DNA of 64,000 nt from Clostridiales bacterium (lineage in GTDB: Bacteria; Bacillota; Clostridia; Christensenellales; UBA1242), in NCBI GenBank assembly GCA_015069385.1, contig SVIS01000004.1, positions 1-64,000 on the forward strand, read 5' to 3'. Position 1 is the first letter of the stretch, and every line of letters begins with the position of its first letter. Position numbers and translations under genes: made by a program. The notes under the pieces were generated by a model, which saw nothing but the letters and a program-made list of their open reading frames with translations, was not told the origin of the DNA and searched no databases. Shown in pieces: positions 1 to 64,000 of the stretch.

Positions 1-1338
1 GCCACAGTATCAACATCAACTACACCACTAGAAATACGAGGAGCCGATGCATCATTAAGTTTTGGTGACAAATATTTTAGTGACTTAACAACTTCTGGAA
101 AACCACAAGATATAAAAGTTGTATTAAATTTTACAAATGTTTCAGAATTTAATGCAATTGCTCAAGTACAAATAACATCAACAGCAAATATAAACATAAC
201 AAGTGATAAAGAAGGTTTAATTTTATTAAAAACAGGCGATGATGCATCTGGTTCAATAACATATACTTTATCACCAATTTCAAATGACCAAGGTGAGTAT
301 GAAAGTTTTTCTGCATCTGAATTAACTTTGAATATAAATTTATTAAAAGCAAATTATCAAGAAACATCATTTAGAACAGATGTAACAGTAAAACAATTTA
401 CTCAAGAAGAAAAAGCATCTATAAAACAAGGCTTAGGCGATGCAGCATGTTGTTACGACATACCATATGGCGAGCAATATAAAAATTATGCCGAACGTTT
501 TACATATGTAGAAATGGGAACAGAAGTAGCAACTGGGGCAAAACTAAGATGGCTTGTTGTGGGTGTAGATAATAATGGTGCAGTGGCAGCATTAACCTTA
601 GATGATAAAATGGCATTAAGTAATGGCTTTATGTTAAATAAAGACTACTATTTATTATCAGAAAAAGTATTATATAGCGAAAATGCAACTAATTATGGAA
701 TTGCATTCCAAAATGAATATTCAAATACAGAACCATTTTTAAATACAGAATATGGCGTAAGTGCAAACGATTATGCAACAAGTAATGTTAGAAAATATTT
801 AAATGGCACTTCAGTAAAAAGAGATTATGAATATGACCAAACAAATAATGTATATAAAAGTAGTGGAACACAAGTAGGTTTTGCTAGCACATATACTTTT
901 ACAACCGAAGAAACCAACAAAATTAAAGCAAGATCAATAACTCAAATGTATGAAACCGATACTGCAAGGGTAACTTATGATGAAGATGATAACATAATTT
1001 ATTCAACAGCCCAAACAGGACAAACATTCCCAACAACTCAAACCGGCAAAGCAACAATAGATAGCACAGCCCAAGATAAATTTTGGTTGTTAAGCGAAAC
1101 CGAATTATGGACAGTATTTGCCGAAGATACCTTAATATGCGATTCAGACTCCTGGAAAGTATTTATGTCAGCACGTACTATGGTTCAGGGTACAACTTCT
1201 GGGGCTGCTAGTTGGTGGCTCCGCTCGCCTAGCGCTTCTTTTGCGAATTCTGCGCGTTGCTTGAGCGTCGGAGGTTGCTCTTATGGGGACTATGTCGAGA
1301 ACGCTTACGCCGGCGTTCGTGCGGCTTTCAAAATCTAG
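1..1338 (+). CDS. DGR target protein, 5'-truncated by window edge; secreted beta-domain plus C-terminal lectin-like (DUF6273/FGE-like) variable domain
   Basis: Frame 1 is open from base 1 (ATVSTSTTPLEIRGADASLSFGDKYFSDLTTSG...), so the ORF-track start at 328 is internal. C-terminus SGAASWWLRSPSASFANSARCLSVGGCSYGDYVENAYAGVRAAFKI lies over the VR. Confidence 0.9.
   Translation, partial: ATVSTSTTPLEIRGADASLSFGDKYFSDLTTSGKPQDIKVVLNFTNVSEFNAIAQVQITSTANINITSDKEGLILLKTGDDASGSITYTLSPISNDQGEYESFSASELTLNINLLKANYQETSFRTDVTVKQFTQEEKASIKQGLGDAACCYDIPYGEQYKNYAERFTYVEMGTEVATGAKLRWLVVGVDNNGAVAALTLDDKMALSNGFMLNKDYYLLSEKVLYSENATNYGIAFQNEYSNTEPFLNTEYGVSANDYATSNVRKYLNGTSVKRDYEYDQTNNVYKSSGTQVGFASTYTFTTEETNKIKARSITQMYETDTARVTYDEDDNIIYSTAQTGQTFPTTQTGKATIDSTAQDKFWLLSETELWTVFAEDTLICDSDSWKVFMSARTMVQGTTSGAASWWLRSPSASFANSARCLSVGGCSYGDYVENAYAGVRAAFKI
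1198..1324 (+). repeat. DGR variable repeat (VR1)
   Basis: 127-bp alignment to 2057-2183 without gaps; 18 mismatches, all at TR adenines (9 A>G, 8 A>T, 1 A>C by hand count); non-A positions identical. Confidence 0.96.
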
Positions 1339-1409
1339 TGCAGTTTAGGGTATAAAAAGTTAACCGCATACCGCAATGATGTGGAGGCTGTAAACTTAAG
1401 TATATATCA

Positions 1410-1428
1410 CGCACCTTTTTAAGGTGCG
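1410..1428 (+). other. Perfect hairpin/cruciform downstream of VR1 (CGCACCTT-TTT-AAGGTGCG)
   Basis: 8-bp stem with 3-nt loop, about 85 bp after the VR end, no following T-tract; possible DGR target-recognition hairpin. Confidence 0.5.
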
Positions 1429-1463
1429 AAAAATGTGAACATAAGTTTAGCAAAAAAACAACT

Positions 1464-2021
1464 ATGGAAGAAAATAAAAAAATAACAAGCAAAGCCTCTG
1501 CGCCACAAAGTGGCGCTGTGGCAGAAGAAGAAAAAAAATTATCTGCAAATATGCAGGCAAAAGTCGATAAACTAGAAAAGCAATTAAATAGCAAAATTAC
1601 ACCACAAAAACCTACAATTCACTTAAGAAAAGATGCAAGCGAATTAATAGTTATATCTCGTACTAGAGACTTTGTAAAATATGTTATAAATGCAACTCGT
1701 AAAATTCCTAAAAGCGAAAGATATTCTTTTGCTTTTAGATTACAAACTTTGGCTCTTAATATTATTGAAAACATGGTTAGGGCTAATAATATTATTGTTA
1801 AACCTAAAAAAATTGAGCAATATAAAAAGCGATACGAGTTTCAAGAAAAGGCAATGGGTGACCTTAAAGTTTTAGAATATTTGGTTGCCATTGCAGTGGA
1901 AGAAGAATTTATGCTTGTAAAACAATTTGAACAAATTGCAAAACAAGGTACCGAAATATCTATTCTGCTTACAAAGTGGATTGAAAGTGACAAAAGGCGA
2001 TTCTTGGCTAATTGCCAATAA
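1464..2021 (+). CDS. avd: DGR accessory variability determinant (Avd-like four-helix bundle protein)
   Basis: Small basic helical protein (VKYVINATRKIPKSERYSFAFRLQTLALNIIENMVRANN) between VR gene and TR/RT; matches Avd/S23-like proteins in sequence character and position. Confidence 0.85.
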   Translation: MEENKKITSKASAPQSGAVAEEEKKLSANMQAKVDKLEKQLNSKITPQKPTIHLRKDASELIVISRTRDFVKYVINATRKIPKSERYSFAFRLQTLALNIIENMVRANNIIVKPKKIEQYKKRYEFQEKAMGDLKVLEYLVAIAVEEEFMLVKQFEQIAKQGTEISILLTKWIESDKRRFLANCQ

Positions 2022-2056
2022 AATATATAGAATCGTAGGGAGCAGGTTTGAAGCAA

Positions 2057-2183
2057 TCTGGGGCTGCTAATTGGTGGCTCCGCTCGCCTAACGCATCTAA
2101 TGCGAATAATGCGCGTTACTTGAACAACGAAGGTTACTCTAATGAGAACAATGTCGAGAACGCTAACGCCGGCGTTCGTGCGG
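2057..2183 (+). repeat. DGR template repeat (TR)
   Basis: Non-coding position between avd and RT; AAY-rich (would encode SGAANWWLRSPNASNANNARYLNNEGYSNENNVENANAGVRA); adenine-specific differences from VR1. Confidence 0.96.
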
Positions 2184-2463
2184 ATATACCCCAAATAGTG
2201 AGAATGCTATCGTAAGCACGCTAGCACAGTGCCTTGGGGGTAAAGGAATCTGCTTCCTTCTATATTTATTAAACCATGTTAAACCTTACTCTTAAACATG
2301 GTTATTAAATATTAGAAAAAACGAGCCGCTGGAATAAATGACATTAGCGCAAGGCTAATCTCTTAAATTTTTGTTTTCCTAAAAAAGACCCGGCGGACAA
2401 AAGAGGTGAAGCAAGAAATTGCTTTGCCGCTTTTAAATTTAGGCTATTTTTATTTGGTAAGTT
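2184..2463 (+). ncRNA. Structured TR-RT spacer of the DGR RNA
   Basis: Non-coding; potential stems include TACCCCAA pairing with TTGGGGGTA and a hairpin AAGCAA-GAAA-TTGCTT (2409-2424) with an extended imperfect stem. Confidence 0.6.
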
Positions 2464-3492
2464 ATGATTAAATTTGAAGATGTTTTTAATTTTAAAAATT
2501 TATACGAGGCTCACCTAAGGGCAAGAAAATGCAAAAGGCACAAGCGTGAAGTTGTAGACTTTGAAGTAAATCTTGCACAAAATTTAACAAAATTAGAAAA
2601 ATCTTTGCAAGATGGTACTTATAAAATTCAAGGCTATAAGAGATTTATGATTTATGACCCCAAAGAACGTGAAATTCAAGCACTTTCTTATTATGACCGT
2701 ATTGTTCAAAATTGTTTATGCTACAATTTTATGGTGCCTGTATATTGTAAAAAGTTAATTTATGATAATGCTGCTTGCCAAAAAGGCAAAGGTACACATT
2801 TTGCTCGCGCTCGCCTAGAGCGCTTTTTGCATGATTATTATAAAAAATATGGCTATCAAGGTTATGTTTTAAAAGTAGACATAAAAAAATATTTTAATAA
2901 TATTAATCATCAAATATTAAAACAAATTTTTTCTACTATATATGATTTTAAACTAAAAGATTTAGTATTTAATATTATAGATAGTTTTGAATATTCACCA
3001 AATAAAGGTGTGCCTATGGGTAATCAAACTAGCCAAATTTTTGCACTTTTATATTTAAATAATTTAGACCGAATAATTAAAACTAAATTTAAAATTAAAT
3101 ATTATATAAGATATATGGACGATTTAATTTTAATTCATTCAAACAAACAAAATTTAATTGAGGTATATAATTATATAAATTTGTATGTTCAAAAAGTTAA
3201 AATAGAATTAAATAAAAAATCAAAAATATTTGCATTTAAAAACGGAATTGATTTTTTAGGTGTAAAATATAAACTTTTAAAAACGGGAAAATTATTAAAA
3301 AAAATGAAGCGACAAAGCAAAGACCGAATGTTAAAGCGTATTAAATTTTTACATGAGCAATTTTTTGAAAAAATAATTAATAAACAAATATTAAAAATGA
3401 GTCTTGCTGGCTTTAAAGGAAATATTAAAAGACTTAATGTAAATGGCGTTGCAATTAAATATTTATCCTATTTAAAAAGTTTAGCAGCATAA
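2464..3492 (+). CDS. DGR-type reverse transcriptase
   Basis: RT motifs: YMDD (IRYMDDLILIHSN) and DGR-characteristic SQ motif (GVPMGNQTSQIFALLYLNNLD); adjacent TR/VR/avd. Confidence 0.97.
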   Translation: MIKFEDVFNFKNLYEAHLRARKCKRHKREVVDFEVNLAQNLTKLEKSLQDGTYKIQGYKRFMIYDPKEREIQALSYYDRIVQNCLCYNFMVPVYCKKLIYDNAACQKGKGTHFARARLERFLHDYYKKYGYQGYVLKVDIKKYFNNINHQILKQIFSTIYDFKLKDLVFNIIDSFEYSPNKGVPMGNQTSQIFALLYLNNLDRIIKTKFKIKYYIRYMDDLILIHSNKQNLIEVYNYINLYVQKVKIELNKKSKIFAFKNGIDFLGVKYKLLKTGKLLKKMKRQSKDRMLKRIKFLHEQFFEKIINKQILKMSLAGFKGNIKRLNVNGVAIKYLSYLKSLAA

Positions 3493-3623
3493 GTAGTAGA
3501 ACAACTCTAACATAAAGTAGTTGTTTTTTTATGCCTAAAATTAAAAAAAATTAAATTGCCTATTGAATAATATAATAAAATGTGCTACAATTTTATATAA
3601 TTAGTAAAAAAGAGGTGTTATTT

Positions 3624-5552
3624 ATGATTAAAGATGAACAACTTACCCTAGAAGCACACAGACAACTTAATTGTCTTATTTCTGAAAAAGCTACTGCTTT
3701 TAACATGATAGTTAATAATTATTACAAAAATGGCGAAACCGATATTGACTCTAACAAAGTAGTAACCAGATTGCAAACTCAATATTTTGCTTTAAACAGA
3801 AACGAAAATAGCATTAAAACTGCTTCTAATTGGAGTCATAATGAATATAACGAGCCAAACGAAGTAAACTTGGCTATTTCTCCTTTGGTAGATAACAAAT
3901 ATTCTTCTTTTGCACTAAAAGAAGTTAATGAAAACTTAGAACTTAACTATCCATTAGATGATGATTTTGCTTCGCTTGTGCAACCATTTGCAACAAAAAA
4001 CATTTCCGATAGTGAATACGATGCTCATTTACGTGTGTTGGAAGAAAAACTTGGTGTAACTGTTTCGCAAAACGATGTTTTAACTCAATCTACATACAAA
4101 CGTAGTTTTGGTAAACTAGCAATTTTAAAAATTAAAAACGCTTTTTTAAGATTAACAAAAAAACCTGTAGAAGTTAAAGCAGTTTATAAAGGCAAAATTT
4201 CACTTCAAAGCAGAGTTTTGGGTTACCCAATTTCTAATATTGAAAAAATTACTAAAATTTATGACTTTATTTTTAAAGTTTCAATTGCAAAAGAAGCAAA
4301 AATATATAAAAATCAAACTGGTGAAAAAACTTCTAAAGAATTACAATACGCAGCAAGGCTTTTTGCCAATGTGTTAATGTCTAGAATTAACGAATTTAAC
4401 ACACAAGAAAATCATCAAACTTTAGAAAAATGTTTATGGCTTCAATTTGCAAACTTTGTAAATGCTCATAATTTAGATTCAAAACAACTAGTTAAAGTAT
4501 GTGACCTAGGCGCAAAGGCAGTTGCCTCTACTTGTAAAGATCTTGGCATAACTAAAGAAAAAATTATAGAAAAAATGCTAAAACGTGGCTTTGTATATAA
4601 CTGTGCGCCAGCCGATGAAGTTCAAGCACTTTTAAGCGTTAATGAAAAAGATTTTACAAAATATTCATCTGCAGAGCAAACTGCTGAAAAAAAAGATGAC
4701 AAAGCAGGATTTGTTCCTGATAACACTATTGAAAAAAACAAAAACAATAATCCAGATAATACAAAAAAAGATGAGCCAGAAAAACCACAAACTAGCGTTA
4801 TTCCTGCTCCTAATGAGTTAGAAAAACCTGGCGAGTCGCTTGAAAATCAAATTAAAAAATCTACTATTGAAAAAATGGTAGACAAACAAATTATTAAGTT
4901 TTGTTCTACTCAAGGTAATGCTCTTGGTGATAAAATTGATGCCGGCAAGTTTAAAGGTAAAAAATTAGAAGTAGCAAGCGCTCAGTTAAGATTTTATAAT
5001 TTAGTACTTTCGTATTATGTTCAAGCATCAAATGGCAAGGCAATGAAAGTAAAAAATGATGGTGAGTATAACGAAACCGAAATTTCTAAAGCAAAACTAA
5101 TTGTTAAAGGTTTACTAGAACGTAGGCTTGCGCTTGTAGATGCAGTAACTTCTAATAAACTTCCTAGACCAGAAAATCAAAAAGCATCTTCTTATATAAA
5201 TGCTGTTTGCGTAAATGCAACAAACTATAATGTAAGAGAATACTTCACAAAACTTATTAAAGGTTGCATAGAATATTGTTTAAACGAACAGTTTGGCAAA
5301 AAAGGCAAACAAGATAATAGTGATGAAGTTGTTTCAATGCTGGCCGAAGGTGAAACCTCTAACCAAGAAGAGTCAACCCCAAAACAATTACAACCTGCAC
5401 AAGAAGACCAAAACACAAATAACTTAGCCAAGCCAGAAACAAAACCATATACTCCAAACTTTGTAATGTTAGATGAAAATGGTAATGAACAAAAACCATA
5501 TGTTCCAAACTTTGTATTTGTTGAAAGCAAAGATGATGGTATAGAAAAATAA
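3624..5552 (+). CDS. Hypothetical protein, low-complexity K/E/N/P-rich middle and C-terminal KPYxPNFV motif repeat
   Basis: Long ORF; ATG at 3624 preceded by AGAGGTG; followed by a terminator hairpin. Confidence 0.8.
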   Translation: MIKDEQLTLEAHRQLNCLISEKATAFNMIVNNYYKNGETDIDSNKVVTRLQTQYFALNRNENSIKTASNWSHNEYNEPNEVNLAISPLVDNKYSSFALKEVNENLELNYPLDDDFASLVQPFATKNISDSEYDAHLRVLEEKLGVTVSQNDVLTQSTYKRSFGKLAILKIKNAFLRLTKKPVEVKAVYKGKISLQSRVLGYPISNIEKITKIYDFIFKVSIAKEAKIYKNQTGEKTSKELQYAARLFANVLMSRINEFNTQENHQTLEKCLWLQFANFVNAHNLDSKQLVKVCDLGAKAVASTCKDLGITKEKIIEKMLKRGFVYNCAPADEVQALLSVNEKDFTKYSSAEQTAEKKDDKAGFVPDNTIEKNKNNNPDNTKKDEPEKPQTSVIPAPNELEKPGESLENQIKKSTIEKMVDKQIIKFCSTQGNALGDKIDAGKFKGKKLEVASAQLRFYNLVLSYYVQASNGKAMKVKNDGEYNETEISKAKLIVKGLLERRLALVDAVTSNKLPRPENQKASSYINAVCVNATNYNVREYFTKLIKGCIEYCLNEQFGKKGKQDNSDEVVSMLAEGETSNQEESTPKQLQPAQEDQNTNNLAKPETKPYTPNFVMLDENGNEQKPYVPNFVFVESKDDGIEK

Positions 5553-5559
5553 AAATTTA

Positions 5560-5588
5560 AACGTGCTACCGCTAGTAGCACGTTTTTT
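5560..5588 (+). terminator. Rho-independent terminator
   Basis: ACGTGCTAC-CGCTA-GTAGCACGT followed by TTTTT. Confidence 0.85.
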
Positions 5589-5659
5589 AATGCAAAATAT
5601 TTGTAACTTTAGCATAAATTATGATAGAATAAAATTAATTTAAGGAGGAAAAACAAAAA

Positions 5660-6088
5660 ATGTGGGTTTGGATTTGGCTTGGCATTGTGGTTTTTTGTAT
5701 GGCAATAGAGGCCCTAACCATGGATATGGTAAGCATTTGGTTTTTACTTGGTGGCATTGTTGCTTTAATTCTTGCAGCAGCAGGGGCTTCGGTATTGGTT
5801 CAGGTAATAGTTGCAATATCAATTTCGGTAATTTGTTTGTTTAGTTTTAGAAAATTTGCATTAAAGTTGTTAAAAAAAGATACAACCAAAACAAATATTG
5901 AAAGCACATTTGGCAAAAAAACAAAATTAATTACAGCCATCACTGCCGATTCTTTAGGCACGGTAAAAGTAAATGGTCTTGTGTATAATGCAAAGTCACA
6001 AAACGATGAGCCTATTGAAGCAGGGGCAATGGTAGAACTTGTTGAAATGCAAGGCAATAAATATATAGTAAGAGAGGTAAATAAATAA
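5660..6088 (+). CDS. NfeD-like membrane protein
   Basis: Two hydrophobic segments plus C-terminal OB-like region (GTVKVNGLVYNAKSQNDEPIEAGAMVELVEMQGNKYIVR); immediately upstream of an SPFH gene. Confidence 0.85.
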   Translation: MWVWIWLGIVVFCMAIEALTMDMVSIWFLLGGIVALILAAAGASVLVQVIVAISISVICLFSFRKFALKLLKKDTTKTNIESTFGKKTKLITAITADSLGTVKVNGLVYNAKSQNDEPIEAGAMVELVEMQGNKYIVREVNK

Positions 6089-6987
6089 TGGCATTAACAA
6101 TAATATTAATAGTACTTGCTGTTGTAGCATTTATAATTTTAGTTTCATCTGTAAAAATTGTAAAACAGAGCGATGCAATTGTAGTAGAACGTTTGGGTAA
6201 ATATCATAAAACCTTAACAACAGGCATTCATATGATTGCACCATTTTTTGATAGAACACTTCCTGTTATTAGTTTAAAAGAAAAGGTTGCAGATTTTCCA
6301 CCTCAACCAATCATTACTAAAGATAACGTAACAATGCAAATTGATACTGTTGTTTATTATCAAATAACAGACCCAAAACTTTATGCTTATGGTGTTGAGC
6401 ACCCTGTTAGAGCAATCGAAAATTTAACCGCAACAACTCTTAGAAATATTGTAGGTGAGTTAGAACTTGACGAAACTTTAACTTCACGTGACACAGTTAA
6501 CGCAAAAATGCGTGAAATTTTAGATGAAGCAACCGATGCTTGGGGTATTAAAATTAATCGTGTTGAGTTAAAAAATATTGACCCACCTCGTGCAATTCGT
6601 GAAGCCATGGAAAAACAAATGCGTGCCGAACGTGAACGTAGAGAAACAATTCTTTTAGCCGAAGGTGAAAAACAATCACAAATTTTGCGTGCCGAGGGTG
6701 CAAAACAAGCCCAAATTTTGCAGGCACAAGCCGATAAAGAAGCAAATATTTTGCGTGCCGAAGGTGAAAAAGAAGCATTAATTGCTGAAGCCGATGGTAA
6801 AAGCGAAGCCATTAAAAAAATTGTTGAAGCAAACCCTAATGCGGCATATGTAACACTACAGGGTTACGAAGCATTAAAACAACTTGCAAAAGGTGATGCA
6901 ACAAAAATTATTGTTCCAAGCGAACTTGCTAATGTTTCTGGGCTATTAACTTCTGTGGCAGAAACAATAAAAACAGATAAAAAATAA
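6088..6987 (+). CDS. SPFH/Band 7 (stomatin-like) protein
   Basis: IVVERLGKYHKTLTTGIHMIAPFFDR; EKQMRAERERRETILLAEGEKQSQILRAEGAKQAQILQAQADKEA coiled coil. Confidence 0.93.
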   Translation: MALTIILIVLAVVAFIILVSSVKIVKQSDAIVVERLGKYHKTLTTGIHMIAPFFDRTLPVISLKEKVADFPPQPIITKDNVTMQIDTVVYYQITDPKLYAYGVEHPVRAIENLTATTLRNIVGELELDETLTSRDTVNAKMREILDEATDAWGIKINRVELKNIDPPRAIREAMEKQMRAERERRETILLAEGEKQSQILRAEGAKQAQILQAQADKEANILRAEGEKEALIAEADGKSEAIKKIVEANPNAAYVTLQGYEALKQLAKGDATKIIVPSELANVSGLLTSVAETIKTDKK

Positions 6988-7141
6988 ATACTTTTAACAT
7001 ACTAAAAATACAAGAATATATTAAATGTTTTTGTATTTTTTTGTTTGATAATTATTTTACATATATGTTAAAATAAAAATAATAGTATTAAAATTACATA
7101 AATTAAATTTAACAATTTATAAAAAACATAAGGAGAAAGTT

Positions 7142-10100
7142 ATGAAAACTAATAAAAAATCTTTATTGTTGTTATTATTTGTTGCAATAACTGTGGGGCT
7201 TTGTGGCTCTTTCTTTATTACTGTAAATAGCAATAATGTTGTAAAAGCAGAAACAAATGTTGCAAAAATTTATAACGGTTCAAGTTGGACAAATTATACA
7301 ACTTTAGAGTCTGCAATTTCGGCAGCCTCAAGTGGTGGAACAATTGTTATGCTTGATGATTATGAAATGCAATCTTATATAACAATAAATAAAAATTTAA
7401 CTATTGTTGCACAAAAGGATTCTAAAATATCAGCCTATGATCAAAGGCGCGGACTTTTTTATGTAAGTTCAGGAAAAACATTAACCTTAGGTAGTGCAGC
7501 ATCTACATACCAAAATATATCATTAAATAATTTATATCTTGATGGAGATGCAGATGAATCATATTCAGAAGAGGCAATGATATATGTTGCTGGAACTTTA
7601 AACATGTATGATGGTGTATGTTTGCAAAACAACATTAATTATGTTAGCAACGGCGGCGGTGCAATACATGGTACGGAAACAAGCATTATAAATATTTATG
7701 GTGGTAAAATTATAAATAATAAGGCATTAAAAGGTGGCGGAATATATTCAGAAGGTGTAATAAAAATACAAAATTGTGAAATATCTAATAACGTTGCCAC
7801 AGACAGTGATGGCGGTGGTTTATATACAACAAGTGAAGTAGAGTTAATAAATTGTACAATTTCTAACAATGTAGCAGTTTCTAGCGGTGGTGGGGCATAT
7901 TTTAAATATGAGGCTTATGTAACAAATTGCACAATAACAAATAATAATGCAGGAAAATTTGCAGGTGGAATCTATGCCTATTCATGGTTAGATATATATG
8001 GTAGTACAGTATCTAAAAATGTAGCACAAAGTTACGGTGGCGGTATTTTTACTTTAGACCAATTTTATATCGATGATTGCCAAGTTACAAATAATGAAGC
8101 AGAAGATGGTGCTGGAATATGGTCAGAATATGGAGCAGTAGTAACTAATTCATCCATTTCAAAAAATACAGCAACTGGGCAATATGGGGCAGGTGGAATG
8201 TATGTTGAATACTTTTTAACTATAACAAATTCTGCAGTTTCATATAACACTGGAAATATTGGTGGAGTTAGTGTTGATGGTGAATTAACCATGGAAAGTT
8301 GTGAACTTATTGGCAATGAGTCAAAAGAAAATATTGGTGGTGGTGTATATGTATTTGGCGAGGCAACAATAACAGGCTCTTTAATATCTGGCAACATTGC
8401 AAATGGCGATGGTGGTGGAATATGTATTGAGGGTACGGCAGAAATAACAAATTCAACAATATCAAATAATTATGCAAATGATGGTGAAGGTGGTGGAATA
8501 TATGTTGAAAGCACATCAACTATAACAAATTGTATAATTTCAAATAACTCATCAAAAACTAATGGTGGTGGAATTACTGCTGGTGGCAATTTAACTTTAA
8601 CCAATTGTACATTATCAAAAAATTCAGCCGAAAATGCTGGTGGTGGAATATATACTGGTTATGATTTGTCATTAAATAATTGCACAATATCAAATAATTA
8701 TGCAAATGGTGAAGGTGGTGGAATATGGTGCGATGGTACTATATTTGAATTAACCGATTGTGTAATATCAAAAAATGAAACAACAGGCTGTGGTGGTGGT
8801 ATATTTACTTACTGTGGAGCAACAATAACTAATTGTGAAATAAATGGCAATAAAGCAGCCGTTGCAGGTGGAATATATCATCAATTTGAAATGACAATTA
8901 TAAATAGTATTATATCAGACAATGAAGCAACCTCAGGCAATGGTGGAGGAATTTTTTGTGACGATGACTTAACAATACAAAATAGCACAATAGCCAACAA
9001 TTCAGCAGCCTCAGGCAATGGTGGTGCTATATATGCGGATTATAATATAACTATAACTGATTGTGAAATTTATAACAACACCGCAGCAGTCGGAAATGGT
9101 GGAGCAATTTGCATTTTGCCGGATTATGATTGTACTATTACAAATTGTCGCATTTATAAAAATAGTGCATCAAATGGTGGTGCATTATACAATGATTGCT
9201 CTTATCCAACAATAACAAATTGTGAGTTTTTTGAAAATACAGCAAGTTCTAATGGCGGAGCAATATTTTCTAGAGGGATTGCATTAATTCAAAGTTGTAA
9301 TTTTACCAAAAATGAAACAATAAATGAATTTGGTGGTGCAATTTACAATACTGGTGAAATGGCAATAAAAGACTCATCAATATCAAATAACTGTGGTAAT
9401 GATGGTGGTGGCGCAATTTATAATGTTGGGGGACTAACATTAGAAAATTGCGAGTTGTTAAACAACAAGTCGAGTTGTGCAGGAGCAATATATGATGACG
9501 GCGGTGTAACAATAATTAATTGTACAATTAAAAATAATGAAGCAGACGATGGAAACAATATTTTTGTTGAAACTGATGGAATGTTGACTTTTGAAGGTGA
9601 AAATTTAATTGATGGAACAATAGAAACACAAGAACCTATTACAATAAATAGTGGGGCAACTTTTGCAGAAACTATAAATTTAAAAGCCACAACTCCAACA
9701 AATTTTATTTCAACTGCAATAATAACATATAAAAATGAATCAGATATTAACTTAGACAATTTTAATTTATTAAATCAAAACTATCGTTTGGCTTTAGGAA
9801 AAACTGAAGAAACAAAACTAAATGTGTATATATCAAATGAATTTATATTTACATATGACTTAAATTATGAAGCCGAGCCAATAACTCAAACATATGAATA
9901 CGGTGCAACATTAACAAAAATAAGTAATCCAACAAGAACTCATTATGTGTTTGCGGGTTGGTATACCGAAGCAGAATGTGAAACAGAATACACATTCACT
10001 ACAATGCCAGCAAACGATGTAACAGTATATGCAAAATGGGAAAAAGCAACATATACAATAACAGCAACAGCAAATGCCGGAGGAACAATAACTCCTAGTG

Positions 10101-13100
10101 GGGCAACTGGATATGAATATTTAGATTCAGCAACATACACATTTGCAGCAAATGTAGGCTATTATATATCTGAAATTAAAGTAGACAATGTAGCATTAAC
10201 ACAAAATGAATTAACTGTAGCAAAAATTAATGGCTATAAATTTACAGACATTTCAGCAAACCATACAATTTCAGTAAGTTTTTCAATAACAAAATTTACA
10301 ATCACAGTAACCCAAGCAGCAAATGGAAGCATAAGTGCGGCACAAAGTAGTTATAACTATGGCACAAATGCAAGTTTTACAATCACACCAAACGCAGGTT
10401 ATAGCATTGAATGTTTAATAATTGATGGAGCCGAATATACAACTGGAACTCTTACAGCATATACATTTACAAACATAACAGCAAATCATACAATCTCAGC
10501 AAAATTTGCAATAAATAGATATACAGTAACAGTAACTCAAGCAGCAAATGGAACCATAAGCGCAGCACAAAGCAGTTATGCATATGGAAGTGAAGCAAGT
10601 TTTACAATCACACCAAACGCAGGTTATAGCATTGAATGTTTAATAATTGATGGAACACAATATACAAATGGAATTCTTACAGCATATACATTCAAAAATA
10701 TAACAGCAAATCATACAATCTCAGCAAAATTTGTAATAAATAAATACACAATCACAGTAACCCAAGCAGCAAATGGCAGCATAAGTGCAGCACAAAGTAG
10801 TTATAACTATGGCACAAATGCAAGTTTTACAATCACACCAAACGCAGGTTATAGCATTGAATGTTTAATAATTGATGGAGCCGAATATACAACCGGAACT
10901 CTTACAGCATATACATTTACAAACATAACAGCAAATCATACAATCTCGGCAAAATTTACTGCGGAATCAACAACAACATACACAGTAAAACACTGGCAAG
11001 AAAGTTTAACTCAAACCGGAGCAACAAAGATTGGTGAAAAGTATTATGTAGAAGTTGAAACAGAAACCAAAACAGGAACAACAGCAACTTATACTCAAGC
11101 AACAGCAAAAACATATACAGGTTTTACAGCAGAACAAATAGAACAACAAGTAATTTTAGGCAATGCAACAACTGTAGTAAATGTTCTATATGCAAGAAAC
11201 ACCTACGAAGTTGTAATATTAACCGACTCAGGTATATTATCAACAACAGGTGCTGGTGAATATAAGTATGGACAAGAAGTAACAGTAACAGCGGAAGTAA
11301 AATCAAGTTACACATGGATGGGTTGGACAAGTGCAAACTCAGGAGTAAATGATAGTACAAATAAATCATACACATTCACAATGCCAATAGGTGCGGTATG
11401 TTTAACAGCCAACACAACAATAGTTGCAACAACATATACATTAACAGCAACAGCAGGCGAGAATGGAACAATAAATCCAGCAGGAACAAGAACTGTTGAA
11501 GCAGGAGATTCAATAACATATACAATCACACCAAATGTAGGTTATGTAATAAAAGATGTAAAAGTAGACAATGTAAGTCAAGGTGTAATAAATACATATG
11601 CGTTTACAGAAATAGATAATAATCATACAATATATGTAGAATTTGAAATAATTAAATTTACAATCACAGTAACCCAAGCAGCAAATGGAACTATAAGTGC
11701 AGCACAAAGTAGTTATAACTATGGCACAAATGCAAGTTTTACAATCACACCAAACGCAGGTTATAGCATTGAATGTTTAATAATTGATGGAGCCGAATAC
11801 ACAACTGGAACACTTACAACATATACATTTACAAACATAACAGCAAATCATACAATCTCGGCAAAATTTACTGCGGAATCAACAACAACATACACAGTAA
11901 AACACTGGCAAGAAAGTTTAACCGAAACCGGAGCAACAGAGATTGCTGGAAAGTATTATGTAGAAGTTGAAACAGAAACCAAAACAGGAACAACAGCAAC
12001 TTATACTCAAGCAACAGCAAAAACATATACAGGTTTTACAGCAGAACAAATAGAACAACAAGTAATTTTAGGCAATGCAACAACTGTAGTAAATGTTCTA
12101 TATGCAAGAAACACCTACGAAGTTGTATTAGTAAACGATGGTGGGCTAGAAAGCATAACAGGTGCTGGTAAATACAAATTTGGTCAAGCAGTAACGGTAA
12201 CCGCCACATTAAAACAAGACTATTTATGGAATAAATGGGCAACTGCAAATGCATCATTAGATGATGGTTTAAGCAAAGAATACACGTTTACAATGCCAGC
12301 AGAAAATGTATGCTTAACAGCAACTACAGAAAAATATGAATTTAATGTAATAATAAATCAACCACTAAATGGAACTATAACACCAAATACAAACCAAAAA
12401 GTTGTAGGTGGGTCAAGTTTAACATTACAACTACACGCTAATGCAGGATACACAATTCAATCGTTAATAGTAAATGGAATAGATTGTACCTCTTTAATAG
12501 TTGATAACGAATATGTAATAGAAAATATAGTAGAAAATAAAGAAGTATCAGCAACATTTGCAATATTAACATATCAAATTGTATCAAGTGCGGAAGGCAA
12601 TGGAACAATAAGTCCAGAAGGTACAATAATGTTAAACTACGGAGAAACTAAAACTTATGAATTTACACCAAGTGCTGGTTATAAGGTAAAAGATGTTAAA
12701 GTAGATAATGAAAGTAAAGGTGCATTAACATCATACACATTTGAAAGGGTTAATGCTTCACATACAGTTGTAGTAGAATACGAAGCAATCAAATTAAATG
12801 TGATTACAAATGTAGATGGACAAGGTACAATTACAAGTGCACAATCATTAACAAACATAGCATATGGAGATAGTAGGTTATTAGAAATTGAAGTTGAATC
12901 AGGTTGGGAAATCTACAAGCTTTATATCAACGGAGTGGCAGTAGAAGTACAAGACAATCAAGTAATGTTAAAAAACATAACACAAGATTTAAACGTTCAA
13001 TTGTTAGTAGTACAACCTCAAACAAACGAGGGCAATGGTGGGCTAACAGTAATATTAATAATATTATCAGTTGCAGTTGCAGCAGGAGTAGTTATATTAG

Positions 13101-13366
13101 TTTTAAAGAAACTAAAAACTCGTAGAGCACAATTAAAAGCGCAAGATATGTATGATGAAAAATTAGAAAAATTAATAAAAGAAACATCATTAAGAAAAGA
13201 AAAATTACAACAACAAAACGCAACACAAAAAGTGCAAGAAAAAACTAACACACAAGAAACTCCAAAGGTAAGTGAGACAAAACAAACAGTGCAAACAGAA
13301 CAACAAACTAAAAACGTTGCACATAAGCAACCTCCAAAATTACCACCTAAAAAACCTATGCAATAA
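7142..13366 (+). CDS. Giant secreted/membrane-anchored surface protein: right-handed beta-helix repeats, InlB B-type repeats, MucBP-like repeats, C-terminal TM and cytoplasmic tail
   Basis: Signal peptide; many GGGIYxxxxxTITNCxISNN repeats; FAGWYTEAECETEYTFTTMPANDVTVYAKW; repeated FTITVTQAANGSISAAQSSY modules; VKHWQESLTQTGATKIGEKYYVEVETETKTGTT; TM near the C-terminus. Confidence 0.95.
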   Translation: MKTNKKSLLLLLFVAITVGLCGSFFITVNSNNVVKAETNVAKIYNGSSWTNYTTLESAISAASSGGTIVMLDDYEMQSYITINKNLTIVAQKDSKISAYDQRRGLFYVSSGKTLTLGSAASTYQNISLNNLYLDGDADESYSEEAMIYVAGTLNMYDGVCLQNNINYVSNGGGAIHGTETSIINIYGGKIINNKALKGGGIYSEGVIKIQNCEISNNVATDSDGGGLYTTSEVELINCTISNNVAVSSGGGAYFKYEAYVTNCTITNNNAGKFAGGIYAYSWLDIYGSTVSKNVAQSYGGGIFTLDQFYIDDCQVTNNEAEDGAGIWSEYGAVVTNSSISKNTATGQYGAGGMYVEYFLTITNSAVSYNTGNIGGVSVDGELTMESCELIGNESKENIGGGVYVFGEATITGSLISGNIANGDGGGICIEGTAEITNSTISNNYANDGEGGGIYVESTSTITNCIISNNSSKTNGGGITAGGNLTLTNCTLSKNSAENAGGGIYTGYDLSLNNCTISNNYANGEGGGIWCDGTIFELTDCVISKNETTGCGGGIFTYCGATITNCEINGNKAAVAGGIYHQFEMTIINSIISDNEATSGNGGGIFCDDDLTIQNSTIANNSAASGNGGAIYADYNITITDCEIYNNTAAVGNGGAICILPDYDCTITNCRIYKNSASNGGALYNDCSYPTITNCEFFENTASSNGGAIFSRGIALIQSCNFTKNETINEFGGAIYNTGEMAIKDSSISNNCGNDGGGAIYNVGGLTLENCELLNNKSSCAGAIYDDGGVTIINCTIKNNEADDGNNIFVETDGMLTFEGENLIDGTIETQEPITINSGATFAETINLKATTPTNFISTAIITYKNESDINLDNFNLLNQNYRLALGKTEETKLNVYISNEFIFTYDLNYEAEPITQTYEYGATLTKISNPTRTHYVFAGWYTEAECETEYTFTTMPANDVTVYAKWEKATYTITATANAGGTITPSGATGYEYLDSATYTFAANVGYYISEIKVDNVALTQNELTVAKINGYKFTDISANHTISVSFSITKFTITVTQAANGSISAAQSSYNYGTNASFTITPNAGYSIECLIIDGAEYTTGTLTAYTFTNITANHTISAKFAINRYTVTVTQAANGTISAAQSSYAYGSEASFTITPNAGYSIECLIIDGTQYTNGILTAYTFKNITANHTISAKFVINKYTITVTQAANGSISAAQSSYNYGTNASFTITPNAGYSIECLIIDGAEYTTGTLTAYTFTNITANHTISAKFTAESTTTYTVKHWQESLTQTGATKIGEKYYVEVETETKTGTTATYTQATAKTYTGFTAEQIEQQVILGNATTVVNVLYARNTYEVVILTDSGILSTTGAGEYKYGQEVTVTAEVKSSYTWMGWTSANSGVNDSTNKSYTFTMPIGAVCLTANTTIVATTYTLTATAGENGTINPAGTRTVEAGDSITYTITPNVGYVIKDVKVDNVSQGVINTYAFTEIDNNHTIYVEFEIIKFTITVTQAANGTISAAQSSYNYGTNASFTITPNAGYSIECLIIDGAEYTTGTLTTYTFTNITANHTISAKFTAESTTTYTVKHWQESLTETGATEIAGKYYVEVETETKTGTTATYTQATAKTYTGFTAEQIEQQVILGNATTVVNVLYARNTYEVVLVNDGGLESITGAGKYKFGQAVTVTATLKQDYLWNKWATANASLDDGLSKEYTFTMPAENVCLTATTEKYEFNVIINQPLNGTITPNTNQKVVGGSSLTLQLHANAGYTIQSLIVNGIDCTSLIVDNEYVIENIVENKEVSATFAILTYQIVSSAEGNGTISPEGTIMLNYGETKTYEFTPSAGYKVKDVKVDNESKGALTSYTFERVNASHTVVVEYEAIKLNVITNVDGQGTITSAQSLTNIAYGDSRLLEIEVESGWEIYKLYINGVAVEVQDNQVMLKNITQDLNVQLLVVQPQTNEGNGGLTVILIILSVAVAAGVVILVLKKLKTRRAQLKAQDMYDEKLEKLIKETSLRKEKLQQQNATQKVQEKTNTQETPKVSETKQTVQTEQQTKNVAHKQPPKLPPKKPMQ
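10741..11213 (+). repeat. Intragenic long repeat, copy 1 (about 470 bp)
   Basis: Near-identical to 11653-12125 at constant offset 912 bp. Confidence 0.9.
11653..12125 (+). repeat. Intragenic long repeat, copy 2
   Basis: Near-identical to 10741-11213; the VTQAANG module also recurs at about 10292-10508 and, more diverged, 10517-10730. Confidence 0.9.
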
Positions 13367-13375
13367 AAATAAAAA

Positions 13376-13409
13376 ACAAAAAAGGAAATGAACCTCATTT
13401 CCTTTTTTG
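13376..13409 (+). terminator. Rho-independent terminator
   Basis: AAAAAAGGAAATGA-ACC-TCATTTCCTTTTTT. Confidence 0.8.
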
Positions 13410-13574
13410 TATTAAAAATAATTAATAAAATAAAAAAATGTTATAGTTTTTTCAATATATGATTAATTTAAAATAATAATTTTTAAATTTAATGCAAATT
13501 TTAAACTCAATAAAAAGATACAATATACAATAACATATTTAACCAAACCTAAATAATTTTCATATAACAAGAGT

Positions 13575-14039
13575 ATGGAAAAATTAATAATAAAACCAAA
13601 TGGCTATTACGAAGGAATTATTAAAAGTTTATATGCTGGCAACGAGGGCGAAATTTTAACTTTCTTGCAAGAAATGTATCAGGCAAATCTTGTTTTTCCG
13701 TTTGAAAAGCAGCAGTACGAATTTTTGCAAAAGCTTTTTACTGATGATATTGAACATACTAAGCGACTGGCTGAAATTTTAGTGCTTATGGGTGCTGACC
13801 CAAAATTGATTAATACTCAAAATATTTGGCTTTCGGGTAAAAGCATTGATTATGTTAAAAGTTATAAGCAAATTTTATATACAAATTTAGAATTAAAAGA
13901 AAAAATTATTATAGATTACAAAACAGCACTTAATAAAATATCAGATAATAATATCAATTTAATTTTATCGTTAAACTTAGAAGATGAAATATTACATAAA
14001 AATATGATAATAAGGCAAATAGAAAAATTAAAATATTAA
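13575..14039 (+). CDS. Hypothetical protein
   Basis: ORF of 154 aa followed by a terminator hairpin (about 14047-14079). Confidence 0.65.
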   Translation: MEKLIIKPNGYYEGIIKSLYAGNEGEILTFLQEMYQANLVFPFEKQQYEFLQKLFTDDIEHTKRLAEILVLMGADPKLINTQNIWLSGKSIDYVKSYKQILYTNLELKEKIIIDYKTALNKISDNNINLILSLNLEDEILHKNMIIRQIEKLKY

Positions 14040-14171
14040 AAATATCAAAAAAATGGGAAATATTTCTCCCATTTTTTTGTTCTATATAAGATTATATTTA
14101 GGCAAAACAAAAAAATAAAAGAATAATAAACTGAAAAAAATAAAAAGATAAAAAATATGACTTAAATTTGC

Positions 14172-14199
14172 TTGACAATTGGCTGGGGGGGGGTAGAAT
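14172..14199 (+). promoter_or_regulatory. Shared family promoter copy 1: TTGACA - 16 bp spacer with G9 - TAGAAT
   Basis: TTGACA 14172-14177, G9 14185-14193, TAGAAT 14194-14199; same block at three other loci. Confidence 0.85.
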
Positions 14200-14232
14200 A
14201 CAAATATATCATTAAAAAGGAGAAAAATGTAA

Positions 14233-15525
14233 ATGAAGAAAAACATTAAATGGCTAATAAATGTAGCAACAATATGCTTGTGCTTGTGTGCAATAGCAAT
14301 AGGTGTATACGCAGCCAAACAAGCGTCCTTGACCGCCACCGGCACAATAGGGTTTACAGCAACTAATGTATACGCAGAAGTAAGCGGACAAACAAGTGGA
14401 GCAGCAGAAGAAGTAACATTTAATAAAATAACAATAGACTCTACAAAAACAGGTAATTCATATACAGATACAACAACATGGTCAGGGAAGAATATAGAGT
14501 TTGATGAAGAAGGAACACCAATAACATTAACTTTTACAATAACAAACTTAGCAACTGATAGAGAGGTTTATGCAAAAGTAACAAGTACAAGTAGTATAAC
14601 TAATGTTAATATGTCAATAAATGGTACAGAAGGTGCTTTAAACAGTGGGTGGTTAACTTTAGGCGCAAACACACAAGGAGCAACAAACTATACTACCGAA
14701 ATAGTAATAGTATTATCAGTAGCAAATACAGATATTTCAGTAAGTGGAAACTATGCTTTTAATCTTGAATTGAATAGCAAAAAACCAGCAACCATGGCTG
14801 ACTTAGTTAAATATGACACAACAAACAACTATTATTATATAGTTATGGGAGAATATGGGGACAACGAAGTACGTTGGAGATATATTTCAGATGTAACAAG
14901 TGGAATAGATAGTGCAACAAAATTTACGCCAAGTTCAACAAATAAACCAAACACTACAACTGGTGCAAAGGGTATGTTTATTTTAGAAACTGTTACAAAT
15001 TCAATGAAATATGCTACTGCACCATATAGTGATGGGGCTCCTGGAAAACCGCCACAATATAATCATACTACAGAGGGTTATACTGATTTAACAATAACTG
15101 ATTATGGTACAAGTGATGTAAGATCATATTTAAATAATGAAACAAATATTTTGGGTAACGATGTAGGAACAATATTTGAAACATTAGGAATAGATGCTAG
15201 CAACGAAGTATATGCAAATATACAAGCAAGGCCTATGACAGACTTTTATGATGCAGTTCCATCACAATTTGAAGGCGAAGAAGATAAATTTTGGATTTTA
15301 TCTAAATCAGAAGCAGAAACATTTTTAAATAATGACTTACCATGGTATGGAACTACTGGCGGAACAACCCACAATATTTATTGGTTGCGTACACCGCTTT
15401 CAGCACATTGGATGTGGTATGTAGCAATATGCCCTGGTGGATCGGAGGTTGTTATAGACGACTGTATGTATTATTATATACAAGATACATTAAACGTTCG
15501 CCCTACATTCATTTTAAATTTTTAA
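14233..15525 (+). CDS. Secreted DGR-target-family protein with lectin-like C-terminus
   Basis: MKKNIKWLINVATICLCLCAIAIGVYAAKQASLTATGTIGFTA N-terminus shared with paralogues; C-terminus IYWLRTPLSAHWMWYVAICPGGSEVVIDDCMYYYIQDTLNVRPTFIL. Confidence 0.88.
   Translation: MKKNIKWLINVATICLCLCAIAIGVYAAKQASLTATGTIGFTATNVYAEVSGQTSGAAEEVTFNKITIDSTKTGNSYTDTTTWSGKNIEFDEEGTPITLTFTITNLATDREVYAKVTSTSSITNVNMSINGTEGALNSGWLTLGANTQGATNYTTEIVIVLSVANTDISVSGNYAFNLELNSKKPATMADLVKYDTTNNYYYIVMGEYGDNEVRWRYISDVTSGIDSATKFTPSSTNKPNTTTGAKGMFILETVTNSMKYATAPYSDGAPGKPPQYNHTTEGYTDLTITDYGTSDVRSYLNNETNILGNDVGTIFETLGIDASNEVYANIQARPMTDFYDAVPSQFEGEEDKFWILSKSEAETFLNNDLPWYGTTGGTTHNIYWLRTPLSAHWMWYVAICPGGSEVVIDDCMYYYIQDTLNVRPTFILNF
15379..15513 (+). 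repeat. VR-like C-terminal region (VR4, putative)
   Basis: WLRTP...NVRPTF framework similar to VR1 protein region, enriched in W/Y/C/M; no direct TR match in window. Confidence 0.4.
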
Positions 15526-15540
15526 TTTAATTTTAAAATA

Positions 15541-15574
15541 CAGCCCTAATGAGTCACTCATTAAGGCTGTTTTA
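15541..15574 (+). terminator. Putative terminator
   Basis: CAGCCcTAATGAG-TCA-CTCATTaAGGCTG followed by TTTT. Confidence 0.7.
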
Positions 15575-15660
15575 ATTAAATAATATTTTTAGTTTTTGTT
15601 TTTTAATATTTTGCCATGTTACGGTAAATTGTTTAATATTAAAAACATGCTTGTTTTTTA

Positions 15661-16814
15661 TTAAATATCTCTTTCGCCTTTTATTCCATCAGCAAAACCG
15701 CAAGGTGCTTTACATTTAAAATCTGGGAATGTGCAACGGCTACCTTTTGCATACTGGCTTAAAAGTTTTGCAAGTTCAGTATCTTTTGTTTCTTCAATAT
15801 ATTTTTTAAGTAAGTTTTTTGTTTTGTCATTAATTTCAAGTTGAGCACAACTGCAAAGACGCTCTTTAAGTTTTAATATAAAGTGTTCAGAAAGGCCACG
15901 TTCATTAATTTTAGCAATTGTTCCTTGTGGTATGTTTTTTGCAACAGAATGTATATCTTCTTGCCATTCGTTTTTAAGTTGTTCATCACTACGTAAAATT
16001 TTTGGAGTAAAAAATTTATCAGTATATAATTTATTTACTTCGTAGAAAAGTGTTCTGTGCCTTTGCGCTTGTGCTAAATATGCAAGGCTTGCTTCGTAAT
16101 TGGTTGAATAAACTGTATCATAAATTGCATTATGTTCTTTGCCAATTTTAAATAAACTTAAACTTCTAAATTTTCCATCATCCATAAGCCTTTCATCAAG
16201 TAAATTATTTTCTTTAGCAAAAGAAATAAATTGTTCAAACGAATCAAATATAGGGGTATAAGGAGAGTTTGAATTTTCTAATTCATCTGACATCCATTTG
16301 CATAAATAGTTTAATTGGCGGTAAGAAATAGTATGTTCCATTGTTGTTAAGGTTTTAACAGAAATTAAATACCTTGCATTTTCTTGAGCAAGTTTTTGCA
16401 CTTTGGCATCACTCATAAAACCTGTAGAATCGGGGTATCTTTCTCTAATTTTCTTTTTAAAAATTTCAACCCATTTATCATATAGTTTTTGTTCTTCAGG
16501 GCTAGGATTCATTTTTGTATATCTAGCAGATTTTTCTGATGTAACATAAACATGTTCATTATTTAATACCATTGCAAAAAGTTTTGGAATGTTTTCTAAA
16601 TTTAATGTTATGTAACCATGTTCAAAAACACTATGATGACCACTGCCCATTGTTTGTTCAATTCTTCTAAGTGTTTTAACATTGTCTTCTGAAACTAATT
16701 CATCAAAAGTTTTTGGCATATAGCAAACACCACCAACTTTTCCACAAAATCATCTAATTCTTCTTTACCAACTTGATAAAAAGGTTTTGTTGAAGCAACT
16801 ACTTTAAAATTCAT
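15661..16814 (-). pseudogene. thyX: Flavin-dependent thymidylate synthase (ThyX)-like, apparently split by a frameshift
   Basis: Main ORF 15661-16719 has SGHHSVFEHGYITLNLENIPKLFAMVLNNEHVYVTSEKSARYTKM; an RBS-preceded ATG at 16814 encodes MNFKVVASTKPFYQVGKEELDDFVEK and a one-base shift near the A4 run (16738-16741) restores ...VGGVCYMPKTFDE. Confidence 0.75.
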
Positions 16815-17076
16815 AATTTTCTCCTTTAATGATTTATAATTTTCCAGTTGAAATTATACTCTAGAAATTTTAAGTTGTAAATAGGCAATTTAAAAAATAA
16901 ATATAAAAATATTAATTAATTACGAATTTTATATTAAAAATTATAAAAATGTGTTTTAATTTTTATTTTAAAGACTTTTTTTGTTTGTAAAAATAAAATG
17001 CTGTTTTTTTGTTTTGTTTTTTTAACAAATTAGTGTAGAATTAAAAAAGAATTTTTAAACTAGAGGTATAAAACAC

Positions 17077-19770
17077 ATGGGACTTTTTTCTAGAGATAGT
17101 AAAGGCGTAAAAAAATTAAAAAAGATTGCAGACCAAGTTGTTGCTTTAGATGCAAAATATTCTGCAATGACAGATGTTGAGTTAAAAAATCAAACTAATA
17201 TTTTAAAAGAACGTTTGGCAAATGGTGAAACACTAGATAAAATTTTGCCTGATGCCTACGCTGTTGTGCGTGAAGCGGCTTATAGAGTTTTGAATATGAA
17301 ACACTTTTATGTTCAAATTATGGGTGGCATTGCTCTTCATCAAGGGCGTATTGCCGAAATGGCAACCGGTGAAGGTAAAACTTTAGTTGCAACACTTCCA
17401 TCTTACCTTAACGCACTTGCAGGCAAGGGCGTGCATGTTGTTACCGTAAACGAATATTTGGCAAAACGTGATGCTGAGCAAATGGGTAAAGTTCACAGAT
17501 TTTTAGGTTTAACTGTTGGTGTATCTATTAGTGGTATGGATGAAACTGCCAAGCGTGCAGCCTATGCTTGTGATATTACATATTCAACAAATAATGAACT
17601 TGGTTTTGATTATTTGCGTGATAACATGGTAAACAGTGCAAATCGCCGTATGCAACGTGGGCACTTTTTTGCTATTGTCGATGAAGTTGATAGCATTTTA
17701 ATTGATGAGGCAAGAACTCCACTTATTATTTCAGGCAAAGGAGTAAAATCTTCTGAAGATTATTATACAGCCCAAAAGTTTGCAAAAACATTAGTGCCAG
17801 AAGAAGATTTTGAAATAGACAAAAAAATTAAAACAATTCATTTAACAGAATCAGGTACCGCTAAAGCGGAAAAATTTTATAAAATTGACAATTTGTCAGA
17901 TGTAAAATATATGGAGTTAAACCATTATATTATGAATGCCTTAAAAGCAAACTATATAATGGTTGCTGATGAAAACTATATTGTTAAAGATGACGAAATT
18001 TTAATTGTTGATGAATTTACTGGTCGTTTAATGAATGGTCGTAGGTTTTCAGATGGCTTACACCAAGCAATTGAGGCTAAAGAGGGTGTTAAAATTAAAG
18101 ATGAAAACAAAACTCTTGCAACAATAACTTTCCAAAACTATTTCCGTTTATATAAAAAACTTAGCGGTATGACAGGTACTGCAAAAACCGAAGAAACTGA
18201 GTTTAATGGTATATATAAATTAGACGTAATTAAAATTCCAACAAACAAACCATGTGTAAGAGTAGACGAGCCAGACATTGTTTACAGAAGCGAAAAGGGT
18301 AAACTTGCGGCAATAATAGAAGAAATTAAAGAACGTCATGAACTTGGTCAACCAATATTAGTTGGTACTGTTAATATTGATAAATCTGAAGAATATTCAA
18401 AAGCACTATCTAGGGCAGGCATTAAACACACGGTTTTAAATGCTAAAAACCATGAAAAAGAAAGTGAAATTGTTGCACAAGCAGGTAGGCTTGGTGCTGT
18501 AACTATTGCAACCAACATGGCTGGTCGTGGTACCGATATTTTGCTTGGTGGTAACCCAGAATTTATGGCTGTTAAAAAAATGGAACAAGAAAAGTTCGAG
18601 CCAGAAGAAATTTCGTTTGCAACAAGTTTTGTATCATCCGATGATGAAAAACTAAACAATGCACGTCAGGTATATAAAAAATATTTACAAGAATTTAAAA
18701 AAATTACTGATGAAGAAAAACAAAAAGTAATACAGGCAGGTGGTTTGCACATTATTGGTACCGAGCGTCATGAATCACGCCGTATCGATAACCAGCTTCG
18801 TGGACGTAGTGGTCGTCAGGGTGACGTTGGAAGTTCTGTTTTCTTCCTATCTCTTGAAGATGATTTAATTGTTCGTTTCGCAGGAACAAAATTGCAGTCA
18901 ATAGCAGATGCATTAAAAATTGATGATTCAACACCAATTCAAATGCGCATGATGGCTCGTCAAATTGAAAGCGCCCAAAAGAAAATTGAGGCTCAGCACT
19001 ATGGTGCACGTAAAACAGTTCTTCGTTTTGATGATGTTATGAATACTCAAAGGGAAATTATTTATAACGAAAGAAACAAAGTGTTAGATGGTGTAGATAT
19101 CCATGACCAAGTACTTCAAATGATACCATCTGTTATTGGCAGAATTATTGACCAACAAGTTGATGCCGATAAACCAAGTTATCAGTGGGATTTAAATGCA
19201 ATAAATATGGGGCTAGAAGACAAACTTTTTCCAAAAGGCACCAACTTAATCACAGAAAAATTTGTTGATGACTTAGATGCCATTGAATTAAAAGAAAAAC
19301 TTGTACAGCACATTACTTCTAGATATCAAGAACTTTGTGATAAAACAAAAGAATTTGGCTTTGACTTTAGCAATATTGAACGTTTTATGTTATTAAGAGT
19401 TGTTGATTCCCTTTGGATGGATCACATTGATGAAATGAGTACGTTAAAGAACGAAATCATTATTCAACAATATGGTCAACATGACCCAGTTTTAATGTAT
19501 AAACAAGAAGGTTTTGAACTTTTTGACCGCATGGTAGAACGTATTCAAGAAGATACTATTGCATTCCTTTTAAATAGCAAAATTGAAATAAAAATGCCAA
19601 AAGAAGTAGCAGAGAAAATGATGAAAGAACACCCAGAACTTGCTGAAAAATATAAACCAGCACAAGTTGTAAATCATACTCCTGTTACCGTTGAAAAACA
19701 ACCAGGTAGAAACGATAAATGCCCTTGCGGAAGTGGTAAAAAATATAAAGACTGCTGTGGTAAAAAGTAA
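17077..19770 (+). CDS. secA: Preprotein translocase subunit SecA
   Basis: MATGEGKTLVATLPSYLNAL, VDEVDSILIDEARTPLIISG, NMAGRGTDILLGGNPEF, GLHIIGTERHESRRIDNQLRGRSGRQGD; C-terminal SEC-C zinc motif CPCGSGKKYKDCCGKK. Confidence 0.99.
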   Translation: MGLFSRDSKGVKKLKKIADQVVALDAKYSAMTDVELKNQTNILKERLANGETLDKILPDAYAVVREAAYRVLNMKHFYVQIMGGIALHQGRIAEMATGEGKTLVATLPSYLNALAGKGVHVVTVNEYLAKRDAEQMGKVHRFLGLTVGVSISGMDETAKRAAYACDITYSTNNELGFDYLRDNMVNSANRRMQRGHFFAIVDEVDSILIDEARTPLIISGKGVKSSEDYYTAQKFAKTLVPEEDFEIDKKIKTIHLTESGTAKAEKFYKIDNLSDVKYMELNHYIMNALKANYIMVADENYIVKDDEILIVDEFTGRLMNGRRFSDGLHQAIEAKEGVKIKDENKTLATITFQNYFRLYKKLSGMTGTAKTEETEFNGIYKLDVIKIPTNKPCVRVDEPDIVYRSEKGKLAAIIEEIKERHELGQPILVGTVNIDKSEEYSKALSRAGIKHTVLNAKNHEKESEIVAQAGRLGAVTIATNMAGRGTDILLGGNPEFMAVKKMEQEKFEPEEISFATSFVSSDDEKLNNARQVYKKYLQEFKKITDEEKQKVIQAGGLHIIGTERHESRRIDNQLRGRSGRQGDVGSSVFFLSLEDDLIVRFAGTKLQSIADALKIDDSTPIQMRMMARQIESAQKKIEAQHYGARKTVLRFDDVMNTQREIIYNERNKVLDGVDIHDQVLQMIPSVIGRIIDQQVDADKPSYQWDLNAINMGLEDKLFPKGTNLITEKFVDDLDAIELKEKLVQHITSRYQELCDKTKEFGFDFSNIERFMLLRVVDSLWMDHIDEMSTLKNEIIIQQYGQHDPVLMYKQEGFELFDRMVERIQEDTIAFLLNSKIEIKMPKEVAEKMMKEHPELAEKYKPAQVVNHTPVTVEKQPGRNDKCPCGSGKKYKDCCGKK

Positions 19771-19894
19771 AAAGAGCCTTACAATTCAAGGATTTGAAAA
19801 TTTTTAAGTGGAAAAATTGTGAAGATTTGTCCAAGCCAAGTATTTTTAAAAGAACATAAAAAATATAAGATAATATAGACTGGGAGATTATTAC

Positions 19895-20652
19895 ATGCAA
19901 TTGGATAGAGATTTTATTATAAATTATGTTAAAGAATATGCAAAGTCTAAGGATTATGTATATGCAATGTGGCTAGAAGGCGCAGATGGATTAAATTTGG
20001 TAGATGAGTATTCTGATTTGGACTTTTGGTTTGATGTGGAAGATTCAAAGAGAGATTTATTTATTAAAGAACTTGTTAAGAATTATCATACCTTGGAAAA
20101 ATTGATTCTCAGATGATAAAAATTACAAAAGAAATATATCAAAGTAATATTCATTTAGAGAATACAAGTGAATACTTAACCATTGATTTAGCGGCACAAA
20201 ATGATTCTAGAAGTAGGGACTGTACATGCTTTATAAATGGAAGTATAACAGAAGTGCCAAAAGTAATTTTTGACAAAAAAAATATAATTACTTTTAAAGA
20301 AGCAGATAAAATAGATAAAGAATTACTAAAAAATGTTTTTGAAGAAAAGAAGAACAGAATTTTACAGTATTCCAGAGTAACAAAATATATTAAAAGAAAT
20401 CAATATTTAGAGTGTTTCATGGAGTATGAAAAACAAATTTTGAAACCAATTGTAACTATATCAAGAATAATTTATACGCCAGATATATATGATTATGAAT
20501 TATGTCATATTTCAAGACATATTCCGAAAGATGTGGTCGCAAAAATAGAACAATTATGCAAGATTAGTTCTTTTGAAGATATAGAGAAAAATATTTCTTT
20601 ATCATTAGAATTGTTAGATTCTTTTGAAAAAAAATTTAAACAATCTTTTTAA
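19895..20652 (+). pseudogene. Nucleotidyltransferase-superfamily protein split by an apparent frameshift (ORFs 19895-20116 and 20113-20652)
   Basis: ORF1 MWLEGADGLNLVDEYSDLDFWFDVED is the NTase core; ORF2 continues the protein; the alternative frame across the junction reads LGKIDSQMIKITKEIY next to an A5 run. Confidence 0.7.
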
Positions 20653-20679
20653 GAAGATCAAAATTAAAGAAAACAGAAA

Positions 20680-20753
20680 AATGTCCACCACAATTTGATA
20701 TTCACCCCAAAGTTAAATACTTTAAGGTGCATATCAATAAAACGGTGGGCATT
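20680..20753. repeat. Long imperfect inverted repeat (about 27-bp arms) with an inner AAAGT/ACTTT stem
   Basis: Left arm AATGTCCACCACAATTTGATATTCACC; right arm reverse complement AATGCCCACCGTTTTATTGATATGCACC. Confidence 0.75.
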
Positions 20754-20868
20754 TTTTGTAAATTTTTGGAATTTTTTGCACTAGACAACACTTCTTAATT
20801 TATGGTTTGATAGGTATTGAATTTTTTATAGGAATATGATATCATCTAATATGAATTGGGAGAAAATT

Positions 20869-21171
20869 ATGAATAAACCACAAAAATTTTTTAAAGTGTA
20901 TGAAATTATTGATAATGTTAATGATGACCTTGAGAGTTATCCAACTTTTTTTGTTGGTGCTTTTTTAAAAGAGAAAGATGCTATTAATCTGTGTAATGTA
21001 ATAGATATTTCAAATTGCAATAGCACAAAAATTATTTATGGAGAAATAACTGAATCAGACATTAACAATTTAAAAGAATATGGTTTGCAAGGCGCAGATG
21101 AACAAGCCCTATTGCAAATAAAAAGCATGTTGCAAAGCAAACCTCAAACCCAAGCAGATTTGACAAAATAA
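20869..21171 (+). CDS. Hypothetical protein
   Basis: ORF with GGGAG upstream of ATG 20869. Confidence 0.6.
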   Translation: MNKPQKFFKVYEIIDNVNDDLESYPTFFVGAFLKEKDAINLCNVIDISNCNSTKIIYGEITESDINNLKEYGLQGADEQALLQIKSMLQSKPQTQADLTK

Positions 21172-21213
21172 CATTAAAAAATTATAATATACTTAATTAT
21201 TAAAGGAGAAATA

Positions 21214-21501
21214 ATGAGTTTTATAGATAACGATCCACCAAAAGATTTAGATGTAGGTTCAATTATAAATAATGAAGGCGTAAATATATATGATGCAGGC
21301 AAGGATAAATGGAAGACTAAATACAATTTAGCATTATCTCTTGATGAAGTGAGAGCACTATTGGCACATGGAGAACGAGCGTTTTTTAGTTTTCATACAA
21401 ATTCAAAGAAAAAATATGAAGAGGCTTTAAAAACGCAGGAAAGAGCAAAAAAATATATCGAAGATGACAAAACAAAAAAAGAAGATGGTTTGGAAAAATA
21501 A
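21214..21501 (+). CDS. Hypothetical protein
   Basis: ORF preceded by AAAGGAG; followed by terminator-like hairpin. Confidence 0.65.
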   Translation: MSFIDNDPPKDLDVGSIINNEGVNIYDAGKDKWKTKYNLALSLDEVRALLAHGERAFFSFHTNSKKKYEEALKTQERAKKYIEDDKTKKEDGLEK

Positions 21502-21620
21502 AAAGAAGAGTGTTTACTCTCTTTTTGTTTAGTTATTTATTGTGTTTTTATTTTAAAATTAAATTTATAGTTTTTAAAGATACTATTGAAAAAAAATAAA
21601 AAAAATGATAATATAATTAT

Positions 21621-22574
21621 ATGTGGAAAATTCAAATAACAAAACAAAATATATGTAAGGCTTTATTTGCTGATACTTACAACAATGTAAACATTTATTT
21701 AACACAAATAGTAAACGCTTATAATAGTGGTCTTATTGATAAAAAACCAGAATATAAAGACTTAATTACTATATATGCGGCTTTAAAATCTGATGATGCT
21801 TCTGTATTAAAAACACTAAAAAAGTATGAAGGTCAAAATTTTGAAGGGCTTTTGTATGATGCATATAAAGATGCAATGTATTCAACTTTTAATGCAATAA
21901 AGGCAGAATGTTATTCTTTTGATGAAGAGCATTATGATGAAAAATTATCTAGCAAAGCGGGCGTTAAAGTTTATAATATTAAAAAACTTCCTAAAAAAAT
22001 GTTAATTAATGTTTCTAGGGCAGATAGAGATGCTGTTTTAAAAAATTCCGAAGTGGAAAAATATTTAGACATGTATGTTTACGAAAGAACTTCAAGAAAT
22101 ATAAAGCAAGATTATAAATCTCTTAGTTTTGTAGATAATCACAATATTAAGGCATACAGAGATATCAATAATTTTGTAACTTTTGTTTATCCGCCCGATA
22201 TTCCTAATGACTTGTTAATAACAATAGCACGCAAAGATGCCGAAGTTGATTTTAAAGATAAACAAGTTTATACTCAAACAGCACCATATTTAAGTAAACC
22301 ACAAACGCTCTTAGATAGCACAAATGAGTGTAATGAGGTTGCAGTACTAAGAAAAGGTCCTCATGGTGGGCACGAAGTAAAACCAATGGCAATTTTTTGT
22401 TGCAAAAGAATTACTGAATATGAAAAGCAAGCAGCAAAATATTTAAATATTCCAATTATTTATTCAGAAACAGAGTTTGTTCAAAAAAAATATACTAACA
22501 AAACAAAATATGATTATTCTTGTGTAAAAAATTCTGAACAAATAAAATCAGATTTTGATGAATTAACAATATAG
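21621..22574 (+). CDS. Hypothetical protein
   Basis: 317-aa ORF followed by hairpin AAAAATAGCATGC..GCATGCTATTTTT. Confidence 0.7.
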   Translation: MWKIQITKQNICKALFADTYNNVNIYLTQIVNAYNSGLIDKKPEYKDLITIYAALKSDDASVLKTLKKYEGQNFEGLLYDAYKDAMYSTFNAIKAECYSFDEEHYDEKLSSKAGVKVYNIKKLPKKMLINVSRADRDAVLKNSEVEKYLDMYVYERTSRNIKQDYKSLSFVDNHNIKAYRDINNFVTFVYPPDIPNDLLITIARKDAEVDFKDKQVYTQTAPYLSKPQTLLDSTNECNEVAVLRKGPHGGHEVKPMAIFCCKRITEYEKQAAKYLNIPIIYSETEFVQKKYTNKTKYDYSCVKNSEQIKSDFDELTI

Positions 22575-22667
22575 TCTAAAAATAGCATGCAAAAGCGCAT
22601 GCTATTTTTAAAACTTACTTGACAAAAAAACGTAATAAGCGTATACTACCTAAGTTTGATAAGTTAT

Positions 22668-22744
22668 GCGCCGTTAGCTCAGCTGGATAGAGCGTTGGTC
22701 TACGGAACCAAAGGTCAGGAGTTCGAATCTCTTACGGCGCACCA
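22668..22744 (+). tRNA. tRNA-Arg(ACG), CCA encoded
   Basis: Acceptor GCGCCGT/ACGGCGC, anticodon loop CTACGGA, T-arm GGTTCGAATC-like, 3' ACCA. Confidence 0.96.
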
Positions 22745-22867
22745 AATTCACCCCATTTGGGTGTTTTTTTATTTAATATCTTTACTTTAAAGGCTTTTCG
22801 TAGTTTTTTTATGAATTTTTATCAAATTTCGCTTTTAAAAAATTATTGTGTCAAATTTTATTGTAAC

Positions 22868-23659
22868 TTATTCAATTATTGCTTGCAATAATTCTTTAAC
22901 GCTATCAAAAACAAAATCAACTTTTTGTTTGCAGTTTTTTAAATCATGAGGTTTTGTTTCCCCAGTAAAAACAACACATGTATCTACATTTGCATTGTTG
23001 CCTGCAGCAATGTCAGTATAAAGCCTATCACCTATAACCAATGTTTGTTCTTTAGTATATTTAGTATTATGCAATGCATAAAAAACCATGTCTGGTGTTG
23101 GTTTACCTAAAAACTTTGGTTCAATATCTGTTGTATCTTTTATCATATTAGCAATTGCACCACAGTCTGGAACAAAACCAAATTTTGCAGGGCATCTTAA
23201 ATCAATATTTGTTGCTAAATATGTAACTTTTTGTGTTTGTAAAATATTACATACATCTACTAATTTTTGATAAGTTAGTTCGTTATCATAACCAATTAAC
23301 ACAACATCAATATTAGGTTCAACCGAGGTTGTTATGTTTAATTTATTTGCTTTAAGTTCATCAACCAGAGACTGTGTTCCTAAAACAAAAATCTTGTCAT
23401 TCATATGATGTTTTTTAAGATAGTTAATAGAGATAGAAAGTGCAGTTGCAAAATTACTTTCATCTACATTGAAACCAAGATTCGTAAAATATTCTACATA
23501 TTTTTTGCAACTTTTTGTAGAATTGTTGGTAATAAAAACATATTTTCCACCAATGTCGTTTATATAATTTGTTAAATCTTTGGCCCCGTCTATTAAAGTG
23601 TCATCAACCTTTATAACACCATCAATATCAAATAAAAATAATCTTTTGTTCTTTAACAA
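22868..23659 (-). CDS. HAD-IIA family hydrolase (NagD-like)
   Basis: LFLFDIDGVIKVDDTLIDGA, FITNNSTKS, KPTPDMVFYAL, VIGDRLYTDIAAGNNANVDTCVVFTGE. Confidence 0.93.
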   Translation of the reverse strand: MLKNKRLFLFDIDGVIKVDDTLIDGAKDLTNYINDIGGKYVFITNNSTKSCKKYVEYFTNLGFNVDESNFATALSISINYLKKHHMNDKIFVLGTQSLVDELKANKLNITTSVEPNIDVVLIGYDNELTYQKLVDVCNILQTQKVTYLATNIDLRCPAKFGFVPDCGAIANMIKDTTDIEPKFLGKPTPDMVFYALHNTKYTKEQTLVIGDRLYTDIAAGNNANVDTCVVFTGETKPHDLKNCKQKVDFVFDSVKELLQAIIE

Positions 23660-23800
23660 GTTTATACCCTCTTTTTTTATTAGTAGAATAACATTAAAAA
23701 CTTTTATTTACAAATAAATTAATTATTAAGTTTAACTAAAATTCCTCATAGTTGACAAAACTCTATATTGTGGTATAATAAATATATAAAAGGAAATGTC

Positions 23801-24691
23801 ATGAGAAAATTAAAGAAGATGTTTGTTACTGTTGGAGTTATTGCCTCTTTAACTCCGTTTTTGGCGGGGTGCAATTCTAACTACAAAGAAAAAAGGGCAG
23901 ATGAGTTAAATACACAAATTACCCATGTTTTAAAGGGAGAACTTGAGTCTCAAGAAGCTTATGACTTGTTAGATTTTAAATTAATAGGCACAGATGTAGC
24001 AAAAACAGCATTTGATTATGGTGTAAAATTTAATGGTGTTGCTTCTTTATCTAATGGGGAAAGTGCATATGCATCTTTAAATTATAGCATTCCATCAACA
24101 GAATTTTTAAAGTTAGAAAAACGCAGTTCTGCTAAACAAGTTTATAATTTATTAGATAAAATTGTACAACAATATAAACCTGTTAGTTATTCAATTACAC
24201 CAGTTACTAATTTAGTTAACATTAACGATGCTTTTGTAAAAAATGCACCTACACCATTTAAGGGTTATAATATAAAAGACGCACTTGTTTATAATTTAGC
24301 CGCTCCGGAATTTAATGATGAAGATAAAACAATTTCGTTTGATGTAAAAACATTAATGGAGGTGGATAAAGTAAAAATTAAGCCAGGTTGGGGGCTTTGT
24401 GTTGGGTTTAGTGGTCCAGTTTGTTTTGGATTTGGTATGCCAATTGCTGTACATTCAAATGGAACTTTTACAACTATTGATAAATATGTAATTAAGGTTG
24501 ATGATAAAACATACGAAGCAATGAAGGCAAACCCAAAAGCAATTTATGATGCTTGTGCTGAAAAAATAAATGGAAAAAATAATTTAGAAATGAAAGCGGA
24601 TAGAAAATTAACATCTTATGTTACATACGATGAAGCAGATTTGTTAGATATTGAAGATATACACTCTTTAAATAATGATCTTTCAAGATAG
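23801..24691 (+). CDS. Putative lipoprotein (paralogue A)
   Basis: Signal peptide with lipobox LAGCNS; similar overall plan to the next ORF. Confidence 0.8.
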   Translation: MRKLKKMFVTVGVIASLTPFLAGCNSNYKEKRADELNTQITHVLKGELESQEAYDLLDFKLIGTDVAKTAFDYGVKFNGVASLSNGESAYASLNYSIPSTEFLKLEKRSSAKQVYNLLDKIVQQYKPVSYSITPVTNLVNINDAFVKNAPTPFKGYNIKDALVYNLAAPEFNDEDKTISFDVKTLMEVDKVKIKPGWGLCVGFSGPVCFGFGMPIAVHSNGTFTTIDKYVIKVDDKTYEAMKANPKAIYDACAEKINGKNNLEMKADRKLTSYVTYDEADLLDIEDIHSLNNDLSR

Positions 24692-24701
24692 GAGAATTAA
24701 A

Positions 24702-25544
24702 ATGAAATTAAAAAGGTTTGCAGCCTTAGGGGCAACTTGTTTATTATTAACTGGTGCGTTAACTGGTTGTTCTAAAGAACTCGAAGAGGCTCAAGATAAC
24801 TTAAATAAAGCGGGTCTTGCAGCAATTAATAGAAGTCAAATTGTAAAAATAGAAACCTCAGATGAAATTAATGACTATGTTTTTTCTGGAGCAGATTTTT
24901 TATTAGAAGGACAAAATTATACTATAGATGTAAATGGTTTTACAGAAAGTCAAAATGGACAAAAAGCATATGCATGTTTAAAATATGATGTTCCAGCAAG
25001 TGAGTTTGCTCAAATAGATGCAAAAGACTCGGTTGAGGTTTTAAATGCAATTGCAAAAGTAGTAAATGAATATGAAATGAAAAGTTTTGAATATGCTCCA
25101 ATGAAAAGTTTAACAGAATTTAACAAAACAATTGGAAAAACTTTTGAAAGCCCACTTGATGGCTATAATTATAGTTCTAATTTAACTTATTCGGTAAAAA
25201 GCATAACTTTTAACGAACAAGAAGGTTATGTATCATTTAAAACAAATCAAAATGTTGATTATGTTAAACGTGTTACAAGAACAACTCTTGTATATAATGG
25301 TAAAACAATGGTTCCTATTGTTCAAACGCAATATTATCATGAAAAGTTTAATCAAGAACATGAAATATTTATCAAAGCAAGTCCAGAAGAAATGCAAGCA
25401 ATGAAGGAAGATAAAAGTTTAATTTTTGATAAATTTATTAGGGTTGTTAAAGAAGAGCAAAAATCAGAATATGTTGTAAAAGCTGGTAATATTCAAAATC
25501 AAAAAGCATTTGACGATGCACCAGAATATGATATGTCAAGATAA
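24702..25544 (+). CDS. Putative lipoprotein (paralogue B)
   Basis: Lipobox LTGCSK; GGAG upstream of ATG 24702; shares layout (ASLNYSIPSTEF vs ACLKYDVPASEF; ends DLSR/DMSR) with upstream ORF. Confidence 0.8.
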   Translation: MKLKRFAALGATCLLLTGALTGCSKELEEAQDNLNKAGLAAINRSQIVKIETSDEINDYVFSGADFLLEGQNYTIDVNGFTESQNGQKAYACLKYDVPASEFAQIDAKDSVEVLNAIAKVVNEYEMKSFEYAPMKSLTEFNKTIGKTFESPLDGYNYSSNLTYSVKSITFNEQEGYVSFKTNQNVDYVKRVTRTTLVYNGKTMVPIVQTQYYHEKFNQEHEIFIKASPEEMQAMKEDKSLIFDKFIRVVKEEQKSEYVVKAGNIQNQKAFDDAPEYDMSR

Positions 25545-25709
25545 ATAAAACAACATATATTTTAAAGGACTTTATAAAAATTAATAATTATTAAGTAATT
25601 AAAAAAATCATTTTTTTAGAAATATATTTTTAATAAATAAAAAATACACAATTATTAAAAAGGGTATACCTTAAAAATAAATTGTGTGTTTTTTTATTTT
25701 ATTATAATT

Positions 25710-25946
25710 TTAGTGATTATTGTGATGATTTTCTGAAGTTAAATAAATTCTTCCACTTGTAATAATTGGTGAAATAATTAACCAAATTGCAGAAAGAGCA
25801 ACTAAAATATAAACAATAATTGAGCCTACTGCTGGATACGCACCAAATATAGAAGAAACTAAGTTAAAATTAAATATACCTACAAGCCCCCAGTTTAATC
25901 CACCTATAATTAAAATAATATAGGCAATAATATTTGCAATTATCAT
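25710..25946 (-). CDS. DUF378 family small membrane protein
   Basis: IIGGLNWGLVGIFNFNLVSSIFG... typical DUF378 sequence. Confidence 0.88.
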   Translation of the reverse strand: MIIANIIAYIILIIGGLNWGLVGIFNFNLVSSIFGAYPAVGSIIVYILVALSAIWLIISPIITSGRIYLTSENHHNNH

Positions 25947-26044
25947 ATTTCCCTCCTAATGTTAGTGTTTGTCAAAATATGTGATTTATACATTTGATTT
26001 TTTTAATATTTTTGGAGTATCATAACTAACATAAAGGAGTTTAT

Positions 26045-26575
26045 ATGGATATTTGGAAAGATTTTAATAAAGATAGAATAACACCCGAAAAATTTATTGC
26101 ATTTATAGAAATAGAAAAGGGTAGTAAAAATAAATATGAATTAGATAAAGAAACAGGATTAATAATATTAGACAGGGTGCTTTTTACTAGCACTCACTAT
26201 CCTATGAACTATGGTTTTATTCCAAAAACTTATTCGCAAGATGGTGACCCTTTAGATGTTTTTGTACTTTGTAGTCAACCTATTGAAAAAATGAGTTTAG
26301 TAGAGTGCTTTCCAATAGGGGTAGTTACTATGCGAGATCGAAATGAAATGGATGAAAAAATTATTGCTATTCCTTTCGGTGACCCACAGTATAATAGTTA
26401 TAAAGATATTTCCCAACTTCCAAGTCATATTATGGAAGAACTTGTGCATTTTTTAAAAGTATATAAACAATTAGAGAATAAAAAGGTTGAAATTTTAAAT
26501 ACCGGAAATAGCGAGTCTGCAAAAAAATGTATCGAAGATAGTTTGCTGGCTTTTGAAAAAACATTTAGTAATTAA
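26045..26575 (+). CDS. ppa: Inorganic pyrophosphatase
   Basis: KYELDKETGLIILDRVLFTSTHYPMNYGFIPKTYSQDGDPLDVFVL. Confidence 0.97.
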   Translation: MDIWKDFNKDRITPEKFIAFIEIEKGSKNKYELDKETGLIILDRVLFTSTHYPMNYGFIPKTYSQDGDPLDVFVLCSQPIEKMSLVECFPIGVVTMRDRNEMDEKIIAIPFGDPQYNSYKDISQLPSHIMEELVHFLKVYKQLENKKVEILNTGNSESAKKCIEDSLLAFEKTFSN

Positions 26576-27747
26576 TGTAAAATTTTAAAAGAGTTGTCAC
26601 TTTGCTTATAAAAGTCAAAAAGTAATAATTTAAACTTATTGGATAAAAGTTCGTTAGTTTTAAAATTATTATCCATTGGGATTTTATTGTAGTAGGCCTC
26701 AATAAAGGTACACATTAAAAATGTTGCAAGATATTTATTAGAAGTATATTTTTGTGCATCTAAAAGAGCCTTATTATAATCATTTGTTTGAATAAAAATT
26801 TCTAATAAATATTTAATCAAGTCAATATATAAATTGTTTTTAGCCAAATCAAAATGTTGTTTTAATTTAATTATTAAATCTTTTTTAGTTGTTCCACGTC
26901 TTAAATATAAAATAATAGTACAAATTATTTTAGCGGCAAGCAAAACTTCAGAATTATTATTTACACAAATTAAACCACAATCAATTAAATTTTCAATTTC
27001 TTCATATGTATGTGCATACCATGCAATTGGGTTGCACATTTTTATTGCCATATTATCATCAGAGCATCTATATACTTTACACCCAGCGTTTGCCCAAGTT
27101 TGATAAGATTGGTTGTTTGTAATAGGGAAAAATTTAGAATAATATGTTAATATTCGCTGTAAATCGTTTGCAGTTTTGGGGGTATGTAGTAACCATTCTA
27201 AAACTGCAAAGTTTAAAGTTGAGTATTCTGTTAATTGGCTAGTATTGTTTATAACATTATTGCTATATAAATCGCAAACATAAAATTTAATTGTTGGCAT
27301 TTGTGGACTATAGGTTTCATATGTTTTTGGAATAGATTTATAACTAGGATAAATTAATTCGTTTAATTTATTAACTTTAATTCCCCTATTTTTTAACATA
27401 TTTTCAGAGATAAAAATACTTCCTAAATTATCTATTCCACATAAATCAATTTCCTTAATGTTATTTTTTTGTAAATAATTTAAAATTTGTGTTGTTAAAC
27501 CGTGAGTTCGTTTATTAAAATATTTAGATTTAGGAATTTTTTTTACAGCAATTTTTTTATCTTCTTTATCATATAGCCCATCAGATAAAACATGATTATT
27601 TTTATCTGTTTGTGTTTTTATATATTTAGTATACAGAATATGTAAAAATTTATTTTCTTTTAAATATTTATTAATTTTTTCAATTATTTCTTTATTTTTT
27701 TCGTAAATAAATCCATTTTGTACATCTATTATCAAAATATTTTTCAT
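26572..27747 (-). CDS. Isochorismatase-fold N-terminal domain fused to an uncharacterised C-terminal domain
   Basis: MKNILIIDVQNGFIYEKN...; ATG at 27747 fits better than 27810; C-terminal half unrecognised. Confidence 0.65.
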   Translation of the reverse strand: MKNILIIDVQNGFIYEKNKEIIEKINKYLKENKFLHILYTKYIKTQTDKNNHVLSDGLYDKEDKKIAVKKIPKSKYFNKRTHGLTTQILNYLQKNNIKEIDLCGIDNLGSIFISENMLKNRGIKVNKLNELIYPSYKSIPKTYETYSPQMPTIKFYVCDLYSNNVINNTSQLTEYSTLNFAVLEWLLHTPKTANDLQRILTYYSKFFPITNNQSYQTWANAGCKVYRCSDDNMAIKMCNPIAWYAHTYEEIENLIDCGLICVNNNSEVLLAAKIICTIILYLRRGTTKKDLIIKLKQHFDLAKNNLYIDLIKYLLEIFIQTNDYNKALLDAQKYTSNKYLATFLMCTFIEAYYNKIPMDNNFKTNELLSNKFKLLLFDFYKQSDNSFKILH

Positions 27748-27957
27748 TATTTTTCCTTTAAAAATCAATCTATTACTGTTATAATAATATAATTTTACAA
27801 AATTTGTCAAATGCTGGGTGAATTTTGTATAAAATTCAACAAAAAATGAAAATTACTAAAAAGAGTTATAATAATATTTAATTTGGTTTCAGTTTGGTCT
27901 TTACTTTTTTACAAAAATATGATAAACTCTTAAAACGAGTAAAAAAGGAGATTTATC

Positions 27958-28968
27958 GTGGAAAAATTTTTTCGAGAATATTTAGTAAATTTAGGAATAT
28001 ATGAACTAAGGTCACTTGCACGCACAGTGGGGGTTAAGTCGCCAACAACTAAAAAACATAGTGAACTTGTTGATTGTATTTTAAAAGTTCAAAGTGGTGA
28101 GCAACAGGCTTTTGTTAGTAAAAAAGGTAGGCCACCTAAAACAATAACAATGGCTAAAACTGTAAATTATGTTAGTTTTGAAAGAGCGGAAGGTTTGCCA
28201 ACTGGTTTTGAATATGCCGAAGATTCTGCTCGCAGTTTTAATTTGTGCAATGATGAAATTGTTGATGGAATAAACAAAACAACTTTTCCTTGCAAGGGTT
28301 TATTAAGAGAGGTAGATGGCAAAAAATATATTTACAATTATTCAAGTAGTCGTAAATTTGTTTTTGTTGATGATCCATTTGTTAAAGAACATAATTTAAA
28401 AAAAGGTGATTTAATTATTGGAACTGCTTGTCCAACTGGTGACGCTACCGGTTTTTTAGATGCAATTACCGATATTAACTTTAATAGCGTTTGTTCTTGC
28501 CAGAAGCAAACACAAGCAGTAGCACAATTATGTCCTTTAAATAATATTAAAGAAATTTATGAAGAAATAAAACAAGAACAACAAGATATAAAAATGGTTG
28601 TAGAACTAGAAGTTCCTTCATTAAGTTTGTTAGAATTAAAAGACCATTGTCTTTATTTTTCTAGCGAAGAAAGAGAAGATGTTCAACGTTCATACAATGC
28701 AGTATTAAATTGTAAAAATTTAATAAATAAATTAAGTGAACAAAATAAACCATTTACACTCAGGTTTATAGATATAGATTATATTTATTCTGTAATTAAT
28801 GCCTATAATACCTCTAAAGGTTTAAGAGCAGATTTAGATGCTGGGCAATTTATAAAGGAAATTTTACTTGATGTAAAAAAATGCAATGGCTCAAAAGTAA
28901 TTTTTTATGAAGTAGCGGGCTATAAACGTAATTCTTATTTAGATGCAATTTTAAATAAATATTTGTAA
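27958..28968 (+). CDS. Rho N-terminal-domain-like protein lacking a Rho ATPase domain
   Basis: SAP-like N-terminus (LGIYELRSLARTVGVKSPTTKKHSELVDCIL) and Rho RNA-binding-like region (GLLREVDGKKYIYN...FVDDPFVKEHNLKKGDLIIG); no Walker motifs; GTG start. Confidence 0.65.
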   Translation: MEKFFREYLVNLGIYELRSLARTVGVKSPTTKKHSELVDCILKVQSGEQQAFVSKKGRPPKTITMAKTVNYVSFERAEGLPTGFEYAEDSARSFNLCNDEIVDGINKTTFPCKGLLREVDGKKYIYNYSSSRKFVFVDDPFVKEHNLKKGDLIIGTACPTGDATGFLDAITDINFNSVCSCQKQTQAVAQLCPLNNIKEIYEEIKQEQQDIKMVVELEVPSLSLLELKDHCLYFSSEEREDVQRSYNAVLNCKNLINKLSEQNKPFTLRFIDIDYIYSVINAYNTSKGLRADLDAGQFIKEILLDVKKCNGSKVIFYEVAGYKRNSYLDAILNKYL

Positions 28969-29079
28969 AATGCAAAAAATAAATTGTATTTTAATTTGAT
29001 AAAAGTGTAAAATGTGTTATCATACTATTTGTGTTGAATACAATACAAAAAACAACCAAAGTTTTGCTAGGAGGTTCAT

Positions 29080-31278
29080 TTGGAAAAAAAGAATAAAAGA
29101 TTTGGTTTTGGATATATACTTATACTTTTAGTTATTGTAGCAGTTTGTTTTTATTTGGGTATGAACAAAACAGGCAATAAAGGTGAAACAATTTCTACTT
29201 ACGAAGCCATATCTATGATACAAGAAGAAAAAATATCACATGTGTGGTACCAGGGTACTGAGTTTAGAATTAGGTTAAAAGATGGCAGTAAAGTAACTAA
29301 TTTAGAGGATTTTCCTAATAATGCTGATTATAATTTTACTATTGGCACTCAGGCAGAGCAAGATGCAGTTATGGAAGCAATTGCAAATGTTAAATTTGAT
29401 GATGGCTCTGTAATTATTTTAACCCATTCCGATGTTGTAGATTATTCATCTTATATAATGCCTGCATTATATATTGGCGTTGCAATTTTGCTTGTTGTAA
29501 TATTTTATAAAATGATGAATAAGTCAAATAATAGTGCAATGACTTTTGGTCGTAGCAAAGCACGTCAGTCTAATAATGTAAAAGTTCGTTTTTCTGATAT
29601 TGCTGGTGCTGATGAAGAAAAGGAAGAACTTGCTGAAATTGTAGAATTTTTAAAAAATCCTCGTAAGTTTACAAACTTAGGGGCAAGAATACCAAAAGGT
29701 GTGTTGCTTGTAGGTAATCCTGGTACTGGTAAAACCTTGTTGGCAAGGGCAGTTGCCGGAGAAAGCAACGTTCCGTTCCTTTCAATTTCGGGCTCAGATT
29801 TCGTAGAAATGTTTGTTGGTGTTGGTGCCAGCAGGGTTAGAGATTTATTTGACCAAGCAAAAAAGAATGCACCTTGCATAGTATTTATTGATGAAATTGA
29901 TGCAGTTGGTCGTCAACGTGGCGCAGGTCTTGGTGGCGGTAACGATGAACGCGAACAAACATTAAATCAACTTTTGGTTGAAATGGACGGCTTTGAAGCC
30001 AATGATGGTATTATTGTGCTTGCTGCAACTAACCGTAGCGATGTTCTAGATCCAGCACTTATGCGACCTGGCCGTTTTGATAGGCAAATTTATGTTCATT
30101 TGCCAGATGTTCGTGGAAGAGAAGGTATTTTAAAAATACATGCAAGAAACAAACCTTTAGATGATGAAGTTGATTTTAAAACTCTTGCTCGTATTACAAG
30201 TGGCTTTACTGGTGCCGATATTGAAAATATGTTAAACGAGGCTGCAATATTGGCTGCACGTAATAATCGTGGTAAAATTATTATGCAAGACATAACCGAG
30301 GGTATTAATAAAGTAATTATGGGACCTCAAAAAAAGAGCCTTCTTATAACCGATAAAGATAAAAAAATTACAGCATATCACGAAAGTGGGCACGCAATTC
30401 TTGGCAAAATGTTAAAAAATTGCGAAGAAGTTCAAGAGGTTTCTATTATTCCTCGTGGTATGGCTGCTGGCTATACTATGAGTCGCCCAGATAGTGATGA
30501 TAATCACATGACTTATGGCAAATTAAACGATGAAATTGCCATGATAATGGGCGGAAGAATTGCCGAAGAAGTATTTATGGATGATATTTCCACTGGCGCT
30601 TCTAACGATATACAAAAAGCAACTGCTCTTGCAAAACGTATGGTAACTGAATGGGGCATGAGCGAAAAATTTGGTTTTATGAACCTAGGCGCAAAAGAGG
30701 AAATTTTTGTTGGTAGAGATTACCAAACAAAAACAAGTTATAGTGAAAAAACTGCTGCTGAAATTGATTCCGAAATTCAAAAAATTTTAAAACATAATTA
30801 TTCTAGAGCAAAAAATATTATAGAAAAAAATAAAGATGTTTTAGTTGAAATGGCAGAAATTTTACTTGCAAAAGAAACTATTTATAAAGAAGAAGTTGAT
30901 CTTATTATGCAAGGCAAAACCAAAGAAGAAGTAATTTCTTATATGGAAGAAAAGCAAGCAGTTCAAAAAGCAAAAGATGAAGAACGTAAAAAAGAACAAG
31001 AAATTTTTATAAAACTTCAAGATTTAGAACAAAAGGTAAGAACTGCAGAATTTTACTATAAAAACGGTAAAATTTCTAAGCAAGATTTAGATAAATTGCT
31101 TGCCGCAAAAAATGATATGATTTTAGAAATACAAAAAATTACACAAGAAACAAATCAACTTGAAAAAGAAGTAAAACAACTAACAAAAGAGGCTGAGGAA
31201 CTTATGAGTGAAACTTCAAGTGAATCAGTAGTTAAGGCTGAAGAACCAAAGGAGAATAATAACAATGAAGAAAATTAG
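29080..31278 (+). CDS. ftsH: ATP-dependent zinc metalloprotease FtsH
   Basis: [20 protein letters not shown] region, HESGH zinc motif; TTG start with upstream AGGAGG. Confidence 0.98.
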
Positions 31279-31843
31279 CCAAATAATTTTATATGCAGTA
31301 CTTGGTGTGCTTGTAATTGGCTTTGTACTAACTGCAATATTAAAAAAAGATTTTTCACCAAATATTATGGTACCAACATATGCTGCCGGTGGAATAGAAA
31401 TTAAAGAGGCTGGGCTTGCAAAATATGATGGTCTTAGCAATGAAGAAAATTACAATAAGTTTGTTTCAGAATATAAAGCAAGTTTCGAACTTACAATTCT
31501 TTATTCAGTATTCTCTGGCAAAATCAGCCGTGAACAAGAAGTTGTAAAATATGGTACAAATGCACCATCTCTTGATAATGGATATATTATTACATTTGTT
31601 TATCCAGAAGCACAAACATTAAAAGTTAATGGCGATGTTTATTTAGAAAGCGTAAATTCTGACACCGAAACTTTATATAAAAAAGTAATTTTTGCTGTAG
31701 AAGATGGAAAAGGCTTATCAACAAGAGCAATCTATTTTTATTCAGATGTTAATAAAACATATTATAAATTAACAACTCTTGCAAATTTTGATAATTTATA
31801 TAAGTTTATTTCAGAACTTCCTGCATTTTCAGAACAAGCATAA
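31265..31843 (+). CDS. Hypothetical membrane-anchored protein, overlapping the ftsH 3' end
   Basis: N-terminal TM; 4-bp-scale translational coupling to ftsH; terminator-like hairpin follows. Confidence 0.75.
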
Positions 31844-31929
31844 TTAGTTTAATTAAATTACTTTAACTCACAATTTTATATTGTGAGTTTTTTTTAAGAA
31901 AAATTTATTAAAAACCTATTTAAAATTGC

Positions 31930-31957
31930 TTGACAATTGGCTGGGGGGGGGTAGAAT
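31930..31957 (+). promoter_or_regulatory. Shared family promoter copy 2 with G9 spacer tract
   Basis: TTGACA 31930-31935, G9 31943-31951, TAGAAT 31952-31957. Confidence 0.85.
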
Positions 31958-31986
31958 ACAAATATATCATTAAAAAGGAGAAAAAA

Positions 31987-33378
31987 ATGAAGAAAAACTA
32001 TAAATGGTTAATAAACGTAGCAACATTAGTACTGTGTGTATGTGCTTTAGCCATAGGCGTGTACGCAGCCAAACAAGCAAGTTTAACCGCCACCGGAACA
32101 ATAGGCTTTACAGCCCATGGTTTAGACTTAAATATTAATGCATATATAACAGGTCATGCAACCAGTGAAAAAGGAGAACCACAAGAAAGAACACAAATAG
32201 CAACAAATAAAAATGTAACAGGAGATGATAGTATAGCATTAAGTAATATATTCTTCACCGACCTAACCACTTCAGGAGAAGTAGAAGATATAGTGCTAGA
32301 ACTAGAAGTAACAAATAATTCACAATTTGCAATAGAGGGAGTATTAACACTACCAACAAACCTAACACAAGTAACATATAATACAAACAATGCAACACTC
32401 CAACTAGGCAAAGGTGCAACCGCAACAATGAAAATAACCCTAAGCCTACCAACAACAGCAACAAGTTTTGATGCAGTAACACCAAACCTAGAGGTAAACT
32501 TTACAAAACTAAACTTGCTAAAAACAGCAAAGTTTACAACAGCACAATCACACGATATTGACTACGTAGCAGACTCATCATATTACTATATATCAATGGG
32601 AAGTGCAGTAGTAAATAATGTGGTACAAGAAGTCCGCTGGTTACCATTTGCAGAAAAACAAACAGATGGCACATGGAAACACTTTGACAAAAAGAACAAG
32701 CCAATAGCAAATAAAGAATATTACTTTGTATCAGAATATGTATTAGATGCAAGTGGTAGTTCATGTGCTTTAGCATTCACAAATAATCTTAATTGTGATG
32801 ATTACACAAGCACAGAATACGAAGGAGTAAATGCAAATACATACCTAGTAAGTAACTTACGTAAATATATGAAGAGTACAGAAGAAAGCCCAGCATATAG
32901 AACAAACACATCACAAGATAATGAGGAAACATATGAAGATGATACAACAGAACCAGTAAACCTATTAACCCAATACAGCCTAGAAGATAGTTATGTTTAT
33001 AATACCTTAATAACAGCACGCCTAGCAAGCGAACTATTTGTAGAGAACTCAAATGATACATACGCAGAAATATTAGGCTTAACAGATGCACCATTAACTT
33101 CAGGTAATAATGCCTCAGATAAACTCTGGGCAATGAGCAGAGAAGAATTGGGCTATATGGTAAACACAACAATTGAAGACTGGGAAACTTATGAAGCCGC
33201 AAAAACAACCCAATTCCGGGGCACGACAAACCCTGTCATGTTCTGGCTTCGTTCGCCTGTCTCTGGCAACGCTAGGCGTGCGAGGTATGTCGACTATGAT
33301 GGCTACTTCGCCTCCAGCGAAGCCCACGGCGACTCATGCGCGGCGCGCCCTGCTTTCCAACTTACAATACCTGCTTAA
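31987..33378 (+). CDS. Secreted DGR-target-family protein with lectin-like variable C-terminus
   Basis: MKKNYKWLINVATLVLCVCALAIGVYAAKQASLTATGTIGFTAHG; C-terminus VMFWLRSPVSGNARRARYVDYDGYFASSEAHGDSCAARPAFQLTIPA; ATG 31987 follows AAGGAG. Confidence 0.92.
   Translation: MKKNYKWLINVATLVLCVCALAIGVYAAKQASLTATGTIGFTAHGLDLNINAYITGHATSEKGEPQERTQIATNKNVTGDDSIALSNIFFTDLTTSGEVEDIVLELEVTNNSQFAIEGVLTLPTNLTQVTYNTNNATLQLGKGATATMKITLSLPTTATSFDAVTPNLEVNFTKLNLLKTAKFTTAQSHDIDYVADSSYYYISMGSAVVNNVVQEVRWLPFAEKQTDGTWKHFDKKNKPIANKEYYFVSEYVLDASGSSCALAFTNNLNCDDYTSTEYEGVNANTYLVSNLRKYMKSTEESPAYRTNTSQDNEETYEDDTTEPVNLLTQYSLEDSYVYNTLITARLASELFVENSNDTYAEILGLTDAPLTSGNNASDKLWAMSREELGYMVNTTIEDWETYEAAKTTQFRGTTNPVMFWLRSPVSGNARRARYVDYDGYFASSEAHGDSCAARPAFQLTIPA
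33237..33358 (+). repeat. Putative DGR variable repeat (VR2) of a different template
   Basis: Abrupt GC-rich segment at the same protein position as VR1, but differs from the local TR at many non-A positions. Confidence 0.65.
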
Positions 33379-33390
33379 ATTTAATTAATA

Positions 33391-33428
33391 TAAAAACCTT
33401 TTTCTAATACTTGAAAAAGGTTTTTTTA
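33391..33428 (+). terminator. Rho-independent terminator
   Basis: AAAAACCTTTTTC..GAAAAAGGTTTTTTT. Confidence 0.8.
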
Positions 33429-33520
33429 ATATTTATGATTAAAAAAATAAATTTATAAAAAATATGTCATTTTATTTTTCTTGATAATTTGTAGTAATTG
33501 TTGTAAAATATTATGCGTAT

Positions 33521-34108
33521 ATGGATAAAATAAATTATGAATTAAAGTTTTTAGATATTTTAAAGAATATTCAGAATAAACCAAAACTTTTATTACATTC
33601 TTGTTGTGCACCATGTTCTAGTGCGGTGATAAAAAGGGTTAGTGAATTTTTTGATATTACCATAATTTATTATAATCCAAATATATTTCCAAAAGAAGAA
33701 TATGATAAACGCAAAGTAGAACAAATTAGGCTTGTAAAAATATTAAATGTAAATTTTTTAGATTGCGATTATAATTCAGATGAATTTGATAATGCTGTAT
33801 GCGGTTTAGAGGCTGAGCCAGAGGGCGGCAAGCGCTGTAACAAATGCTTTTATTTAAGGTTAGAAAAAACTGCTAATATGGCAAAGCAATTGGGTTATGA
33901 ATATTTTGGAACTACGCTTACAATAAGTCCACATAAAAATGAACAAATAATTAACCAAATTGGTGCAATTTTGCAAGAAAAATATAAAATTAATTATTTA
34001 TTTTCAGATTTTAAAAAGAAAAATGGTTATTTAAATTCAATTAATTTAAGTAAAGAATATAATTTATATAGACAAGATTATTGCGGTTGTAAATATAGCA
34101 AAAACTAA
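33521..34108 (+). CDS. queH: Epoxyqueuosine reductase QueH (DUF208)
   Basis: LLLHSCCAPCSSAVIKRV; YYNPNIFPKEEYDKRK; EPEGGKRCNKCFYLRLEKTA; YRQDYCGCKYS. Confidence 0.95.
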   Translation: MDKINYELKFLDILKNIQNKPKLLLHSCCAPCSSAVIKRVSEFFDITIIYYNPNIFPKEEYDKRKVEQIRLVKILNVNFLDCDYNSDEFDNAVCGLEAEPEGGKRCNKCFYLRLEKTANMAKQLGYEYFGTTLTISPHKNEQIINQIGAILQEKYKINYLFSDFKKKNGYLNSINLSKEYNLYRQDYCGCKYSKN

Positions 34109-34126
34109 TATAAGGAAAATAAAATA

Positions 34127-34777
34127 TTGGAACAAGTAGCAAAAAAACAAAATAAATTTTTAAAAATATTAGGCTGGGTTTTTAGCATAATATTTTTTGC
34201 TGTTTGTGCTGTAATTATTTTTTTTAATTTAACACATGAATACCATACCGTTTCGGGTGATTCAATGTATCCAACATTAAATGGTACTACAGAAACTGAT
34301 GGTGTTTTTGTTAGTAAAATAAAAGGCTATGGCAGAGGTGATATTTTAGTTGTAAATAAAGGTGAAAAAGATGCATATGGTCAAGATATTTTCGTAGTTA
34401 AAAGATTAATTGCTATTGGTGGCGATAAAATAACAATTAGAGAAGTAGATGGATATTTTCGCATTATTTTAATATATAATGGTGAAACAGAAGAAACCAT
34501 TTTAAATGAACCTTATTTAGAAGATTATTCAAATAATTCTAGTTTAAAAGCAAAGTTTGAAAAAATGATTCAGCAAAAAGGATATATTTTAGATAATGGT
34601 TTTTTACAAATTCCAGATGGACAAATTTTTTATTTAGGAGATAATCGCTTAACCAGCAATGATAGTTCAACTTATGGCTATAAAGAGCAAAATCTTGTTG
34701 TTGGAAAAGTTGACTATATTGCCTATGGAAACACTAATATATATTGGCAAGTAATTAAGCAGGCTTTTGGGTGGTAA
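34127..34777 (+). CDS. lepB: Signal peptidase I (S26)
   Basis: TVSGDSMYPTL, RGDILVV, FVVKRLIAIGGD, FYLGDNRLTSNDSSTYG. Confidence 0.93.
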   Translation: MEQVAKKQNKFLKILGWVFSIIFFAVCAVIIFFNLTHEYHTVSGDSMYPTLNGTTETDGVFVSKIKGYGRGDILVVNKGEKDAYGQDIFVVKRLIAIGGDKITIREVDGYFRIILIYNGETEETILNEPYLEDYSNNSSLKAKFEKMIQQKGYILDNGFLQIPDGQIFYLGDNRLTSNDSSTYGYKEQNLVVGKVDYIAYGNTNIYWQVIKQAFGW

Positions 34778-35850
34778 ATATGAAACTAAAAACTATTGAA
34801 TTAACAAATTTTAGAAATTACCACACAAATAAAATTGAATTTGGCGATGGGCTAAATGTTATTGAGGGAAAAAATGCGCAAGGAAAAACTAATCTTGTAG
34901 AGGCAGTATATTTTTGTGCAGTAGGAAAAAGTTTTAGAGCAACCCGAGAAAAAGAAGTAATTAATTGGCAATCAGATATTGCTAAAATAAAAATGACCTT
35001 AGAAAAAGAAGTCGGAAAAAAAATTATAGAAATATATTTTGCCAAAAATCAAAAAAAGACTATAAAAATAGATGGAATACCAATTAAAAAAATTGGTGAA
35101 CTTTTGGGCGAGGTAAATGCTGTATTTTTTGCACCCGATGAATTAAAATTAATTAAAGATAGTCCCGAAGACAGACGACGTTTTATGGATGTTTCACTTT
35201 CGCAAACATATAAAGATTATTTTTACACATTGTCTAAATATAATAAAATTTTGCAAAGCCGTAACAAATGTTTAAAGTCATACATTGATGAAAATGCATT
35301 AAAACAAATGCTTAGCATATATAATGTGCAAATGGCTTCCGAATGTTTAAAAATTAAAAAATATAGGCAGAAATTTGTTGAAAAACTAACTCCATATGCA
35401 AAAATGGTACATGAGTACTTAACAAACAAAAAAGAGACTTTAAATTTAAGTTATATCGGTATAGAAGAGGAAACAGCCGAAGATATTATAAAAGCACTAA
35501 ATAATAATTTTGAAAAAGATATGCATCTTGGTTATACTTCTTTTGGCATTCATAGAGATGATATTAAAGTTACAGTAAATGATATAGATGTGCGTGCATT
35601 TGGTAGTCAGGGGCAACAAAGAACATCGGCTCTTTCTATGAAACTTGCCGAACTTGAAATAATAAAACAAGATACTAATGCTGTGCCAATATTAATTTTA
35701 GATGATGTTTTAAGTGAGTTAGATGACCAGCGTAAAATGAGACTTTTAAAATTTTGTACTAAGGCGCAAACTTTGCTTACTTGCACAGAATTTAAATTTG
35801 ATATTCCTTGCAAAAAACTTATTATTTCTGATGGCAATTTGGTAAATTAG
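34771..35850 (+). CDS. recF: DNA replication/repair protein RecF
   Basis: LKTIELTNFRNYHTNKIEFGDGLNVIEGKNAQGKTNLVEAVYF; GSQGQQRTSALSMKLAE; LILDDVLSELD. Confidence 0.98.
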   Translation: MVNMKLKTIELTNFRNYHTNKIEFGDGLNVIEGKNAQGKTNLVEAVYFCAVGKSFRATREKEVINWQSDIAKIKMTLEKEVGKKIIEIYFAKNQKKTIKIDGIPIKKIGELLGEVNAVFFAPDELKLIKDSPEDRRRFMDVSLSQTYKDYFYTLSKYNKILQSRNKCLKSYIDENALKQMLSIYNVQMASECLKIKKYRQKFVEKLTPYAKMVHEYLTNKKETLNLSYIGIEEETAEDIIKALNNNFEKDMHLGYTSFGIHRDDIKVTVNDIDVRAFGSQGQQRTSALSMKLAELEIIKQDTNAVPILILDDVLSELDDQRKMRLLKFCTKAQTLLTCTEFKFDIPCKKLIISDGNLVN

Positions 35851-35857
35851 GAGAGAT

Positions 35858-37186
35858 ATGAATACAATAGTTCAAATAAGCACACCACTTGGCAGTGGCG
35901 GAATTTCGGTTATAAGAATGAGTGGAAAAAACAGTTTGCAAATTGCAAACTCCATTTTTTCATTTAAAAATAAACCAAGCGTAGTTGAGCCAAGGCATAT
36001 GTATTTTGGTAGCATTAATTATGAGGGTTTTACAGAGCAATGTTTAATGGTATATTTTAAAGCACCTTTTTCTTATACGGGTGAAGATGTTGTTGAATTT
36101 CAGTGCCATGGTGGTGAATATTTAACATCTCAAATTTTAAATGCATGCTTAAAAGCCGGCGCAACTTTGGCAGAAAATGGTGAATTTACTAAACAGGCAT
36201 TTATTAATGGCAAAATATCTTTAGATGAAGCAGAAAGTGTTATTGATATGATTAATGCAACTTCTTCGTCAGAACTTAAAGCGAGTAGTAAAATTTTAAA
36301 AGGTGAGTTGTTTAAAAAAATAAATTTACTTCAACAAGATATAAAAGATGCAATTATTAATTTAGAGGTCTCTATTGATTATCCAGAACATGATGATGAA
36401 ACTTTGGGTATTGAACATTTAGAAAAAGTTTTACAAAATTGCAAGAATGTGCTTTTAGAACTTGAAAAAACGGCATCACAAGGTGCAATTATTAAATCGG
36501 GCGTTAATGTTGCAATTGTTGGTAAACCAAATGTAGGAAAAAGTAGTTTGTTAAATGCTTTGCTTGGTGAAGAAAGGGCAATAGTAACAAGCATTAAGGG
36601 TACAACAAGGGACACATTAAAAGAAACCATTACCTATAATGGAATTAAAATTAACTTTATTGATACTGCAGGAATACATGAAAGCATAGATGAAGTAGAA
36701 TCAATTGGTATTAATCGTTCAAAAGAAAGTATTCAACAGGCAGATATTATTTTAGCAGTTTTTGATGCAAGTGAAAGTTTGCAAGAAGAAGATAAGCAAA
36801 TTTTAAATTTATGTAAAGATAAAACCGTAATTAATATTTTAAATAAAAACGATATTGCTCAAAATAAAACTGGGCTTTGTGGAATAGAAATAAGTGCTAA
36901 AAATGCTATAAATATAAATAAAATAAAAGAAGAAATATTAAATCTTGCAATAAAAGGTAAAATAGATTTTTCTGGTTTAATAATTACTAATGCTAGGCAT
37001 TTAGAGGCAATTAAAAGTGCAATAGAACAAATTAATAATGCTTTAAGTGCTTGTAAAATACAAACGGTTGATATTTTAGATTTACTAACAAAAGATATTT
37101 GGAAAACACTTGGTAAAATTACCGGTGAAACCGAAAATGAAGATATTATTTCTGGAATTTTTGCAAAATTTTGTTTAGGTAAGTAA
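35858..37186 (+). CDS. mnmE: tRNA modification GTPase MnmE
   Basis: IVQISTPLGSGGISVIRMSG; GKPNVGKSSLLNALLGEERAIVTSIKGTTRDTL; C-terminal FAKFCLGK. Confidence 0.98.
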   Translation: MNTIVQISTPLGSGGISVIRMSGKNSLQIANSIFSFKNKPSVVEPRHMYFGSINYEGFTEQCLMVYFKAPFSYTGEDVVEFQCHGGEYLTSQILNACLKAGATLAENGEFTKQAFINGKISLDEAESVIDMINATSSSELKASSKILKGELFKKINLLQQDIKDAIINLEVSIDYPEHDDETLGIEHLEKVLQNCKNVLLELEKTASQGAIIKSGVNVAIVGKPNVGKSSLLNALLGEERAIVTSIKGTTRDTLKETITYNGIKINFIDTAGIHESIDEVESIGINRSKESIQQADIILAVFDASESLQEEDKQILNLCKDKTVINILNKNDIAQNKTGLCGIEISAKNAININKIKEEILNLAIKGKIDFSGLIITNARHLEAIKSAIEQINNALSACKIQTVDILDLLTKDIWKTLGKITGETENEDIISGIFAKFCLGK

Positions 37187-37248
37187 AAATAAAAAACTAC
37201 ACATAAAAAGGTGTAGTTTTTTTTATTTAAAAAACCACTAAAAATTAG

Positions 37249-37276
37249 TTGACAATTGGCTGGGGGGGGGTAGAAT
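37249..37276 (+). promoter_or_regulatory. Shared family promoter copy 3 with G9 spacer tract
   Basis: TTGACA 37249-37254, G9 37262-37270, TAGAAT 37271-37276. Confidence 0.85.
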
Positions 37277-37307
37277 ACAAATATATCATTAAAAAGGAGA
37301 AAGATAT

Positions 37308-38465
37308 ATGAAGAAAAACATTAAATGGCTAATAAATGTAGCAACAATATGTTTGTGCTTGTGTGCAATAGCAATAGGTGTATATGCAGCAAAACAAGCC
37401 TCACTAACTGCCACCGGTACAATAGGGTTTACAGCAACTAATGTATATGCAGAAGTAAGTGGACAAACAAGTGGAGCAGCAGAAGAGGTAACATTTAATA
37501 CAATAACAATAGACTCAACAAAAACAGGAAATCCATATACAGATACAACAACATGGTCAGGGAAGAACATAAATTTTAATGAAGAAGGAACACCAATAAC
37601 CCTAACATTTACAATAACCAACCTGTCAACCGGTAGACCCCTATATGCAAAAGTAACAAACACAAGTTCAGCAACAAACTTAAGTGTAAAAGTAAACGAA
37701 TCAGAGTTTACCGAAACAGAGTGGATAACCGTACAATCAAAAACAGAAGGCTCAACAGCAAATACAACAACAGTAGTAATATCACTAAGCGTAGCCGATG
37801 ATAATGAATCAGTAACCGGTAATTATGGCTTTAATATTGAATTGCAAAGCACTGAGCCAGAAGTTGTTAATCCTGAAATGGAAAATGCACTTACAATTTC
37901 AGAATGGAATAGCAAAACTGATGGTACTGCATTGGGTTTTGACATTAAAGATGGTAAAGCATATGTAAAACAAATCTCTTCTGAAAAAACCTATGGTGCT
38001 ATAGTTGTGCCTGCATATGTTAAAGATAACTCAGATAGTTCAACAACATATCCAGTTGTTGGTTTGTCTTATGATGGTGCGATGCCAACAAACCAAATGT
38101 TTTATAACAATGCTGAAATAACTAGTATAGTTTTGCCAACAACGTTTGAAGATTTAAATTCTACAATTACTAACACAACTTTGGCATCTGCATTTGAGAA
38201 CTGTACAAAGTTGGAGCAGGTAACAATATTAAATGGAACGGGTCAATTATATGCGAATTTTTTTAAAGGATGCACCAATTTAAAATCAATTGTTATTCCT
38301 GCGGGAATTACTTCTATATATATGTGGGCGTTTTCTGGTTGCTCTAATTTGACAGATGTTTACTTTATGGGAACTCAAGATCAGTGGAATAGTATTGAAA
38401 TAAATAGCAGTGGTAACGATGCTTTAATAAATGCATCTGTTACCTATGATTATAAAGTAGCATAG
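37308..38465 (+). CDS. Secreted family paralogue with BspA/LRR_5-like C-terminus instead of a lectin-like domain
   Basis: N-terminal about 120 aa nearly identical to 14233-15525; C-terminal FENCTKLEQVTILNGTGQLYANFFKGCTNLKSIVIPAGITSIYMWAFSGCSNLTDVYFMGTQDQW. Confidence 0.92.
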   Translation: MKKNIKWLINVATICLCLCAIAIGVYAAKQASLTATGTIGFTATNVYAEVSGQTSGAAEEVTFNTITIDSTKTGNPYTDTTTWSGKNINFNEEGTPITLTFTITNLSTGRPLYAKVTNTSSATNLSVKVNESEFTETEWITVQSKTEGSTANTTTVVISLSVADDNESVTGNYGFNIELQSTEPEVVNPEMENALTISEWNSKTDGTALGFDIKDGKAYVKQISSEKTYGAIVVPAYVKDNSDSSTTYPVVGLSYDGAMPTNQMFYNNAEITSIVLPTTFEDLNSTITNTTLASAFENCTKLEQVTILNGTGQLYANFFKGCTNLKSIVIPAGITSIYMWAFSGCSNLTDVYFMGTQDQWNSIEINSSGNDALINASVTYDYKVA

Positions 38466-38469
38466 TTTT

Positions 38470-38504
38470 AAAAACAGCTTGCAATTTTATTGCAAGCTGT
38501 TTTT
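38470..38504 (+). terminator. Rho-independent terminator
   Basis: AACAGCTTGCAATTTTATTGCAAGCTGTTTTTT. Confidence 0.85.
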
Positions 38505-38534
38505 TACTCTTAAAGTAAATCTTAAATTATTATT

Positions 38535-40058
38535 TTACGGATTATATTTTTCACCATTGGTACCATAAATTTTTTTATTTACATTGTCGCCTGTGGTAGT
38601 AGTTTTGCTTTGTGGTGGAATAAATTTTACATCATTGTCGGGTAAAGTTATTCCTTCATAAATCTCTTCTGTTCCTTCAATAATAATACCTTCTTGAGCA
38701 GCATAAGTTTCGTGTCTTATTAGTTTTTCTTCTAGTAGTACTCCATCGGCAGAAAATCTTTGCAAATATGCATTTGCTTCATAACCTTCTTGAGGATATT
38801 TTAACCTTAAATATTCTCCTTTAAAAGTTACTTTATTTGAATATTCTCCGCTACTGTCAGATACAATTCGGTCGCCCGGGTGAGGAATTGACTTAACAAA
38901 TTCGCTACGAGTTTTATAATATTCACCATTTTCAAGTGCTAAACCATAAATTTCAACATAAACTTTTTTGTCATCACCATAAGTTCTAATATAAATTGGT
39001 TCATTTGTATTATTTTTAAATTTAAGGTCAGCAATACCTTCACTCACCATTGCATCAAGCGCAAGTGGCACATATGTTGCAGGTAAACTATGTTTAGATA
39101 CTTCTAAAATTTCAAGACCAGCAAGAAGTAATGCATTATATAAGGTTGTAGATGCTTGACAAACTCCGCCACCCGAACCCTCAATATAAATTCCGTTTAA
39201 TATAATTTTGGCTGGTTTATATCCATTTTCTTTAGTTCTGGCACCGGTTGTTTGGTTAAAAGATACTTCTTGCTCAGGTGCAATAATTTGTCCATTAAAT
39301 GCATTAAGAGCGGTTTTAACATTGCTTTTTCTGTTGTTTGTGGAACTTGCATAACTTGTAGAAAACGTGGAGCGAAGTTTTGTTTTTTCTTTTAATTCAT
39401 CAATAGTTGTTGTTGGCTTTATTTCTTCATATGGCACATAAACAACTATTTTTTTAGAAGTTTCAAATGCATTGTCAATTAAATTTTCTAGTTTTGTTCT
39501 TTCAACGGTAATTTGGCTTTGTCCGGGAATATAAGTAAAAATTTGCTTGCCAAGTGGATCAAATTTAACCTCAGGCTCTTTTAATTCTTGATTAATTTCG
39601 TTTATAATTGTATCTAATTTTTCGTTAAATCCACCAAGCATATTTCTATAAGAAATATTTATATTTCCATCATTTTGCTTTAATTCTTTCATCTTAATAT
39701 ATCTATCAAAAATATTTGAGGAAGTTACATTATCAAAAACTCCAGAAACAATATTAGAAAAATCTTCTATAACTTCAAAATCTTTTGATGTAAAATTCCA
39801 TTCGGCATTTTCATCATATTTAATTGTTACTGATATATCATTTACTCCGGTAACAAAATTTGCTTGAACAACGTTTGATGCATCATTAATATTCATTCCT
39901 CCAACATCAACACCATTAATTTTAGTGTTTTTATAAAATTCGTCGTTAGGAAATAATAAATTGTTTATTGCTAATCCCCCTATGGCAAAAATACTAAGTG
40001 CTGAAAATATTATTAATGTAACATAAACTCCTCGACTTATATTTCTTTTTTTCTTCAT
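38535..40058 (-). CDS. VanW family protein
   Basis: FSTSYASSTNNRKSNVKTALNAFNGQIIAPEQEVSFNQTTGARTKENGYKPAKIILNGIYIEGSGGGVCQASTTLYNALLLAGLE. Confidence 0.94.
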   Translation of the reverse strand: MKKKRNISRGVYVTLIIFSALSIFAIGGLAINNLLFPNDEFYKNTKINGVDVGGMNINDASNVVQANFVTGVNDISVTIKYDENAEWNFTSKDFEVIEDFSNIVSGVFDNVTSSNIFDRYIKMKELKQNDGNINISYRNMLGGFNEKLDTIINEINQELKEPEVKFDPLGKQIFTYIPGQSQITVERTKLENLIDNAFETSKKIVVYVPYEEIKPTTTIDELKEKTKLRSTFSTSYASSTNNRKSNVKTALNAFNGQIIAPEQEVSFNQTTGARTKENGYKPAKIILNGIYIEGSGGGVCQASTTLYNALLLAGLEILEVSKHSLPATYVPLALDAMVSEGIADLKFKNNTNEPIYIRTYGDDKKVYVEIYGLALENGEYYKTRSEFVKSIPHPGDRIVSDSSGEYSNKVTFKGEYLRLKYPQEGYEANAYLQRFSADGVLLEEKLIRHETYAAQEGIIIEGTEEIYEGITLPDNDVKFIPPQSKTTTTGDNVNKKIYGTNGEKYNP

Positions 40059-40252
40059 TTTATTACTCCTTATATACTATAAGTTTGTGCAAAAAAAATT
40101 AACTTATACTTATGTAAACATTTAAATAATCTTGATAAAATACTCTTGCAAATAAATTAAAGTTGTGATATAATCGCAATTAGCAATTATCCAAATTGCC
40201 TTGTTTTTTGCTTAGACAAAAAACCAATAGACCATGAGGAAAGGAGGAATTT

Positions 40253-40534
40253 ATGAATAAGTACGAACTTATGTATATCATTTCTGCTGATGCTACTGAA
40301 GAACAACGTGAAGCTTTAATTGAAAAATATAAAGCTTTTGTTGAAAATAAAGGTGGTGTTGTTTCAGGTGTTGATAAACTTGGCATGAAAAAATTCGCTT
40401 ATAGGATCAACTTCAAAAATGAAGGTTTCTATGTTTTAATGAATTTTGAAGCAAACGGCGAAATCGTTAAAGAAATGAACAATGCTATGAACATTGCTGA
40501 CTTAGTTGTAAGACAAATGTTTGTAAGAAAGTAA
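40253..40534 (+). CDS. rpsF: 30S ribosomal protein S6
   Basis: MNKYELMYIISADATEEQREALIEKYK...KLGMKKFAYRINFKNEGFYVLMNFEA; rpsF-ssb-rpsR order. Confidence 0.97.
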   Translation: MNKYELMYIISADATEEQREALIEKYKAFVENKGGVVSGVDKLGMKKFAYRINFKNEGFYVLMNFEANGEIVKEMNNAMNIADLVVRQMFVRK

Positions 40535-40544
40535 GAGGTAAAAA

Positions 40545-40952
40545 ATGAACAGAGTTTTTTTGATAGGAAATTTAACACGTGACCCAGAACTTGCTGTAAC
40601 AAATAGTGGTGTTTCTGTTTGCCGTTTTTCAATTGCAGTGTCACGTCGCTTTTCTAATGCTGAAGGCGAAAGGGAAACTGACTTTTTTAATATTGTAGTA
40701 TGGCGTGCTCAAGGCGAAAATTGCCACAAATATTTAAAAAAAGGTAGTAAATGTGCAGTATTTGGTTCACTTCAAAACAGAAGTTATGAAGCGCAAGATG
40801 GCACAAAACGTTCAGTTACCGACATTGTTGCCGATGAAGTAGAGTTTTTAAATTCAAAATCATCAGCTGATGGCGCTAGTGAAAGAACTATTGAACCAAA
40901 AAAGGAAGTTACCGAACTCGAACCAATTGATGACGATAATCTTCCATTTTAA
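40545..40952 (+). CDS. ssb: Single-stranded DNA-binding protein
   Basis: [36 protein letters not shown]; acidic tail DDDNLPF. Confidence 0.98.
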
Positions 40953-40978
40953 TAATTTTAGTTAAAAGGAGAAACAAA

Positions 40979-41266
40979 ATGGCTGAAGTAAACGAAACTG
41001 TAGAAACTGCAGTTGAAGAGAAAAAAGAAGAAAGAGTTAAAAAATATCGTAAACCAATGCAAAGAAAAAAAGTTTGCGCTTTCTGCGTAGATAAATCTAA
41101 TGCTATTGATTACAAAGATGTTGCAAAATTAAGAAGATATATTACCGAAAATGGTAAAATTCTTCCAAGACGTCAAACTGGTGTTTGCGCTATTCACCAA
41201 AGAGAACTTGCTCTTGCAATTAAACGTGCAAGAAATATGGCTCTTTTACCATTCAAAGGCGAATAA
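40979..41266 (+). CDS. rpsR: 30S ribosomal protein S18
   Basis: [63 protein letters not shown]. Confidence 0.98.
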
Positions 41267-41346
41267 TTTTTAAAAAACTCTGCAATTTTGTGGAGTTTTT
41301 TATTAAAAAATATTGCCCTTTTAAAAGGGCAATATTTTATGTAAAA

Positions 41347-41502
41347 TTAATCAGCATATTCATAATAATATTCACTGCTTTGTGTTGGTGGCAAATGCTC
41401 GCCTTTTTGTACTCTTACACTAGCCATATGACGACCATTTTTGTCGCATACTGCGTAATTTCCAGTAGCAGGTGCTAAATCACCAGGATTTAATTTGCGC
41501 AT
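41347..41502 (-). CDS. YjzC-like small protein (51 aa), below the ORF-track length cutoff
   Basis: MRKLNPGDLAPATGNYAVCDKNGRHMASVRVQKGEHLPPTQSSEYYYEYAD; AGGAGG upstream; palindromic terminator at about 41307-41338. Confidence 0.75.
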   Translation of the reverse strand: MRKLNPGDLAPATGNYAVCDKNGRHMASVRVQKGEHLPPTQSSEYYYEYAD

Positions 41503-41736
41503 TGTTTTTACCTCCTTTACAAAAATAGTTTGTGCTATAAAATATAAAATATTAAAATTTATAAAAATATTTAAATTAATAATAAAAAATATTATTATAA
41601 ATATTAAAAATAAATATTTTAAATCTATTTTATATAAATATTATTATTAAAGAATTTATAATTAATTTAAAAAAAGGTATTTACAAGTTTAAAAAAGTAT
41701 GATAAACTCTTGGTATACAAATGGAGGTAACATATT

Positions 41737-41922
41737 ATGCCAAAAGCAACAATTAGAACTTATGGTAATTTTAACGTTAATGGTACTGTTATTAATGTAA
41801 GCAAAATCACTTGTGAAGATGCAAACATTGCAAATATAGAAAAAGAAGTTAGTTTTGGAAAATATTCTAAAAAACTACCTCTTCATGGCAAAGTTAAAAA
41901 TATCGACCTTGGCAGAGAATAA
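41737..41922 (+). CDS. Hypothetical small protein (61 aa)
   Basis: GGAGGTAA upstream of ATG; terminator AGCCCTTAG..CTAGGGGCTTTTTT follows. Confidence 0.7.
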   Translation: MPKATIRTYGNFNVNGTVINVSKITCEDANIANIEKEVSFGKYSKKLPLHGKVKNIDLGRE

Positions 41923-42046
41923 TTTGTATAATTAAGCCCTTAGTTTTTCTAGGGGCTTTTTTGTACTTTTTATTACAAAATTTGCAAAAATATTTGGTTA
42001 AATATTTATCTTGTGGTAGAATACAATAAATAAGAGGGGCTTATTT

Positions 42047-42313
42047 ATGGAACAATTTATTTTTCCTGCTGTGTTTTTTCAAGAAGAGGGAGAGGCTGAT
42101 TATACAGTAGTTTTTCCTGATCTAAATATTTTTACTGACGGCAAAACACTTGTCGAGGCTTTTTTGTTCGCTAAAGACTATTTAAAAGTATATTGCTCCT
42201 ATGCAAAAAAATATGAAATAGAAATTCCTAGCCCAAGCAAATTTGTAAACATTGCTGAGCGTTTTCCAAAAGCAATTTGTATGTTGGTTGATGCCTACGT
42301 ACCAAATGCATAA
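42047..42313 (+). CDS. HicB-like domain protein
   Basis: FPAVFFQEEGEADYTVVFPDLNIFTDGKTLVEAFLFAKDYL resembles HicB-type fold; no adjacent HicA seen. Confidence 0.65.
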   Translation: MEQFIFPAVFFQEEGEADYTVVFPDLNIFTDGKTLVEAFLFAKDYLKVYCSYAKKYEIEIPSPSKFVNIAERFPKAICMLVDAYVPNA

Positions 42314-42363
42314 TAAAAATAGAGTAGTGTTAAAAACGCAACCTTAAAATAGGTTGCGTTTTT

Positions 42364-43158
42364 TTACCTTTCAAAATCAATTTCTTTAAAGGTTTTATTT
42401 TCTTGTTTTTGTTCTGTTTGTGCTTTAGGTTTTTCAATTACCTCTTTAACAGGTTCTTGTATTTCTTTTTGTATGTTGTTTAGTTCCTGCATATATGGGT
42501 TGGTGCTTTCTGTTTGCTGCTTTTGAGACTGAAATTGTGCTTTTAAATTATTCGCTATAATTTGCCTTGCTTGTTCTCTTAATTTTGCATTTTCTTGTTC
42601 TGCTTGAATATTTGTATTTTGTTCAAGCACTACAAAAGCATTAGCAAGCGTTTGTACATTGCACATTTCGTTAAAAGTTTCTTCCATTAAATCGGCAAGT
42701 GACCAATTAAGGGCAAGCAAACTTTGATACATTTTTAACTTATTTTTTTCTTTTTTAAGTTTTGCAATAAATATTTTTAAAAGTTGTATTCTCATTTGCA
42801 AATAAAGTATAATTTTTTGTAATTTTGCCTTATCATTGGGTGAAAGTTCGGCACTGTTTAATTTACCTGTAAGTTCGTTTAAAAGTGCTTCACATGCGGC
42901 AAGTGAATTTTCAAAAGCGGCTTTGGTTGCTTTGTCACCTTTTTCAATAAATTCTGGGCTTGAAAAATCTTTTGCATCTTTATTATTTTTTAATACGTCG
43001 GTAATAAATTCTTCACCTAAAACAAAGTTTTCACCAAGGGGGTTAAAACCTGTTTCAATATAACTTTGGCCCAATTCTTCATTATATAAATTTAATGCAT
43101 TATAAACATTGTAATTTGAAACTATTGTTTCTTGCTTCTCTTCCATAATATTTTCCAT
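42364..43158 (-). CDS. Hypothetical coiled-coil protein
   Basis: 264-aa ORF rich in helical K/E/Q stretches. Confidence 0.65.
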   Translation of the reverse strand: MENIMEEKQETIVSNYNVYNALNLYNEELGQSYIETGFNPLGENFVLGEEFITDVLKNNKDAKDFSSPEFIEKGDKATKAAFENSLAACEALLNELTGKLNSAELSPNDKAKLQKIILYLQMRIQLLKIFIAKLKKEKNKLKMYQSLLALNWSLADLMEETFNEMCNVQTLANAFVVLEQNTNIQAEQENAKLREQARQIIANNLKAQFQSQKQQTESTNPYMQELNNIQKEIQEPVKEVIEKPKAQTEQKQENKTFKEIDFER

Positions 43159-43296
43159 ATAGTAAAGTATAAAGCAATTTTATTGTATTGTCAATTTTTT
43201 GGTTATTTGAAAATATTTTCAAGCAAGTGCATAATGTTATATTTTTTGACTTTACATTTAAAATGTTTTAAACTTTAAAAAAGAGGTTTTAATATA

Positions 43297-44058
43297 ATGA
43301 TAGATACTCATGCACATTTACAAGATGAAAAATTTGAAGATTATAATCAAATAATATATAATGCACAAAAAGTTGGTGTGAATAAAATTGTGTGTGCAAG
43401 TTCAAGTATAAAAACTTCCATTTTGGCAGTTAAAATTGCAAATGAACACCAAAATATTTTTGCTACTGTAGGTGTGCACCCTGAAGAGGCGGAGGAGTGG
43501 AATGAGCAGGCAAGGCAAAATTTAATAAAACTTGCAAAATCTAAAAAAGTTGTTGCTATTGGAGAAATTGGCTTAGATTATTACTATGAGTTTTGCACTC
43601 GCCAGCAGCAAAAGAAAGCATTTATCGAACAAATAAAACTTGCCAATGAACTTTCGTTGCCGGTTGTAATTCATACACGTGATGCATCAGGCGATACAAT
43701 TCAAATTTTGCGTGAAAATTTGAAGTATTTAACAAATGGAGTTGTAATTCATTGCTATAGTATGAGCCTAGAAATATTAAAAGAAATTATTGATTATGGT
43801 TTTTATATTTCGCTTGGCGGAGCAATAACTTTTAAAAATGCAAGAGGTCTTTTAGATATTGTAAAAGAATGTCCATTAAACCGCTTAATGCTTGAAACCG
43901 ATTGCCCTTATATGAGTCCTGAGCCATTTAGGGGTAAGCGTAACGAACCCAAAAATGTTGTATTTGTTGCTGAAAAAATTGCTGAACTTAAAAATATGTC
44001 ATTGGCTCAAGTGCAAAAAATAACTACCGCAAATGCAGAGCAGTTTTTTAAAATTTAA
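43297..44058 (+). CDS. tatD: TatD family deoxyribonuclease
   Basis: MIDTHAHLQDEKF; GVHPEEAEEW; AIGEIGLDYYYEF; PVVIHTRDASGDT; LETDCPYMSPEPFRGKRNEP. Confidence 0.97.
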   Translation: MIDTHAHLQDEKFEDYNQIIYNAQKVGVNKIVCASSSIKTSILAVKIANEHQNIFATVGVHPEEAEEWNEQARQNLIKLAKSKKVVAIGEIGLDYYYEFCTRQQQKKAFIEQIKLANELSLPVVIHTRDASGDTIQILRENLKYLTNGVVIHCYSMSLEILKEIIDYGFYISLGGAITFKNARGLLDIVKECPLNRLMLETDCPYMSPEPFRGKRNEPKNVVFVAEKIAELKNMSLAQVQKITTANAEQFFKI

Positions 44059-44074
44059 ATAATATAGGTAAAAT

Positions 44075-44914
44075 ATGAAAGAGTTAGATACAATTAAGTC
44101 AAATAACTTTAAATTTAATAAAAAATTTGGTCAAAATTTTATTTTTGATAAAAATTTGTTAAATGCCATAATACAAGATAGTAAAATTTCGAAGCAAGAT
44201 GATGTTTTGGAAATTGGACCAGGTGCGGGTACATTAACAAGAGTAATTGCTAGCCATGCAAAAAAAGTTGTAAGTTATGAAATTGACCAAAATTTAAAAC
44301 CGGTGCTAGAAGAAAATTTAAAAGATTTATCAAATTCTAGCATTATTTTTGCAGATGCTTTAAAAACGCCAATTAATGAAATTGAAAAACATTTTAATGG
44401 GGAATATTGCATTGTAGCTAATTTGCCATATTATATTACAACTCCATTAATTTTTAAATTTGTTGAAGAAACAAAAAGAGTTAAAAGTATGTGTATTATG
44501 GTTCAAAAAGAAGTTGGCGAGCGTTTGGTAGCAAAGGTTAAAGACTCAAACTATGGCTCTATTAGTGTTGTTTTAGATTTTTATGGTGATGTTAAAGTAT
44601 TGAGACAAGTGCCAAGAAGAATGTTTGTTCCTAGTCCTAATGTTGACTCTTGTATTGTACAAATAACATTTATAAAAGATAAATATAAGGCAAATCCTAT
44701 GATGTTTGAAAAAATAGTTAAATCGGCATTTGCTAATAGACGAAAAACTTTGGCAAATAATATGGCTAACGATTTTAATATTTCTAAAGAAGAAGTATAT
44801 AACGCATTAAAAATTTGTGGTTTGCCTGAACAAATAAGAGGCGATGCTCTTAGTACTAGCCAGTTTGTAACACTTACCAACTATTTCGACAAAATTAGCC
44901 TAAAAAGTAAATAA
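44075..44914 (+). CDS. rsmA: 16S rRNA dimethyladenosine transferase
   Basis: FKFNKKFGQNFIFDKNLLNAI; VLEIGPGAGTLTRVIA; VANLPYYITTPLIFK. Confidence 0.97.
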   Translation: MKELDTIKSNNFKFNKKFGQNFIFDKNLLNAIIQDSKISKQDDVLEIGPGAGTLTRVIASHAKKVVSYEIDQNLKPVLEENLKDLSNSSIIFADALKTPINEIEKHFNGEYCIVANLPYYITTPLIFKFVEETKRVKSMCIMVQKEVGERLVAKVKDSNYGSISVVLDFYGDVKVLRQVPRRMFVPSPNVDSCIVQITFIKDKYKANPMMFEKIVKSAFANRRKTLANNMANDFNISKEEVYNALKICGLPEQIRGDALSTSQFVTLTNYFDKISLKSK

Positions 44915-44969
44915 ATGTATACCTCAATGTTAAAATATATATCATATAATTAAGGCAACTATAGTTTAG

Positions 44970-45887
44970 TTGGAGGGAAAAATGATATATAAAAAAAGTG
45001 TAGTACTTTCGAGTGTAAATAAAGGCAAAGAAAAGGGTGTTTTAACTTTAGAATATGATGGCGGTGAAATGCTTGGCAATGTTAGATTATATAACTTTTC
45101 TCGTGAGCCAGAGGGTATTTTAAGCGTAGGCATCTTACATGATGGGCAAGTTTTTAAAGCAGGTTTAACTTTTGAAAAAGCAGGTTTTTATACTTTTAAA
45201 TTAAATGGTACTAAAAATTTAGAAAAATTTTCTTGCGCAGTTGTTAATTTTGTAAAAGGTGAAGCAACTCCGCTTTTGCATGGTGCAACAAATGGTGCGC
45301 CAACAACCGAAGAGAGACTTGCAAATTCGCTTTGCGTCTTTGACCAACCCGCAACTGTAGAAAATGTTGAAAATACACTTGATGCAAACGGCATTTTTTT
45401 GCAAGAACAATCTGCAATTGATGAATATATTGACCAACAAATTTCTGCCTGTGAAAATGGTTGTGTGGGTTGCAAATATAGAGATGCTTTTTTTAAACAA
45501 GAGGACTCTATTTTGCCAGAAGAAGACGAGGTAGAGGAAGAAGAATCATTCTTTGATGGCATAAAAGAGCAAATTACTACATTGTTTGAAAAATATCCCG
45601 AAGAAGAATTTTTAAAGCAAATTATTCCTGATTCTAAATGGGTAAAAATAGATTACGAAGAAAAAGGAGAATATTACGTTGTTGGTTTAATGTATGAAAA
45701 CGACCAAATAAAATATGTTTGTTATGGTGTGCCTAGTGTTTATAATGAAGAGGCGCCTAAAGACATAAAAGGCTTTGCTCAGTGGCTTCCAATTGATATA
45801 TCTAAAGAACAAGGCTTTGGTTATTGGATTACATATCAAGATGCAACAACTGGTGAAAATGTAAAACTTGAATTTGAAAACGTTTAA
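44970..45887 (+). CDS. Hypothetical protein
   Basis: 305-aa ORF with GGAGG upstream and terminator downstream; central CENGCVGCKYRDAF Cys cluster. Confidence 0.75.
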   Translation: MEGKMIYKKSVVLSSVNKGKEKGVLTLEYDGGEMLGNVRLYNFSREPEGILSVGILHDGQVFKAGLTFEKAGFYTFKLNGTKNLEKFSCAVVNFVKGEATPLLHGATNGAPTTEERLANSLCVFDQPATVENVENTLDANGIFLQEQSAIDEYIDQQISACENGCVGCKYRDAFFKQEDSILPEEDEVEEEESFFDGIKEQITTLFEKYPEEEFLKQIIPDSKWVKIDYEEKGEYYVVGLMYENDQIKYVCYGVPSVYNEEAPKDIKGFAQWLPIDISKEQGFGYWITYQDATTGENVKLEFENV

Positions 45888-46036
45888 AAAATAGCCCTTT
45901 AAAATTTTAGAGGGCTATTTTTTAACAAACTTATTATATTATTAATACACTATTAAAGTTGTATTTTAAAGTTCGACAAAATATTTGCAAAAAGATTGGG
46001 CATTTGTTAAAATGGCATGGCAAAGGAGAAAAGTGT

Positions 46037-46591
46037 ATGCTAATAATAATTTCTGGTTCGGCAGGCGTAGGTAAAAATACTGTTATAACAAAGTTGTTAG
46101 AAAAATATAACAATTTAAAACTTTTACAAACTTGTACCACAAGGCCACCTAGAAATACCGATTCAGCCATGCATAATCCGTATATTTATTTAACAAAAGA
46201 GCAGTTTGAACAAAAAATAAAAAATGGTGAACTTTTTGAGTTTGAAGAAATTCACCAAAACTATTATGGCATGTTAAATTCATCGCTTGACCAAATTGCT
46301 AAGGATAAAGAAAATAATTATATTAAAGATATTGGTGTTTTAGGTCAAAAAAATATTAAATGTGCATTAAAAAATAGGGCAAAAGTGCTTTCAATATTTT
46401 TAACTGCACCAAAAGATGAATTAATAAAAAGATTAAAAGAACGTGGAGACCACGACATTGATTTAAGAATATCACGTATGGAATTTGAACTTTCTTATGC
46501 CAAAAATTATGATGCCATAATTGAAAATACAAACTTAAATAAAACTCTTGCACAAATAGAAAAATTAATAACAGCAAAAAGTAAAAAATAA
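46037..46591 (+). CDS. gmk: Guanylate kinase-like protein
   Basis: MLIIISGSAGVGKNTVITKLL; LLQTCTTRPPRNTD; GELFEFEEIHQNYYG; ATG 46037 follows AAAGGAG. Confidence 0.88.
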   Translation: MLIIISGSAGVGKNTVITKLLEKYNNLKLLQTCTTRPPRNTDSAMHNPYIYLTKEQFEQKIKNGELFEFEEIHQNYYGMLNSSLDQIAKDKENNYIKDIGVLGQKNIKCALKNRAKVLSIFLTAPKDELIKRLKERGDHDIDLRISRMEFELSYAKNYDAIIENTNLNKTLAQIEKLITAKSKK

Positions 46592-46627
46592 ATAAAAAAA
46601 ACTGTAAATTATTACAGTTTTTTTTAT

Positions 46628-46981
46628 TTATCTCTGTGAACCTAATTTTTTATTTTTTTCAATTTTTCTTTTATTATACCATGCTGTAATTGTGCGATTT
46701 TTAAATACATCGGCAATTTTATTCATATGTTTATCAATACCTAATAGTACTGTTAATTCATTAGTATATTTAATAATATCTTTGTCTAAATTGCCAATAT
46801 TTTGTTCGTACCAATCACGTTCTTCAATATTAGTATATCCTTCTAAAAAATGGCGACCAAAATGCGCATATAGTTTATTATTGCGCTCTTGAATAAGTTT
46901 ATCCAATATTTCAAAATATTCGTTTTCAGTTAATAATTTCAAATTATTAAATCCTCCAAAAGTTTTTATATATTTTAACAT
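46628..46981 (-). CDS. Hypothetical protein
   Basis: 117-aa ORF on minus strand. Confidence 0.5.
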   Translation of the reverse strand: MLKYIKTFGGFNNLKLLTENEYFEILDKLIQERNNKLYAHFGRHFLEGYTNIEERDWYEQNIGNLDKDIIKYTNELTVLLGIDKHMNKIADVFKNRTITAWYNKRKIEKNKKLGSQR

Positions 46982-47075
46982 ACATTTATGGCAAAATCAA
47001 TACTGTTTTTAACTTGAAAAAAAATTAAAAGTTGTAGTATACTAAATTGTAAAATATATTTTTAAAGGAATTTTT

Positions 47076-49037
47076 ATGTCAACAACTTATGAAGCAAAAG
47101 ATATTGTCGTATTAGAGGGTTTAGATGCTGTTCGCTTGCGTCCGGGTATGTATATTGGTACAACAGGCATAAAAGGCTTGCATCATCTGCTTTGGGAAAT
47201 TGTAGATAACGCTATTGATGAAATTGCAAATGGCTTTGGTGACACAATTAAAATAACAATTAATGAGGATGGCAGTGCTACTGTAAGTGATAATGGTCGC
47301 GGCATACCAGTTGATATGCATCCAACAGCAAAAGTAAGTGCAGTTCAGGTTGTTTTTACTGAACTTCATGCTGGTGGAAAATTTAATAACTCTAACTACT
47401 CATTTTCGGGTGGTTTGCATGGTGTTGGCGCTTCGGTTACCAACGCACTTTCTCGTTGGTTAAATGTAACAGTTTGTAAAAATCGTAAAAAATATTATAT
47501 GGAGTTTGAGTCTTATTCGGCTCCAAATGGTAAAATTAAAAGCGGTGTGCCAAAGGCACCATTAAAAGAAATTGGTGACACTTCTGAACGTGGTACAACT
47601 GTTAGTTTTTTGCCAGATGACCGTGTGTTTGGTGAACTTACATTTGAGTTTGAAACAATTGCAAAAAGGGTAGAAGAATTAGCATTTTTAAATAAGGGCT
47701 TAAAAATTGAACTGTTTGATATGCGTACTGGCCAAAAGGCATCTTATCATTACGAAGGTGGAATTAAAGACTTTTTGCTTTATGTAGATAAAAATAAAAA
47801 CAGACTTTTTAGCACACCAATATATTTTAGTGCCGAAACTGAAGTTTTAAAAGCCGAGTGTGCTCTTGAATATACCGATGGCTATACAGAAAACTGCTTT
47901 AGTTTTGTTAATAATATTCCAACAACCGAGGGTGGTATGCATGAAGCAGGCTTTAAGTCTGCATTTACTAGAGTGTTAAACGACTACGCACGTTCTCATG
48001 GCTATTTAAAAGAAAAAGATGCTAATCTTTTGGGCGATGACTATCGTGAAGGTTTATCTGTTATTATTGCTGTTAAAATGAAAAATGTTCAGTTTGAAGG
48101 TCAAACCAAAACAAAACTTGGTAATCCTGAGGCAAAAACAGAACTTGAAAGTATCACAATAAAAGAACTTACAAAATTCTTTAACGATAAATCTAACGAA
48201 AAAGTTGCTGATGTTATAATTAACAAAGCAAAAGGTGCAGCCAAAAGCCGTGAGGCGGCAAAGCATGCAAAAGAAATTACTCGTGCAAAAAATAGCGCAG
48301 GCAGTTTTAATTTAGTTGGTAAACTAGCATCTTGCACAAGCCGTAAAAGTGAACTATGTGAATTATTTATTGTGGAGGGTGATTCGGCTGGTGGCTCTGC
48401 AAAAATGGGGCGTGATAGAAAAACACAAGCAATTTTACCACTTAGAGGAAAACCATTAAATGCCGAAAAAAAACGTATTGACCAAGTTCTTGCCAATGAG
48501 GAAATTCAAACAATTATTTCGGCTTTAGAAACAGGTATTCAAGAGGATTTTGACATAAATTCTCTTCGTTATGGCAAAGTAATTATTTTATCCGATGCTG
48601 ACCAAGATGGTATGCATATAAGAAGTATTTTGCTAACTTTCTTTTATAGATATATGCGTGGTCTTATTACAAGTGGTCATGTTTTTGTTGGCTTGCCACC
48701 TTTATATAAAGTTTATAAAAAAGACTATACCGAATATGTTTATTCTGACTTAGAATTACCTGATGCAATACAGCGCTGTGGTAAGGGCTATAGTATTCAA
48801 AGGTATAAAGGTCTTGGTGAAATGAATCCTGAACAACTTTGGGAAACAACTATGGATCCAGAAAAACGTACATTAATGCAAGTAACAATTGAAGATGCTG
48901 CACAGGCAGAAAAAATGGTTACTGTTTGGATGGGTGATAATATAGATGCTAGAAAAGAATATATTGCACAACATGCCAATTTTGATAGAACTGATAAATT
49001 TGCAGAAGAATATTCGAATAAAACAATAAATAGATAA
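47076..49037 (+). CDS. parE: DNA topoisomerase IV/gyrase subunit B
   Basis: GLDAVRLRPGMYIGTTGIKGLHHLLWEIVDNAIDE; VEGDSAGGSAKMGRDRKTQAILPLRGKPLNAEK; YKGLGEMNPEQLWETTMDP. ParE versus GyrB not separable by eye. Confidence 0.93.
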   Translation: MSTTYEAKDIVVLEGLDAVRLRPGMYIGTTGIKGLHHLLWEIVDNAIDEIANGFGDTIKITINEDGSATVSDNGRGIPVDMHPTAKVSAVQVVFTELHAGGKFNNSNYSFSGGLHGVGASVTNALSRWLNVTVCKNRKKYYMEFESYSAPNGKIKSGVPKAPLKEIGDTSERGTTVSFLPDDRVFGELTFEFETIAKRVEELAFLNKGLKIELFDMRTGQKASYHYEGGIKDFLLYVDKNKNRLFSTPIYFSAETEVLKAECALEYTDGYTENCFSFVNNIPTTEGGMHEAGFKSAFTRVLNDYARSHGYLKEKDANLLGDDYREGLSVIIAVKMKNVQFEGQTKTKLGNPEAKTELESITIKELTKFFNDKSNEKVADVIINKAKGAAKSREAAKHAKEITRAKNSAGSFNLVGKLASCTSRKSELCELFIVEGDSAGGSAKMGRDRKTQAILPLRGKPLNAEKKRIDQVLANEEIQTIISALETGIQEDFDINSLRYGKVIILSDADQDGMHIRSILLTFFYRYMRGLITSGHVFVGLPPLYKVYKKDYTEYVYSDLELPDAIQRCGKGYSIQRYKGLGEMNPEQLWETTMDPEKRTLMQVTIEDAAQAEKMVTVWMGDNIDARKEYIAQHANFDRTDKFAEEYSNKTINR

Positions 49038-49057
49038 AAAGGTAACTAAAACCAAAT

Positions 49058-51898
49058 ATGAATATGTTTGATGATGAAAAAGTCGAAAATGAAATTTTGC
49101 TTGGGCAAATGTGTTATGATGAACTAGAGCCACTGCCACAAGAAGAGGAAGTGTTAGTGCAGAAAAAACTTGATGGACAAATGGGCTTTGACGACTTACA
49201 GTTTTTGCAAGAAGAAACACCACATAATAATATAACGCAAGAAACAAAACAAAAAGAGCAACAAATAAATAAAGCACAACAAAATACAACTTTCGACAAA
49301 ATTCCTCAAAAAACAATAAATAAACCAGAAAAAACATTAAAAATAGACATAAATTTACAAAAAAATACAATACAAGAAAAAAGTATAACAAAAACTTCAA
49401 CCATAAACTTACAAGAACAATTATATGAAAGTAAGGTTGAAATAAAAAATCAGTCCAGGGAGAAAAAATACGTGGCAAACAAAGTAGAGCAAATAAAAAT
49501 GAATGGTGGCGGAGTTTTATTTAAACCACTAGAAGATGTGCTTCATGAAAGTATGATTCCATATACTGAGCACGTTGTTATGGATAGGGCGCTTCCTAGA
49601 GTAGAAGATGGTTTAAAGCCTGTTCAAAGAAGAATTCTTTATGCTATGTATGATATGGGGTTATTACCAGATAAACCTTACAGAAAATCGGCAACGGTTG
49701 TAGGTGAATGTTTAGGTAAATATCACCCACATGGCGACTCATCGGTTTATGATGCTTCTGTGCGTATGGCGCAAGACTTTTCTTTAAGAGAGCCTTTAAT
49801 AGATGGTCATGGAAACTTTGGTTCAATTGACGGCGATGGCGCAGCAGCTTATCGTTATACAGAAATGAAGTTAAAAGACTTGGCATTAGAACTTCTTAGA
49901 GATATAGATAAAGACACAGTGCATTGGAGTCTAAACTTTGATGATAGGCTTAAAGAGCCAGATACTCTTCCAGGCAGATTCCCAAACCTTTTAGTTAATG
50001 GTGCATATGGTATTGCAGTGGGTGTGGCAACAAATATTCCACCGCATAATTTAGCCGAAGTTATAGATGCTGTAGTAGCCTATATAGATAAACCTTCTAT
50101 TACTGTAAAAGGCTTAATGAAATATATAAAAGGTCCTGATTTTCCAACCGGTGCAAATATTATTGCTGGTGATGAACTTGCTACTGCATACGAAACCGGG
50201 AAAGGCAAAATTACTGTTAGGGCAAATGTAGAAATTGAAACTGCAGGCGATAAACAGAATCTTGTTATAACCGAAATTCCATATCAAATTAATAAATCTC
50301 AACTGCTACAAAAAATTGCACAGTTAAAAGAAGATAATAAAGAAAAACTTGCTGCAATTCAAGAAATTCGTGATGAGTCTGACCGTAACGGAATAAGGGC
50401 AGTTATTAGGCTTAAAAAAGATGCCAATGCAAAAGCAATTTTAGAATATTTATATAAATCAACTAATTTGCAAACAAGTTTTGGCATAAATATGGTTGCT
50501 ATTGCAGGTGGCAAACCAAAACAAATGAACTTGCAAGAAATTATTTCTTATTATGTAGAATATCAACGTCAAGTTGTTTATAGACGTACTAAGTTTGACT
50601 TAGATGCATGTAAAGAGCGTGCTCATATTTTAGAGGGGCTTTTAATTGCTATTCAAAATATTGATGAAGTAATTAAAATAATTAAAAAATCCGAGTCAGT
50701 TTCTATTGCTAAACAAAAATTAAAAGAACGTTTTATGCTTTCTGATAGGCAAGCAACTGCAATACTTGAAATGAAATTATCTCGTTTAGTTAATTTAGAA
50801 GTTTATAAAATTAAAGAAGAACTAGCCGAGTTAAAAATTAAAATTGAAGAATTAACAGCAATTTACTTGTCAAAAACTAAACAATTTGAAGTTGTAAAAA
50901 AAGAAATTTTAGAAATTAAAAAAACATATAAATCACCACGTAGAACAAAACTTTTAGACCCAAATTCTTTAGAAGTAACCAAAGAAGAGCCTGAAGAAAT
51001 TGTTGTAAAAGACTTTATGCTTGCTTTAACTGCAAATAAAACAATTAAAGCAATTCCAATAAAGAACTATAATCTTGCAATACGTGAACTTGGTGAAAAT
51101 TCAGGACTTTCTGAAGTTCATACAAAACTTTTAAAAGCAAAATCAACCGATAAAGTTTTAATTTTTACTAACAAAGGTAATGTATTTAAAACTTTAGTAG
51201 ATAATATTCCAGAGGCAAAATGGCGTGAGCGTGGAACAGATTTATATAAATTAGACAAAAATATTATGCCAGATGAGTATGGCATTAATATGCTAATTAT
51301 TCCTAACGAGCCTTTTGAAATTGAGAACACTAAACTAATATTTGTAACAGCAAGCGGTATGATTAAAAAATCCAACCTAAATGAATATCTAATTGCAAAA
51401 AATGTTTATGCAGGAATTAAACTAAAAGAAAAAGATACTGTAATTTACGCAGGGGTAAGCGACCCAAGATTTAGCATTTTAATTTTAAGTAGATCTGGAA
51501 TGGGTGTTAATATTGCTGATGATATTGAATCAACTGGTAGAACCACAGCAGGTATTAAGGCTATTGCTCTTGATAATGGTGATGTTGTAAGGTTTGTTCT
51601 TCCTGTTAAAAAAAGTGGCGCTGTTACAGTGCTATCAAGCCGTGGTTATGTTAAAAACATTTCTATTGGCGAATATGAAATTGGCGCAAGAAATAGAAAG
51701 GGATTAAGAATATTAGGTAAAGATACAGGTGAACTTGCTTTTGCAACGTTTGGCATTGTTCCTCCAGATCTTGCAATATATGCCGAAGGCAAGTTACAGG
51801 TAATAAAATCTAAGTTTATTCCATATGACAACCGGGCAGGTAAGGGTAAGCAAGTGTACAAAGATGACTTTAAAGACGCTTTTGAGCCACTAAGTTAA
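49058..51898 (+). CDS. parC: DNA topoisomerase IV/gyrase subunit A with about 148-aa N-terminal extension
   Basis: [87 protein letters not shown]. Confidence 0.93.
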
Positions 51899-51940
51899 AT
51901 AAAAAATACGAACTGATTTTAGTTCGTATTTTTTATTTAA

Positions 51941-52477
51941 TTAAAATTTTTCGTTGTATGGATTTTCTTTGTTTTCAGGTTCTTGTTTAACTTCAGTGGC
52001 AGGCGCTTCTTCATCTACAACAACCACACTTTCAGCAGGCTGAACTGCCTTTTTTGCAGCAGCTTGTTTTTTGTAGTAAGAATAATAAGATGCAATACCT
52101 AAAACTGAGAATACAAGACCAAGTATCATATCACGTATAAACGCACCAGAAACTTCACCAAATACTGAAATAACTGCGTCTAAGGCTGTGGCAAAATCTA
52201 CACCTGCTTCTGCAGCAACTGCAATAACAATTGCTAAGAAACTTGCAACAATATTAAAGATATTAATTAAAACTAAACACCAAACAAAAGTTAATTTTGA
52301 TATTTTGTAAAATTTGTTATATACCCAAAACATTGCAAGAGCAGTTACGTAAGATACAATAGATACAAACCAACCAGAAGAATAAATTAAACCCCAAACA
52401 ACAGCACCTGCTACTGCAACTAATGCAGAAAGTACTAGTGCAAGTGGTAAACTATTCTTTTTATTTACTTGTTCCAT
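51941..52477 (-). CDS. Hypothetical multi-pass membrane protein
   Basis: 178-aa ORF with four hydrophobic segments; GGAGG upstream. Confidence 0.75.
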   Translation of the reverse strand: MEQVNKKNSLPLALVLSALVAVAGAVVWGLIYSSGWFVSIVSYVTALAMFWVYNKFYKISKLTFVWCLVLINIFNIVASFLAIVIAVAAEAGVDFATALDAVISVFGEVSGAFIRDMILGLVFSVLGIASYYSYYKKQAAAKKAVQPAESVVVVDEEAPATEVKQEPENKENPYNEKF

Positions 52478-52619
52478 AATTCCTCCTTATTTTTAAGTCT
52501 ATCATATTAATATACAAAAATCAACCTAAAACAACAATTGGTTGAATATATGTTTATAAAATACAATTATTCAAAAAATTGTCAAAATATAACAAAATAA
52601 AAAAAACACTAAAAATTAG

Positions 52620-52647
52620 TTGACAACCGGCTGGGGGGGGGTAGAAT
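52620..52647 (+). promoter_or_regulatory. Shared family promoter copy 4 with G9 spacer tract
   Basis: TTGACA 52620-52625, G9 52633-52641, TAGAAT 52642-52647. Confidence 0.85.
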
Positions 52648-52676
52648 ACAAATATATCATTAAAAAGGAGAGTAAA

Positions 52677-53990
52677 ATGAAAAAGAATTTCAAATGGCTA
52701 ATAAACCTAGCCACCCTAGTACTATGCGTATGTGCTCTAGCCATAGGCGTGTACGCAGCAAAACAAGCAAGCCTTACCGCTACCGGAACAATAGGCTTTA
52801 CAGCCCATGGCTGTAAAGTAAAGGTGTCAGGAACAATAGATGCGTATGATGAAGACTTTACCACAAAACTAACAGGAACAGAAGCAACAATAGCAGAAAC
52901 ACTAGTAGATGAAGAAGGAAAAGAACTACCTCTTCCAGCAATGTACTTTAGTGATTTGGCAGAAGAAGGAAATACAATAACAATAAACTTAAAAATAACA
53001 AGCGACTCAGACTTTGCAGTACTATGTAATATACCAAACCCAGTAGCATATGATAGTACAGCAACAACGATAGAAATAACCTCTGTAAGAGGAGTAACCT
53101 CACACCAATCATTTGTACTATCAACAAAAGGTGAGTATAAAGATATAACAATAAAATTCACTTTAACCGATATAGAAACAGCCGCAGATATAACTGCAAC
53201 CTTTGATGCAAACCTAGAGTTTAAAAAATACACTTTTGATAGAAGTGCATTAAAATTAGCGGACACAGCAAATAGTGACACAGGGTTAGATGTAGGTAAC
53301 CTATACGTAGAAATGGGTGAGTACAACAGCACACCACTCAAATGGTATGCATTTGGCTATAGTGCATCTGGTAGCGAAGAAATGTCAACAGGCAATATGA
53401 CAACACTAGATGGCACAGTGTTTACCGATACAACATCTACAAATGTACCAGAAGGAACATATTTCTTTATATCAGAGTATGCTTTAGGAACAAGTACATT
53501 CCACGATACATATTCAGGAGACCCAGCGGAAATGGAATATAATGGTTCACCATTATATACAGCAATAAATGCACTTGCAACTTCAAGTACATACAAAATA
53601 GGCACTTCAACATTATATAACCAAATAGTAGCAAGAAATTTAGCAGGTGGAGATTACACCTTCTACGATGGCTGGAACGATGATCCTGGCGATTATGAAA
53701 CAATAGAAACCCGCCATACAAATTCAAGTACAAATCAAATGCTATGGGCGCTTTCATATGATGAAGCATATATACTGTTAAGAAATGGAACAGATGCAAA
53801 TGCTAAAACTGCAGACATGACGACTGGTGGTACAGCCGCTTGCGGTTGGTGGCTCCGATCGCCTAGCAGTTGCGATTCTTTCAACGAGGGCTCTGGCGCG
53901 AGGTTTGTCAACTCTAGTGCCTTGAACTCCAACAATTTCGTCAATTACGATTATGGCGTTCGTGCGGCTTTCAAACTTGTAATAGCATAA
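52677..53990 (+). CDS. Secreted DGR-target-family protein with lectin-like variable C-terminus
   Basis: MKKNFKWLINLATLVLCVCALAIGVYAAKQASLTATGTIGFTAHG; C-terminus GWWLRSPSSCDSFNEGSGARFVNSSALNSNNFVNYDYGVRAAFKLVIA. Confidence 0.93.
   Translation: MKKNFKWLINLATLVLCVCALAIGVYAAKQASLTATGTIGFTAHGCKVKVSGTIDAYDEDFTTKLTGTEATIAETLVDEEGKELPLPAMYFSDLAEEGNTITINLKITSDSDFAVLCNIPNPVAYDSTATTIEITSVRGVTSHQSFVLSTKGEYKDITIKFTLTDIETAADITATFDANLEFKKYTFDRSALKLADTANSDTGLDVGNLYVEMGEYNSTPLKWYAFGYSASGSEEMSTGNMTTLDGTVFTDTTSTNVPEGTYFFISEYALGTSTFHDTYSGDPAEMEYNGSPLYTAINALATSSTYKIGTSTLYNQIVARNLAGGDYTFYDGWNDDPGDYETIETRHTNSSTNQMLWALSYDEAYILLRNGTDANAKTADMTTGGTAACGWWLRSPSSCDSFNEGSGARFVNSSALNSNNFVNYDYGVRAAFKLVIA
53843..53975 (+). 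repeat. Putative DGR variable repeat (VR3) of a different template
   Basis: GC-rich; ends in GGCGTTCGTGCGGCTTTCAAA, identical to the VR1 3' flank; centre differs from the local TR in length and at non-A positions. Confidence 0.7.
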
Positions 53991-54202
53991 ATTAAATTTT
54001 AATTAAAACCGTGATAGTATTATTGCGGTTTTTATTAATGTTTTTGTCATTCTTTTACATTTTAAGACATTTTCAAACAAACTTTTTACTAACATGTAAT
54101 AAGTTGTGTTTGCTATACTTGGTTTTGCAACGTATTTATAGAAATATAAATTGAGAATTACATAGCATGAAAAAATAATTAAAAAACTAAAGGGGAATTT
54201 AT

Positions 54203-54571
54203 ATGCAAAAACAAGGAATTGAAGCATTAAAAAGAATGGCAAATATGGCAAAAAATAGGTTAAGAAACAAAGTAAGGGAAAACGATAATAAAGCGCTTAA
54301 AAAAGGCGACACATTTAAAGTTTTGTTCGGTGAGGGTGTGGATATTAAGAATAAAATTATCACCAAGGAAGATGCAAAGTTATACACAAAAATAAAAAAC
54401 ATGTTAGATGAAAATCAGGATGTGGCAAACCCTATTGCACATTTAATTGATTATAAAGTTTATAATAAGTTAGATTCGCTTTCTAAAGAGCGTTATTTGT
54501 TTGAGTTGGTTAATAAATATAAGTTATATAAAACAAGATATTTAGAGGAAAGAGTTCAACAAGTTATTTAA
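54203..54571 (+). CDS. Hypothetical protein
   Basis: 122-aa basic ORF with AGGGG upstream. Confidence 0.65.
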   Translation: MQKQGIEALKRMANMAKNRLRNKVRENDNKALKKGDTFKVLFGEGVDIKNKIITKEDAKLYTKIKNMLDENQDVANPIAHLIDYKVYNKLDSLSKERYLFELVNKYKLYKTRYLEERVQQVI

Positions 54572-54650
54572 AAACTAAAAAGGCTGTTTTGTTTACAACT
54601 GTATTTTGCATGTGGTATAATTCTAATAAATATATAACTTAAGGAAAATT

Positions 54651-55703
54651 ATGGAAACAGCATTAGTAACAGGGGCAAACGGCTTTATTGGCTCGCATTT
54701 GTCGGTAGAACTTGTAGAACAAGGGGTAAAAGTTTTTGCATTGCAAAGAAGCATGGGTTCAAAAAATATAAAATACAATCAATTTGTTCAAGAGGGTAAA
54801 ATACAAGTTATTAGGGGTGATATTACTAACATATCGCAAAACACAAATGGCGAGTTTAAAGTTTTATTTAATAATACAGAAACAGTTTTGCCAAAAGTAA
54901 ATTATATTTTTCACATTGCCGGCAAGGTTAGTGTGTGGGGCAAATATGAAGACTTTAAAAAAATTAATCTTGGAGGAACAACAGCCCTTTTAAATTATGC
55001 AAAAAACATAGAAGCAAAATGTTTTTCATATTTATCATCTGTTGCTGTCTATGGTTTTTATGGCTATAAAAATTTAAAAGAAGAAGATGAAAAAAAGCCA
55101 TTTAAAAACCCATATTCTCTCAGTAAATTAGAGGCTGAAAACTATGTTAAAAAATTTGGTCAAGAAAATGGACTTAACTATGTAATTATAAGGCCAGGTA
55201 ATGTTTATGGTGAATATGATTATACATCTAGTCATGAAATATATACCAGAGTCAAAAAACAAAAAATGTTAATAAGTGCTGGTGGCAAATATGAAAGTTG
55301 CTTTGTTTATGTTGGCAATTTAGTTGAGGCAATATTACATACAGCATTTAATTCAAACTGCCATAATACCGATTATAATGTTTCTGATTCAAACAACACT
55401 TTAAAACAGTATTTAACCAATGTTGCACAGACTTTTGGGGTTAGAGCCAAATTTACAAATTTTGCAAAACCATTAGCAAAAATGACTGCGGGGCTTGTTG
55501 AGGGTATATACCATATGTTCTTTATTAAAAAGGCACCACTTATTACTCGTTTTTCTGTTTATCAAAATTGTGAAGATTATAGTTTTAGTATAGATAAATT
55601 AAAAAGTGTTGGTTATAAACCAAAATACTCAAATGAAGAGGGTATTAAAAAAACAGTAGATTGGATTAATACTTTAGAAACACAAAATAAAGAAGAGAAA
55701 TAA
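54651..55703 (+). CDS. NAD-dependent epimerase/dehydratase (extended SDR)
   Basis: ALVTGANGFIGSHLSVELVEQG; FHIAGKVSVWG; NPYSLSKLEAE. Confidence 0.93.
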   Translation: METALVTGANGFIGSHLSVELVEQGVKVFALQRSMGSKNIKYNQFVQEGKIQVIRGDITNISQNTNGEFKVLFNNTETVLPKVNYIFHIAGKVSVWGKYEDFKKINLGGTTALLNYAKNIEAKCFSYLSSVAVYGFYGYKNLKEEDEKKPFKNPYSLSKLEAENYVKKFGQENGLNYVIIRPGNVYGEYDYTSSHEIYTRVKKQKMLISAGGKYESCFVYVGNLVEAILHTAFNSNCHNTDYNVSDSNNTLKQYLTNVAQTFGVRAKFTNFAKPLAKMTAGLVEGIYHMFFIKKAPLITRFSVYQNCEDYSFSIDKLKSVGYKPKYSNEEGIKKTVDWINTLETQNKEEK

Positions 55704-55705
55704 AT

Positions 55706-56437
55706 ATGAGTTTAAAAGAAAAAGTAAAAACAGAAATAGATTTTTTAAAAAAAGATAATAATAAAAATTTTGCATTATCATTAATTTTTTCTTGTATTAT
55801 TTTATTTGTTTATTGCTATTTTGGTTCATTTAGTTTTTTTGAACAAACTTTTAATATTCAAGATATAGATTATTGGAAAATAATATATCATAATTGCATG
55901 AGTTTTGCTTTGTTTTTTATACTTGGCATAATTTTTGTAAAACTAGTATTAAAAGAAAAATTATCTAATTTTGGTTTAGGGTTTGGTAAGGCAAAACTTG
56001 GATTTATTATTTGTGCTATTGCAATTCCTATTTGTGCAATTTGTGGAGTTTTGTCGGCTTTTGATAGTACTATGGCTTCAACATATCCACTTATTGATTT
56101 TGCAACATATGGCAAGTGGTGGCAAATAGGTTTGTATTTTGTTTCATACTTACTTTATTATATTGGTTGGGAATTTTTATTTAGAGGCATTTTATATTTT
56201 TCGGGCGAGAAAAAATGCGGAGTAGTGTGTTCAATATTAATTACAACACTTATTTCCGCATTAATTCATACCTCTATTGGTGGTTTTGGAAAACCTATGA
56301 TAGAAACACTTTCAGCCATTCCGGCGGGCTTAATTTTTGGGTTTATTACTTATAAAACTCGCAGCATAAATTATTCTTTAATTATACATTTAATGGTTGG
56401 AGTTTTTACAGATATATTTGTATTTTTAATTGCTTAG
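55706..56437 (+). CDS. CPBP family intramembrane metalloprotease
   Basis: GWEFLFRGILYF (EExxxR-like), SALIHTSIGGFGKP, multi-TM. Confidence 0.85.
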   Translation: MSLKEKVKTEIDFLKKDNNKNFALSLIFSCIILFVYCYFGSFSFFEQTFNIQDIDYWKIIYHNCMSFALFFILGIIFVKLVLKEKLSNFGLGFGKAKLGFIICAIAIPICAICGVLSAFDSTMASTYPLIDFATYGKWWQIGLYFVSYLLYYIGWEFLFRGILYFSGEKKCGVVCSILITTLISALIHTSIGGFGKPMIETLSAIPAGLIFGFITYKTRSINYSLIIHLMVGVFTDIFVFLIA

Positions 56438-57123
56438 TTTGCAATAAAATATAATTGATTTAAACGATTGTGGCGAGTGGCGTCTTCAATCGTTTTTTCA
56501 TTTATAACTTGATTTGCTTTTATTATTATTTCATTATTTACACCAAACAAATTGCTTTTTGCAACTTTGCCTAAAATTGTATCTGTATTATATTGTAATT
56601 TGCTAGGAACAATATTGTCATAACTTTTTGAATTTTCAAATTGAAGAATGTTTACTTTAATATTATCTAAACTATTTACTTTGACTCTTGGTTTTAAATT
56701 ATCGGCCACAAATTTATTGGTGCAGTAATAAACAAAATTTTTTCTTATATATATATTGTCGGCGCTTAATTGAGTTTGAGTGTCGGTTAAATAATATAGT
56801 ACATTACCTTTTTCATCAATTTCACAATCAATTATTTTGCCAAATAGGTTAGCATTTTCATCTATTACAGGTTTAAACATTGGTGATTTTTTTTGTCTGT
56901 CTAAAAATATATTAAGTTTGGTTTTGTTAGAAAGTATAATACATTCACCAATTGCCTTTATGTTGTTAATTTTTAATTCAAACTCATTCTCTTCCATATC
57001 AAATAATTTTAAACTTAATACTTTGTTAAAACTAGCATTAAAGTTAGCATCAATAATTGTCCCAATAATTTCACCTTCGTAAAGAGCAAACACTTGTTTG
57101 CCAAATAAATTAGATATTTGCAT
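56434..57123 (-). CDS. PRC-barrel-like protein
   Basis: MQISNLFGKQVFALYEGEIIGTIIDANFNASFNKVLSLKLF and a second similar barrel-like segment. Confidence 0.6.
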   Translation of the reverse strand: MQISNLFGKQVFALYEGEIIGTIIDANFNASFNKVLSLKLFDMEENEFELKINNIKAIGECIILSNKTKLNIFLDRQKKSPMFKPVIDENANLFGKIIDCEIDEKGNVLYYLTDTQTQLSADNIYIRKNFVYYCTNKFVADNLKPRVKVNSLDNIKVNILQFENSKSYDNIVPSKLQYNTDTILGKVAKSNLFGVNNEIIIKANQVINEKTIEDATRHNRLNQLYFIAN

Positions 57124-57237
57124 ACTTTCCCCTTAATTATATATTGTTCGCTTTTTGCGTATAAGGCTATTTGGCCTTTGTTATACCTTATTAGTAGTTA
57201 TAAGTTTTTATGCTGGCTTTATTTGTCGATTTTAAAA

Positions 57238-58068
57238 CTAATCTATATCAATAATTAAATTGTTGTTAATTGTAAATTTAATTTGAGTAAGTTCTTGATT
57301 AGAAAATAGATAATATTCCCCCTCGATTTCACGCATGCAATTAAATTTAAGGAAATAACTTTTAAGGTCGTTTATATTTAAATCGCTAGTTATTAAATTT
57401 TTTGAAATTTCAAAACCATTTTTTGTCAAATAAAAAAACAAAAAAGGCAAAGTGTAATTATTGTATGAAATTTCTCCTTTACAATATTTTTTTGTTTCAA
57501 TTTTGTTATTTATTAAGTCAATATTGAAATATAAATAATAATTATTATTATTTTGTATTGGGCATAAAATGTTAAAAAAGTCTTTTTCTGTTTTAAATTC
57601 AATACATTTAAGCAAATTAAAAGAAAAATAATCAATATTAAAAATAATCATATTATTTTTATTAAATATGTATATATTATTATAATTTTCAACGGCATAA
57701 TTATTTTTGTTACCAAAAAAATAATAACTATAAAATTTTGTTTTATAATTAATTGTTAAAAAATTATTATAAATATATATTTCGCTATTTGGAGTTAGAA
57801 TTTTTTGCAAAACATTATTTTTGTTTAAAGTTATTATTTCTATAAATTTTTTGTCTTTATGATTAAAAATATTAATACCTTCTTGGTTTAAAGATAGATT
57901 TAAATTTAAGTAAACGGGTGAAAATAGTGCCAAGTTTTCATATAACTTAATTTTTTCATATAAAGCCATATTTTGTAAATAAACATAATTGTTTTTATGT
58001 AATAGTTGTTGTTGATTGTTGCATTCAATCCATATATTGTTTTGTGAAAGTAAATATAAAGTTTCCAT
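57238..58068 (-). CDS. Hypothetical protein, N/I/Y/L-rich
   Basis: 276-aa ORF in very AT-rich DNA. Confidence 0.55.
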   Translation of the reverse strand: METLYLLSQNNIWIECNNQQQLLHKNNYVYLQNMALYEKIKLYENLALFSPVYLNLNLSLNQEGINIFNHKDKKFIEIITLNKNNVLQKILTPNSEIYIYNNFLTINYKTKFYSYYFFGNKNNYAVENYNNIYIFNKNNMIIFNIDYFSFNLLKCIEFKTEKDFFNILCPIQNNNNYYLYFNIDLINNKIETKKYCKGEISYNNYTLPFLFFYLTKNGFEISKNLITSDLNINDLKSYFLKFNCMREIEGEYYLFSNQELTQIKFTINNNLIIDID

Positions 58069-58167
58069 ATAATATTTTATTTTTATTTAGCTGTGATTAT
58101 GTTAAATATGTATAATCACTTTTTTTCTGTCAATAATTAAAACATACAAAATTAAAGGGGAGCAATC

Positions 58168-58953
58168 ATGAAAGATTTTTCTAGATGGAGTAAAGAAGAA
58201 ATAAAAACTCTTTTCAAATTTGTTGAGATAAAAAAGAGTGAAGGTATGCCACTTATTCAAATATTTTTTAATTATGCACAAGCAACAAAAAGACATACAA
58301 ACAGCGTAAGAAATTATTATTATAAAGAACTTTCTTTAATGCAAAACAATGTCGACTTTGCAAAAGAACTAAATATAAATTTAGATAATCACGAAGTAGT
58401 GCGAGGAATACCGTTTTCTAAAGAGGAACAAACTAAAATGTTAGAACAAATTGAAAAATTATTATCACAAGGGTTTTCTGTAAGAAAGGCTTGTTTGAAA
58501 CTTGCAGATGGTGATGCATCAAAAATGATTAGGTTGCAAAATAAATATAGGGCAATAGTAAAACAAAAAGGAGAAAATAATTCTATGGGTGAAATAATAA
58601 AAATGCCTCAAAACAAAACAGGGTTAAGCGATGAAGATGTTAAAGCACTTTTTATGGGGTTAATTAAGTTGGTAAAAAAACAAGAATATGAAAATGCAAA
58701 ACTAACTCTAAAAGGGGAACTATTTGACGCCAATGAAAAACTTAAAGATGCAATGGCAAAATTGGCTGTAAAAGAAAATCAAATTAGCAAACTAAAAGAA
58801 CAAATAGTTCTAGTTAAAAATCAATTAGACACTCAAAAACAAGAGAGCATAAAAAGAAGAGTCAACTCGGTTTCTAAAACAAAATCGGCATCTAGTCTTG
58901 TTAGAGAATATTTTAAGCAAACAAATTTGGCTGTAAATAAGGCGGAAAATTAA
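58168..58953 (+). CDS. Myb/RsfA-like DNA-binding protein with coiled coil
   Basis: SRWSKEEIKTLFKFVEIKKSEGMPLIQIFFNYAQATKRHTNSVRNYYYKEL. Confidence 0.7.
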   Translation: MKDFSRWSKEEIKTLFKFVEIKKSEGMPLIQIFFNYAQATKRHTNSVRNYYYKELSLMQNNVDFAKELNINLDNHEVVRGIPFSKEEQTKMLEQIEKLLSQGFSVRKACLKLADGDASKMIRLQNKYRAIVKQKGENNSMGEIIKMPQNKTGLSDEDVKALFMGLIKLVKKQEYENAKLTLKGELFDANEKLKDAMAKLAVKENQISKLKEQIVLVKNQLDTQKQESIKRRVNSVSKTKSASSLVREYFKQTNLAVNKAEN

Positions 58954-59037
58954 AAATGCAAAAAAAGTAGTACTTGACAAAATTGTGTAAATAGGTTAGC
59001 ATATTCATGAAAAAAACTATAGGAGATTGTATTTATC

Positions 59038-59808
59038 ATGAATGCACTTTATACAATAAAATTAAAAGAAAATTTTCCAAAAATTTATAAACAATATTTA
59101 ACTAAACTTTTAGATGAAGATTCTATCAATCAAATCTTTGCCAATAAAAATGTTTCAAAAGCATTTAATAAAGTTTTAAATCTTGTTTATAAAAACACTA
59201 CATTTGGTAACAAATATAATGATGAAATTAAAGCCGCAATTTCTGAATATGAACAAACTGTTCAAAAAGAAGTTGGTTTTAACGATGAATATTTAAGGCA
59301 GTTTTTTCATATTTATAGGTTTTATGCTTCAAGCACTTATTCAGCAATAATTGATGAAAAAGATCGTTATTTAATTAATCAAGAACAAGGTTATTTTAAT
59401 CAACTTTCATATGTGTGTTGTGAGGCTTGTGAAAACTTATTTAATGATCTTCAACATGGCAATCGCTGGTGGGAAGTAGACAGCCCTACAACTCTTCGTC
59501 GCCAACTTATGAATGATCGTTTAGTTATTCCTGTATATCGTTTACAAAAACTTTGCAGAGAATATTTAGGCCGTGAAATAAATATTGAAAAAGACCTTTG
59601 CTTAAACGAAGGAAAAACAGTTCCTCCACTTGGCTTGGTAAAAGAACTTGATGAAAAAATGGCAAAAAATGGTTATTCGCTTGCATATGCTTATGTACAA
59701 GAAGTAAATGGTCAGCGCCAAATGGTAGAGTCAAGTCAAAAACCAAATGATGACAGATATTATATCAAAAGGTATGTTCCTACAAGAGAAACTCAAAATA
59801 CAAAATAA
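59038..59808 (+). CDS. Hypothetical protein
   Basis: 256-aa ORF with AGGAG upstream. Confidence 0.75.
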   Translation: MNALYTIKLKENFPKIYKQYLTKLLDEDSINQIFANKNVSKAFNKVLNLVYKNTTFGNKYNDEIKAAISEYEQTVQKEVGFNDEYLRQFFHIYRFYASSTYSAIIDEKDRYLINQEQGYFNQLSYVCCEACENLFNDLQHGNRWWEVDSPTTLRRQLMNDRLVIPVYRLQKLCREYLGREINIEKDLCLNEGKTVPPLGLVKELDEKMAKNGYSLAYAYVQEVNGQRQMVESSQKPNDDRYYIKRYVPTRETQNTK

Positions 59809-59813
59809 CATAA

Positions 59814-59846
59814 CCCCCCCCGCTCTAAACTTTAGAGCGGGGGGGG
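59814..59846. terminator. 16-bp perfect hairpin C8-GCTCTAAA-C-TTTAGAGC-G8 between convergent gene and tRNA-Leu
   Basis: Direct base reading; lies downstream of both convergent units. Confidence 0.7.
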
Positions 59847-59850
59847 TGTT

Positions 59851-59936
59851 TGGTGCGAACAGCGAGACTTGAACTCGCACGAGTTTAACCTCACAAGCGT
59901 CTGAAACTTGCGCGTCTACCATTCCGCCATGTTCGC
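59851..59936 (-). tRNA. tRNA-Leu(CAG), CCA encoded
   Basis: Reverse complement GCGAACATGGCGGAATGGTAGACGCGCAAGTTTCAGACGCTTGTGAGG...GTTCAAGTCTCGCTGTTCGCACCA; long variable arm; loop TTCAGAC. Confidence 0.95.
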
Positions 59937-60052
59937 AAAAGACATACTGATTTTAAAACTTTTTATTTCTTTTTGCAACACATAATTAATATTCTTCATA
60001 AAATATAACAAATTTATAGTATACTTTTTAATTTTTCACATAACATATTAAT

Positions 60053-60505
60053 ATGAAAAAGAATATTATTATTACAATTATTTCTGTTGTTGCAGTGGCA
60101 ATTCTTGGAACAATCTTTGCACAAATTGGTATGGGGTGGTTTGAAGGTTTAATTAAGCCAAAAGAATGGATTCCATCATTTATAATTCCAATTGTATGGA
60201 CTATAATTTATTTATTGTTCATCTATGTTTTAATAAAATGGCAAACCAGACAACCGCTTACTAAAGAGAATATTATTTTGTTAGCAATAAATGGTGTATT
60301 AAACGTTCTTTGGTGTTTGGTATTCTTTACGCTTAATCAACTTTTCTTGGGTAATGTTATCATAATATTTAATGCTTTATTTGGTTTAAGATTATACTTC
60401 GAAATTTGTAAAGAAGATGCAATGAATGGGCTTATAATTTCTATATATCCCATTTGGTTATGTATTGCAACCACATTAAATATTGCTCTTTGGATTTTAA
60501 ATTAA
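60053..60505 (+). CDS. TspO/MBR family protein
   Basis: Five-TM; KPKEWIPSFIIPIVWTIIYLLFIYVLIKW, IYPIWLCIATTLNIALWILN. Confidence 0.92.
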   Translation: MKKNIIITIISVVAVAILGTIFAQIGMGWFEGLIKPKEWIPSFIIPIVWTIIYLLFIYVLIKWQTRQPLTKENIILLAINGVLNVLWCLVFFTLNQLFLGNVIIIFNALFGLRLYFEICKEDAMNGLIISIYPIWLCIATTLNIALWILN

Positions 60506-60608
60506 AAGTAAACTCAACGAAATCTCGTTGAGTTTTACTTTAAATTGACTATTGAAATTTGCATTGCATTATGTTATAATAATAGCAAATATAAAGAGGA
60601 GTAATTTT

Positions 60609-61088
60609 ATGTCAAGAATAACTATAGATAAAAACACAATATTTATTGATTGCAATCCTAATTTACAAACAAAGAATACATGGGTTGTTCATAATGAAAG
60701 CCTTATAAGTTCAGATTTATGTCTTGATGAATTTTATAATTATTTAAATAAAAACGATAAATATTTATTATCTACAATTAAACATGTTGTAGTTAAAAAT
60801 TATACTGAAGGCACAGATTTGAATTTGCAAAATTTCCCTAATTTAGTCTCAATAGATATTAATAAATCAAGAAATACTTTTTTATCACAACAAAATATTA
60901 CAAAACAACCTTTAAAAATGGTAAAAATATTTAAAGTTTGTGATTGTGTTATTTTGGATAAATGTTTATTAAAAATGCTACCAAATTTAAAAATTTTATA
61001 TATGAATAATGTTAAATTTACAAAAAAAGACATTGATTCAAAACCAGGAGTCATTTCTATAAATGTGAATGAAGAAATAACAAAATAA
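60609..61088 (+). CDS. Hypothetical protein (possible short leucine-rich repeats)
   Basis: ATG 60609 with AGAGGAG upstream. Confidence 0.6.
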   Translation: MSRITIDKNTIFIDCNPNLQTKNTWVVHNESLISSDLCLDEFYNYLNKNDKYLLSTIKHVVVKNYTEGTDLNLQNFPNLVSIDINKSRNTFLSQQNITKQPLKMVKIFKVCDCVILDKCLLKMLPNLKILYMNNVKFTKKDIDSKPGVISINVNEEITK

Positions 61089-61161
61089 CAATAAGTGCTG
61101 CCAATATTTTGGTGGCATTTATTAAAAAATTTGTTAGGTAATTTACTTTATTATATTCATT

Positions 61162-61677
61162 ATGATAAACTTATACAACGGAGAGCGTATGTTAAAAGAT
61201 GAAATAAAGCACATTGCTAAAACTAAAAAAGTTATAATATTTTTTGATATGGATGGCGTTTTAGCAGAATATGGCGCAGGCGAGAAGAAATTGATATTAA
61301 ATAATGAGCCTAATTTTTATTTAAACAAACGGCTTATAAAAACAACAGCAAATGTTGTTATGGAACTTAGTCAAATAAATAATGTTACTATAGCAATTAT
61401 GAGTAACTGTTATTTTAAAGAACAAAAAACAGACAAAATTAAATGGTTAAAAAAACATTTGCCTGTGTTTGATGAAAGTAATATACATATTAATGTTTTA
61501 AATGAAATTAACATTTCAAAAGAAGAAAAACCAAAATTAAAGGGATATGAAATTCAAAAATACATTAATGGATATTCTAATGTTTATTTAATTGAAGACC
61601 AACACGACATAATAAAAGCAGTAAATAAAAATTTTGAAAATATTACAGCACATCATTTTTCAATGCTTTTAGATTAA
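61162..61677 (+). CDS. HAD-like / 5'-nucleotidase-like protein
   Basis: KKVIIFFDMDGVLAEYGAGEKK; internal start at 61189 also possible. Confidence 0.75.
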   Translation: MINLYNGERMLKDEIKHIAKTKKVIIFFDMDGVLAEYGAGEKKLILNNEPNFYLNKRLIKTTANVVMELSQINNVTIAIMSNCYFKEQKTDKIKWLKKHLPVFDESNIHINVLNEINISKEEKPKLKGYEIQKYINGYSNVYLIEDQHDIIKAVNKNFENITAHHFSMLLD

Positions 61678-61691
61678 TATAGGAAAAACAA

Positions 61692-62585
61692 ATGACAAAA
61701 ATTTATGATTTACACATTCATACATCATACTCCGATGGCGAACTTGCACCTAACGATGTACTACATTTAGCAAAGCAAAAAGGGGCTCAAACAATATCTG
61801 TAACAGATCACGATAACGTAGATTTTTATTTTGATAAAACGGCTCAACTAACTGCAAAAAATTTGAATCTAAAAGTTGTTGCTGGTGTAGAGTTGTTTTG
61901 CATGGCACAAGGTGTGCCGGTAGAAATTTTAGCTTATGGTTTTGATGTTAATTTAATGAAAAATTATTTAGAGAATAATGCTATTAATCAAAAAGTTATT
62001 GAACAATTTAGATTTGATATTTTTCCTAAACTTTTTCAAAAATATGGTGTGAAACTTGAATTAGATTATACAAAAATTAATTTTGATAATAATAATCCCG
62101 GTGTGTCACAAGAAATATTTAATTGCGTGCTAAAAAATAAAGAAGCAAAAAATCTTGTTTTAGAAGAAAACGCTAATGCTTTTGATTCAATAAATAAATT
62201 TTTAAGATGCACAATAAACAATCCTAAATCTAAATTTTACGCATTTAAAAATAGTAATTTCTCAACTTGTAAAAAAATAATAAATATAGTACATAAATTT
62301 GGAGGATTGGCATTTTTAGCACATCCATATGAATATATTGGTTGTACAGACAAAATTTTAAAATATGCAGTAAAACTGGGTGTTGATGGTGTTGAGTGCT
62401 TCCATTTTACTTCGCTAGGCGAAAAAGAAAATAATTACTTAGTAGAATTTTGTAATAAAAATAATTTACTAATTTCTGGGGGCAGTGATTTTCACACAAC
62501 AAATATTAATTCCAATAAAAATAAAATAGGAGAAATTGGAATTAATAAGCAAATGATGGATAAAATATTAAATAAATTAAAATAA
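61692..62585 (+). CDS. PHP domain-containing phosphoesterase
   Basis: YDLHIHTSYSDGELAPNDVLHLAKQKGAQTISVTDHDNVDFY; GSDFHTTN. Confidence 0.94.
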   Translation: MTKIYDLHIHTSYSDGELAPNDVLHLAKQKGAQTISVTDHDNVDFYFDKTAQLTAKNLNLKVVAGVELFCMAQGVPVEILAYGFDVNLMKNYLENNAINQKVIEQFRFDIFPKLFQKYGVKLELDYTKINFDNNNPGVSQEIFNCVLKNKEAKNLVLEENANAFDSINKFLRCTINNPKSKFYAFKNSNFSTCKKIINIVHKFGGLAFLAHPYEYIGCTDKILKYAVKLGVDGVECFHFTSLGEKENNYLVEFCNKNNLLISGGSDFHTTNINSNKNKIGEIGINKQMMDKILNKLK

Positions 62586-62707
62586 TTAATGTGCAACGAT
62601 TTAATTAATTCGTTGCATATTATACTTTATTTTTAAATTGCTATGTTTTAATAATTGACAAAATAATTATTACTTGTATACACTTTTATAATAAAAATGG
62701 AGGACTA

Positions 62708-63250
62708 ATGCAAAAAATTAAAAAAACATTAAAAATTGCAGGTATTTTAATACTTTGTTCAGTAATATTTAATATAATAAGTATTTATGCTGACCTATTT
62801 TATTATAAATTTAATCTTTTTTATTTTATAGTTGATATTTTGGCACTTATTATTACAATAGGTACAGGCATTTTTTATCTTTTAATGTTAAAAAAAGACC
62901 AAGATTATTTTTTAGAACATTATAATTGGTTTAATGTTGTGTCATTATTAAATATAATTAATATATTTATTATATGGATTTTTGTATTTTGGGTACAAAT
63001 TGTTGTAGTAAGACAATTAAAATTGGCAATGTTTCAAGCAAAATCATCAAGGCAAAATTCAACATATATTAATGGCGATGAAGTAATTTTGGGTACAGAT
63101 GACTATATTGTTCGCGACCAAATGGATAACTTAACAAATGAGTTAAATGAACTTGCCGAAAAACGCAATAAAAATTTAATTTCTGAAGAAGAATATGAAT
63201 TGTTAAAACAACAATGTATTAATAAATACATGAATGCAAAAAACAAATAA
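62708..63250 (+). CDS. Membrane protein with SHOCT-like C-terminal motif
   Basis: Three TM segments; LNELAEKRNKNLISEEEYELLKQQCINKY. Confidence 0.75.
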   Translation: MQKIKKTLKIAGILILCSVIFNIISIYADLFYYKFNLFYFIVDILALIITIGTGIFYLLMLKKDQDYFLEHYNWFNVVSLLNIINIFIIWIFVFWVQIVVVRQLKLAMFQAKSSRQNSTYINGDEVILGTDDYIVRDQMDNLTNELNELAEKRNKNLISEEEYELLKQQCINKYMNAKNK

Positions 63251-63281
63251 TTTACTTTGTTTGAAATGGGGAAAGAAAATT

Positions 63282-64000
63282 ATGATTAAATTAGAAAATA
63301 TTACAAAAGATTATAAGGTTGCCGATACATTAGTACATGCTTTAAAAGGCATAAGTATTTCATTTAGGCAATCGGAGTTTGTTTCTATTTTGGGACCTAG
63401 TGGTTGTGGAAAGACTACTCTTTTAAATATTATTGGTGGACTTGATCATTACACAACTGGTGACTTATATATTGATGAAATTTCAACAAAACAATATTCT
63501 GACCGTGAGTGGGATACATATCGTAATCATCGTGTTGGTTTTGTTTTTCAGAGTTACAATTTAATTCCTCATCAAACAGTACTAGAAAATGTTGAATTAG
63601 CACTTAGTATTGCTGGCTATAAAAAAGATGAAAGAATTGCAAAGGCCAAAAGGGCATTGGATAGAGTTGGGCTTTCTGATCAATATTATAAAAAACCAAA
63701 TCAACTGTCTGGTGGTCAATGTCAAAGGGTTGCTATTGCAAGAGCGCTTGTTAATGACCCAGAAATTTTACTTGCCGATGAGCCAACCGGTGCACTAGAT
63801 ACAGAAACTTCAGTACAAATAATGGATTTAATAAAAGACATTTCAAAAGAAACTTTAGTTATTATGGTAACACATAATCCAGAACTTGCTGAAAAATATT
63901 CTACACGTATAATTAAATTGTTAGATGGCGAAGTAATTGCAGACTCTAACCCTTTTAATTTTAATTCGCAAATAAAAACTCAAAGCAAACAAAAGAATGT
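63282..64000 (+). CDS. ABC transporter ATP-binding protein (MacB/LolD-like), 3'-truncated by window end
   Basis: MIKLENITKDYKVADTLVHALKGISISF; GPSGCGKTTLL; LSGGQCQRVAIARALVNDPEILLADEPTGALD; open to the window end so absent from the ORF track. Confidence 0.95.
   Translation, partial: MIKLENITKDYKVADTLVHALKGISISFRQSEFVSILGPSGCGKTTLLNIIGGLDHYTTGDLYIDEISTKQYSDREWDTYRNHRVGFVFQSYNLIPHQTVLENVELALSIAGYKKDERIAKAKRALDRVGLSDQYYKKPNQLSGGQCQRVAIARALVNDPEILLADEPTGALDTETSVQIMDLIKDISKETLVIMVTHNPELAEKYSTRIIKLLDGEVIADSNPFNFNSQIKTQSKQKN

Follow-up and report, generated by a model that had tools for sequence, protein, structure and literature searches.

A chromosomal DGR in a small Clostridia-type genome and a template-target pair that seems to work at a distance

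Described DGRs and the setting of the locus

The DGR of Bordetella phage BPP-1 has the order mtd - avd - TR - brt, and its template (TR) and variable repeat (VR) differ at adenines only. A hairpin just after the VR is required for efficient homing in this system (PMC3240598), and a structured spacer RNA lies between the TR and the reverse transcriptase (RT) gene (PMC12875486). The DGRs of phages nd4 and nd12 act on DUF6273 'tentaclin' targets, which are phage receptor-binding proteins, and the DUF6273 domain has been compared to C-type lectins in published models (PMC10743442). Remote DGR targets are already known (PMC4891356, PMC7517822), and a global DGR survey was, by its own statement, blind to them (PMC8144416). 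Treponema denticola genomes carry several remote targets, including relic targets without a cassette, along with one RT and one TR each, and the RT-less strains are also without the TR (PMC4891356). Several DGRs per genome with trans targeting are known as well; the 7.95 Mb genome of Thiohalocapsa PB-PSB1 has nine loci and 15 targets, RT-less degenerate loci, trans targeting deduced from VR/TR matches, and transposon-driven decay (PMC10907252). The DGRs of Nanoarchaeota DUSEL4 are archaeal, with targets unrelated to those described here (PMC4372165).

The stretch of DNA analysed here (the window, 64,000 bp) was contig C28:1-64000 of a draft genome (G000) of 1.21 Mb in 31 contigs, 98% complete with 2% contamination. 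The window contained a DGR cassette in the order target - Avd - TR - RT. It resembled BPP-1 in this order, in the adenine-only TR/VR differences, in a hairpin after the VR and in a structured spacer RNA between TR and RT. Unlike BPP-1, it was chromosomal and had a DUF6273 target, several cassettes and an RT-less template were present in one genome, and the hairpin lay approximately 85 bp beyond the VR, compared with 4 bp in the phage. DUF6273 targets were common to nd4/nd12 and this genome, whereas the targets here were encoded on a bacterial chromosome and bore secretion-signal-like N-termini. Several remote targets and relic targets without a cassette were shared with T. denticola, and multiple loci with RT-less members with Thiohalocapsa. 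Differing from the latter, the 1.2 Mb genome had a single main target family, and one TR stood by itself between housekeeping genes, its clean target being located elsewhere.

A phage origin of the window cassette was considered and rejected. By reading, its neighbours were chromosomal housekeeping genes of the SecA, FtsH, RecF-, MnmE- and gyrase-type, and phage RTs were at most 41% identical to the window RT, the best phage match being the RT of nd12 (41%). A comparison with viral contigs gave two matches at 37-40%.

The window cassette

The cassette was composed of the following features.

1-1338, + strand: target gene, an open reading frame with 445 aa seen, its 5' end cut by the contig start
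aa 253-445 of the target: C-terminal DUF6273 domain (PF19789), E = 2.9e-9
1198-1324, + strand: VR1, with 18 of the 31 TR adenines changed and no other difference
1346-1428, + strand: post-VR element, TAGGGTA-N28-GTGGAG-N19-ATCA followed by an 8-bp hairpin
1410-1428, + strand: post-VR hairpin, CGCACCTT-TTT-AAGGTGCG, with an 8-bp stem and a fold z of -4.65
1464-2021, + strand: Avd accessory protein, PHROG 'Avd protein of DGR' (6.4e-19)
2035-2051, + strand: conserved motif 5' of TR1, GTAGGGAGCAGGTTTGA (GTAGGGCTAGGTTTAAG at TR2 and TR4)
2057-2183, + strand: TR1, a gapless match to VR1
2183-2266, + strand: structured RNA flanking the TR (spacer), which extends on towards the start of the RT gene
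2464-3492, + strand: DGR reverse transcriptase of 342 aa, with DIKKYF, GNQTSQ and YMDD

A sequence-only reading of this DNA had proposed a complete DGR core with a 127-bp gapless TR/VR1 alignment, 18 adenine substitutions and mainly AAY codons affected. Exact realignment reproduced these counts. All 18 mismatches (9 A>G, 8 A>T and 1 A>C) fell on TR adenines and none on the 96 other positions (hypergeometric P = 6.3e-14); 15 codons were altered, of which 10 were AAY and none became a stop. The proposal of a complete core held for every feature testable in the sequence, with the target gene truncated at its 5' end. VR1 stopped 14 nt short of the end of the target gene. An extension of the TR/VR block past position 2183 (GATATA to GCTTTC) was rejected, as this stretch recurred nearly unchanged after the VRs of other targets and thus sits outside the mutated block. 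VR1 was present as a single allele in this assembly, and no second exact VR for TR1 was found in the genome. The AlphaFold model of the target was of low confidence (mean pLDDT of 41) and was not used.

The window RT matched RVT_1 (E = 1e-18) and the PHROG RT family (8e-91). By sequence, the closest PDB entries were the 8ub7 series, annotated 'Reverse transcriptase' (1.1e-30), which we take to be the BPP-1 bRT. The DIKKYF, GNQTSQ and YMDD regions were all aligned to 8ub7, confirming the YMDD and SQ motifs noted previously. The Avd-like gene predicted between VR and TR was recognised by PHROGs, yet it was divergent, scoring just below the curated cut-off of Pfam bAvd (38.9 vs 40 bits) and well below that of NCBIfam DivGenRetAVD (43.4 vs 80).

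The TR-flank RNA was aligned over five templates, namely TR1, TR2 and TR4 of this genome and two of the relative RGIG4566. The 84-nt alignment had 25 consensus pairs, 10 of which showed compensatory change, and its covariation was 0.484, compared to 0.192 for shuffled alignments and 0.02-0.10 for slid controls. This element is likely the RNA that recruits RT and Avd. Membership in Rfam RT-14 (RF02921) was rejected, as the score on 2186-2303 (29.3 bits) was under the gathering cut-off of 48.1; the other template RNAs gave no match to this family.

The post-VR pattern, in its genome-wide form TAGGGTA-N27/28-GTGGAG-N19/21-ATCA with a 7-8-bp hairpin after it, was found at exactly three VR loci, those of VR1, C3/C15 and C11, which are the partners of TR1, TR2 and TR4 (four places in total, since one locus was present on two contigs; the control gave 0). 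As efficient homing in BPP-1 needs the hairpin after the VR, the element is a candidate counterpart located farther from the VR, possibly acting as a target-recognition hairpin or cruciform.

The assignment as a DGR is supported at the sequence level by the RT clade and motifs, the Avd, the adenine-only TR/VR differences, a DUF6273 gene with the VR at its 3' end, the RNA 3' of the TR and the post-VR hairpin. We therefore regard the window element with high confidence as a chromosomal (cellular) DGR, and the cassette is a new member of the DGRs. The probability that TR and VR are a chance repeat or an ordinary duplicated coding segment is negligible, as nothing favours this beyond the presence of a repeat, and the adenine-only changes (P = 6e-14) and the adjacent RT and Avd speak against it.

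Target genes and further cassettes of the genome

The genome contained three RTs and three Avds in total, corresponding to the cassettes on C28 (window), C15 and C20, with RT identities of 63% for C15 and 46% for C20. A related RT was detected in 39 of 198 family genomes, none of which had more than this genome. TR2, on C15, matched a VR on C1 (28/44 adenines and 0/97 non-adenines changed) and another on C3 (21/44 and 0/97), and also had a drifted partner on C31. The post-VR motif was absent from the clean C1 VR, so either the motif is not an absolute requirement or C1 derives from C3 by copying; the C1 gene may have been duplicated recently from the one on C3 rather than have gained its trans-VR by direct trans-homing. 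TR3, on C20, differed from its adjacent VR only at adenines in the core. In the C20 cassette (L061:3318-7623), the VR occupied aa ~78-135 of a 944-aa protein, close to its N-terminus and not at the C-terminus, and frames akin to it, bearing a VR, adjoined RTs in family genomes (L129, L131, L133).

The ends of C15 and C3 had 144 bp in common, including the stop codon and non-coding sequence, indicating that the target belonging to the C15 cassette lies on C3. The two contigs gave different versions of this VR, as five of the shared positions differed, each of them a TR2 adenine (P = 4e-6 for the whole overlap and 0.003 for its VR part alone). This is most simply explained by a sampled population in which the C15-cassette VR existed in at least two versions; versions differing only at TR adenines would be an indirect sign of active mutagenic retrohoming. 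If the VRs at the C15 end and the C3 start were instead two loci and not alleles, they would be silent on activity in the population. A draft assembly with a repetitive gene family leaves room for this, but we consider it unlikely, as the stop codon and ~80 bp of downstream non-coding sequence were identical, the motif in this downstream sequence occurred otherwise only at the partners of TR1 and TR4, and the two copies differed only at TR2 adenines.

DUF6273 was found at 30 places in the genome, three of them templates, leaving approximately 27 target-type genes. Besides the cassette target, the window included the following paralogues.

14233-15525, + strand: paralogue sharing the N-terminus, with WLRTP at its C-terminus; no TR matched it
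31930-33378, + strand: DUF6273 paralogue, VR from ~33235, TR4-related and drifted (16/98 non-A)
52620-53990, + strand: DUF6273 paralogue, VR from ~53847, TR2-related and strongly drifted (22/84 non-A)

Family members with drifted VRs look like former or rarely rewritten targets. At 37308-38465, the N-terminal leader of the DGR targets was joined to a leucine-rich-repeat-like C-terminus without DUF6273, a make-up that suggests swapping of C-terminal domains. Near the DGR, 7142-13366 encoded a 2074-aa secreted protein that contains many repeats of the GGGIY type and, at its C-terminus, a transmembrane segment.

Terminal sequence was shared with another end at 56 of the 62 contig ends, mostly within target-gene N-termini, indicating that the gene family itself breaks the assembly and that most breaks are no evidence of VR variation. 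Contig breaks as a general sign of VR heterogeneity were thus rejected for most ends, and were kept for C15/C3 and possibly for C11. The same shared ends, together with the long near-identical N-terminal stretches that the target genes have in common, are compatible with a family in which paralogues diversify mainly by recombining with one another or by gene conversion, while the DGR just seeds variants at a few loci. In the 30 closest pairs, moreover, the upstream parts were 72-95% identical and the VRs 54-83%, and a matching TR was absent for most family members. We hold this explanation to be possible, leaning against it, because the partner VRs of TR1, TR2 and TR4 differ strictly at template adenines, a pattern that recombination between paralogues would not produce. 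The three cassettes draw on one target-gene family. Judged at the genome level, the arrangement is a new DGR variant, and its most novel element is the split pair described below.

A template and a target apart from RT and Avd

TR4 (C10:~28150-28290) lay in the middle of its contig, surrounded by ribosomal-protein genes, and was flanked by the 5' motif GTAGGGCTAGGTTTAAG and the full conserved 3' TR-flank RNA. There was no trace of an RT or Avd beside it on C10. At the end of C11 (L180:5738-5788), the last 51 bp of a VR differed from TR4 at 9/18 adenines and 0/33 other positions (P = 1.6e-5), the comparison stopping at 51 bp with the end of the contig; the same VR had at least 12 non-adenine mismatches to each of TR1-3. 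No RT or Avd was found on C11 either. All nine substitutions in this VR were A to T, giving a run of Tyr/Phe, a strong bias when compared with VR1.

As both TR4 and C11 are without RT and Avd, the pair most likely borrows them in trans. The probable source is the C15 cassette, whose template RNA is the closest to that of TR4 among the genome's own cassettes (82.5% identity, vs 71% for C28). The assembly is a draft, so a further RT could be missing, but it would still not adjoin TR4. Template, target and enzyme thus seem to work together at a distance. That this is a fully split DGR, in which TR4 on C10 rewrites the C11 target via RT and Avd supplied from a third locus and templates act as guide genes in their own right for one enzyme shared across a large surface-protein family, has in our estimate an even chance of being right. 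In the open-access literature searched, no case came up of a template without RT whose clean target is remote.

TR4 might instead be a dead remnant whose RT and Avd were deleted, with the C11 VR as the last product before the loss, still undrifted. RT loss has happened in relatives: one genome (G103) has an Avd, a TR and a VR gene with no RT found and already 7 non-adenine changes, and in a relic cassette of RGIG4566 (L123) the RT is reduced to a 30-aa stub. Four other TR4-related VRs, on C7, C8, C18 and C28 (33244), were A-biased but drifted, which also fits a remnant. On the other hand, TR4 retains the whole flank RNA, whose pairs are conserved via compensatory change across a set including TR4 itself, as well as its AAY codons; the C11 partner is unchanged at every non-adenine position of its 51 bp and is still followed by the post-VR motif; and no RT or Avd trace is left next to TR4. 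We rate a remnant as the less probable case, though a plausible one.

For a split DGR as for the cassettes, the proposed mechanism would begin with the uptake of the TR RNA and its structured 3' spacer by RT and Avd. By analogy with BPP-1, copying of the TR RNA would introduce errors at adenines, after which the cDNA would replace the VR at the 3' end of the gene for a secreted DUF6273 surface protein, which may have a binding role. The homing site would be marked by the GC-rich VR end and the downstream hairpin, and the TR4/C11 pair would be served in trans, probably by RT and Avd of the C15 cassette. About 3% of the DNA in this small-genome gut Clostridia-type bacterium appears to be given over to a single hypervariable surface-protein family with several templates. 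If templates act alone, some DGR targeting would escape surveys that seek a VR near an RT, and template RNAs could serve as programmable guides provided in trans. The TR-flank RNA and the post-VR motif would serve as simple search keys for split systems.

The weak TR-RNA match in G103 (L201 / L130) was rejected as a working DGR and treated as a relic; its TR and VR were real (14/34 adenines changed) and the Avd was an Avd-like frame, but non-adenine changes had occurred and the RT was absent. The nearest named relative, RGIG4566, is a roe-deer rectum MAG labelled Clostridia, and the same-genus genome that appears to be RGIG4566 had two RTs. On one of its contigs (L104, 3338 bp), whose end matched 23S rRNA, template and target were oriented opposite to the RT, and the local VR differed from the TR at 20/39 adenines and 0/85 other positions. 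The relic cassette (L123:2988-4930) had an intact target gene and no TR, and its VR still fitted the L104 template (15/39 adenines and 2/81 non-adenines changed), as though a template acting in trans had maintained it.
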